A stretch of 40,101 nucleotides of DNA from the NCBI GenBank assembly GCA_030532895.1, contig JAUNKF010000030.1, positions 1 through 40,101 of the forward strand, given 5' to 3'. The notes under the pieces are model-generated. The model did no database searches. It was not told the origin of the DNA and saw only the letters and a program-made list of their open reading frames with translations. The stretch is from Lautropia sp. (GTDB taxonomy: Bacteria; Pseudomonadota; Gammaproteobacteria; Burkholderiales; Burkholderiaceae_E). Position numbers and translations under genes: made by a program. Shown here piece by piece: positions 1-40,101 of this stretch. The first letter of the stretch is position 1. Every line of letters starts with the position of its first letter.

Positions 1-101
1 AGCAGCAGCACCCGCTTGCCGCCCTGGCCCAGCAGCCCCGCACAGTACAAACCGGCCGCGCCGGCCCCCACCACGATCACATCAACACGCTTTGCCACCA
101 C
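1..101 (-). CDS. N-terminus of YhiN/BaiN-type FAD-dependent oxidoreductase (partial)
   Basis: This is the beginning of a minus-strand gene that runs off the left edge, so only about 33 residues are visible. They read [20 protein letters not shown] and continue into a Gly-rich turn. This is the dinucleotide-binding GxGxxG fold (VVGAGAAG) at the extreme N-terminus of the HI0933/YhiN flavoprotein family, and the AGLYCA continuation is typical of that family. The start is taken at tandem GTG codons (101 or 98) because no upstream ATG lies in frame. The family binds FAD, but its physiological substrate is generally unclear. The gene is divergent from tsaD across about 250 bases in which I see no clear promoter. 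The family assignment rests on a short stretch, so another Rossmann flavoprotein remains possible. Confidence 0.65.
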
Positions 102-356
102 ACCCTGCCCCGCCGAAACAACCAGCCCGATGATAGCCGCCTGAAAGACCTTGCCCGCATGAAAACGCGCCGGCAAGCATGCCCCCCATTCGCTCAAGCG
201 CACGAGACAGGCGTCGACGCGTATGTTCCCGGCTCAGCGCGCCGGTGGCCCAGAAGTCGTGTGAAGCACCTGTTCGTCCTGGCGCTGGCCCAAGGGATAT
301 CGCCCAAAGCCGTATCATTGGCAGCTGTTCACTCGGATCATCACCAACGCCCCATC

Positions 357-1529
357 ATGCTGGTACTCGGCATCGAATCTTCCTGCGACGAAACCGGCGT
401 CGCGCTCTACGACACCGACGCGGGTCTGCTCGCCCAGGTACTGCACTCTCAGGCGGACATGCACGAACGCTATGGCGGTGTCGTCCCTGAACTGGCCTCC
501 CGCGACCACATCGAGCGCCTGACGCCGCTGATCGAGCAGGTGATGAAGGACGCCAGCCGCACGCTCGACACGATCGACGCCATCGCCTACACGCAGGGGC
601 CAGGTTTGGCCGGAGCGCTACTGGTCGGCGCATCGGTGGCCTCGGCACTGGCCTTCTCGCTGAACAAGCCGATCATCGGCATCCATCATCTGGAAGGCCA
701 TCTGCTGTCGCCGCTGCTCTCGGCCACACCCCCCGCGTTTCCATTCGTGGCACTGCTGGTTTCCGGCGGCCACACCCAGTTACTGCGCGTCGATGGCCTG
801 GGGCAATACACGCTGCTGGGCGAAACGGTGGATGATGCCGCCGGCGAAGCCTTCGACAAAAGCGCCAAGCTGCTCGATCTCGGTTATCCGGGCGGGCCGG
901 CACTCTCGAAGCTGGCGGCCAGTGCCGAAGACCCGGCACGCCCCGGCGCACCGGCCTTCAAGCTGCCGCGCCCCAAGCTGAAAAGCGATGACCTCGATTT
1001 CAGTTTCAGCGGGCTGAAGACGGCCGTGCTCACGCAAGTCAAGAAAGGATTGCCCGATGAACACCGGGCCGACCTGGCCCGTGAAGTGGAAGAAGCCATC
1101 ACCGATGTGCTGGTCGGCAAAGCCCTGAAGGCCCTTGATGCCACCGGCCTGACCCGGCTGGTGATCTCAGGCGGCGTCAGCGCCAATCACCGGCTACGGG
1201 CCAAATTGGCCGAAGCCCGCGACGAGTGGGCACGTCAAGGCAAAACGCTGGAGACCTACTTCCCCGAACTGGCGCTCTGCACCGACAACGGCGCGATGAT
1301 CGCCTTTGCGGGCGCCAAACGGCTCACCGCTGCTCAGGCCACCAGAACAGCGCCCTCACAGGCCGAAGGCCCGACGAGCCTGCCGATGGACACCAGCCCC
1401 CATCACGACAGGGTGCCGACACGCGCCACCCCCCCGACCGGACCAGGGAACACACCAACCCCCGCCAACACGCCGCTTCATTTCGACGTGCATCCCCGTT
1501 GGCCCCTGGAAAGCCTGCCGCCGGCCTAA
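357..1529 (+). CDS. tsaD: tRNA N6-threonylcarbamoyltransferase TsaD
   Basis: TsaD transfers the threonylcarbamoyl group from TC-AMP to A37 of ANN-decoding tRNAs in the cytoplasmic TsaBDE complex. The start is the ATG before [13 protein letters not shown], the universal TsaD N-terminus; the open frame continues 66 residues upstream but that part is not TsaD-like. The Fe-binding pair is visible in [10 protein letters not shown] (about residues 110-120). The ASKH-fold signatures [30 protein letters not shown] and CTDNGAMIA follow in order. The family C-terminus RPRWPL appears as [12 protein letters not shown]. The product is 390 residues against about 337 in E. coli. The surplus is a Pro/Thr-rich insert of about 45 residues between the last helix (residues about 324-330) and the HPRWPL tail. 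It converges with plsY. Confidence 0.96.
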
Positions 1530-1601
1530 CGGCTTGGCACGTGTCATGAACGGATTCGTCCCCACGCTACGCGCCCAGAGGAGCCGGGCCGAAGGGCTGG
1601 C

Positions 1602-2411
1602 TCAGCGCCGCTTGGCCCCCTGGTGGCCATGATGATGCTGATTGCCGTCATGACGCCCATTTTTGCGGTGCCGATGGCCACCGTGATGGCCGTGGTGAGC
1701 GTGGCCGTGATGGGCTTGATGGCCATGATGAGCCGCCTGCGTTGCTGCAGGCTGAACCGCTTCCGATTGGGCTGCCCCCGCCTTTTTCTTGCTGCCGATC
1801 TTGCTTTCCTGGCCCGCCAGCAGTTTGTTGATGTTGCTGCGATGGCGCCAGATGAGCAACAGGCTCATGATCAGCACGATCAGGGTCGAGGCATCGATGC
1901 CGTAAAGCAAGCCCCACAGGATGGGCGCCGCACCAGCTGCCACCAGCGCTGCCAGCGATGAATACTTGGTCGTGAAGGCAACCGCCAGCCACGTACCCAG
2001 CACCAGAAGCCCGTGCACCGGGTTCAGTGCCAGGAGCACGCCAGCCGCCGTCGCCACCCCCTTGCCCCCGGCAAAACGGTGAAAGACCGGAAACAGATGG
2101 CCCAAGAAAGCTGCCAGGCCCACGCCCATGATGGTGATCGGGGTCAGGCCAAGCTTGGGAGCCAGCCATTTGGCCAGCAGCACGGCCAGCACGCCCTTGC
2201 CCACATCGCCCAGCAGCGTTAAGAGCGCTGCCTTGCGGTTACCGGTGCGCAGCACGTTGGTGGCACCAGGGTTGCCCGACCCATAGGTATGGGGGTCGGC
2301 CAGCCCCATCAGGCGACTCACCACGACGGCAAAGGACACCGATCCGATCAGATAAGCCACCAACCAGACCATCCACTGCGTGAACAAAGAAGCAGAATCC
2401 ATGAGACCCAT
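1602..2411 (-). CDS. plsY: Glycerol-3-phosphate acyltransferase PlsY with His-rich C-terminal tail
   Basis: PlsY is an inner-membrane enzyme that acylates glycerol-3-phosphate from acyl-phosphate, giving lysophosphatidate in phospholipid synthesis. The family motifs are present: SGNPGATNVLR (about residues 45-55), GDVGKG and FAGGKGVATA (about 113-122), set among several hydrophobic helices across the first 195 residues. The usual protein is about 200 residues. This one is 269 because a Lys/Ala linker is followed by a tail of about 42 residues containing 17 histidines in HHGH-type units, ending GAKRR. The start could be the ATG at 2411 or the one at 2402 (MDSASLF); no strong ribosome-binding site separates them. 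The tail is in frame and directly continuous with the enzyme, so it does not look like a frameshift artefact. Confidence 0.93.
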   Translation of the reverse strand: MGLMDSASLFTQWMVWLVAYLIGSVSFAVVVSRLMGLADPHTYGSGNPGATNVLRTGNRKAALLTLLGDVGKGVLAVLLAKWLAPKLGLTPITIMGVGLAAFLGHLFPVFHRFAGGKGVATAAGVLLALNPVHGLLVLGTWLAVAFTTKYSSLAALVAAGAAPILWGLLYGIDASTLIVLIMSLLLIWRHRSNINKLLAGQESKIGSKKKAGAAQSEAVQPAATQAAHHGHQAHHGHAHHGHHGGHRHRKNGRHDGNQHHHGHQGAKRR

Positions 2412-2666
2412 CCAGAATCAGAGCTGTCCTGAGGAGAAGTCTACCCCGGCCACCTGGCCGCAGGAAAACCTCGCAGGAAATCCCTGCCTCTAAAAGGCAC
2501 TGTTGTCGCCACACACCCACTGCACGCAGCCGGTATCCGCTGCACTATTGTTGCCCATGCCCGCCTGCCACGGCCGTCGAAGCCACCACCCGCCCCTGCA
2601 CATCCGTGCCTGCTTGCGATCGGGCGCTCAGACCGTCCACAGGACGAAGCGCAGCATGACGACGGG

Positions 2667-3599
2667 CTATCCTCGCGGATGATGCTGGGCATGCAGGCTC
2701 TTCAAACGTGCCCGCGCCACATGCGTGTAGATCTGCGTGGTGGAAATGTCGGCATGGCCGAGCAACACCTGCACCACCCGAAGGTCGGCCCCATGATTGA
2801 GCAGATGGGTGGCGAAGGCATGACGCAGGGTGTGGGGAGAAATGGGCACGTTGATGCCGGCCTTTTGGGCGTGGCGCCGGATCAGCACCCAAAACATCTG
2901 GCGCGTCATGCCACCGCCCCGCTGCGTGACGAACACCGCCTCGGCCAGCTGCCCCCCCAGCAGGCGAGACCTGGCCTCTGCCAGATAGCGCACAAGCCAG
3001 GCACGCGCCTCTTCACCCAAGGGCACCAGCCGCTCCTTCGAGCCCTTACCCATCACGCGCACGAGGCCATCCACCATCGAGACCTCCACCATCTTGAGCG
3101 CCACCAGCTCCGAGACACGCAAGCCGGTGGCATACAACACTTCGAGCATCGTCCTGTCCCTCAGCCCGAGCGCCGTCTCCACGTTGGGCGCGGCCAGCAA
3201 CGCCTCGACCTGCGCCTCCGACAGCGAAGACGGGAAACGGGCAGGCTGCCGCATGGGTGCGATCCTGACGGCAGGATCATCGGCTCTGAGCCGCTCCCGT
3301 ACCAGATAACGGTAATAGCGCCGGATCACCGTCAGACGTCGGTTGGCCGAGCTGGGTTTGGTCTGGCCGTGGGTGTCGGCCATGTAGGCGAGCAGATCAG
3401 CTTCCGTGGCATCAGCCAACAGCACGTCCCTGGCGGGGTGGGCAAGCCAGCTCGCCAATTGCTTCAGATCACCCCGATAAGCCATCAGCGTGTTCTTCGA
3501 CAAGCCATCTTCAAGCCAGATCGCATCACAGAACGCTTGAATCGACGCCTCGGCCGCCTTGAAACGCTGCCTCGACACCTCGTTATCGTCATCTGACAT
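2667..3599 (-). CDS. xerD: Site-specific tyrosine recombinase XerD
   Basis: This is a cytoplasmic tyrosine recombinase of the XerC/XerD pair that resolves chromosome dimers at dif near the septum. It has 310 residues, the usual size. The N-terminal SAM-like domain (about 1-110) contains KNTLMAYRGDL. The catalytic domain shows Arg161 (TGLRVSEL), Lys185 (MGKGSKER), HTLRH (256-260), His282 (LLGHADISTTQ) and the nucleophile Tyr291 (IYTHV). The phrasing around TGLRVSELVAL and MGKGSKERLVPLG is closer to XerD than XerC. The ATG at 3599 is preferred over 3620 because GAGAGG lies five bases upstream. It is divergent from tsaE. Nothing nearby suggests a mobile-element integrase. Confidence 0.92.
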   Translation of the reverse strand: MSDDDNEVSRQRFKAAEASIQAFCDAIWLEDGLSKNTLMAYRGDLKQLASWLAHPARDVLLADATEADLLAYMADTHGQTKPSSANRRLTVIRRYYRYLVRERLRADDPAVRIAPMRQPARFPSSLSEAQVEALLAAPNVETALGLRDRTMLEVLYATGLRVSELVALKMVEVSMVDGLVRVMGKGSKERLVPLGEEARAWLVRYLAEARSRLLGGQLAEAVFVTQRGGGMTRQMFWVLIRRHAQKAGINVPISPHTLRHAFATHLLNHGADLRVVQVLLGHADISTTQIYTHVARARLKSLHAQHHPRG

Positions 3600-3820
3600 G
3601 CTGCCCTCTCGATGTGTCATCCTTCACACCACATGCCCCCAGTCCGGTTATTCACGCAGGCATGGCCCAACGTGCGACCATTACCCCGCCCTGGCATGTG
3701 CCATGCCCGCCAGAAGGGCTCGCGCGGGGACGAATGAGGCATCACACACGCCAGACGATGGGGCCAACCGATTTCACCGAACCGCCGTTTTCAATCAAGC
3801 ACTTTGGCAAAAAAGCGACA

Positions 3821-4342
3821 ATGAAGGCATCCGAATTGCAACAGCATTCACTGGCCGACGAGCGGCAGACCGACCGCTGGGGGCGAGCGCTGGCTTTGGC
3901 CCTGCCCGAACAAAGTCTTATCAAACAAGCATTTGTCATCACGCTGCAGGGCGATCTGGGGGCCGGGAAAACCACACTGGCACGCAGCATCCTGCAGGGG
4001 CTGGGTGTTACAGGTCGGATCAAAAGCCCGACCTACCCGCTTGTCGAATTTTATAATCTCCCCAACTATCCGGCCTACCACTTTGATTTATATAGGTTCT
4101 CCTCACCTGATCAGTGGTTTGACGCCGGCTTTGACGACATCTTCGCCAGCCCCGGCCTGATGCTGGTCGAATGGCCCGACAAGGCAGCCGGTGCGATGCC
4201 AGCTGCCGATCTTGATATTCAGCTGCAACTTGCCGATATAGACGACACACGCCAACTCCTCGTCACCGCTCACAGCGCGCCTGCCCAACAATGTCTGACG
4301 ACACTCGCCACGCTCCTCGCCAAAGACGCCGACGGCTCTTGA
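3821..4342 (+). CDS. tsaE: tRNA threonylcarbamoyladenosine biosynthesis ATPase TsaE
   Basis: TsaE is the P-loop ATPase that cycles the TsaBD complex during t6A tRNA modification, so it partners with the tsaD product encoded nearby. The Walker A motif GDLGAGKTT lies at about residues 46-54. The family motifs SPTYPLVEFY, HFDLYRF and LVEWPDKA follow. The start is the ATG of MKASELQQ, giving 173 residues; the longer open frame upstream is not conserved in character. The 3' end overlaps amiC by 52 bases, the coupled tsaE-amidase arrangement common in proteobacteria. Confidence 0.95.
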   Translation: MKASELQQHSLADERQTDRWGRALALALPEQSLIKQAFVITLQGDLGAGKTTLARSILQGLGVTGRIKSPTYPLVEFYNLPNYPAYHFDLYRFSSPDQWFDAGFDDIFASPGLMLVEWPDKAAGAMPAADLDIQLQLADIDDTRQLLVTAHSAPAQQCLTTLATLLAKDADGS

Positions 4343-5637
4343 AGCTGGGGCTGAGCACGCCCCTGCTGCTTCCCTTCTGCCCGGCTCGGGCTGCAGCCGT
4401 CTCGTCGGCCAGTGGCACCACGAAAGCCGGCGGCGTGGCGGCCGTGCGCATCTGGCCCGCGCGTGAATACACGCGGGTCACGCTGGAGCTGGGCAGCCTC
4501 GTGCCCTTCAAGGCCCGGATGATCGACAACCCCCATCGGGTGATGATCGATCTGAGCGGATTGCGTGTGGAAGAGAAGGTGCGTGAGCTGCTGGACAAAG
4601 TCAAGGCGCACGACCCCTACATCCGTCAGGTGCGCGTGGGGCAATTCGACCCGCAAACGATGCGGATCGTCTTCGATCTGAAGCAACCGGTCAAGCCACA
4701 GGTCTTCACGCTGAAACCCACCGGACAGTACCAGCACCGGCTGGTGCTGGATTTTTATCCGAAAAACCCGGCGCTCGATCCGCTGGAGCAGCTGATCGCT
4801 CAGCAGGATGCCCGCGCACGCCAGCTGGCCCAAGCACCCACCAAACCCAAGGACAAAGGCGGCAGCAAGGGCAGCAGCGCCCCGCAGAAACAGGCACGCG
4901 CCCGCCACAAGCCGGCGCCCGAGGCCACCCGCACCTTCACGGTGGCGCTCGACCCCGGTCACGGCGGTGAAGATCCCGGCGCCATCGGCCCAAAGGGCAC
5001 TTACGAAAAGGATGTGGTGCTGGCCATCGGCCAGCGTGTGCACAAGCTGCTGGCCAAGGAAAAGAACCTGCGCGTGGTGCTCACGCGCGATGGGGATTAT
5101 TTCGTGCCGCTGGCCAAGCGCGTGTCGAAAGCACGTGCCGTGCGGGCCGACCTCTTCGTCTCGATTCACGCCGACGCCTTCATCAAGCCGGAAGCACGCG
5201 GTTCATCCGTCTACGTGCTCTCGGGCACAGGCGCCAGCAGCCTGGGGGCCAAATGGCTGGCCAGACGTGAAAACAAATCCGATCTGATCGGTGGCATCAA
5301 CATCAGGACAAGCCTGCCGGAAACCGCCAACCTGCTGATGGATCTGTACACCACCTCACAGATTCGCGACAGTCGCGCCCTGGCCAAGCTGATGCTGACC
5401 GAACTGGGCCAGATCGGTCATCTGCACAAGACCAGCGTGGAACAGGCGAACTTTGCCGTGCTGCGCTCACCCGACGTCCCCTCGGTGCTGGTGGAAACGG
5501 CCTTCATCAGCAATCCCGACGAAGAGAAACGCTTGCGCAGCCCCAAATACCAGGACGAAATCGCACGGGCCATCGCCAAAGGCATTCTCGACTATCGCCG
5601 CGCCAACCCGCCAGGGCCACGCGGCAAGGTTTCCTGA
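4291..5637 (+). CDS. amiC: N-acetylmuramoyl-L-alanine amidase AmiC (AMIN plus Amidase_3)
   Basis: This is a periplasmic zinc amidase that cleaves the stem peptide from MurNAc to split septal peptidoglycan during daughter-cell separation. The N-terminus carries an Arg-rich stretch (RRRRLLKLG, residues about 13-21) followed by a hydrophobic core and CPARAAA. This resembles a Tat signal, the export route of E. coli AmiA and AmiC. An AMIN targeting domain covers about residues 50-150, followed by a Lys/Ala/Gln-rich linker. The Amidase_3 domain begins at about residue 215. Zinc and catalytic residues are visible in LDPGHGGEDPG, TYEKDVV, VSIHADAF and VLVETAFISN. It overlaps tsaE and is normally followed by mutL, which here lies 15.4 kb downstream. 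Confidence 0.95.
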   Translation: MSDDTRHAPRQRRRRLLKLGLSTPLLLPFCPARAAAVSSASGTTKAGGVAAVRIWPAREYTRVTLELGSLVPFKARMIDNPHRVMIDLSGLRVEEKVRELLDKVKAHDPYIRQVRVGQFDPQTMRIVFDLKQPVKPQVFTLKPTGQYQHRLVLDFYPKNPALDPLEQLIAQQDARARQLAQAPTKPKDKGGSKGSSAPQKQARARHKPAPEATRTFTVALDPGHGGEDPGAIGPKGTYEKDVVLAIGQRVHKLLAKEKNLRVVLTRDGDYFVPLAKRVSKARAVRADLFVSIHADAFIKPEARGSSVYVLSGTGASSLGAKWLARRENKSDLIGGINIRTSLPETANLLMDLYTTSQIRDSRALAKLMLTELGQIGHLHKTSVEQANFAVLRSPDVPSVLVETAFISNPDEEKRLRSPKYQDEIARAIAKGILDYRRANPPGPRGKVS

Positions 5638-5751
5638 AGATTCATCCAAGACGAAATCAGCGAGTGGCTGCGCGGTCAGGCATGACCTGCAAGCACCCGC
5701 TGATGTCATGTGTGGACATGTCATGCATGCCCACAAGAGAGACAAGAAAGG

Positions 5752-5776
5752 CTGCGCGGGCATCCGTCCCGCGCAG
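5752..5776 (-). terminator. Hairpin terminator-like element after ugd
   Basis: A 9-bp perfect stem (CTGCGCGGG / CCCGCGCAG) with a 7-base loop lies between the convergent amiC and ugd genes. Read on the minus strand, the stem is followed by a pyrimidine-rich run (CTTTCTTGTC). This fits a modest intrinsic terminator for ugd. The T-run is interrupted, so strength is uncertain. Confidence 0.5.
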
Positions 5777-5787
5777 GGCACGCACGC

Positions 5788-7158
5788 TCAGATGGCCGGC
5801 TCCGCCTCCTGTGCGCCCACTTTCTGGCCACGGCCGATACCGACATAGCGAAAGCCCATGTCGAACATCGCTTCGGGCTGATACTGGTTGCGGCCATCGA
5901 TCACGAGCGGGTTGTTCATCTTCTCGTGCAGCAGCTCAAAATCCGGCGACCGGAAGGACGGCCACTCGGTGACGAGCACCAGCGCATCGGCGCCATCGAG
6001 TGCTTCGTATTGTTCCTTGGCGAAGGTGAGCTGTCCCGATGCCTGCGCCTCAGCCGGCAGCACGCGCGCAGCCGTGTGCGTGGCCACCGGATCGAAAGCC
6101 TTGACCCGCACGCCAGCGGCCACCAATGCTTCGATCAGCGGGATGCTGGGCGCCTCACGCATGTCGTCCGTGCCCGGCTTGAAGGCCAGCCCCCAGACAG
6201 CCACGATCTTGCCGTCCAGATCACCGCCCAGCTCTTCACGCACCTTTTCGAAGAGACGGCTCTTCTGATGACGGTTACGCGCCTCGACAGCGTTGAGCAG
6301 ATGCGGCTCATAGCCCGACGCCTCAGCCATGCTGGCCAGCGCACGCACATCCTTCGGGAAGCAGGAGCCACCGTAGCCCGGCCCGGGAAAAATGAAGCGG
6401 TGACCGATGCGTTGATCGGTACCGATACCGAGACGCACGTTCTCCACATCCACCTCCATCCGTTCGCACAGGCCCGCGATCTCGTTCATGAACGAAATTC
6501 GGGTGGCCAGCATCGCATTGGCGGCGTACTTCGTCATTTCAGCATCGCGCACCCCCATGAAGATCAGTCGCGCACCATCGTGAACGAAAGGCTCGTAAAT
6601 GGCGCTCATCGTCTGGCGTGCACGTGCACCGGCCACACCCAGCACGATCCGGTCGGGATGCATGAAGTCTTCGATCGCCACCCCCTCCTTCAGGAACTCG
6701 GGGTTCGACACCACGTCGAACTCGACACGCAGACCACGTTTGGCCAATTCGGCCTCGACGACCTCACGTACCTTTTCGGCCGTACCCACCGGCACGGTGG
6801 ACTTGTTGATGATCGTCGACGGACGATCCATGTGCAGGCCGATTTCACGCGCCACGGCCAGCACATGACGAAGGTCGGCCGAGCCATCCTCATCCGGCGG
6901 CGTACCGACGGCGATGCAATAAATGTCGGCATGCTTCATGGCTTCAGGCAAGGACGTGCTGAAATCCAGCCGGCCATCGCGCTGATTACGCAGCACCATT
7001 TCCTCGAGGCCCGGTTCATAGATGGGCAAGATCCCCTGTTTCAGGCCAGCAATCTTTTCTTCGCTGACATCCACACAGGTCACATGATGTCCCATCTCAG
7101 CAAAACATCCGCCGGATACCAAGCCCACATAGCCAGCACCAACCACGACCAGTTTCAT
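5788..7158 (-). CDS. ugd: UDP-glucose 6-dehydrogenase
   Basis: This cytoplasmic NAD-dependent enzyme oxidises UDP-glucose twice to UDP-glucuronate, a precursor for acidic surface polysaccharides and for aminoarabinose modification of lipid A. The Rossmann motif VVGAGYVGLVSG is at residues 5-16. TVPVGT (121-126), SNPEFLKEG (151-159) and Lys210 (EMTKYAANA) follow. The catalytic Cys266 sits in GYGGSCFPKD. The C-terminal UDP-binding domain begins near WGLAFKPGTDDMREAPS. The length of 456 residues is normal. AAAGGGA precedes the ATG by about eight bases. The gene lies 93 bases downstream of the histidine kinase on the same strand, so read-through from the regulatory operon is possible. UDP-glucuronate may feed the glycan cassette encoded divergently. 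Confidence 0.96.
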   Translation of the reverse strand: MKLVVVGAGYVGLVSGGCFAEMGHHVTCVDVSEEKIAGLKQGILPIYEPGLEEMVLRNQRDGRLDFSTSLPEAMKHADIYCIAVGTPPDEDGSADLRHVLAVAREIGLHMDRPSTIINKSTVPVGTAEKVREVVEAELAKRGLRVEFDVVSNPEFLKEGVAIEDFMHPDRIVLGVAGARARQTMSAIYEPFVHDGARLIFMGVRDAEMTKYAANAMLATRISFMNEIAGLCERMEVDVENVRLGIGTDQRIGHRFIFPGPGYGGSCFPKDVRALASMAEASGYEPHLLNAVEARNRHQKSRLFEKVREELGGDLDGKIVAVWGLAFKPGTDDMREAPSIPLIEALVAAGVRVKAFDPVATHTAARVLPAEAQASGQLTFAKEQYEALDGADALVLVTEWPSFRSPDFELLHEKMNNPLVIDGRNQYQPEAMFDMGFRYVGIGRGQKVGAQEAEPAI

Positions 7159-7251
7159 TCCAAGTCCCTTTCTCTCTGAATCAGAACCATCGATGCCATC
7201 CGCTTTCGTCAGTCAGACGACATCCATTGTTTGCAAATCAATTTCTACCGT

Positions 7252-8613
7252 TCAACGCGGTAGCCGAAGGGCGATTTGCAACCCCCCCAGGCTACTGCGA
7301 CCCAAATCGAGCGTGCCGCCGTAAGTCTCGGCAATATCGCAGGCGATGGCCAATCCGAGCCCACTGCCTTCGATGCTTTCATCGAACCTCAATCCGCGAC
7401 GTTTGGCGCGCGACATTTCATCTTCATCCAGCCCTTCACCATCATCACCGATCAGGATTTCAAGCCCGCCACTGCGTGTGGCCGGCCCCTGTCTGACGCA
7501 AACATCCTCTTCCCGCACCCGAACCTCGACCTCGACACGGCTCTTGGCCCATTTACCGGCGTTATCCAGCAAATTGCCCAGCATTTCCTCCAGATCGGTC
7601 TGCTCGCCCCGCCAGAACACCTGGCCTGGCAGTGTCAGCTGCCACTGCAGCTGTCGGGTGGCATGCAGCTTCTGCATCAATCCCAGCAACCCCTGCATGC
7701 ACTCGTTCACGTTGATGCGGCGCTGGTCACCCGCCCCACTGCCGGCCCGCGACAGATGACGCTCGATCAGCTGATACATTGCCCCCACCTGCTTGCGCAC
7801 CATCGCGGCATCGGCCGTCATGCCGGCCGCATCGGCCGAGAGCAGAGCCAGCGGTTTCTTCAGCGCATGACTCAGGTCAGCGGCATAACCCCGTGAGCGA
7901 GTGACGATGCGTGCATTCCGATCCAGTACCTCATCAATTTCTGCGGCCAACGGATCGAGGTCAGGCCCATAGCCCACACCAACCCGATTGCCATCACCTT
8001 CATGAATCCGGCTCAGCGCCCCATGAAGGCGCCGAAGCGGACGCAAACCGATCCGAACCTGCAAGATCATGCCGAGCAGCAATGCCGTCGACAGGCCAGC
8101 CAACAGCATCATCAGGATGCGGTCGATACGCGCGAGCTCGGCCCGCGTGTTTTCGCCCGGCCCGAACACATACAACTGGTAGTCCTTGCCGTCGATCACC
8201 ACCTGGCGTCGAACCCCCAGAAGCAGCTCCTGCCTTGGCCCGGTGAGCTGATAGAGCGCCGCGTCCCGTTCGAGGAATTTCGCTGCCGACACGTTCAGGC
8301 TGCTATCCCACAAGGAACGGGAGCGTTCCACCTCACTCCCCTTCTCCAGCTGCCAGTACCAACCGGAAAAGATCGAACGAAACTCGTCATGCACCAAACG
8401 GTTGTCCAGCACGATCTGACCATCCACACTGGGCAACAGACCGGCCGCAATCCGGTCGGCCCTGTCGTCGATGACGCCCTGCGCACTGCGCAGCACCGTG
8501 TTGTGCAGCTGCCAATGCAACAGCCATCCACCAATGCCCGTGATCCCCAAGACCACGACCATGCCCAGCACGACCAGCCTGGAGGCCAGATCGACCCTGT
8601 TGAATGCCTTCAT
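7252..8613 (-). CDS. PhoQ-like sensor histidine kinase
   Basis: This is an inner-membrane sensor kinase of a two-component system. The first membrane helix is at about residues 11-33, followed by a periplasmic sensor region to about 165, a second helix (about 167-187) and a HAMP-like linker. The phospho-acceptor is His249 in DLSHALKKPLALL. The N box (EEMLGNLLDNAGKWAK), G1 box (GDDGEGLDEDE) and G2 box (SGLGLAIACDIAETYGG) complete the ATPase domain. The wording of the H and N boxes resembles PhoQ (HDLKTPL, GNVLDNACK). It has 453 residues. The start codon overlaps the response-regulator stop in an ATGA junction, so the two are translationally coupled. The signal sensed cannot be deduced from sequence. 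Confidence 0.92.
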   Translation of the reverse strand: MKAFNRVDLASRLVVLGMVVVLGITGIGGWLLHWQLHNTVLRSAQGVIDDRADRIAAGLLPSVDGQIVLDNRLVHDEFRSIFSGWYWQLEKGSEVERSRSLWDSSLNVSAAKFLERDAALYQLTGPRQELLLGVRRQVVIDGKDYQLYVFGPGENTRAELARIDRILMMLLAGLSTALLLGMILQVRIGLRPLRRLHGALSRIHEGDGNRVGVGYGPDLDPLAAEIDEVLDRNARIVTRSRGYAADLSHALKKPLALLSADAAGMTADAAMVRKQVGAMYQLIERHLSRAGSGAGDQRRINVNECMQGLLGLMQKLHATRQLQWQLTLPGQVFWRGEQTDLEEMLGNLLDNAGKWAKSRVEVEVRVREEDVCVRQGPATRSGGLEILIGDDGEGLDEDEMSRAKRRGLRFDESIEGSGLGLAIACDIAETYGGTLDLGRSSLGGLQIALRLPR

Positions 8614-9308
8614 GGCGCCTCATTCGAGGCCAAAGGTTCTTCCGACGCCTCCGGTTCGACCAGCGAGAAGCCCAGACCACGAATGGTCTTCAGCATCGGA
8701 CAACCCAATTTGCGACGAATGCGACCAATCAGCACATCCAGCGTGTTCGAGTCAGGGTCACAGTCACGGGCATAGACATGCTCACAGATTTCGGTACGGC
8801 TGATCACCGCACCACCGCGATGCATCAGATAGGCCAGAATGCGCTGTTCCTGAGCCGTGAGCACGAGGCGCCTGCCTTCCATCGTGAAACGCCCCTGGTT
8901 CGAGTCATATTCGAGCGGCCCGATCTTGATCACCGGGTCGGCATAACCATGTGAACGACGCAACAAGGCACGCAGGCGCAGCACCACCTCTTCATGCAGG
9001 AAAGGCTTGGTCAGGTAATCATCAGCTCCGGCACCGAAACCAGCCAGCTTGTCACTCCAACGGCCCCGCCCTGTCAGGATCAGCACCGGAAAATTCTTGC
9101 CCTGCTGTCGCCATTGCGTCAGCACCGAAATGCCATCCAGCCCCGGCAGCCCCAGATCGAGCACAGCCGCGTCATAAACCTCGGTAGCCCCCAGAAACGA
9201 CGCCTCGTTACCATCAGTGGCCACCTCGGCCACCATGCCCGCCTCGTCCAGCACGCTGGCCAGGCTGTTGGCCAGATCACGGTCATCTTCAACGATCAGT
9301 ACGCGCAT
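8610..9308 (-). CDS. OmpR/PhoP-family response regulator
   Basis: This is the transcriptional regulator partner of the adjacent kinase. The receiver domain (residues 1-115) has the acidic pair Glu7-Asp8-Asp9, phospho-acceptor Asp51 (AVLDLGLPGLDG) and the switch Lys in LTKPF. A winged-helix DNA-binding domain follows (about 130-220) with LTAQEQRILAYLM, SRTEICEHVY and the recognition-helix region SNTLDVLIGRIRRKLG, then TIRGLGF. At 232 residues it has the standard PhoP length plus a short acidic tail. The start codon overlaps the stop of the upstream PepSY gene (TGATG), and the stop overlaps the kinase start, so the three genes form one operon. Confidence 0.95.
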   Translation of the reverse strand: MRVLIVEDDRDLANSLASVLDEAGMVAEVATDGNEASFLGATEVYDAAVLDLGLPGLDGISVLTQWRQQGKNFPVLILTGRGRWSDKLAGFGAGADDYLTKPFLHEEVVLRLRALLRRSHGYADPVIKIGPLEYDSNQGRFTMEGRRLVLTAQEQRILAYLMHRGGAVISRTEICEHVYARDCDPDSNTLDVLIGRIRRKLGCPMLKTIRGLGFSLVEPEASEEPLASNEAP

Positions 9309-10027
9309 CAGCGGATCTCCATTTCGTCTTCGCTGAGCACCCGGCCCGTGATGGAGTCGACCCAGATTTCCGTCAGTCGGCCATCGCTCAGCAACAGATC
9401 GACCTCATAGAAAGGGCGTTGATTCAGGTCATACTTCAACTCGGCCTCCAGCACGGCGCCCGGATGGCTGCGGTCGAGCCGGTCGAGCAGATCGGGCAAT
9501 GACATCATGGCGGCCGTGGGCTTGACATGCTCGATGTCCGACACCATTTCGCCCTTTTCCGCATCAAGGAAAACGCTGCGGATTTCACCGTCTTCCTGCA
9601 GCACACGCACCTGATAGAGGCTCTGCTGTCCCACGACGTTGTCTTTCAGGTCAACATCGATGACCCGGCCCGGATAGCGCTTCAACACCTTGCGCAGCAT
9701 GGCCGACAGAGGCATGGCCTGCCGCTTCGGCAAGACATCCACCTCCTTGCCGGTGACAGCATCGATGTGCAGCTCCTGACGACGGTTCCTGTCATCGAGC
9801 AGCTTCACCTCGTAGACATGGCGTCCACCCGGCTCCCGCTCCAGCTCCACGTCCAGTACACGCCCAGGATACTTTTTCTGAACCATCTCCAGAATGTCCA
9901 CGAGCGGCTTGTAACGGCCGGCCATCACGGCACGACGCACGGCCTCATGGTCGGCAGCCGCCCCCCCGCTGGGAACGAGACTGACGGCCAGCAAAGCCAC
10001 GCAAAAGGGAAACAACCATGTCTTCAT
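9308..10027 (-). CDS. Secreted PepSY-repeat protein
   Basis: This is a predicted periplasmic protein of 239 residues. The signal peptide is MKTWLFPFCVALLAVSLVPS, ending near GGAAA. Three PepSY-like repeats follow at roughly residues 45-100, 105-165 and 170-230. Each contains a (K/S)xxPG(R/A)V(L/I) turn, a VY/LY/FYEV strand and a DAVTGK/DAEKGE/DSITGR ending. PepSY domains often occur beside two-component systems and peptidases, and this one is the first gene of the kinase/regulator operon. It may modulate the sensor, but that is inference. The ATG at 10027 is chosen over 10045 because GGAG precedes it and the signal peptide then begins normally. Confidence 0.85.
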   Translation of the reverse strand: MKTWLFPFCVALLAVSLVPSGGAAADHEAVRRAVMAGRYKPLVDILEMVQKKYPGRVLDVELEREPGGRHVYEVKLLDDRNRRQELHIDAVTGKEVDVLPKRQAMPLSAMLRKVLKRYPGRVIDVDLKDNVVGQQSLYQVRVLQEDGEIRSVFLDAEKGEMVSDIEHVKPTAAMMSLPDLLDRLDRSHPGAVLEAELKYDLNQRPFYEVDLLLSDGRLTEIWVDSITGRVLSEDEMEIR

Positions 10028-10045
10028 AGGCTCCATCCTAGTCAA

Positions 10046-10167
10046 TTCACCCTAAATGTTTTGTGAACCATGCCGTCAAAAAACATTTAGCCTCCATCAG
10101 CGACAATAAAGGTGTTTCATGAACCGGTTCATGAATCACGCCCGGTTCATTCATGTTTTCAGTTCAT
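10046..10167. promoter_or_regulatory. Divergent control region with GGTTCAT/ATGAACC array
   Basis: Between the PepSY operon and the glycan cassette lie dense symmetric elements. A perfect 20-base palindrome at 10116-10135 is made of ATGAACC joined to GGTTCAT. Further direct copies follow at 10144-10150 (GGTTCAT) and 10161-10167 (AGTTCAT), and a near copy in the opposite sense at 10063-10069 (GTGAACC). A separate 11-bp inverted repeat, CTAAATGTTTT (10052-10062) and AAAACATTTAG (10080-10090), sits nearer the PepSY gene. The arrangement looks like operators for one or more regulators of the divergent units. Which protein binds is unknown; the neighbouring response regulator is an obvious candidate. 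Confidence 0.6.
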
Positions 10168-10193
10168 CTTCAACAGCGCATTATCGGATTTTC

Positions 10194-11384
10194 ATGACAA
10201 CACCTCCCCCCGTCCAACCAAGACCCCGCATCGCGCTCTACTCTCACGATACGATGGGTCTTGGCCATATCCGGCGCAATACGCTGTTGGCCCAAACACT
10301 GATCAAGTCGCCGCTGTCGGCCGATGTGCTGCTGATCTCCGGCATCCGGGAGTCCGGTGCCTATCCTCTGCCCAAAGGCATCGACAGCATCACGCTACCG
10401 GCATACCACAAGCAGCCGGACGGCAGCTATCGCTCGCGGTCGCTGGGCATCGATGTGCAGCGCCTGATCCGGCTTCGCGCAGGTGCCATCAGCGCAACAC
10501 TCTCGGCCTTCGAGCCAGACCTGCTGATCGTCGACAACGTGCCCCGTGGCGCGATGGACGAACTGACCGGGCCGCTGGAGGCTCTTCGCCACAGCAAGAC
10601 CCGCATCGTGCTCGGGCTTCGGGACATCATCGACACCCCGGACGTGGTGGCACGCCAGTGGAACAAGCATGACAGCTTCCGCTTCGTGCAGGAACACTTC
10701 GACGCCATCTGGATCTATGGTGACACGCGTCTCTATGACACGGCCCGCGCCTACGGCCTGGATCAGATCACGGGCACCCGGATCGTGAACGTGGGCTATC
10801 TGGATCCGACCGAACGGATGCTGCCACCTTCAACCGGCACCACGCGCCAGAAGCCCTATGCCCTCTGCGTGGTGGGCGGGGGACAGGATGGCTTCTCGGT
10901 AGCCGAAGCCTTTGCGCAGGCCGAGCTGCCCTGCGGCTGGGAGGGCGTGATCGTAACCGGTTCGATGATGCCCGCCCCGGCCCGTGAGCGGCTGCGCGAG
11001 CTGACCGCCTCACGGCCCGACATCGACGTGTTCGACTTCGTGAACGAACCCTTGCAATTGTTGCGCGGGGCAGAGGCCGTCGTGGCGATGGCGGGCTACA
11101 ACACCACGATGGAGGTGCTCGCGCTGAACAAGCGCGCCATGCTGGTGCCGCGTGTCACGCCCCGTGCCGAGCAGTGGCTGCGTGCCAGCCGACTGGCCGA
11201 GCTGGGGCTGGTCAACTGCGTTCACCCGGATGCACTCAGCGCCGACACCCTCAGCACCTGGCTTGCCGGCCATGAGACCCCGCCGCCACCGGCACGCCGC
11301 ACCCTCGATTTCAACGGACTGCAACGGGTGGCCGATCAGGCTGCACAGCTGCTCTCCCTCCCCTCACCCTCACCGGAACTCTGA
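10194..11384 (+). CDS. MurG-like (GT28-fold) glycosyltransferase
   Basis: This is a predicted cytoplasmic, GT-B-fold glycosyltransferase of 396 residues. The N-terminus IALYSHDTMGLGHIRRN carries the GxGH motif of the MurG/GT28 superfamily, and its wording matches the predicted glycosyltransferase group COG4671. The C-terminal nucleotide-sugar domain has CVVGGGQDG, VTGSMMP and AMAGYNTTMEVLAL, the last corresponding to the donor-binding loop. The ATG before TTPPPVQPRP is used; an upstream in-frame ATG (10119) falls inside the palindromic control element and would add residues with no family character. It is the first gene of a closely spaced run. Donor and acceptor sugars are unknown. Confidence 0.82.
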   Translation: MTTPPPVQPRPRIALYSHDTMGLGHIRRNTLLAQTLIKSPLSADVLLISGIRESGAYPLPKGIDSITLPAYHKQPDGSYRSRSLGIDVQRLIRLRAGAISATLSAFEPDLLIVDNVPRGAMDELTGPLEALRHSKTRIVLGLRDIIDTPDVVARQWNKHDSFRFVQEHFDAIWIYGDTRLYDTARAYGLDQITGTRIVNVGYLDPTERMLPPSTGTTRQKPYALCVVGGGQDGFSVAEAFAQAELPCGWEGVIVTGSMMPAPARERLRELTASRPDIDVFDFVNEPLQLLRGAEAVVAMAGYNTTMEVLALNKRAMLVPRVTPRAEQWLRASRLAELGLVNCVHPDALSADTLSTWLAGHETPPPPARRTLDFNGLQRVADQAAQLLSLPSPSPEL

Positions 11385-11386
11385 CC

Positions 11387-12607
11387 ATGCAGGCCAACGC
11401 CTCCCCCTTGAAGATCGGTTATGTGCTCAAGCGCTATCCGCGTTTCTCCGAGACCTTCGTCGTCAACGAGATACTGGCCTTGGAGTCTGCCGGTGTCGAC
11501 ATCGAGATCTTTGCGCTCGGCCCAGTGCAGGAAACCCATTTCCAGGAAGCCATCGCGCGTGTGAAAGCACCGGTACGCCGTGTGCGCCACCAGTTCCATG
11601 ACCCGATGCTGTTCTGGCAGCTGCTGGTCGAGGCGCGCAACGTGCTGCCCGGCTTTCGTGAACACGCCAACCTGGCCGATGCACACGATGCCTATACGGT
11701 CGGCCAGGCTCTGGTGCTGGCCATGAAGGCCCGCCAGCACGGCATCCAGCATTTTCACGCACACTTCGGCACACAGGCCGCCACCATCGCACGGCTGGCC
11801 GGCGCTTTCGCGGACATCCCGTACAGCTTCACCGCGCACGCCAAGGACATCTATCACCAGTACGACGAACCCGTCGAGCTGGATCTGAAAATCCGCGATT
11901 CGGCCTTCACCATCACCGTCTCCGACTACAACCTGCGCCACCTCCGCGACACCTTTGGTGCCACCGAACGGAACAGCCACCGGATCTACAACGGACTGGA
12001 TCTGAGCCGCTTCAGCTTCCGGCCGCCCGCACTCGACAGCCGCCACATCATGGCCGTGGGCCGGCTGGTCGAGAAAAAGGGCTTTCCGACCCTGATCGAT
12101 GCACTGGCCCTGCTGCGTGACCGGGGCATCGACTGCCAGTGCACCTTGGTGGGTGACGGCCCGATGCGTGCCGCCCTCGAAGCCCAGGTGGCCGCGCTGA
12201 AGCTGGCGGATCGCGTCAGCCTGCCAGGCCCGAAGACGCAGGCACAAGTGATCCAGATGTTGCGCGAGGCCGCCATGATGGTGGCGCCCAGCATCATCAG
12301 CCAAGGCGGTGACCGAGATGGTCTGCCCACCATTCTGGTGGAGGCGATGGCGCTTGGCGTGCCCTGCGTCTCGACCTCGGTCGTCGGCATTCCGGAGCTG
12401 ATCCGGGACGGCGAAACCGGCCTTTGTGTGGCCCCGAACGACCCGGCCGCCCTGGCCGATGCACTCACCACACTGCTGAACGACACCGGCATGCGTCAAC
12501 ACCTGGCCCAGAACGCCCGTGCCCTGATCGAAAGCGATTACGACGTTCACCGGAACACGCACCAGCTGCGCAACCTCTTTCAGCAAAGCATTCAGGCTCA
12601 TTCATGA
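11387..12607 (+). CDS. GT4-family glycosyltransferase (WcaL/AmsK-like)
   Basis: This is a predicted retaining GT-B glycosyltransferase of 406 residues. The N-terminus YVLKRYPRFSETFVVNEI is typical of the exopolysaccharide glycosyltransferases of the WcaL/AmsK group. HAHFGTQAA and FTAHAKDIY follow in the acceptor domain. The donor domain has AVGRLVEKKGF, LVGDGPMR and the E-x7-E region GLPTILVEAMALGVPCVSTSVVGIPE, where two glutamates contact the nucleotide sugar. It begins two bases after the previous stop and overlaps the next start (ATGA), so it is part of the cassette operon. The sugar specificity cannot be read from sequence. Confidence 0.88.
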   Translation: MQANASPLKIGYVLKRYPRFSETFVVNEILALESAGVDIEIFALGPVQETHFQEAIARVKAPVRRVRHQFHDPMLFWQLLVEARNVLPGFREHANLADAHDAYTVGQALVLAMKARQHGIQHFHAHFGTQAATIARLAGAFADIPYSFTAHAKDIYHQYDEPVELDLKIRDSAFTITVSDYNLRHLRDTFGATERNSHRIYNGLDLSRFSFRPPALDSRHIMAVGRLVEKKGFPTLIDALALLRDRGIDCQCTLVGDGPMRAALEAQVAALKLADRVSLPGPKTQAQVIQMLREAAMMVAPSIISQGGDRDGLPTILVEAMALGVPCVSTSVVGIPELIRDGETGLCVAPNDPAALADALTTLLNDTGMRQHLAQNARALIESDYDVHRNTHQLRNLFQQSIQAHS

Positions 12608-13773
12608 AACATATCGCCTATCTCTGCGCCGACCCCGGCATCCCGGTCTTCGGCACCAAAGGCGCCTCGATCCATGTGCAGGAGGTGATTCGTGCCCTGC
12701 TGAAGGCAGGCCACGAGGTTACCCTCTTTGCCACCCGCTTCGATGGCAACCGTCCACCGGGCCTGGAGAAGCTTCGCTGCGTGGAACTGCCCGCCCTGCC
12801 CAAAGGCGAGGCCGAACAGCGCGCCCGTGCAGCCCTCGATGCCCGAGAGACGATGACCAGCCGGCTGACCGAAGCGGCTCCCTTCGACCTCGTGTATGAG
12901 CGTTATTCCCTCTGGAGCGATGTGGGCATGCGCTGGGCGCAAGAAGCCGGCGTGCCGGGCATTCTGGAAGTGAATGCGCCACTCATCGAAGAGCAGCGCA
13001 CCCACCGCCAGCTCGTACTGGCCGACGAAGCCGAAACCATCGCGACCAGCGCCTTCGGTCATGCCACCGCCATGATCGCGGTCTCACCCGGCGTGGCCCA
13101 ATATCTGGAGAAACGCCCCGAGGCCAAAGGCCGCGTGCATGTGGTCGCCAATGGTGTCAATCCGCAGTCCTTTTCTGAGGCGGCCACACTGCGCGAGGCC
13201 CGTCAGAAAGCCACGGGCGGCCAGCAGACCGTGATCGGCTTTCTTGGCACGCTGAAGCCCTGGCACGGGCTGCCCACCCTAGTGGAGGCTTTCGCCCGGC
13301 TCAACACACGTCATCCGAACACGCGACTCCTGATCGTGGGCGATGGACCGGGCCGGGGCGACATGGAAAGGCAGCTTCAGGCTCATGGCCTGCTCGAACG
13401 CACCACCTTCAGCGGCGCCGTGCAACCCGCGCAAGTGCCTGCGTTGCTCGCCGCGATGGACATCGCCACGGCGCCCTATCCGCAACAGCAGGATTTCTAT
13501 TTTTCACCGCTGAAGATCTACGAGTACCTGGCGGCCGAACTGCCGGTCGTCACGACCCGTGTCGGACATCTGGACCAGGTCGTGCTGCATGAACAGGATG
13601 GCCTGCTCGTGGCCCCCGACGACCCGGCCGACATGGCCGATGCGCTGGCCAGCCTGGTCACCGAGCCGGATCGCCGCCTCCGAATGGGCCGCGCCGGCCG
13701 ACAACGGATCGAAGCGGCCCACAGCTGGGATGCCGTCGTCCGTCAAATCCTTCATATTGCCGATCACTCGTGA
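12604..13773 (+). CDS. GT4-family glycosyltransferase
   Basis: This is the third predicted glycosyltransferase of the cassette, 389 residues, GT-B fold. The N-terminus MKHIAYLCADPGIPVFGTKG, followed by ASIHVQEV, is the Gly-rich acceptor-domain loop. The donor domain shows FLGTLKPWHGL, LLIVGDGPGR and KIYEYLAAELPVVTT, with a conserved Glu in the YEYLA position. The ATG at 12604 forms an ATGA overlap with the upstream stop; the longer open frame before it lies within the upstream gene and is not used. Its own stop overlaps the GTG start of the ABC exporter. The three transferases would assemble a short saccharide on an unknown acceptor. Confidence 0.88.
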   Translation: MKHIAYLCADPGIPVFGTKGASIHVQEVIRALLKAGHEVTLFATRFDGNRPPGLEKLRCVELPALPKGEAEQRARAALDARETMTSRLTEAAPFDLVYERYSLWSDVGMRWAQEAGVPGILEVNAPLIEEQRTHRQLVLADEAETIATSAFGHATAMIAVSPGVAQYLEKRPEAKGRVHVVANGVNPQSFSEAATLREARQKATGGQQTVIGFLGTLKPWHGLPTLVEAFARLNTRHPNTRLLIVGDGPGRGDMERQLQAHGLLERTTFSGAVQPAQVPALLAAMDIATAPYPQQQDFYFSPLKIYEYLAAELPVVTTRVGHLDQVVLHEQDGLLVAPDDPADMADALASLVTEPDRRLRMGRAGRQRIEAAHSWDAVVRQILHIADHS

Positions 13774-15626
13774 ATTCAAACCAGCCTCCCCTGCACGACA
13801 AACCGATTCGCCGCATCTGGCGTCGCTTCCGCCCGTATTTGAAAGGCCAGGGCATGCTGATGGCCGGTTCGCTGGCAGCCCTGCTCTGCATGACGCTGAT
13901 GCGTCTCCTGGAGCCGTGGCCGCTGGCTTTCGTGGTGGATCATGTGCTGGAGAAAAGCCGCAGTGGCAACACCTCGCTGCCGCTGGGTCTGGAGATGATC
14001 GAGCTGGTGTGGCTGAGTGCGGCGGCCATCATCGTCTTCGCAGCGTTGCGGGCACTGGGGGGCTATCTGTCGACCATCGGCTTCGCCCGCATCGGCACGT
14101 CGGTGCTGAGCAAGGTGCGCAATGACCTGTACGTGAAGCTGTTGCGCCTGTCGCTGGCCTTTCACCAAGGCCAGCGCAGTGGCGACCTGACGCTGCGACT
14201 GATCAACGATGTCTCGCAACTGAAGGAGGTGACGGTCTCTGCCCTGCTGCCGATGATGGCCAACATCTTCATCCTGCTGGGCATGTTCATCGTGATGTTC
14301 GTGCTGAACTGGCGACTGGCGCTGTTTTCGCTGATTCCGCTGCCGCTGATGTGGCTGTCGGCCCGGCGCAGCAGCCGCCTGATCCATGAGGCGAGCCGTC
14401 GCCAGCGCACCCGTGAAGGGGCGCTGGCCTCCACCGCCTCGGAATCGATGTCGGCCATCCGCACGGTTCAGTCGCTCGCACTGGAAGACGGCTTCAGCCG
14501 CGCCTTCAAGGGCGGCGACGGCCAGGCCATGAGCGCCGACCTGAGCACGAAGCGCCTGTCGGCCGCGCTGGAGCGTTCGATCGATCTGCTCGTCGCCTGT
14601 GCAACAGCGCTGGTGCTGTGGCAAGGAGCGCTTCAGGTGATGGCAGGCGCACTCAGCGCCGGTGATCTGCTTGTCTTCATTTCGTATCTGAAGAACTCGA
14701 TGCGCCCTGTGCGCGAATACGCGAAATACGCAGGACGCCTGTCGAAGGCACTGGCCTCGGGTGAGCGCATCGCCGACATTCTGGAGACCCCGAACGATAT
14801 CGTCGACAAGCCCGGCGCCAAGCCTGCGCCTGCCTTCCGGGGCCAGGTGCGCTTCAACAAGCTGCACTTTGCCTATGAAACGAATGGCCGCAAAATTTTC
14901 GATGGACTGGATCTGGGGCTGATGCCCGGTGAGCATGTGGCCATCGTGGGGCCGTCGGGCATGGGCAAATCCACGCTCGCCACCTTGCTGCTCCGGTTGT
15001 ACGAGCCGCAGCAGGGTGCGGTGGAAATCGATGGCCACGACATCCGCGAGTGGCAAATGGCCACGGTACGCCCGCAGATCGGCTTGTTGCCTCAGGACAC
15101 GCTGCTTTTCGCGGCCAGCATCCGGGACAATCTCTCGTGTGCGGCCAACCGCGAAGTGAGCGATGCGGAAATCGAAGCCGCTGCCCGCCTGGCCAATGCG
15201 CATGACTTCATCATGGCGATGCCGGACGGTTATGACACGATCGTCGGCGAACGGGGTGCCACACTCTCCGGCGGTCAGCGACAGCGTCTGGCCATTGCCC
15301 GCGTGGCGCTTCGTCAATGTCCGATCCTGATCCTGGACGAGCCGACAACCGGACTGGATCGCCAGAGCGAGGCCATCGTGCGCAATGCCATCCAGGATCT
15401 GATCAAGGACAGAACCACCTTGATGATCACGCACGATCTGGATCTGGCCGCCACAGCCGATCGCATCGTGTTCCTCGAACAGGGCCGCATTGCCGAAAGC
15501 GGCACCCATGCCCAACTGCTGGCACGCCATGGCCCTTACGCAGCACTGTGGCAAATGCACCGGCAAGCCGTGTCGAACACGGTGGACAGCAGTGCCCAGG
15601 AGTCATCCGATGCTGAGTCCCGCTGA
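13770..15626 (+). CDS. MsbA-like ABC exporter (fused membrane and ATPase domains)
   Basis: This is a half-transporter of 618 residues expected to dimerise in the inner membrane. The type IV exporter membrane domain spans about residues 25-330, with several hydrophobic helices and the coupling-region phrase RLINDVSQLKEV. The ATPase domain shows Walker A GPSGMGKST (about 394-402), Q-loop LLPQDTLLF, signature LSGGQRQRLA (about 499-508), Walker B ILILDEPTTGLD and an H-loop MITHD. The start is GTG in a GTGA overlap with the upstream glycosyltransferase. Position in the operon suggests it flips or exports the product of the three transferases. The exported substrate is inferred, not shown. Confidence 0.92.
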   Translation: MNSNQPPLHDKPIRRIWRRFRPYLKGQGMLMAGSLAALLCMTLMRLLEPWPLAFVVDHVLEKSRSGNTSLPLGLEMIELVWLSAAAIIVFAALRALGGYLSTIGFARIGTSVLSKVRNDLYVKLLRLSLAFHQGQRSGDLTLRLINDVSQLKEVTVSALLPMMANIFILLGMFIVMFVLNWRLALFSLIPLPLMWLSARRSSRLIHEASRRQRTREGALASTASESMSAIRTVQSLALEDGFSRAFKGGDGQAMSADLSTKRLSAALERSIDLLVACATALVLWQGALQVMAGALSAGDLLVFISYLKNSMRPVREYAKYAGRLSKALASGERIADILETPNDIVDKPGAKPAPAFRGQVRFNKLHFAYETNGRKIFDGLDLGLMPGEHVAIVGPSGMGKSTLATLLLRLYEPQQGAVEIDGHDIREWQMATVRPQIGLLPQDTLLFAASIRDNLSCAANREVSDAEIEAAARLANAHDFIMAMPDGYDTIVGERGATLSGGQRQRLAIARVALRQCPILILDEPTTGLDRQSEAIVRNAIQDLIKDRTTLMITHDLDLAATADRIVFLEQGRIAESGTHAQLLARHGPYAALWQMHRQAVSNTVDSSAQESSDAESR

Positions 15627-17961
15627 TGAAGCCGTGGCCCGCCGTGATCCCAGCCTGCCAGGGCTGGGCCTGCTGCTCGACGACGAGGCACTGACGGCAG
15701 CCCTCCGGCAGTCGGCACAGGGGCCGGCCATCGCCCGCGCACGCATCGATTATCTACGCTACAAGCCGGCCACCAGCTGCATGGCAACCGTCCGGATCGA
15801 GGACGGACAGGGGCAGCAGCACCACGCCTTTGCCAAGGCGTTGCCGACAGGCGGGCGTGACTGGGCCTGGCAGCGCCGGCGACTGTTGAAGCGCGCCCAG
15901 GACGATGGCGCCTTTTCGGCCCACCTGATCGAAGAGGCCAGCCTGCTGCTGGCTGCTCCCGAACACGATCGCCGGATCACGGCGCTCTTTCAGCGCTTCC
16001 ACAAAAGCCGCCAGCAACTGGGCACGTACCGGCACACGTCCTCCCCGGCGAGCCCCACACGGCCGTTGCTGCTTTCACCAGCGCTCTCGACACTGGCTGC
16101 CGGGCATGACACCGATCATGTCGATTGCCAGATCCTCCGTTACAAGCCAGAGCGACGCCTCGTGGCCCGGCTTCAGCACGACGGGCAGACGCTCGGCTTG
16201 CTGCGTGCCTTCACCCATGCAGACTATGCGGCAACACTCGCGAGCGCGCGCCTGGCCCAGCAGCTCAACGGCCCTGCCCTGCTGGCCGAAGACCCGTCAC
16301 AGGACTGTTTCGTCACCCAATGGATCGAGGGAAAGAGCCTGAACCCCGAATCGACGGAGAGTGCGCCGACAGCCCACGATTTTCGCGATATCGGCCGCTT
16401 GCTCGCCTGGCTGCATCAGGCTGACATCCCGCACCCGATCCAGCGTCCGCGCCAGATCGACATCGAGGCAGTCAGGCAGGCCGCAGACACGATCAGCCTG
16501 CTGCACCCCGAGCTGGCACCCGATGCACGTGCACTCCAACGCCGCATCAGCGATGCGCTACGACAGGCCGATTGCCCGAATGCCCTCACGCATGGCGACC
16601 TGTCACTGGAGCAGATCATTCGTGAGCCATCAGGCACCTTGAGGCTGATCGACTGGGACAGCGCCAGCATCGGTTCACCCGCTGCCGACTTCGGTTCATT
16701 GCTGGCACGACTCTGCTTTCAGGAAGTGCAAGGCATCCTGCCCGCCGGCACGCATCAGCAGGCGCTGGCACAGATGCTGCACCACTACCGAATCCCCTCG
16801 TCACTCTCGAGTGACACCTTCGAGAAACTGATCGGGTGGCATACCATTGCCGGCCTCATGCGCCTGATGCCCGAAGGCTTTCGCAAACGGCGCCCGCACT
16901 GGCTGGCACTGATGACGCGCGCCCTGAGCATGGCCACCCACATGGCAGACCAGATGGACAGCACCAAACGCTCTTCGATGCCCGAGACCACACCCGCCGA
17001 TGATGAACTCTGGCCACTGCAGGACGCGAGCCAGATGAAAGTGCCCCTTGCCGGAGCCTTGCAACTGTCACCGGATGATTTTGAACTGCAGGCCGTGAAG
17101 CGCTTGCGCCACAAGGCAGGTCGGCGGGCACTGTTGCATTATGTGCTGGATTTCAACACGCAGACCTCGTGGACACTGATCGGCAAATGGCGTGCCAAAG
17201 GGGTGGACAAGCATGCCTTCAACATCCAGCGGGACTTCTGGCAGACCGGTTTCGACCTACCAGGTCTGTCGGTGCCTGAAGCGCTGGCCATGCTGCCCGA
17301 GCATCGGCTCTGGCTGCAACGGCACGCCAAGGGGGAAATGGCCACCACGCTGCTCGGCCCCGACATGCCGCGCGAGCTGTCGGCACGACTGGGCCGTGCC
17401 ATCGCGTCCCTGCACAACACCCCGGTGCCTACCAAACGGCACTGGACGCTGTCGGACGAGTTGGGAATGCTCGAAGACCGCCTGCAGCAGGCCAGCCGCC
17501 TTCGCCCGGCCTGGGCGAGCCGCATCGACAACGTGATGGACGAGATCCGTGCGCTGGCCGAGTGGATGCCGGCCAACCCGGTCACCGGCATCCACCGCGA
17601 CTGCTATGCCGACCAGATCCTGGTCGATGGCGAGAAACTGGTGTGGTTGGATCTGGATCTGTATGCCGAAGGCGACCCGGCCCTGGACGTGGGCAACTTC
17701 ATCGCCCACCTGATCGAGCACGCGCTGCGCTTTCATGACAACCCCAACCTGCTGTCGGCCCACCAGCAGGTGCTGCAGGAAGCCTTCCTCGCACACAGCC
17801 GGCGGGCGATCAGCCCCGCTTCCATCGATGCGTGGATCACGATTTCGCTCGCGCGGCACATCTTCATCTCGACACAGTTTGCCGACCGCCAGCACACCAC
17901 CGGCACGCTGATCGGCCTCTGTGAAGCCCGGCTCGGACGAGTTGCAGCGCTGAGCGCCTGA
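15610..17961 (+). CDS. Tandem aminoglycoside-phosphotransferase-fold protein
   Basis: This 783-residue protein has two APH/choline-kinase-type catalytic centres. The first has the loop THGDLSLEQ (His328) and the metal-binding DWDSAS (about 347-352). The second has IHRDCYADQ (about His662) and WLDLDLYAEGD (about 680-690). Nucleotide-lobe motifs of the RYKPxxR type occur three times, at about residues 53, 176 and 497 (the last as RLRHKAGRR), so the N-terminal half appears to carry an extra or duplicated N-lobe. Such kinases phosphorylate small molecules or sugars; the substrate here is unknown. The gene overlaps the ABC exporter by 17 bases and ends the tightly coupled run. Antibiotic resistance is not implied; the context points to envelope glycan chemistry. 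Confidence 0.82.
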   Translation: MLSPADEAVARRDPSLPGLGLLLDDEALTAALRQSAQGPAIARARIDYLRYKPATSCMATVRIEDGQGQQHHAFAKALPTGGRDWAWQRRRLLKRAQDDGAFSAHLIEEASLLLAAPEHDRRITALFQRFHKSRQQLGTYRHTSSPASPTRPLLLSPALSTLAAGHDTDHVDCQILRYKPERRLVARLQHDGQTLGLLRAFTHADYAATLASARLAQQLNGPALLAEDPSQDCFVTQWIEGKSLNPESTESAPTAHDFRDIGRLLAWLHQADIPHPIQRPRQIDIEAVRQAADTISLLHPELAPDARALQRRISDALRQADCPNALTHGDLSLEQIIREPSGTLRLIDWDSASIGSPAADFGSLLARLCFQEVQGILPAGTHQQALAQMLHHYRIPSSLSSDTFEKLIGWHTIAGLMRLMPEGFRKRRPHWLALMTRALSMATHMADQMDSTKRSSMPETTPADDELWPLQDASQMKVPLAGALQLSPDDFELQAVKRLRHKAGRRALLHYVLDFNTQTSWTLIGKWRAKGVDKHAFNIQRDFWQTGFDLPGLSVPEALAMLPEHRLWLQRHAKGEMATTLLGPDMPRELSARLGRAIASLHNTPVPTKRHWTLSDELGMLEDRLQQASRLRPAWASRIDNVMDEIRALAEWMPANPVTGIHRDCYADQILVDGEKLVWLDLDLYAEGDPALDVGNFIAHLIEHALRFHDNPNLLSAHQQVLQEAFLAHSRRAISPASIDAWITISLARHIFISTQFADRQHTTGTLIGLCEARLGRVAALSA

Positions 17962-18298
17962 GTGGGTCGTGCAGGGTCTCACCCCCTCAGGCAGCGAAGC
18001 CACCGGCCGGCGCCATGCAGACAGCAACACGACCGGCGGACATGACATGCCGTCAGCACGTGCTTTGAAGCTGGCATGACGCGCGTGCGTGCCCGACACG
18101 TGATAAAACCCTGCGGCCTGCTACGGCAGCGCAGCAGGAAACGAGCCAATACACGAAGATCAAGGTAGTCAAAGGTAATAGCAAACAGGTCGAGATGCGT
18201 GTCATGCAGCCAAACGCCGGAACAGGATTTGCCAAGAGAAATCCATGCATGACAACCTGCAAAAAATACGTTGTTGACCATCTTCTGGGAGGAAGACC
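17962..18298. other. Non-coding stretch upstream of the outer-membrane barrel gene
   Basis: This 337-base gap separates the phosphotransferase gene from the barrel gene. I find no credible reading frame. A weak inverted repeat (CCTGCT at 18117-18122, AGCAGG at 18133-18138) is present. The 3' half is comparatively AT-rich and ends with a good ribosome-binding site (GGAGGA) ahead of the ATG at 18299. It probably contains a separate promoter and a long leader, but no clear -35/-10 pair stands out. Confidence 0.5.
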
Positions 18299-19729
18299 AT
18301 GAAAAAAACCAACCCCCTGGCACCGCACCCCTTCCACGGGCAACACACCGGGCGACCGATGCGCCCTGCGGTGCACCCCGCAGCGGGCACCGCCCGCCGC
18401 ATGCCAGTCGGGCGCCCCTCAACACTGCTGGCCGCCTTGCTGCTCAGTCTCGGGCCAGGCCCGACGGCACTGGCACAAGGTGCTCCCCCTGCCCCTGCCC
18501 AATCGAACATCGACATCAAGGACGTGCAGGCACCGGGCCTCTACCTGCTGCCACGCGTCGAATTCGAGTTTGAAACGTTGCGCAACCGTCGCCTCGAATC
18601 GAAGGACATCCGGCAGATCGATGACTACAAACCGGCTGCCATCATGGCGCTGCGCTGGCAAGGTGAAGGACGCTGGGCGCTGGTGAACGAAACCGAATTT
18701 CGTTACGACACGAAGCACGAAACCGATCGGGGAACCGAAGGCAAGGCCAAGCTCTTCATCAACCAGCTTTATGGCGAAGCGCAACTGCCCGAGTGGAACA
18801 GCGCCGTGCGCATCGGCCGCTGGGGTTTCAAGGATGACCGGGAGTGGCTGGCCGATACCGAGCTGGACGGGGTGCAACTGCTCCACCAGCGCGACGACTG
18901 GAAGGCCACGGTCTTTGCCGCCCGGCGGAACCGCTGGGAAAAGGATCTGCTGCATGACACGGACACCCGTGGCGACGGCACGAATTACATCGGCCTGATG
19001 GGCGCCTATGAGCTGGGCGACAAGCACGACCTGGTGGTGCGGGTTTTCGACCAGCGCCATAGCGACAGCGATCTGCGGCTCACGCATTATTCGGTGGCCT
19101 CCTATGCCAGCCCGCGCAAAGGGCCGTTCCAGCACTGGGCCATGCTGAGCCTGGTGGATGGCAAGGATCAGGGCACCAAGGTGCAAGGTCAGGCCATCGA
19201 CGTGGGCGGCACCTGGTTGGTGTCCGACGAGGGCTATCGGCCACGCGTCACCCTCGGCTACGCCTGGGGTAGTGGTGACGCCAATCCCGACGATGGCAAG
19301 GATCGCGCGCACCGTCAAACCGGCCTGCAGGACAACCAGGGACGCTTTGGTGGGCAGAGCAGTTTCAGGCTCTATGGTGAAACGCTGGATCCGACACTGT
19401 CGAACCTGCACGTGCTGACCGCCGGGATCGGCATGGCGCCCGGCAAACGCAGCTCGCTCGATCTGGTCTACCACCACTACCGCCAGGACAAGGTGGCCGA
19501 TGTGCGGGACACGAACCTGCGCCCACGCCATGATCGCCAAACCGAGCGCCACCTGGGCAACGGTATCGACCTGATCTGGGGCTGGCGTGCCGACCGCCGC
19601 CTGAAGCTCGAAGCGGCTGCCGGCATGTTCCAGCCGAACGAGCGTTTCCGCGATGGCCGCGGCGCCAGCGCAGCCAAGGCCAAGACGGCCTACTCGGCCT
19701 GGTTCGAGGTGAAGTACCAGCTGCAGTAA
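18299..19729 (+). CDS. Alginate-export-family outer-membrane beta-barrel protein
   Basis: This is a predicted outer-membrane barrel of 476 residues related to the AlgE/alginate export family. After an unusually long, basic N-region comes a hydrophobic signal core (STLLAALLLSLGPGPTALAQ, about residues 41-60). The mature part alternates aromatic and charged residues in strand-like segments. It contains RIGRWGFKDDREWLADTELDGV (a family-typical region, about 172-193), VFAARRNRWEKD and DLVYHHYRQDK. It ends with the aromatic strand AWFEVKYQLQ, though the terminal residue is Gln rather than Phe. An internal ATG at 18401 would give a normal-length signal peptide, but the ATG at 18299 has the better ribosome-binding site (GGAGGA). 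It is the likely exit channel or modifier for the cassette product. Confidence 0.82.
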   Translation: MKKTNPLAPHPFHGQHTGRPMRPAVHPAAGTARRMPVGRPSTLLAALLLSLGPGPTALAQGAPPAPAQSNIDIKDVQAPGLYLLPRVEFEFETLRNRRLESKDIRQIDDYKPAAIMALRWQGEGRWALVNETEFRYDTKHETDRGTEGKAKLFINQLYGEAQLPEWNSAVRIGRWGFKDDREWLADTELDGVQLLHQRDDWKATVFAARRNRWEKDLLHDTDTRGDGTNYIGLMGAYELGDKHDLVVRVFDQRHSDSDLRLTHYSVASYASPRKGPFQHWAMLSLVDGKDQGTKVQGQAIDVGGTWLVSDEGYRPRVTLGYAWGSGDANPDDGKDRAHRQTGLQDNQGRFGGQSSFRLYGETLDPTLSNLHVLTAGIGMAPGKRSSLDLVYHHYRQDKVADVRDTNLRPRHDRQTERHLGNGIDLIWGWRADRRLKLEAAAGMFQPNERFRDGRGASAAKAKTAYSAWFEVKYQLQ

Positions 19730-19747
19730 GCCTCGGCTGGGCGCACC

Positions 19748-19788
19748 AAAAAAAAGCGGGGCTGCTCATGAAGCGCCCCGCTTTTTTT
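19748..19788. terminator. Strong bidirectional intrinsic terminator
   Basis: The GC stem GCGGGGC (19756-19762) / GCCCCGC (19775-19781) is flanked by A8 on the left and T7 on the right. The hairpin therefore extends to about 14 bp and yields a U-tract on either strand. It sits between the convergent barrel gene and dedA and should terminate both. Confidence 0.93.
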
Positions 19789-19834
19789 GGGTTGGGCCAG
19801 CCGGCACACGCATGCCCCCGGCTGACCCTGCCGC

Positions 19835-20497
19835 TCATTTCGCCACGGCCGCCTTGTCCTTGGACTTGAACAGCGTGTGACGCAACACCTCGAACACGGC
19901 CGGCAGGCCGGGAATGATGATCATCGCAAGTGTGACCATCGAGAAATTCTCCTTCACCCAGCCCGTGTTGCCGATCAGATAGCCAAGGCCCGACAGACTG
20001 ATGACCCACAACAACGCGCCCACGACGTTGTAGGTGGCAAATTTGCTGTAAGTCATCTCCGCCACACCCGCCACAAAGGGCGCAAAGGTGCGAATGAAGG
20101 GCATGAAACGGGCCACGATGATCGTGATGCCGCCGTGCTTTTCATAGAAAGCATGCGTGCGATCGAAAGCGGCCCGATTGAAGAAACGGCTGTCTTCCCA
20201 GCTGAACACCTTCGGGCCGAAATAACGCCCCACCGAATAATTGACGGCATCGCCCAAAATGGCAGCGATCACCAGCAGGAACATCAGCAGGCCCAGATCC
20301 AGACCGCCCACGGCAGCGATGGCGCCGGCCACGAACAGCAACGAATCCCCCGGCAGGAAGGGCATCACGACCAGACCCGTTTCAACGAAGATGATCGCGA
20401 ACATCAGGGCATAAACCCAGGGGCCGTAGTTCTGCACCACCACTTCCAGGTGCTTGTCCAGGTGCAGGAAAATATCGACGAGGGTGGAAAAATCCAT
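19835..20497 (-). CDS. DedA-family membrane protein
   Basis: This is an inner-membrane protein of 220 residues in the DedA/SNARE-associated family, whose members are linked to undecaprenyl-phosphate or phospholipid translocation. The family motifs are visible: FVETGLVVMPFLPGDSLLF (about residues 37-55), GDAVNYSVGRYFG (about 82-94) and FMPFIRTFAPFVAGVAEM (about 131-148) with its membrane-embedded Arg. About four or five hydrophobic segments surround these. The sequence just upstream of the ATG is pyrimidine-rich (TTTTCCCCT) with no purine ribosome-binding site, which is unusual here. A role in recycling lipid carrier for the adjacent glycan cassette is possible but not shown. Confidence 0.9.
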   Translation of the reverse strand: MDFSTLVDIFLHLDKHLEVVVQNYGPWVYALMFAIIFVETGLVVMPFLPGDSLLFVAGAIAAVGGLDLGLLMFLLVIAAILGDAVNYSVGRYFGPKVFSWEDSRFFNRAAFDRTHAFYEKHGGITIIVARFMPFIRTFAPFVAGVAEMTYSKFATYNVVGALLWVISLSGLGYLIGNTGWVKENFSMVTLAMIIIPGLPAVFEVLRHTLFKSKDKAAVAK

Positions 20498-21081
20498 AGG
20501 GGAAAACAGAAACAGGAAAGGAAACAGCCACTGCGTGAGCAGCGACCCATGGGCGCCCTGCGCTCACCCCGCGACGGGAAGAACGGCAGCGCGAAAACGG
20601 GAGAGAGCCGAGCCGGCCCGAAGGCTCATCACCGATGAGCCATGCAGATGAGGGTACGCCAGCAAGACGGCAGGGCCATCTGCGGCTCGATGCGTGTCAT
20701 GTGCCCGCCAGTGCGACAGGCCGGATAGCCAGACAGCGACATCACATTCGGGCCACAGTTTACCCGAGCGCCGGGCCAAACACAGCCCTAAACCCTGTGA
20801 ATCGTTGTGCCCTGTCGCCAATAGCCGCACGAAAACCGCTGCGCTGCAACATGCCAGCAAAACCGATGACAAAGTCGACATGATCCAGGCGTCCCCACGG
20901 GCTTCATCGGGTCTCCCGCCAGCCATCATCAACGCCCCGCCCATCCCCCTGATCCCATCGACACCGCCCGCTCGGCCCTGCGAGGCCAGCGACTTCAGCC
21001 CCGTGCTTCAAGCGACATGACATGCCCCGGCCACGCGCTCCCTATAATGCAGCTTTGATCCCTGATCCCCAGTCGGCCTGT
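20498..21081. other. Non-coding stretch between dedA and mutL
   Basis: In these 584 bases I see no gene I can defend. Short open frames exist on both strands but have no recognisable protein character. There is one small hairpin with an 8-bp stem (GGCTCATC 20623-20630 / GATGAGCC 20634-20641, loop ACC) and a mutL promoter candidate near the right end. The composition remains GC-rich. Confidence 0.5.
21043..21048 (+). promoter_or_regulatory. Probable -10 element for mutL
   Basis: A consensus TATAAT occurs about 33 bases before the mutL ATG at 21082. No good -35 hexamer lies at 16-18 bases; the closest TGACA-like match (ATGACA, 21017-21022) is 20 bases away. A transcript starting just after this box excludes the ATG at 21022 and supports 21082 as the mutL start. 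Confidence 0.5.
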
Positions 21082-23262
21082 ATGCCCGCCAGCCAGTTCT
21101 CCCTGCCCGCTGCCTCCCACGACACGTCCGGCCATGCGCCGCGACGCCCGATCGCGCTGCTGCCAGATGTGCTGATCAGCCAGATCGCGGCTGGCGAGGT
21201 CATCGAGCGGCCAGCCTCCGTCATCAAGGAGCTGCTGGAGAACTCGCTCGACGCAGGTGCCACGCAAATCGAGATTCGGCTTGAAGACGGGGGACTGCGC
21301 CGACTTCAGATCACCGACAACGGCGGCGGCATTGCCAAGGATCAATTGCCCCTGGCGCTGACGCGGCATGCCACCAGCAAGATCCGCTCGCTGGACGAGC
21401 TGGAGCATGTGCTGTCGTTGGGCTTTCGGGGCGAGGCATTGGCCTCGATCGCGGCCGTGGCCCGTGTCGTGCTGAGCAGCCGGCCACTGGATGCCGAACA
21501 TGGCTGGAAGGTGGACGTGAAACCCGGCCAACCCACGCCCGAAGCCGTGCCGACCGCCATGTCGCCGGGTACCGTCATCGAGATCATCGACCTGTTTTCG
21601 GCCACGCCCGCCCGGCGGAAGTTCCTGAAAGCGCCGGCCACCGAGGGCGCCCATTGTCTGGAGATGATCCGGCGGGTGGCCATGGCCGTGCCCGCCGTGG
21701 GTTTCGTCGTGTTTCAGGATGGCAAGGAAGTTCGACGTTGGCCCGCCACCACGGCCGAGGCGCGTATCGAGGCGCTGCTCGGCGATGGCTCGTCACTCTT
21801 GCCCGTGACGGCCGACACCGGCCCGGCCCGGCTGCATGGCTTCATCGGGGAGCCGGACAGCGCCCGCGCGCGCTCGGATCGGCAATACCTGTTCGTCAAC
21901 GGCCGTTTCGTGCGCGACCGCATGCTGGCCCAGGCCATCCGCCAAGCCTATCGGGATCGGCTACACGGTGAACGCTATCCGGTCTTTGCGCTCTTTCTGG
22001 ACATCGACCCGACGCTGGTGGACACCAACGTGCATCCGGCCAAAACCGAAGTACGCTTTCGCGATCCCTCGGCCGTGCGCTCGCTGATCTTTCACGCGGT
22101 CGAAAACACCGTGCGCAGCCAACAGGCCCAGGGCGGCACCAGCCAGACGAGCCGCACGATCAGCCTGAACGATCGGCAGGCACAAACCGGGGCGTACCCT
22201 CGAAGCAGCGCCCTTCCCAAAAAATCGGACAAGCAGGAAAGCCGACAGGCTCAAGCGGCCAGCCTCGCCTTTCAGGCACCATCCGGGCCAACGACGGGGC
22301 GAACCTGGCAACAGGCCGAACTTCACACCTCTCCCCCCACTGGGCAAGCACACGCCACAGCCCCCTCAGCACCGCCCGATGCGTCAGCATCAGACGCCCC
22401 GACACGGACAGCCCCTGACACAGCCAATGTCGATGCCCCAAGCTGGACAGGCATGGCAGACACATCGGGCACCGCCGCCGGCACCACCCTCCATGATGTC
22501 AGCGCCACGGGGGTAAGGCCGGCGCCGAGCCTGAACGAGCAACGACGCCCTTGGCCAGACGCATCAGCATCAGGCACAACGGATACCACCGATACAGGCA
22601 CCGCCGCCGATACAAGCACCACCACCGAGGCTGAGTCAGCCAACAGGGCTGCCTCCACCGACGATCAGCTTGCGCGCATCCCGCCGATGGGCTTTGCCCT
22701 GGCGCAGCTGCACGGCATCTACCTGCTGTCTCAGACGGCCGACGGCATGATCATCGTCGACATTCATGCAGCCCACGAACGGATCACGCTCGAGCGACTG
22801 AAACAGGCACGACAGAAAAAACCGCTGGTCTCACAACCGTTGCTGATACCGGCCGTGTTCAAGGCCACCGAGCTGGAGGCTGCCATCGTGGCCGATGAAG
22901 GCGAGGCCATCGCCGAACTGGGCATCGAGCTGCAGACCCGCTCAAGCGACACCATTGCCGTGCTGAGTGTACCGGCCCTGCTCTACCGGGCCGACCCCGA
23001 GCGGCTGGCTCGTGAAGTGCTGGCGGCCTGGCAGGCACCTTCACGCCACGATGCGCTTGAAAAACGTCTCGACCGCCTGCTGGCGACGATGGCCTGCCAC
23101 GGCTCGGTGCGTGCCAACCGCGCGCTGACACTGCCGGAAATGAACGCCCTGCTGCGCGACATGGAAAACACGCCCGATGCCGATTTCTGCAATCATGGGC
23201 GGCCCACCTGGTTCCGGCTCACGATGGCCGAGCTGGACAAATGGTTCATGCGGGGGCAGTGA
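21082..23262 (+). CDS. mutL: DNA mismatch repair protein MutL
   Basis: MutL couples mismatch recognition by MutS to strand incision. The N-terminal GHKL ATPase (about residues 20-350) shows LISQIAAGEVIERPASVIKE, LLENSLDAGA, ITDNGGGI, TRHATSKI, GFRGEAL and ATPARRKFLK. The long linker (about 360-530) is low in complexity and rich in Ala, Thr, Asp and Pro. The C-terminal dimerisation domain begins with PPMGFALAQLHGIYLL. The C-domain contains D560-I-H-A-A-H-E-R-I-T-L-E, matching the D(x)HA(x)2E(x)4E pattern of endonuclease-type MutLs, with Ile where Gln or Met is usual. The product has 726 residues, longer than E. coli MutL (615), mainly through the linker. miaA follows as in many proteobacteria. 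Confidence 0.96.
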   Translation: MPASQFSLPAASHDTSGHAPRRPIALLPDVLISQIAAGEVIERPASVIKELLENSLDAGATQIEIRLEDGGLRRLQITDNGGGIAKDQLPLALTRHATSKIRSLDELEHVLSLGFRGEALASIAAVARVVLSSRPLDAEHGWKVDVKPGQPTPEAVPTAMSPGTVIEIIDLFSATPARRKFLKAPATEGAHCLEMIRRVAMAVPAVGFVVFQDGKEVRRWPATTAEARIEALLGDGSSLLPVTADTGPARLHGFIGEPDSARARSDRQYLFVNGRFVRDRMLAQAIRQAYRDRLHGERYPVFALFLDIDPTLVDTNVHPAKTEVRFRDPSAVRSLIFHAVENTVRSQQAQGGTSQTSRTISLNDRQAQTGAYPRSSALPKKSDKQESRQAQAASLAFQAPSGPTTGRTWQQAELHTSPPTGQAHATAPSAPPDASASDAPTRTAPDTANVDAPSWTGMADTSGTAAGTTLHDVSATGVRPAPSLNEQRRPWPDASASGTTDTTDTGTAADTSTTTEAESANRAASTDDQLARIPPMGFALAQLHGIYLLSQTADGMIIVDIHAAHERITLERLKQARQKKPLVSQPLLIPAVFKATELEAAIVADEGEAIAELGIELQTRSSDTIAVLSVPALLYRADPERLAREVLAAWQAPSRHDALEKRLDRLLATMACHGSVRANRALTLPEMNALLRDMENTPDADFCNHGRPTWFRLTMAELDKWFMRGQ

Positions 23263-23372
23263 ACCATGACCAGCCGCCTGACAAGTTGTGATCTGACCAA
23301 CCGGAAAACACGTCACCTACGGATACGGTGCGACACGGCCGTGCCGAACAGGCGACGACGAGGAGACGGCCA

Positions 23373-24314
23373 ATGCGCGCCTTGATGATTCTGGGGCCCA
23401 CGGCCTCAGGCAAGACTGCACTCGCCCTTGCGCTGGCACGGCATCTACCGATGGAAATCATCAGTGTCGATTCCGCACTGGTCTATAGAGGCATGGACAT
23501 CGGCACGGCCAAACCGTCGGCTGAAGAACTTGGTCAGGCACCTCACCATCTGATCGACATCCGAGACCCGGCCGAGAACTACAGTGCTGCCGAATTTGCC
23601 GCCGACGCCTGGCGGCTGATCGACGAGATCCAGGCACGTGGCCGCCTACCCCTGCTGGTGGGCGGCACGATGCTCTACGCCCGCAGCCTGTTGCAGCCGA
23701 TGGACGATCTGCCCGGCGCCCATCCCGAGCTTCGTGCCCGGCTGGATGCAGAGGCCGCCGCCCATGGCTGGCCCCATCTGCATCAGCGACTGCACGCACT
23801 GGATGCCCCCACGGCCGCGCGACTGGCGCCCAATGATGCGCAACGCATCCAGCGTGCGCTGGAAATCATCGAGATCACCGGTCGGCCGCTCTCCGAACTT
23901 CAGATGGCCGGGCAAAAACCCAAGCCCCATCCCGCGGTGCGCCTGATCAGCCTGGAGCCGAGCGATCGCAAGGCATTGCATGAGCGGATCGCCCAGCGAT
24001 TTGACCAGATGCTGGCCAGTGGTTTCATCGAGGAAGTGCGCGGCCTGTACGCTCGCCCCGAGCTGCACGCCGAACTGCCCGCCATGCGTGCCGTGGGCTA
24101 CCGGCAGGTGTGGGAGATGCTGGCCGGCACTCGCACGCCCGAAAGCCTGCGCGAGGCGGGCATCGCCGCCACCCGCCAACTGGCCAAGCGCCAGCTCACC
24201 TGGCTGCGTTCGATGCCGGTGGATCTGCGCCTGGATTGCCTGGCCCCGGCCGATACGTTACTGGCCGACAGCCTGGCCTTCATCCAGAATAAATGGTCTG
24301 AATCATCAAATTAA
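23373..24314 (+). CDS. miaA: tRNA dimethylallyltransferase MiaA
   Basis: MiaA transfers a dimethylallyl group to N6 of A37 in UNN-decoding tRNAs. The P-loop GPTASGKT is at residues 8-15. The family block [18 protein letters not shown] follows (about 33-50), then [13 protein letters not shown] and the tRNA-contact region [14 protein letters not shown]. The length of 313 residues is normal. The ATG at 23373 is chosen because GAGGAGA lies just upstream and the P-loop then sits at the usual distance from the N-terminus. The gene starts 110 bases after mutL on the same strand. No hfq follows it here, although miaA-hfq is a frequent pair. Confidence 0.96.
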
Positions 24315-24368
24315 CACCTATAAGTAACGTAGTAGCAGGCACGACACGCTGCATGTGCCGCACGGGCG

Positions 24369-24512
24369 TCACACACCCAGCACCTGTTCTGCCTGTCGCA
24401 TCTGTGCATGCTCGAAGGCCGGAGCAAAATCCGTCAGCGCCTCCCGTCGCAACCCGATCTCGGGGCTGAGCGCTACCGTGCGCCACGAACGAACGGCATC
24501 AAAAACCCGGCC
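24369..24512 (-). pseudogene. Possible C-terminal relic of a HipA-like kinase toxin
   Basis: The 408-base gap between miaA and mnmH contains one stretch of protein-like character. The minus-strand translation RVFDAVRSWRTVALSPEIGL, running on to LTDFAPAFEHAQMRQAEQV, resembles the extreme C-terminus of HipA-family serine/threonine kinases, where a tryptophan helix and an APAFEH-type motif occur. It ends with a proper TGA. Upstream in the same frame the sequence (Cys/Gln/Lys-rich) is not HipA-like, and there is no start region, kinase core or antitoxin. I read it as a remnant of about 47 codons. The match is from memory of family wording and is short, so this is tentative. Confidence 0.35.
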
Positions 24513-24721
24513 TTGAAATAATCCAGCTCGGTCAACGGTGGCAAAGACAGGTTCTGCTTTCGCCTTTTGGCATGATCCCTGGCAATGACACGCCGCCCCC
24601 AAGCCCACTTGCAGGATCTGGCGCGTGGCTGTGCTGTCCGCTTTCACCATCCCTGCGGCTCCCGATGTTTGGGCAGGCGTACCCGTTTGGGCAATTGCTC
24701 ATCAACGAGGGCTTCAGGGCT

Positions 24722-25783
24722 TCAGGGCAACAAAGCCTGCCTAACCCGCGCCGCCAGCGTCTCGATGCCTTCATCCGACAAGTTGTCGGCCTCAAAGCGG
24801 TGACGCTTTTGCCAATGGACGAAGTTGCGGCCCAAAGATCGCTGATACTGCGGGTCGTAATGCCGGCTCATCAGCTCGGCAAACAGCTCGGGGAGGTTGC
24901 CTTCCTCTGCCCAGGCTTTCCAGCGGTTCACGGTTTCGTGGCCCTGTAGCGTCACGAACCGCCCCAGGGTATCCACCAGCCCCATCTCCTCATCGCCCAG
25001 ATAAGCGTAGTCGCGCAGCAAAAAATCCAGTCGCACGGCAGAATCGGCCACAATTTCCACCAACTCGGTCGAGGCGCGCAGGTGCGACACCAGCTCCAGC
25101 GGCAGGCTGATCAGCCCGATACGGGCGCTTTCACTCTCGACGAACACCGGCCGGCCAGGATCGATGCCTTGCAGCACGGTATAAAGATTCGTCTCGAACT
25201 GCTTTTGCGAAGGCTGCGGACACCCCGGCCATGCACCGAGCATCGAGCCTTTGTGGCGGGCCATGCCTTCCAGATCGAGCACCTGTTCCCCTTGCCGGGC
25301 CAAAGCTTGCAGAATTCGCGTCTTGGCCGTACCAGTCTGGCCGCAGAGCACGACGAGTCTCAACCCACCGATCAGGCCGGGCAAGCGCTCGACCACATGG
25401 CGACGAAACGCCTTGTAGCCGCCGCGCAATTGCTGTGCATCCCACCCCGTCATCCGCAGCCACGTCACCATCGAACCGCTGCGCATGCCACCGCGCCAGC
25501 AGTAGACGAGCGGTCGCCAGCTTTCGGGCTTGTCGGCAAAGGACTGTTCCCAATGGCGCGCCAGATTGGCCGCCACCATCGCGGCCCCCGCTCGCCGCGC
25601 CTCGAAGGCGCTTTGCTGCTTGTAGATCGTGCCGACGATCCGGCGCTCTTCATCATCGAGCACCGGGTGGTTGAGCGCGCCAGGCAGATGGTCCAGCGCG
25701 TATTCGCTCGGTGAACGGGCGTCGATCAGGGTGTCGAAATCACCCAGGGATTCGACCCCGACAGGGCCACGGTGGTTGCTCAT
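24722..25783 (-). CDS. mnmH: tRNA 2-selenouridine synthase MnmH (SelU)
   Basis: MnmH replaces sulfur by selenium at the wobble 2-thiouridine of some tRNAs, via a geranylated intermediate and selenophosphate. The N-terminal rhodanese domain (about 1-125) has DARSPSEYALDHLPGALNHP and the active Cys95 in LVYCWRGGMRS. The C-terminal P-loop domain starts near VVLCGQTGTAKTR (about 143-155). This Walker A has Ala where the canonical GxxxxGK[ST] has its second Gly. Family motifs HKGSMLGA, QKQFE and VESESARIG follow. It has 353 residues, a normal length. It lies downstream of selC on the same strand and completes a selenium-use locus; selD, which supplies selenophosphate, is not in the window. Confidence 0.94.
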   Translation of the reverse strand: MSNHRGPVGVESLGDFDTLIDARSPSEYALDHLPGALNHPVLDDEERRIVGTIYKQQSAFEARRAGAAMVAANLARHWEQSFADKPESWRPLVYCWRGGMRSGSMVTWLRMTGWDAQQLRGGYKAFRRHVVERLPGLIGGLRLVVLCGQTGTAKTRILQALARQGEQVLDLEGMARHKGSMLGAWPGCPQPSQKQFETNLYTVLQGIDPGRPVFVESESARIGLISLPLELVSHLRASTELVEIVADSAVRLDFLLRDYAYLGDEEMGLVDTLGRFVTLQGHETVNRWKAWAEEGNLPELFAELMSRHYDPQYQRSLGRNFVHWQKRHRFEADNLSDEGIETLAARVRQALLP

Positions 25784-25959
25784 GGAGGCTTCTCTGACGG
25801 ATGCAGGAAAGCCACAAGTATAGACAGTCGCGCATGCGTCAAAGCGTCAGCGCATCCACACCTCATGCCCCCGTTGATCCACGCACTTCCCCCGGTTAGC
25901 GCCCCCAAAACGGCCAGAAGATGGAACAACCGCCTGATCATGAACCGGCGTGCCGAAAA

Positions 25960-26055
25960 TGGCGGAGGGAAATGGGAGTCGAACCCACCCGGCGACGCTT
26001 GGCGCCACCCACCGGGTTTGAAGCCCGGCCGACCCACCGGGATCGTGTTCCCTCC
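25960..26055 (-). tRNA. selC: Selenocysteine tRNA, anticodon UCA
   Basis: On the minus strand this 96-base gene folds like bacterial tRNA-Sec. It has an 8-bp acceptor stem (GGAGGGAA / TTCCCTCC), discriminator G and an encoded CCA. An extended D arm is present, and the anticodon loop CTTCAAA has UCA at 26021-26019. A long variable arm and a GGTTCGACTCC T-arm follow. The overall pattern parallels E. coli selC closely (95 bases). It lies between selB and mnmH in the same orientation. No integrase or attachment duplication is seen at its 3' end, although selC is a known island site in enterobacteria. Confidence 0.96.
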
Positions 26056-26195
26056 GGTGATGAGCGAGCGATTGTGACACGGCCAGCCGGATTTGCCACC
26101 CCTGGCAGAAAAACGAGCAACAGCCGCTGCCAACCAAGCCATCCTGGAAGCTGCCATAACGTCACTACGTGAGAAATACGAGCTGTAGACCCCAC

Positions 26196-28472
26196 TCACC
26201 CATCACGAAACAGCAAACTCTCCGGGCGCAACAGATGCTCATCGCCCACCCGGCGGCACAGGCCGATCCGGTCGAAAAACTCCAGAACCTGCACCGCGCG
26301 CTTGCGTCCCAGGCCGCTGGCATCCCGAAAACGGGCCACCGTCACCGAAGGACGAAGCGCCTGCGGATCAGCGAAGACCTCGTCGATCAGACTTCTGAAC
26401 AACAGCCCCAAAGCCGTGGTGGTGGCATCATCCTGATACAGATCCTTCACGATCTGATGCACACGGCCGCTACGCGCCAGACGCCCCATCGCAGCCCGCA
26501 TCACCTCGACCGGTTCACCAGCCTGTGCCGCCAGATCCCGTACCCACGCACCTTGCGCCCCCGCCTCAGCCAACATGGGCAGGATTTTTTCCATCAGGAC
26601 CTGATCCCGTGCGGCCAACGCCACACCATGCCCCGGACGATGCACGAGCGGGCCATTCGTCTGCACCTCGCCCGCCGCCTGAAGTGCGGCCAGCACCGCA
26701 CGCCAGCCCTCCTCGTCCAGCCGGACACGCGTCAGACGGCGCAAGCGGGCCGCATCCGGCCCCAGCTCATCCGGCTGTTGCGCATGAAAGGCATCGAGCG
26801 CCGTCAGCACCTGATCCTGCAAGCGCGCCCAAACGGCCTCATCCATCACCCACCAGGGCGAGAGGCGTCGGTGCGGCAACCCCTTCAATGCCTGCTCCAG
26901 CACGACGGTGTCTGCCAGCCCCAAGCGTTGTTGCCAATCGGACAGATTCAAACCGATGGCCTCGGCAGCCAGCAAATCACGCAACAAGCGGGGCAGCCCC
27001 ACCTGTTGCAAGGCGGCCAACGTGTGCAGACGCTGCGCGGTACGCCGATAGCGCACCGGCGCCCGCACATCCAGCACCTGCCCGCCGGCCACCACCCGTT
27101 GCCCGGCCGCATCCCGCAAGATGAAACGCTCCCCGTGCCAGGCAGCCAGTGGCTTGGGCAGCACCAGCTGCGCCAGGGCCGTGTCACCCGGCGCCAATGT
27201 CTCCCGATCCAGCACGGCCACCGAGGCCAGGCACATCGTGGTGCCCAGGTGCAGATGCACCTTGGTGCCGGTCTTCAAGGCGCGCGGTTCGCCCGGCCAC
27301 AACGTCAGCTGCGCATCGAAACGATCGGTCGCCACCGACAAGCCGGGCTGCACCAGCCACTCGCCCCGCTGCAAGGCATCGCGCGAGACACCGGCGAGGC
27401 CAATGGCACAGCGCTGCCCGGCATGGGCCTCTTCGGTTTTGCGGTTCTGCGCATGCAGCGAGCGCACCCGCAACCCACGTAACCCACCCGGCGCCTGATC
27501 GAGCAGATCCCCCACCTTGACCGACCCCGCATGTACGGTGCCCGTCACGACCGTGCCCGTGCCATCGAGGCTGAACACACGATCGATCGCGAGGCGAAAA
27601 CCATGTCCTGCCCTCAATGGAGACGGCGATGCGCCCGCAATGCTCGCACCTGCCGTTACCTGCAAGCCCTCTTCTTCCCTGGGCAAACCCGTACCCGCTG
27701 CCGGGGCCTGAGCCTGAGCCTGAGCCTGAGCCTGGATCAGGATAGGCTCTACCGATGCAGCAGTCTGCCCCTCCTCGACATCAGCAGCGCAAGGCTCATC
27801 ATGTTCTCCCCCCACTGACCCAAGCGCTGTGGCCGCAGCCAGCAACAGCGCGCGCAATGCTTCGATCCCTTCACCCGACACGACGGACACCGGCATGATG
27901 GGGACACCCGCGAGCGAAGAGCCGGCCAGCAACGCCTCCACCTCGGCCTGAACCGTTGCCACCCGCGCGGCCTCCACACGGTCGATTTTGGTGAGAGCCA
28001 CCGCACCACGACGAATGCCCAGCAGCGACAACACCACCAGATGCTCACGGGTTTGCGGCATCACCCCATCATCCGCCGCCACCAGCAGCAGCGCAAAATC
28101 GATGCCGGTGGCACCGGCAATCATCGTGTGGACGAGTTTTTCATGGCCAGGCACGTCGATGAAGCCGATGCGAGCCTCCGGGCCAGCCCCTGGCTGTGCC
28201 CTCCCCTGCCGCCCCGCCGCGCCCGTCCCTGCCCGCTCTGCCATCGATGGCTGCGCAGTGCCTGGCCTCACCGCCCCGTCATCGGCCAACATCGCACTTG
28301 GCCGGGGTGTCCCTACAGGCGTCAGCCGATCGATGGGCATGAAGGCATAACCCAGCTCGATACTCATGCCGCGCTGCTTTTCTTCTGGCAGACGATCGGT
28401 ATCGACCCCGGTCAGCGCCTTCACCAGAGAACTCTTGCCGTGGTCGATATGGCCGGCAGTGCCGATGATCAT
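26196..28472 (-). CDS. selB: Selenocysteine-specific elongation factor SelB
   Basis: SelB is a GTPase that delivers Sec-tRNA to ribosomes paused at UGA by binding the SECIS hairpin. The GTPase domain shows [11 protein letters not shown] (residues 5-15), [31 protein letters not shown] (106-117) and TKID (161-164). Domain II begins with [20 protein letters not shown]. Winged-helix repeats for SECIS binding occupy the C-terminal third. The product is 758 residues against 614 in E. coli. One insert of about 45 residues lies between the switch I region and DVPGH (about 47-100). A second insert of about 70 residues lies between domains I and II (about 217-288) and includes an Ala-Gln repeat. The ATG at 28472 overlaps the vapC stop (ATGA); the upstream ATG at 28487 lies within vapC. 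Confidence 0.96.
27706..27735. repeat. Hexanucleotide tandem repeat inside selB
   Basis: Four perfect copies of GCCTGA plus a fifth, GCCTGG, lie in tandem. On the coding (minus) strand they encode the Ala-Gln run in the SelB linker insert. Because the unit is six bases, slippage would change repeat number without breaking the reading frame. Confidence 0.9.
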
Positions 28473-28888
28473 GCTGGATGCTCCCAAGGGTTGATGAGCC
28501 TCACGCCCATTCGCTCAAAATCCCGTACATTGCGCGTGACCAACGTCATGCCATGCGCCAAGGCCGTGGCGGCAATCATCGAATCACGCCGCGCGTTGGC
28601 ATCCAGTACGTGCATGGGCGCACATAGCAATGCCTCACGTTCGCCAAACGGCAATATCCGCCCGGAAAACGCCTGATGCACGGCTGTTGCCCAGCGCCTC
28701 AATGCCTGGCCGCCTTGTGGTTCACGACGCTCAAGACGCAGGATGCCTTCCTCCTGCTCCAGAATGGTGATGGCAGACAGATAAAACAGGTGTTGTGGCA
28801 CAGAAGCAGCCCATTGCCGCACGATGGGCGATTGCCCCGGCTTTCCTGGCCGCAATTCGGCCAACACGTTGGTATCCAGCACGTACAT
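28469..28888 (-). CDS. VapC-type PIN-domain toxin embedded in the sel operon
   Basis: This is a PIN-fold ribonuclease toxin of 139 residues. The catalytic acidic residues are visible: Asp5 ([11 protein letters not shown]), Glu44/Glu46 (TILEQEE), Asp102 ([10 protein letters not shown]) and Asp123 (RNVRDFE). The ATG at 28888 lies two bases after the antitoxin stop, which is normal for toxin-antitoxin pairs. At its other end the TGA stop overlaps the selB ATG (ATGA), so selB translation may be coupled to the toxin gene. VapC toxins elsewhere cleave tRNAs or rRNA; the target here is unknown. The pair separates selA from selB. Confidence 0.9.
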
Positions 28889-28890
28889 GA

Positions 28891-29154
28891 TCAGTCCTGC
28901 CGCCATTCAACCCCGAGCGGCGGTATCTCGAACGCGCCAACGTCGGAGGTATCGGGCAGGCTATCCATCAAATCAAGCAAGGATGTCTGCTGGTGCGTGC
29001 CAGCCATTTCCCGATAAAGATCGATATTGAGCAGCACGAAAGCCGGCTCGCCTCGATCCGTGATGAAAACCGGGCCTTCTCTGGCAAGATGTTTTGCCCG
29101 GCTCACATTGTGGCCAAACTCTCGACTGCTTAGGGTTCTGATCATTTGACTCAT
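28891..29154 (-). CDS. Phd/YefM-type antitoxin
   Basis: This small protein of 87 residues precedes the VapC-type toxin. The N-terminal part (IRTLSSREFGHNVSRAKHLA, then GPVFITDRGEPAFVLLNIDLY) is the Phd/YefM DNA-binding fold. The acidic C-terminus (LLDLMDSLPDTSDV) is the kind of segment that wraps and neutralises the toxin. The ATG at 29154 is used; ATG 29145 is also possible, and neither has a strong ribosome-binding site. Such antitoxins repress their own promoter, which would place a regulated promoter between selA and selB. I see no obvious palindrome in the 120 bases upstream. Confidence 0.85.
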   Translation of the reverse strand: MSQMIRTLSSREFGHNVSRAKHLAREGPVFITDRGEPAFVLLNIDLYREMAGTHQQTSLLDLMDSLPDTSDVGAFEIPPLGVEWRQD

Positions 29155-29273
29155 CGTTGATGGCGCCTCATTCACTTGGGGCGACGAGATCACAGCAGGA
29201 CGGGATCACGCCTGGCTTCAGTGTCTGTGGCCGATCCACAAAATCTCTCAGCAGAAACGGCCGATCAAGCACC

Positions 29274-30854
29274 TTAGCCGCCCGCCCGAAGCCCGGAGAG
29301 CTGCACCGAAAACATCATTTCGTCAGTCACATCCAGGCAGCGCAGGTCAAGCCACAACGCATCGTCAGCGATGCGGCCGATAACAGGTTGAGGCAGGCCG
29401 CGCAAGGCGGCAGCCAATGCCTTCAGATGGCGGCCAGCCCGCTTGCCATCGGTACGACGCAGCACGCAGCCGTAGCTCGGCAACACATCCACCGGCAGCG
29501 CACCGCTGCCAATCTGACTGAACATCGGCTCGATGCTCACCTGCCAGTCTGATCCCAGCGCTTGTTGCAAGGCCGGCTGCACACGCAGGCTCTGCTGGTG
29601 GATGTCGGCTTGCGGGCGAGTGAGCAGCCGGAGTGTGGTGAGCCGTGATTGCAAATGTTCCGGACTCAGATAGAGTCGCAGCAACGGTTCGATGGCAGCG
29701 AGCGTCAGCTTTCCCACACGCAACGCACGTTTAAGCGGATTTTTCTTGATGCGGGCGATCAGCCCCTTTCGCCCCACGATGAAACCGGCTTGCGGGCCGC
29801 CCAGCAATTTGTCCCCACTGAAGCTCACCAGGTCAGCACCTGCGGCGATGGTCTCCTGCACGGTGCTTTCATGCGGCAAACCCCATTGGGTGAAATCGAC
29901 AAGACTGCCGCTGCCCAGGTCAACGACCATCGGTAGACCTGCCTCATGCGCCATGTCAGCCACCTGAGTTTCAGGCACCGAACGCGTGAAGCCTTCCACC
30001 GAATAATTGCTGGTGTGCACCTTCATCAGCATCGCGGTTTTCGGGCCGATGGCATCACGATAATCGGCCGGATGCGTGCGATTCGTCGTTCCCACTTCCT
30101 TCAGTCGTGCCCCGGCCCGTGACATGATGTCCGGAATGCGAAAGGCACCACCAATCTCGACCAGTTCGCCCCGCGAGACGATCACCTCCTTGCCACGCGC
30201 CAGACTGTTCAGCATCAGGAGAACCGCGGCCGCATTGTTGTTGACGATCGTGGCATCTTCTGCGCCCGTGATCTCGCGCAGCAAGTCGGCCACCAAATCA
30301 TCACGATCGCCACGCGCGCCAGTGCCCAGATCAAACTCCAGGTTACAGGGCGAACGCATCGCCACCACCACAGCCTGCACCACTTCTTCAGGCATCTGCG
30401 TGCGCCCCAGGTTCGTGTGCAGCACCGTACCCGTCAGGTTGAACACCGGCTTCAGGCGGGGCGACAGGCGCTTGGCGACCGAGGCTTCGATGTCCGCCGC
30501 CCAGGCTTCATCCGTTTTCCCCCATGCAGGCTGCGCGACACCCGTTGATGCACGGCCAGCCTCCTTTTCCTCCTTTTCCCCCTGCATGGCAGCTGCTACA
30601 GCAACTCGCTCACCCGCTGTTTGCGCAACGACGCCGGCCGATTGCCCAACAACCGCCTCCGTTCCGCGCCTGGTCCGTTGTGCATCTCCGCTTGCCCCTG
30701 GCTGGCCGGCAACCGACTGCCGACGGGCAGCCAGCACCTCACGAATGACGGATACCGTCAGCGTGTGCCCATGCTCGGCCACCAACGTCTGCACGCGGGG
30801 CAATTGCAACAGCGCATCCACCGAGGGCAGACGTTCGCGCGCATCATAAGACAT
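29274..30854 (-). CDS. selA: L-seryl-tRNA(Sec) selenium transferase SelA
   Basis: SelA is a decameric PLP enzyme that converts Ser-tRNA-Sec to Sec-tRNA-Sec with selenophosphate. The core motifs are [13 protein letters not shown] (about 139-151), [13 protein letters not shown] (about 203-215), [33 protein letters not shown] and the PLP lysine Lys349 in [14 protein letters not shown]. The C-terminal [11 protein letters not shown] and VIGRI are present. It has 526 residues against 463 in E. coli. The surplus is a low-complexity Ala/Gly/Glu/Gln-rich insert at about residues 47-113 between the N-terminal tRNA-binding domain and the linker helix. The ATG at 30854 lies 11 bases after the fdhE stop, with a TGAGG purine stretch upstream. 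Confidence 0.96.
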
Positions 30855-30865
30855 CAGACAGAACC

Positions 30866-31825
30866 TCAAGCCTCGTCGGCGTTCATGATCAGAAAGGGAT
30901 TCAGCCCGGCGCGGGCGTGATCCTCCTGGCCCATCAGGATGTCGAGGGCCAGCGTGGCCAGATCATCCGACAGCACCTCGATCGAGTGATCCTTCTGCAA
31001 ATCGAAGAGCTTGCGGTAGCTGCCGCAGTTGTCGCACAGCTCGGCCATGCAGGCCACGGCCGCCTCGGCATCGGCCTCGGTTTGCTCGGCCTCGGTCAGC
31101 CGTCGATAGCTGATGCCCTTCGTCGAGGCGCAATTGCTGCACTTGACCCGCACCATATGCCATTCGGTGGCGCAAATGCCGCAATGCAGATAACGCAGGC
31201 CAGCACTCTGCCCATCGATGCGAATGATGCTGGCCACCGGATGACTGCTGCACACGGGGCATACCGTGACCGGATCGACATAGGGCAGCTTGTTCACGTC
31301 GAGCACCGCCGCCTTGGCCGTCATCACCACCTGCAGGGCCGCCATCACGAAAGGCGCCTTGACCCGGCGCGATTCGTTCAGAGGTGCCCCCATCAGCACG
31401 GCATCCACGAGCTGCATCAACGTCCGCTCATCCATCGCCTGAAGCTCGGCCATCTGTTCGCGCTGAAAATCCGTGTTCTCGGGTGAGGGCCCGATCACGT
31501 CCAGCAGCGCCTGAAGGCAATGACGCAGCTCAGCCCCGTGCTCGTTCGAGACCTGCCACAGCGGCATCGCATGGGTTTGCGCCCGCTCATACACGGCCTC
31601 GGTCGGCTGGGACGCAGCTGGCAGCCCCTTGAACACCTGATGCTGAGCATCCATCAAGCGGGCCACATACCGCAAAAAATCCGCGATTGGACTGCCCTCG
31701 GCCAAATGACGAAGCCGTGCGGCACGATCCAGAAAGAGGCTCGCAGGTTGCGGCAGGCGGATGCGAGGGAAAGCCGTGCGATCAAGGGCTTCGATCTCGC
31801 CCGGCTGCAGGATGCGTTGTTGCAT
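30866..31825 (-). CDS. fdhE: Formate dehydrogenase accessory protein FdhE
   Basis: FdhE is a cytoplasmic rubredoxin-like, iron-binding protein needed for respiratory formate dehydrogenase maturation. Its four Cys pairs are visible: CPVC (189/192), CGIC (215/218), CSNC (229/232) and CDNC (264/267). The family phrases [20 protein letters not shown] and [11 protein letters not shown] are present. The length is 319 residues from the ATG at 31825; the longer open frame upstream begins within the likely promoter. It is the first gene of the fdhE-selA-phd-vapC-selB-selC-mnmH run. Its structural partners fdhI and fdhH lie 7 kb away on the same strand, separated by the metal-ATPase island and a toxin-antitoxin pair. 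Confidence 0.94.
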
Positions 31826-31865
31826 GAGGATGGTCTTGACACAAGAAAAGCGGTAGAAGACAGCG

Positions 31866-31894
31866 ATCATAGCCGGGATGCCCGGTCGGTGAAA
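31866..31894 (-). promoter_or_regulatory. Candidate promoter for the fdhE-sel operon
   Basis: On the minus strand TTTCAC (31894-31889) and TATGAT (31871-31866) are spaced by 17 bases, and the -10 box is about 40 bases before the fdhE ATG. This is a moderate sigma-70 match and would let the selenium genes be transcribed independently of the distant formate dehydrogenase genes. Confidence 0.4.
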
Positions 31895-32056
31895 CCGGCC
31901 AGCCAGGCGGGTGCGGCCTGAGCATCAGAATCACCACACCCTGGCGCCTGCATGCCGATGTTCCTCCCCGCGAAAGTCCCGCTGGGCAGGCAGTACACCC
32001 TCCTCGAAAAGTGCATCGTGCGCACCAGGATCCACAGGATCAGACACCGCAAGTTC

Positions 32057-32062
32057 TATAAT
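32057..32062 (+). promoter_or_regulatory. Candidate -10 element for the metal-ATPase operon
   Basis: TATAAT lies 86 bases before the first gene of the island and is preceded by an AT-leaning spacer. No convincing -35 hexamer is present at 17 bases, so an activator-dependent promoter is conceivable. It is divergent from the fdhE promoter. Confidence 0.4.
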
Positions 32063-32148
32063 CGAGGCAAGAGACATCATGATTCGCGCGCCGTCGACTG
32101 AGCCGCACAGCCCCCGTCACGGCACACGACCAGACAACTGCTCGTTGC

Positions 32149-32532
32149 ATGGCCACCCAGACAAAAACCTTTTCGGTCAACACGCCGCCCGCGGAGCTGC
32201 TGGCGCATTTCGTGCCTTTCCTCAAAATCGCCCATCAGATTCCCGGCCGCGTGCGCTTCAAGTTCAGCACCCGTGCTGCCAATGGCGTGGGCTTCGACGG
32301 CCCGGCCAACAGCAGTGAGGCGCTCGCCCAAGTGCTCAAGCAAACCCGCGGCATCAAGGACATCAGCTGGAACCTGCTGGCACGCTCCTGCACCGTGAGC
32401 TATGACCCGAGGGTCATTCCCGACCGTGCCTGGGTCGACCTGCTGGCCGGCCACCAGAGCACAGCCGCCGACACGCTCCATGCCATTCTGGAAGAAACCC
32501 ATGCGCAACTTCGGCAATCCGCGGCCCGCTGA
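32149..32532 (+). CDS. HMA-like domain protein (no CxxC)
   Basis: This is a 127-residue soluble protein that opens the island operon. The IPGRVRFKF strand (about residues 32-40) and the later IKDISWNLLARSCTVSYDP form the beta-alpha-beta pattern of a heavy-metal-associated-like fold, of the type that begins (I/V)PGR(V/I)R. The CxxC metal ligands of classical HMA domains are absent. Similar N-terminal modules occur in the ATPase at the end of this operon and in the minus-strand gene at 36.9-37.7 kb. It may be a chaperone or docking protein for that ATPase. No strong ribosome-binding site is visible before the ATG. It overlaps the next gene by 32 bases. Confidence 0.7.
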   Translation: MATQTKTFSVNTPPAELLAHFVPFLKIAHQIPGRVRFKFSTRAANGVGFDGPANSSEALAQVLKQTRGIKDISWNLLARSCTVSYDPRVIPDRAWVDLLAGHQSTAADTLHAILEETHAQLRQSAAR

Positions 32533-33193
32533 ACGGCTCAGTCCGACCGCCGCCTCGGCACTCGGTGCCGCCCTGCTCGACGAGCTGTCCGCCCAGCGCT
32601 TCTTTCATGCCGTCATCGGGGCCTTCGGCCCAGTGGATCCCTGGCCTTCACTCGCGCACAGCAACGCACTGCGGCTTCGGATCCTGACCGCACTGGCGCA
32701 ACGGCATGGCGTGGCACTGCCCCCGCCGCCGCCAGACACCACCCAGCTCATGCCCGGCTGGCGCATCAACCTGGAACGCGCCCAACTTGGCTGCGTCTCA
32801 TCCGTGAGCCTTTACCAACAGCTGATCGCCAGCGTGCCCGATGCCTCGGTGCGCAGCGTGTTCCAGCGCTTCCAGACCGAGCTGCTGACCCGCCAACTGC
32901 CTGCCCTGCAACGCGCCTGGCAGGCAGCCGCCGACCGCGAGCGATACCACGCCATGCAGGGTGTCGATGCCGATCAGGCCTATCACTCGCATGGGCTGAT
33001 CGGCGACACCGTCGAACAGCTGCTGGCGCTTCTCACCCGCCAGGGCGGGGTTTTCGGGCTGGCCGGCACCTTGCTTCGTGCTGCGCACCCGGCACTGGTG
33101 GCCGGTGCCTTCACCGGCAGCGCCGCCGTCCAGGGCGTTCGCCTGCGCCGCCAACTGGCGTCTCGCAGCACCACCTACCCTCAGGAGGATTGA
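32501..33193 (+). CDS. Ferritin-like (DUF2202-type) protein with degenerate ligands
   Basis: This 230-residue protein has an N-terminal helical half resembling the DUF2202 ferritin-like domain. The segment ALLDELSAQRFFHAVIGAFG, then a Pro-Trp turn, ILTALAQRHGVALPPPPP, and later YQQLIASVPDASVRSVFQRF match the family's order. The expected Glu/His metal ligands are largely replaced (for example SNALRLRI where EE-H is usual), so a metal site like that of true ferritin-like oxidases is doubtful. The C-terminal part (about 175-225) is Gly/Ala-rich and hydrophobic. The ATG at 32501 lies inside the upstream gene's 3' end; the longer frame before it is a shadow. Its role is unknown; a structural partner of the ATPase complex is a guess. 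Confidence 0.5.
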   Translation: MRNFGNPRPAERLSPTAASALGAALLDELSAQRFFHAVIGAFGPVDPWPSLAHSNALRLRILTALAQRHGVALPPPPPDTTQLMPGWRINLERAQLGCVSSVSLYQQLIASVPDASVRSVFQRFQTELLTRQLPALQRAWQAAADRERYHAMQGVDADQAYHSHGLIGDTVEQLLALLTRQGGVFGLAGTLLRAAHPALVAGAFTGSAAVQGVRLRRQLASRSTTYPQED

Positions 33194-33196
33194 TCC

Positions 33197-33655
33197 ATGT
33201 TGCCCTTGCTCCCCTTCGTGGCCGGCATCGTCGCCGGTGCTGCTGGCGCCGAACTCTGGCGCCGTGGTGCCGTGCAAAAAGGTTTCAGCACCGCCAGCGG
33301 CAAGCTGCGCTCGGCCGCCAGCACCAGCATGGACAGCGTCCGTCAAACAGGCCAGCAACTGAAGGCCACGGTCAGCGACACGTTGCAAAAAGCCTGGCCC
33401 AGCCGCGACCCTCAGCCTGTCCTGCCCAGCCGCAAGCCGGCCGGCACAGGCCCCGCGCGTCAGGCGGCCAAATCGGCGCGTGCCCACGCCCGCGCCAGCG
33501 CGCCCGCCAGCTCACGCGTGGCGGCCCGACAGCAGCGCAGCTCACGCCGGCCCGGCCCCGCTGCCAGCACGGCTGCGCCCAAAACAACCGCGGCCGAGAA
33601 AAAAGCGGCCCCGGTCGTCAAGCGCACCCGCAAGCCCAAAGCCAGCGCCTCATGA
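33197..33655 (+). CDS. Small membrane protein with Gly-rich helix and basic tail (PacL-like by context)
   Basis: This 152-residue protein starts with a small-residue membrane helix (LLPFVAGIVAGAAGAELW, residues 3-20). An amphipathic stretch to about residue 75 follows, then a Lys/Arg/Ala/Pro-rich tail ending KRTRKPKASAS. AGGAGG precedes the start by about nine bases. In layout the N-terminal part recalls DUF1490/DUF5132-type small proteins that accompany P1B ATPases, such as PacL proteins beside mycobacterial CtpC. The metal-binding Asp/His tail of PacL is absent and replaced by a histone-H1-like basic tail. The similarity is by architecture and position, not by a confirmed match. Its stop overlaps the next start (ATGA). 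Confidence 0.55.
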   Translation: MLPLLPFVAGIVAGAAGAELWRRGAVQKGFSTASGKLRSAASTSMDSVRQTGQQLKATVSDTLQKAWPSRDPQPVLPSRKPAGTGPARQAAKSARAHARASAPASSRVAARQQRSSRRPGPAASTAAPKTTAAEKKAAPVVKRTRKPKASAS

Positions 33656-34017
33656 AATACCCGCTCGCTGTGCCCGGCCATCTGGCCGGGCGGGCACTCG
33701 TGCCCTACCGACATCGTCCGGTGCCGGTGCCGCCGCGCTCACTCACCGAAGAATTCGTTCGAGGCAGCATCACCACCGGGATTCTGGCCGCCCTGCAAGG
33801 CCGGCAAGCCAGCCTCGATCGGCGCACACTGCGCCTGGCCGTGCAAGGTGGCGTGGCACTGGCTGCCGGCACCGCAGCCGTTCAGGCCGCACGCGAGGCT
33901 CGACACGGACAGATGCTGCTGGCCATCGCAGCCGGTGCCACCGCCGTGGCAGCCGCCGAACACTTATTGAAAGAAGAACCGATCTCGAAGGAGTTGCCTC
34001 ATGGGCAAAAAACGTAA
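33652..34017 (+). CDS. Small two-helix membrane protein of the island
   Basis: This 121-residue protein is not one I recognise. The first 45 residues are Pro/Arg-rich. Two Ala/Gly-rich hydrophobic segments follow at about residues 65-82 (VQGGVALAAGTAAVQAA) and 90-107 (LLAIAAGATAVAAAEHLL), separated by a short basic loop. It starts in an ATGA overlap with the upstream gene and ends 17 bases inside the downstream gene, so it is almost certainly co-translated with them. A membrane adaptor for the ATPase is plausible but unproven. Confidence 0.6.
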   Translation: MKYPLAVPGHLAGRALVPYRHRPVPVPPRSLTEEFVRGSITTGILAALQGRQASLDRRTLRLAVQGGVALAAGTAAVQAAREARHGQMLLAIAAGATAVAAAEHLLKEEPISKELPHGQKT

Positions 34018-34528
34018 GCAGGACAAGTACGCCTATCAGCAAGCCATGCAGCAACCGATGCCGCCTGGTGCGGGCTGGCAGGAAGACAATGCCTGGAACC
34101 CGCACTATCAGCAACAGCCCTGGATGGAGGCCGGCAACGCCTACGGCGTGCCACCCGGTGCTTATCCGGGTTATCCGGGCACTGCGTATGGCATGCCACC
34201 CGGCAACCCCTATGGCGCCACGCCTGGCACGCCCTACCCCGGCGCGCCCTTTCCGGGCGCCGGGCAGGCACAGGGTTTCGGCGCACCTCATGGCGCGGGC
34301 GTGCTGGGCTGGCTCGGCAACCGGCAGATGGAACAGTTCATCCTCGGCCTGATCCTTGGCGGTGCGGCCGCCTACGTGCTGGGCGACCCGGAAAAACGTG
34401 CCCGCCTGATTCGCATGGGCATGAAGCTCTACGCGGGCGTGGCCGGCAGCGTCGAAGAGTTCAAGGAACAGATCGCCGACCTGAAAGCCGAAGTGGCCGC
34501 CGAACAGGGTACCGATTTCGAGGATTGA
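34001..34528 (+). CDS. Pro/Gly/Tyr-rich YtxH-like membrane protein
   Basis: This 175-residue protein begins with a basic KKRKQDKYA start. A long disordered-looking region of PGxPY/PPG units follows (about residues 20-100). Then comes one membrane helix, MEQFILGLILGGAAAYVLGD (about 111-130), and a charged amphipathic helix with VEEFKEQIADLKAEVAAEQ. The helix followed by a coiled-coil-like segment is the YtxH style. AAGGAG precedes the ATG by about seven bases. It is placed immediately before the ATPase. The Pro/Gly/Tyr-rich region could be a flexible tether or a low-affinity metal- or protein-binding segment; its function is unknown. Confidence 0.6.
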   Translation: MGKKRKQDKYAYQQAMQQPMPPGAGWQEDNAWNPHYQQQPWMEAGNAYGVPPGAYPGYPGTAYGMPPGNPYGATPGTPYPGAPFPGAGQAQGFGAPHGAGVLGWLGNRQMEQFILGLILGGAAAYVLGDPEKRARLIRMGMKLYAGVAGSVEEFKEQIADLKAEVAAEQGTDFED

Positions 34529-34532
34529 TCCG

Positions 34533-36689
34533 ATGCCGACGCCCGCCGTTGCCCGCCTTTTTGCCTCGCTCACGCCCGTGCACCAGACGCCGACACGGGT
34601 ACGCTATCGTTATCAGCTGCGCGAGGGGCTTCAACCGCTGTCACCACAGGCGCTGGAACGACTGGCCAGTGACATCCCCGGCGTCGAACAGGTTCGCCTG
34701 AACCCCAAGGCCAAATCGCTCGCCCTGCAATATCGCCGCGATCAGACGAACCAGGACAAGCTCGCCACCGCCCTGCTGGCTCTGCCGGCTGCGGTGGCCA
34801 CGGGCCCCTGCGGCAAGGCAGTGGCCGAGGCCGTCGATGGCGGCACCTCCGACAACCCGCTGGCTGCGGCGAGCGAAGTGCTGGCCAGCGGTGCGCTGTT
34901 GCTCACGAGCAAGGCCAACCTGCCAGCCGCGCTGCGCGAACCGGCCACCCTGGCCGTGTCGGCTCCGCTCTACATTGAAGCGCTGAAGGATCTGTTCACC
35001 GAAGGGCTGAACTCACACGTGCTCGAAGCGCTGGCCGTGGCCATTTCCACCGCCAGTGGCGACCGGCTGGCGGCCAACACCACGCTCTTCATGCTGGCGC
35101 TGGGCGAATATCTGGAACACTCGATCGCGCGCCGCTCGGACGACCTGCTCAAGCACCTGCTGCATCCCGAAATGGATCAGGTGTGGGTGGAACGTGAAGG
35201 CCAGGAGGCGCTGGTGGATGCCGATCAGGTCGAGATCGGTGACACCGTCGTCTGCCCTGCCGGCAACCTGATTCCGGTCGATGGCACGGTGCTGAGTGGC
35301 GAGGCCACGGTGAACGAGGCCAGTATGACGGGCGAAAGCGTGCCGGTGCCACGCAAACGGGGCGATACCGTACTCTCGGGTACGGTGGTGGAAGAAGGCC
35401 GGATTCGTGTCTACGCCGAGCGGGTAGGCGCCGGCACGGCCAGCGCCCGTATCGCCAACTATGTGCAGCACGCACTGCAGGTAAAAAGCGGCACACAGCT
35501 CTCGGCCTCTCGACTCGCCGACAAGCTCGTGCCGGGCGTACTGGGGCTGGGTCTCGTCAGCTGGCTGCTGTCCGGCGACTGGCGCCGCGCCGCAGCCGTG
35601 CTGCAGGCCGACTATGCCTGCGCACTGAAGCTGGCCACCCCGGTGGCTTTCAAATCCGCCATGTACGCGGCCGGCAAGCGCGGCCTGCTCTTCAAGGGCG
35701 CCGACGCGCTGGAGCGGCTCTCCGAAGCCGACACCTTCGTCTTCGACAAGACCGGCACGCTCACGACCGGCCAGCTGAGCGTGACCGATGTGCTGTCTTT
35801 CGATGAGGATTTCGACCAGGAAGACGTGATCGACCTGGCGGCTTCGGTCGAGGAGCATTATTTTCACCCGATGGCGATGGCCGTGGTGGAAACGGCCCGG
35901 CAGCGGGGCGGCCGGCATTTCGATCATGGCGAGGTGAGTTTTCTGGCCGCCCACGGTGTGACCAGCGTCGTGCAGGGTCAGCCGATCGTGGTCGGCTCAC
36001 GCCACTTCATCGAAGACCATGAGCACATCTCGCTCGACCCACACCGCGAGGAAATCGAAGCGCTGCTGGCCGAAGGCAAGACCCTGCTCTACATCGGCCT
36101 GGGCGGCAAGCTGCTCGGCGTGATCGGGCTGAAAGACAGCGTGCGTCACAATACGGCACAGACCATAGCCCGACTGCGTGAGCAAGGCGTCAAGCGGATC
36201 CTGATGCTGACGGGCGACCACACCGACCGTGCCGCCGAGCTGGCGGGCGAGCTCCAGCTGGACGATTTCCGCGCCGAGCTGATGCCCGAAGACAAGGCAT
36301 CGGTGCTGGCAGAACTCACGGCCGAAGGTGCCAAGATCGCCTTCGTCGGCGATGGCATGAACGACGCCCCGGCGCTGGCTGGTGCCCATGTCGGCATCGC
36401 GATGGAACGCGGTGCCGACCTGGCCCGCCTGACCTCGGACATCGCGCTGCTCGAAGACGACATCGCCCGCGTGGCCGACGCCAAGACGCTGGCCAACAGC
36501 ACGATGCGCCACATCGACAGCAACTTCAAGCTGACAGTGGTGGCCAACACCGGCATCCTGGCCGCGGCCGCCACCGGCTCGCTCAGCCCGATCGCCTCCT
36601 CGGTGATGCACAACGGCAGCACGATCGCCATCCTGCTGAACGCCCTGCGCGGCGGGCTGGCCGCAGGCCGGGATGCGAGCGGCACATAG
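34533..36689 (+). CDS. P1B-type metal-transporting ATPase (CtpC-like)
   Basis: This is an inner-membrane cation ATPase of 718 residues. The N-terminal HMA-like module (about 20-80) lacks CxxC. The actuator domain has the TGES loop (266-269). The ion-binding helix reads DYACALKLATP (360-370) where copper and zinc pumps have CPC. The phosphorylation motif is DKTGT with Asp405. The nucleotide domain has the P1B His-Pro dipeptide (445-446, in EEHYFHP). The hinge motifs are TGDHTDRA and GDGMNDAPAL (606-615). The last helices include MHNGSTIAILLNALR. The [S/A]CALKL wording fits the group near CtpC, some of which move Mn, Fe or Zn, but the ion cannot be assigned. It is the last and largest gene of a six-gene operon. 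Confidence 0.9.
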   Translation: MPTPAVARLFASLTPVHQTPTRVRYRYQLREGLQPLSPQALERLASDIPGVEQVRLNPKAKSLALQYRRDQTNQDKLATALLALPAAVATGPCGKAVAEAVDGGTSDNPLAAASEVLASGALLLTSKANLPAALREPATLAVSAPLYIEALKDLFTEGLNSHVLEALAVAISTASGDRLAANTTLFMLALGEYLEHSIARRSDDLLKHLLHPEMDQVWVEREGQEALVDADQVEIGDTVVCPAGNLIPVDGTVLSGEATVNEASMTGESVPVPRKRGDTVLSGTVVEEGRIRVYAERVGAGTASARIANYVQHALQVKSGTQLSASRLADKLVPGVLGLGLVSWLLSGDWRRAAAVLQADYACALKLATPVAFKSAMYAAGKRGLLFKGADALERLSEADTFVFDKTGTLTTGQLSVTDVLSFDEDFDQEDVIDLAASVEEHYFHPMAMAVVETARQRGGRHFDHGEVSFLAAHGVTSVVQGQPIVVGSRHFIEDHEHISLDPHREEIEALLAEGKTLLYIGLGGKLLGVIGLKDSVRHNTAQTIARLREQGVKRILMLTGDHTDRAAELAGELQLDDFRAELMPEDKASVLAELTAEGAKIAFVGDGMNDAPALAGAHVGIAMERGADLARLTSDIALLEDDIARVADAKTLANSTMRHIDSNFKLTVVANTGILAAAATGSLSPIASSVMHNGSTIAILLNALRGGLAAGRDASGT

Positions 36690-36734
36690 AGCGTGTTCTC
36701 ACCAGCCGTCCCAGCTATGGCAAAAGACACCCAG

Positions 36735-36796
36735 CTTGATCACGTCCCATCGATTCGGGTTGATCAAGTGGCGGGCATGTTGGAACCAACATGCCC
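36735..36796. repeat. Inverted-repeat cluster downstream of the ATPase
   Basis: In the 195 bases between the convergent ATPase and HMA-like genes are two symmetric elements. An 8-bp inverted repeat (CTTGATCA 36735-36742, TGATCAAG 36761-36768) is followed directly by a near-perfect 24-base palindrome (GGGCATGTTGG 36773-36783, CCAACATGCCC 36786-36796). The second could form a strong hairpin in RNA on either strand. No U-tract follows, so it is not a standard terminator. It could be an operator, a factor-dependent terminator or an RNA-stabilising hairpin. Confidence 0.7.
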
Positions 36797-36884
36797 TACC
36801 GTCAGCTTGCCAGAGATGGAATCGGCCATGACACAGGCAGTGAAACAACGTCATGCCGAGGGGCGATACGGACGTTCAAATCGG

Positions 36885-37667
36885 TCATTTGAACAGCGAC
36901 TTACGGTGTACGGCGAGGTGTACACCCAACAGGCCGACAAAGGCGCTGCCCGTCACGATATGGCCTTTCTTGGAACCCGCCGCCGCCAGCCCGAGCGATG
37001 ACCCCAGGCTGAGCAGCATGCCCTGCTTGGCCACCTGATTGACCCGCTTGCGCCAATTGATCTTGCCAAGGCGCGAGGGGTTCCTGTTCGGCGTGGCCTG
37101 CTTGCACCCTTCTGTCGCTTTGCCACCTTGGGCATCTTTGGCGGCTTCACCCCCGTTGGCCCCCATGCCCGCCTTGGCGCCCATCCTCCCTTGAGCGGGC
37201 AGGTTCTCCGCTTTCTTCACGCTAGCCGGAGATGCAGCCAGCGGCAAAGACCTGCTCGCCGCCTTGGCGCCGACCGAAGCGGACGCCTCCTCCCGCAAGG
37301 CCCACCAGCCTTTCCACTCAGCGGCAGCAGGCGATTCGGGGCGCCGTGATGCGGAACGCCCGTGATCCGCTTCTCCCGGTGCTTTCACGGCCATGCCCTC
37401 TTCAGCGCTGGCCTGCACGCCAACCGATACCGGCAGGATGCTGTCGAGCATGTCGGTGAGGCGCAACACGGCCGCTTCAGGCGGCAAACGAACCGGGTCG
37501 TATCGCATCAAGAGGCTGCCCACCCGTGCGTTCGTCTGTACCGACACAACCCCCGGCAACACCTGCAAGCGGCGCTGCACGCTCTCCAACCCGTGCGGCA
37601 CACGCAGCCTGGCCCCACGCAAGCGGATGCGGCCCGGCACATTCGATACAAGAACATCGGTCATCAT
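36885..37667 (-). CDS. HMA-like membrane protein with disordered linker
   Basis: This 260-residue protein is encoded convergently to the ATPase operon. Residues 1-80 form an HMA-like module: VSNVPGRIRLRGARL, then VLPGVVSVQTNARVGSLLMRYDP. It has the same PGRxR strand as two proteins in the facing operon and again no CxxC. A Lys/Ala/Gly-rich low-complexity linker follows (about 85-205). The C-terminus has two hydrophobic segments (GMLLSLGSSLGLAAAG and GSAFVGLLGVHLAVH) and a basic end. It looks like a membrane-tethered partner of the ATPase system, under separate control. The start is ATG 37667 or the adjacent ATG 37664. Confidence 0.68.
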   Translation of the reverse strand: MMTDVLVSNVPGRIRLRGARLRVPHGLESVQRRLQVLPGVVSVQTNARVGSLLMRYDPVRLPPEAAVLRLTDMLDSILPVSVGVQASAEEGMAVKAPGEADHGRSASRRPESPAAAEWKGWWALREEASASVGAKAASRSLPLAASPASVKKAENLPAQGRMGAKAGMGANGGEAAKDAQGGKATEGCKQATPNRNPSRLGKINWRKRVNQVAKQGMLLSLGSSLGLAAAGSKKGHIVTGSAFVGLLGVHLAVHRKSLFK

Positions 37668-37894
37668 GAGAATGAGAAAGCCTCTATAAGACGGTCTTGA
37701 TTCTATAGTGGCTTGGGCATCACGGCGTCATGGGCATACAACCCCAATCCAATACAGACAGCCAAAGAACCTGCCTGATACCCTCGGCTCTGAGCAGCCC
37801 CATCTTTGAACCAGTGGCAACGCCATCAGCCCGCGGTATTGAGAGCAGCGAGGGGACGACTAAGTGCATCACACGCTCTAACGCCTAATGATCT

Positions 37895-37926
37895 ATGTTG
37901 ATCTCATCAGATCAACATGGTATATA
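37895..37926 (+). promoter_or_regulatory. vapBC promoter overlapped by operator palindrome
   Basis: TTGATC (37898-37903) and TATATA (37921-37926) are separated by 17 bases, a good sigma-70 layout. A perfect 10-bp inverted repeat (ATGTTGATCT 37895-37904, AGATCAACAT 37909-37918, loop CATC) covers the -35 box and most of the spacer. This is where a VapB/VapC complex would be expected to bind for autorepression. The vapB ATG is 33 bases downstream. Confidence 0.7.
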
Positions 37927-37958
37927 CAGTAAGTACGCCCTGTTAGGATATCAACACC

Positions 37959-38234
37959 ATGACTGCCAAACCCATGACCACCCGAATCTTCAAAAGTGGC
38001 AACTCGATGGCGGTGCGCATACCACGGGAATTGGCCGCGTATTCAACTGCCGAGGAAGCCTTGATCGAGTGGCAGGATGACGCCTGGATCGTTCGCCCCA
38101 TTCAACAACGCTCACTGGCCGGGTTGGCTGATGTCTTTCGGGCCTTTCCTGCCGATTTCATGGCAGAAGGTCGGGAAAAGCACGAACAGGAAGAACGCGA
38201 TTGGTCTGCTCTGTCGCAATCGCAATCAGATTGA
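37959..38234 (+). CDS. vapB: VapB-type (AbrB/MazE-fold) antitoxin
   Basis: This is a 91-residue antitoxin. The N-terminal swapped-hairpin DNA-binding motif reads TRIFKSGNSMAVRIPRELA, characteristic of VapB/MazE proteins. The C-terminal half is charged (MAEGREKHEQEERDW) and would bind the toxin groove. The start is ATG 37959 or ATG 37974 (MTTRIF). The cognate toxin starts 16 bases downstream. The upstream palindrome is a plausible autoregulatory site. Base composition is somewhat less GC-rich than the flanking operons, suggesting independent acquisition. Confidence 0.92.
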   Translation: MTAKPMTTRIFKSGNSMAVRIPRELAAYSTAEEALIEWQDDAWIVRPIQQRSLAGLADVFRAFPADFMAEGREKHEQEERDWSALSQSQSD

Positions 38235-38250
38235 ACAGGGGCATTAACCC

Positions 38251-38661
38251 ATGTCTCGCTACCTGCTCGATACGAATATCTGCATTTATCTGATGCGCCA
38301 GGTTCCCCCATCGGTTGTCAAACGATTTGAACGGTGCCGCTGGGGAGATATCCGCATGTCAGCCATCACCTTTGCCGAACTTCAAAGTGGCGCAAACCAA
38401 TACAGTGCAGACCCATCCCGCATTCAACGAATCATTCATGAATTGACCGACTGGGTTCCCGTCTTGCCATTCGACACGCTGGCCGCAGAACGATACGGTT
38501 TGCTATACCAACAAGTGAAAAGCCGGAAACGTGATGCACTGGATCGGCTGATAGCAGCCCATGCCATCGCCAGCAACCGGATTCTTGTCACCAACAACGA
38601 GGACGATTTCCGAGACTACCCCGGACTCATCGTCGAGAACTGGGTTGATCCATCCGAGTGA
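38251..38661 (+). CDS. vapC: VapC-type PIN-domain ribonuclease toxin
   Basis: This 136-residue PIN-domain toxin is partnered with the upstream VapB. The catalytic acids are visible: Asp7 (LLDTNICIYL), Glu43 (TFAELQSGA), Asp98 (DALDRLIAAHA) and Asp118/Asp119 (TNNEDDF). The order and spacing match tRNA-cleaving VapCs of the type that target initiator tRNA, but the actual substrate cannot be told from sequence. It differs clearly in sequence from the other PIN toxin at 28.5-28.9 kb, so the two modules are not a recent duplication. It converges with fdhI. Confidence 0.93.
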   Translation: MSRYLLDTNICIYLMRQVPPSVVKRFERCRWGDIRMSAITFAELQSGANQYSADPSRIQRIIHELTDWVPVLPFDTLAAERYGLLYQQVKSRKRDALDRLIAAHAIASNRILVTNNEDDFRDYPGLIVENWVDPSE

Positions 38662-38687
38662 CGCCCATACGGTACGCCATGACGAAA

Positions 38688-38721
38688 CGGGGCGGATGAG
38701 TCTTTCCCCTCATCCGCCCCG
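38688..38721. terminator. Hairpin between convergent vapC and fdhI
   Basis: A 13-bp perfect stem (CGGGGCGGATGAG 38688-38700 / CTCATCCGCCCCG 38709-38721) with an 8-base loop lies in the 170-base gap between two convergent genes. Flanking T-runs are weak on both strands, so it is terminator-like rather than a textbook intrinsic terminator. Confidence 0.55.
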
Positions 38722-38831
38722 CTGGCCCTTGGATGGGCCTTTCACCTTTGTCGGCGTATTCACCTCGTTGCCTTCGACGCCCTCACAGCTTCGCAAGCGG
38801 GCGCCTCCAGCTCGGTGAACACACAACGGCC

Positions 38832-39458
38832 TTAGCTGTTGTCTCCCGTCATCTTCCGATACCAGGCACGGTGGTGCTGCTTGGCCCAGGCGCGAGTGAC
38901 GGTGCCATAGAACATGGCGCGAATCGTGCCGCGCGTCCAGATGGCTGCATAGACGTGCAGGATGATCAACAGGATCATGCCGATGGCCGCGGCCGCATGC
39001 ACGACCGAGGCCAGGCGAATCCAGAAGATCGGCACATCGATCATGCTGCGCCACATGGCCAGCCCCGAGGCGGTGAGTGCGATCATGCAGATCACCAGCC
39101 CCCAGAACAACAGCTTCTGACCACCGTTGTACTTGCCCTGCTCGGGCATGTCATGGTCGTCGCCATCGACCATCTTGCGGATTTCCTTCAGCCAGGCGAT
39201 GTCGCGCTTCTGGATGAGGTTGAGCTTCCAGAAGCGGAAGAACATCATCACGAAGCCCAGCGCCATCACCACCCCGATGAAGGGGTGCAGGATCCTCGTC
39301 CAGGGGCCGCCACCGAAGAGCTGCGTGAGCGGGAAGAAGGCCGGATGGAAGAAAGCCAACCCCGAGAGCGCCAGCAGGATGAAGCAGATGCCGACGACCC
39401 AGTGATTGACACGTTCGCCCGCACTGTAGCGAACCAGATCGCGTGGATTGCGTTGCAT
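38832..39458 (-). CDS. fdhI: Formate dehydrogenase subunit gamma (cytochrome b556)
   Basis: This is an inner-membrane diheme cytochrome b of 208 residues that accepts electrons from the FdhH iron-sulfur subunit and passes them to quinone. Four membrane helices are visible, with heme-ligand histidines in RVNHWVVG (helix I), LHPFIGVVMALGF (helix II) and VHAAAAIGM plus ILHVYAAIW (helix IV). The family phrases VNHWVV and SGLAFFHPAF match. The ATG at 39458 is preferred: AAGGAGG lies seven bases upstream, whereas the earlier in-frame TTG at 39464 overlaps the fdhH stop region. It begins two bases after fdhH ends. Confidence 0.94.
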   Translation of the reverse strand: MQRNPRDLVRYSAGERVNHWVVGICFILLALSGLAFFHPAFFPLTQLFGGGPWTRILHPFIGVVMALGFVMMFFRFWKLNLIQKRDIAWLKEIRKMVDGDDHDMPEQGKYNGGQKLLFWGLVICMIALTASGLAMWRSMIDVPIFWIRLASVVHAAAAIGMILLIILHVYAAIWTRGTIRAMFYGTVTRAWAKQHHRAWYRKMTGDNS

Positions 39459-39460
39459 GC

Positions 39461-40101
39461 TCAAGCCTCCTTGCCGCCACGGCGGATCGACGATGCGTGC
39501 TTGTCCAGAACCTGCTCTGCCTCGGCAGCCTGCTCAGCGAGCGTGTCGACTGCCTGCGTGAGCCGCGAGCCAGCAGCCTCGGCATCCTTGCGTTCCATTT
39601 CGTCCTCCAGCTCCTTCGAGACCTCGTTTGGCCCCTTGGTGATGTAGTGGAACAGGCTGCCAAGCGCAGCTGCCCCCATCGCCACCATCGCCAGCGGCTT
39701 GGCCACCCCTTTCCACAAACTCACCATCGGGTTGATGGTCGGGTTGTCGGGCAGGTTGGCATAGAGCGACGGCTTGTCGGCGTGGTGCAGCACGTACATG
39801 ACGTGCGTGCCCCCCACCCCGGCCGGATCGTACAGACCCGCCTTGTCATAGCCGCGGCGCTTCAGGTCGGTGATACGGGTTTCGGCGTGATCCTTCATCG
39901 CCTTCTTCGTGCCGAACATGATGGCGCCGGTCGGACAGGTCTTGACGCAGGCCGGCTCCATGCCCACCGCCACGCGGTCGGAACACAGCGAACACTTGTA
40001 CGCCTTGTTGTCCTTTTGCGAGATGCGCGGCACGTTGAACGGGCAGCCGGTGACGCAATAGCCGCAGCCGATGCACTTTTCCTCGTGGAAATCGACGATG
40101 C
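39461..40101 (-). CDS. fdhH: Formate dehydrogenase subunit beta, iron-sulfur (5' end beyond window)
   Basis: This is the C-terminal 213 residues of the four-[4Fe-4S] electron-transfer subunit; its beginning lies beyond the right edge. Two cysteine clusters are visible: [16 protein letters not shown] close to the edge, and [21 protein letters not shown]. The latter is followed by [14 protein letters not shown]-terminal membrane anchor follows ([20 protein letters not shown]), then a charged coiled-coil-like tail with many Glu/Lys/Ala, somewhat longer than the usual end. It is co-transcribed with fdhI. The catalytic selenocysteine or cysteine subunit should lie upstream, off the window. Confidence 0.93.

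Follow-up and report, generated by a model that had tools for sequence, protein, structure and literature searches.

The window, a stretch of 40,101 nucleotides from a Lautropia sp. contig, carries a heavy-metal ATPase gene behind five small genes, and the question is what such a set of ATPase partners serves. The initial annotation had read it as an undescribed export or metallation system for an unassigned metal and had guessed at a larger membrane assembly or compartment. Ferrosomes are small membrane-wrapped iron stores, reportedly named in papers of 2022 (Grant) and 2023 (Pi). Our analysis indicated that seven genes of the window probably form a fez locus for ferrosomes, of the multi-gene kind found in proteobacteria (probability about 0.83), as judged here from the genes alone. 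The locus looks like a version of the known ferrosome set plus a ferritin-shaped protein seemingly devoid of iron-binding residues.

Layout and conservation of the locus

The open reading frames of the locus are listed in Table 1. Six of them lie tightly packed on the plus strand between positions 32149 and 36689, with overlaps of 32, 4 and 17 bases and gaps of 3 and 4 bases, which confirmed the closely spaced ATPase unit of the initial annotation. Shine-Dalgarno-like purine-rich stretches precede g3, g5 and g6, and no clear stretch of this kind was seen for g1, g2 or g4. The minus-strand g7, just beyond this span, is the seventh gene of the unit; the six genes stood as first described, but not as the whole of it. 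In the 350 bases before g1, compared in 8 genomes, neither a Fur-box-like site (best 11 of 19) nor an FNR-like site was found. One promoter-like and three terminator-like matches were in line with shuffled sequences, and neither search was informative.

Table 1. Genes of the putative ferrosome locus, with positions in the window
Gene	Position	Strand	Length (aa)	Description
g1	32149-32532	+	127	Small HMA_2-like protein without CxxC
g2	32501-33193	+	230	Predicted ferritin-fold protein, diiron ligand positions mostly lost
g3	33197-33655	+	152	Hydrophobic N-terminal segment, small-residue packing; tail rich in Lys/Arg/Ala
g4	33652-34017	+	121	Gly/Ala-rich hydrophobic protein
g5	34001-34528	+	175	Gly/Pro/Gln/Tyr-rich N-terminus, then hydrophobic segment and amphipathic helix; FezA/DUF6110-like
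g6	34533-36689	+	718	Probable FezB-type P1B6 ATPase, N-terminal HMA-like region
g7	36885-37667	-	260	FezC homologue: HMA domain, Ala-rich linker, two-helix hairpin

The order g1-g6 was kept in all congeners having the ATPase (7/7), as expected of one conserved unit. The dN/dS values of the seven genes, calculated with NG86 in 20 pairwise comparisons with up to three congeners, ranged from 0.06 to 0.56, indicating purifying selection, and are rough because dS was often near 1. Of 8 genus loci, just 4 had the FezC gene next to the operon, within the few kb covered around each locus.

The ATPase and the FezC homologue

Comparison with NCBIfam placed g6 among the heavy-metal P-type ATPases (TIGR01525; 483.9 bits, cut-off 346.25), in agreement with the P1B type first proposed. 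Against solved structures, its sequence matched the usual CopA/ZntA chains. The canonical CPC is absent from M4, which reads D360-Y361-A362-C363 (DYAC), and M6 holds H693-N694 (HN); an excerpt of PMC9374683 names HN in TM6 among the features of P1B6. D360 and C363 were invariant in all 14 rows picked by score before the motif was examined. By pattern, D[YF]xC was found in 72 of 162 ATPase rows; the smallest clade with all 72 comprises 75 rows, and 0 of the 87 rows outside it had the pattern. The FastTree phylogeny contained a clade of 71 rows (support 98), each with D[YF]xC, which included the window and Solidesulfovibrio magneticus RS-1, with the window ATPase on the branch sister to that of RS-1 rather than next to it. 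HN occurred in 71/71 motif rows with letters there and also in 21 of 93 other rows, so that HN is not sufficient. Since the 72 motif rows were chosen by the motif itself, 72/72 is uninformative, and the real test is the tree position together with the 14 score-chosen rows. Seven rows had been removed before these counts (four duplicate ATPases, two proteins outside P1B and one second ATPase, in locus L109), and a scan with K[LI][SA]TPV[AT]FK and FDKTGTLT had supplied at least 80 named loci, a sampling that favours the clade.

The reference contig was assigned to RS-1 from 6000 of its 58,704 bases, which were 100% identical to NC_012797.1. With the Mailhella ATPase as query, the RS-1 genome gave one match at E <= 1e-100, at a locus (L173) with the order 86-aa TM protein, ATPase, HMA/His-hairpin protein. 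We took this locus as the published fez operon on account of the single strong match and the FezC description, rather than from a locus tag. An excerpt of PMC10979944 describes D. magneticus FezB as a putative ferrous iron transporter and FezC as a heme b cytochrome that is DUF4405-like. The RS-1 ATPase and g6 are homologous end to end (E 7e-112; 36% over 717 columns that take in the N-terminal region) and have D[YF]xC and HN in common.

The hairpin of g7 carries the histidine pattern H-x3-G-x9-H-x3-H, and its RS-1 counterpart likewise combines an HMA domain with this pattern. A profile built from g7 and three congeners matched the RS-1 protein at E 1e-14. In Pfam, g7 reached HMA_2 (E 1.4e-6) and DUF4405 (E 0.033) under the cut-offs, as did the RS-1 counterpart for DUF4405 (E 0.2); against solved structures, its sequence gave one chance-level chain. 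RS-1 also has a small TM protein immediately before the ATPase, as in the window. RS-1, however, has one such protein with fezC in line, whereas in the window five small genes, the ferritin-fold gene among them, lead up to fezB, and fezC lies on the opposite strand and has a long Ala-rich linker.

With HN present, CPC missing and a place in the tree with the ATPase of a ferrosome maker, g6 is probably a FezB-type P1B6 ATPase, and the HMA-like domain and DUF4405-like His hairpin suggest that g7 is FezC. The former would transport cytoplasmic ferrous iron into a membrane vesicle, with a likely ion site made of D360/C363 (M4), N672 (M5) and H693/N694 (M6). The latter, by homology a heme b cytochrome, may set the redox state of the iron on entry or release. 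The match of ATPase, His-hairpin protein and small TM protein to the set of a ferrosome maker speaks against an undescribed system for an unassigned metal. Export found no support either: as ferrosomes store iron, the ATPase would load the vesicle.

Small membrane proteins and related ATPase loci

None of g1-g5 had a match above cut-off in Pfam or NCBIfam. The best candidate for g1 was HMA_2 (E 4.7e-6; 27.1 bits, cut-off 30 not reached), and its single Cys leaves no CxxC, which bore out the first description. A g1 homologue in L064, a locus outside the genus that shares g1 with 7/7 congeners, cleared the HMA_2 cut-off at 31.6 bits. Both g3 and g4 were kept in 7/7 congeners. The genus-only profile of g3 matched a second outside locus, L061 (E 7e-10), and that of g4, which has no Pfam match, found relatives in L061 (E 2e-6) and L064 (E 1e-4); in L064, a 60-aa frame at the g3 place resembles g3 only in its position and pattern. 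Directly before fezB, g5 aligned pairwise to DUF6110-type proteins, including the RS-1 86-aa protein, over the TM-containing stretch (hhalign probability 84, E 7.4e-6), and g3 aligned to such proteins weakly (probability 67). No Pfam DUF6110 match was obtained for g5, and the RS-1 protein itself reached DUF6110 only at E 0.049.

g3, g4 and g5 are small membrane proteins whose Gly/Ala helices pack tightly and whose tails are disordered or amphipathic; the putative FezA/DUF6110-like member is g5. Together they would collect FezB in a patch and curve the membrane to form a vesicle, and g1 may act as an adaptor or iron sensor.

Alternatively, the small TM proteins could hold the ATPase together in the plasma membrane as a PacL/CtpC-like platform that exports iron or another metal with no vesicle, the mycobacterial comparison raised by the initial annotation. 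According to an excerpt of PMC9374683, PacL1 consists of a TM domain, Glu/Ala repeats and a disordered region, and it forms clusters together with CtpC at foci in the membrane; its family DUF1490 is related to DUF6110, whose genes typically accompany those of P1B6 ATPases. The comparison is apt: DUF6110-type proteins precede the ATPase in the sister branch, one DUF6110-type homologue (L080) touched DUF1490 under the cut-off (E 0.0014), and both systems place a small TM protein with a disordered tail beside a P1B ATPase with HN in TM6 (for CtpC, same excerpt). DUF1490, however, which that excerpt confines to actinobacteria, was unmatched at E <= 1 in all seven window proteins, and none of them ends in the DLHDHDH metal motif. 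CtpC keeps CPC in TM4 (PMC9374683, in the same excerpt), where g6 has DYAC. With both the FezC homologue and the relationship to RS-1 pointing to ferrosomes, we consider an export platform unlikely.

We then counted neighbours within 4 kb of the 72 motif loci. The results showed g2 at 10, g3 at 11, g4 at 17, g5 at 30 and FezC with hairpin at 24 loci, and 0/84 for each of these profiles near other ATPase loci; these are lower bounds in both sets, many loci having flanks of only about 1.5 kb. The counts include the profile seeds (g2 9/10, g3 9/11, g4 10/17, g5 11/30), and the FezC profile was built from first-round matches. With genus-only profiles, g5 was found at 11 and g1 at 5 of the first-set motif loci beyond the genus (15 in all; matches listed among L054-L065), and reversed-ORF decoys gave 0 matches below 0.01 with every profile. 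The accessory genes are conserved beside the ATPase in congeners and wider loci, and what the initial annotation had said of a set larger than that of single-partner ATPases, and of a membrane assembly or compartment, gained support.

These counts also bear on whether the genes could be an operon for resistance to zinc, cadmium, cobalt or copper that has an unusual accessory set. Such an operon would suit the scores of g6, which exceed the NCBIfam cut-offs of the general and cadmium-type P1B subfamilies, but g6 lacks the M4 CPC and falls outside the CPC-type rows of the tree, and g2-g5 and full FezC profiles are missing near the 84 other ATPase loci, making this explanation very improbable.

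The ferritin-fold protein and known ferrosome systems

The model of g2 showed a four-helix ferritin fold with a low-confidence C-terminal part, consistent with the ferritin-like protein first noted. Pfam found nothing in window g2 itself, and its sequence gave one chance-level chain among solved structures. Outside the genus, g2 was matched only in L064 and, weakly and in the C-terminal part only, in L061. The residues compared were read off the L064 sequence at positions that we take to be the diiron ligands of ferritin-like proteins. Among the eight genus sequences, the E and H of helix B (ExxH) and the E of helix C were lost in 8/8, the H of helix D was kept in 2/8 and the E of helix A in 7/8. 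With the ligands mostly lost, g2 is more likely a structural or docking subunit than a ferroxidase. No literature was found under the name DUF2202, the ferritin-like family considered for g2.

The predicted fold would fit a ferritin- or encapsulin-based iron store with an incidental ATPase, but the missing helix B and helix C ligands count against it, and the encapsulin family PF04454 had 0 matches in the genome (control matched in 3 of 14 named genomes); we give it scarcely any credence. That g1-g5 are chance open frames beside an ordinary ATPase, as their failure to reach any family cut-off might suggest, is refuted by the congener order, the relatives in L064 and L061 and the dN/dS values. 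The host genome also carries two ferritin-family genes, so storage need not depend on ferrosomes.

Within the ferrosome reading, a hybrid organelle of this genus can be tentatively imagined, though we hold it doubtful, in which g2, its ferroxidase site lost, has been recruited into a membrane-bound iron store to serve as coat, adaptor or nucleation subunit, and the three small packing-helix proteins build the vesicle. If true, protein cage and lipid organelle, two known bacterial kinds of iron storage, would be joined in one structure. A ferritin-fold protein without iron ligands in any case raises the question of how the two strategies relate.

Other ferrosome systems were compared with the window. 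Six fez genes make ferrosomes in Rhodopseudomonas palustris CGA009 (excerpt of PMC12016538), and rpa2333-2338 fall with iron genes in low light (excerpt of PMC6879726); this six-gene cluster, RPA2333-2338, is likened to the window by description only. In the order of Rhodomicrobium, the ATPase was present in 12 of 297 genomes, Rhodomicrobium included. Two genomes of that order (loci L179 and L180) have g1-like and g5-like genes by genus-only profiles and a g4-like gene by wider profiles before a FezB but, unlike the window, no g2 match. Clostridioides difficile has a ferrosome system of FezA, FezB and FezX, encoded by fezXAB (excerpts of PMC12574912 and PMC11533511), the kind of system proposed here for the window.

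The locus offers a compact list of ferrosome parts that are clearly conserved. D[YF]xC with HN provides an ion-site hypothesis for FezB that mutation can test, and D[YF]xC offers an easy marker of candidate ferrosome makers. An ATPase with DFSC and HN was found in 6 of 71 genomes of the Faecalimicrobium family, and at all six loci it was accompanied by a TM protein that is FezA-like by pattern.

Gene content of the locus

Based on gene order, homology, motifs and predicted fold, we read the locus as a putative fez locus, a set of genes for ferrosomes (membrane-wrapped iron stores), in a variant form that includes a gene for a predicted ferritin-fold protein (g2) and a divergent fezC. The results showed that the six packed same-strand genes (g1-g6) lie where the initial annotation had placed them; three neighbouring pairs overlap, by 32, 4 and 17 bases, and the other two are separated by 3 and 4 bases. 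As it had proposed, g6 is a metal ATPase, above the cut-off of the NCBIfam heavy-metal P-type ATPase model, g1 is HMA_2-like with CxxC absent, and g3-g5 are small, Gly/Ala-rich proteins with hydrophobic stretches. Its guess of a compartment held, the unit being real, while its undescribed export system is replaced by a fez locus. In 20 pairwise comparisons across the seven genes (g7 included) with up to three congeners, dN/dS was 0.06-0.56 (rough values, dS often being near 1), indicating that these are real genes.

Coordinates of the features (L-numbers, other ATPase loci compared with the window)
Feature	Location	Strand
SelA/FdhE genes	window 29274-31870	-
g1-g6	window 32149-36689	+
Two near-palindromes between g6 and g7, CTTGATCA and TTGATCAAG	window 36735-36768	
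g7 (FezC homologue)	window 36885-37667	-
Small ORF (no Pfam match), then PIN-domain protein (PF01850, E 5.7e-17)	window 37959-38661	+
Formate dehydrogenase iron-sulfur and cytochrome b subunit genes	window 38832-40033	-
Second FezC-type hairpin fused to SpoIIAA-like domain (PF11964, E 1.3e-18)	L064:10416-11018	
Lone g3-like protein, contig C61 of MAG BB4	L190:10836-11051	

The FezB-type ATPase and the FezC-type protein

We placed g6 in a FastTree phylogeny of 162 ATPases. It fell within a 71-row clade (support 98) with D[YF]xC in M4 of every row; the motif occurs in 72 of the 162 rows, and the smallest clade holding all 72 has 75. The 71-row clade divides in two: the window groups with other Proteobacteria and a Sulfurospirillum MAG, and the sister branch contains Desulfovibrionaceae, Clostridia and Methanobrevibacter. 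Genome G775 in this clade is the ferrosome maker Solidesulfovibrio (Desulfovibrio) magneticus RS-1, since its contig C3 is identical to NC_012797.1 over 6000 bases. The RS-1 genome gave one match at E ≤ 1e-100 to a Mailhella ATPase query, and its ATPase shares 36% identity with g6 in a 717-column alignment that takes in the N-terminal HMA-like part.

D360 and C363 were invariant in 14 rows picked by score before the motif was examined. Among the 93 non-motif rows, C stands at 361 in 84 and P at 362 in 90. HN in M6 was present in 71/71 motif rows with letters versus 21/93 other rows. Excerpts of PMC9374683 count HN in TM6 among the features of P1B6 ATPases and state that DUF6110 genes typically accompany these enzymes. 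Two clostridial CPC-type ATPases near a small regulator (L099, L102) also carry HN in TM6, and therefore HN alone is no marker of ferrosome ATPases. The regulator is presumably CsoR-like.

Further ATPases were also observed. Those of two cyanobacteria and one Chloroflexi MAG (L083, L089, L126) are sister to the fez clade, with D[FL]xxGIRV and an M4 without Cys, and a deeper-branching one from a Bacteroidales MAG (L084) has DYSCG in M4 and g1-like HMA genes on either side. Contig C61 of MAG BB4 (L183, L190-L194) carries eight separate P-type ATPase matches scattered across 144 kb, one with the M4 motif DYGTGIRIAAP.

The FezC homologue g7, 195 bases past g6, combines an HMA_2-like N-terminus with a C-terminal hairpin, H-x3-G-x9-H-x3-H, and the protein adjoining the RS-1 ATPase has the same His spacing. 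A profile built from g7 plus its counterparts in three congeners matched this RS-1 FezC-type protein at E 1e-14. D. magneticus FezC is described in part of PMC10979944 as a DUF4405-like protein with the behaviour of a heme b cytochrome. g7 adjoins the operon in 4/8 genus loci (window, L046, L048, L049).

Small membrane proteins and gene neighbourhoods

A small TM protein lies 5' of the ATPase in 10/11 sister-branch loci examined, plus RS-1; the eleventh, L075, starts close to a contig end. Four of the six scanned (L067, L079, L078, L095) passed the DUF6110 cut-off, the L080 protein fell below it (E 0.00044) and the RS-1 protein was weak (E 0.049). When the C-terminal portion of g5 and five relatives were aligned to ten such proteins, hhalign gave a probability of 84 (E 7.4e-6), and for g3 it gave 67; both are pairwise comparisons of TM segments to be read cautiously. 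Unlike these DUF6110-type proteins, g5 has an extra Gly/Pro/Gln/Tyr-rich N-terminus.

The ATPase was found in 7/8 other genomes of the genus, the exception being a fragmented, ~81% complete assembly, and the order g1-g2-g3-g4-g5-g6 was kept in all seven. In the class sample (185 genomes), the window's own genome alone passed E ≤ 1e-100. In the phylum sample, 50/398 genomes had a match at E ≤ 1e-80; eight of them, the window's own genome among these, also passed 1e-120, their matches beginning near the N-terminus, and the remaining matches among those listed begin at residues 130-188, like CPC-type ATPases. First-round g1-g5 profiles, made from genus sequences alone, detected g1, g2, g4 and g5 in order 5' of the ATPase in a gammaproteobacterial MAG (L064, isolate BB4), where the slot of g3 is taken by a 60-aa ORF that resembles g3 in position and pattern. 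A short contig of a Sulfurospirillum MAG (L061) has g3, g4 and g5, with a hairpin protein 3' of the ATPase, and g5-like genes lie 5' of the ATPase in Hahella (L062), Rhodomicrobium udaipurense (L063) and Rhodobacter capsulatus (L065).

Widened g1-g5 and FezC profiles, the latter built from first-round matches of the g7 profile, were then searched against 17,775 ORFs; reversed-ORF decoys gave no match below 0.01 with any profile. Within 4 kb of D[YF]xC ATPases (72 loci), we counted g1 20 times, g2 10, g3 11, g4 17, g5 30, FezC with hairpin 24 and HMA-only 20, counts that contain profile seeds (g2 9/10, g3 9/11, g4 10/17, g5 11/30). For the other ATPases (84 loci), the same 4-kb range held no g2, g3, g4, g5 or full FezC; g1 was found twice and HMA-only six times.

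Proposed function and surroundings

FezB would load Fe(II), the presumed metal, into the vesicle, the small TM proteins might cluster FezB and shape the membrane, FezC could set the redox state, and g1 and g2 may act as adaptors or structural parts. Six genes, RPA2333-2338, give R. palustris CGA009 its ferrosomes (PMC12016538, in part); in low light they go down together with iron genes (PMC6879726, in part), and C. difficile ferrosomes contain amorphous iron phosphate (PMC11533511, in part). Counting against the fez reading, g2 is rare outside the genus, two ferritin-family genes lie elsewhere in the host genome, and no Fur or FNR site was found within 350 bases 5' of g1 in 8 genomes.

SelA/FdhE genes lie on one side of the locus and formate dehydrogenase subunit genes on the other; the putative iron-store genes of the host thus seem to be embedded in a region for a selenium-linked formate dehydrogenase. 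The small ORF and PIN-domain pair resembles, we assume, a VapBC-type toxin-antitoxin.
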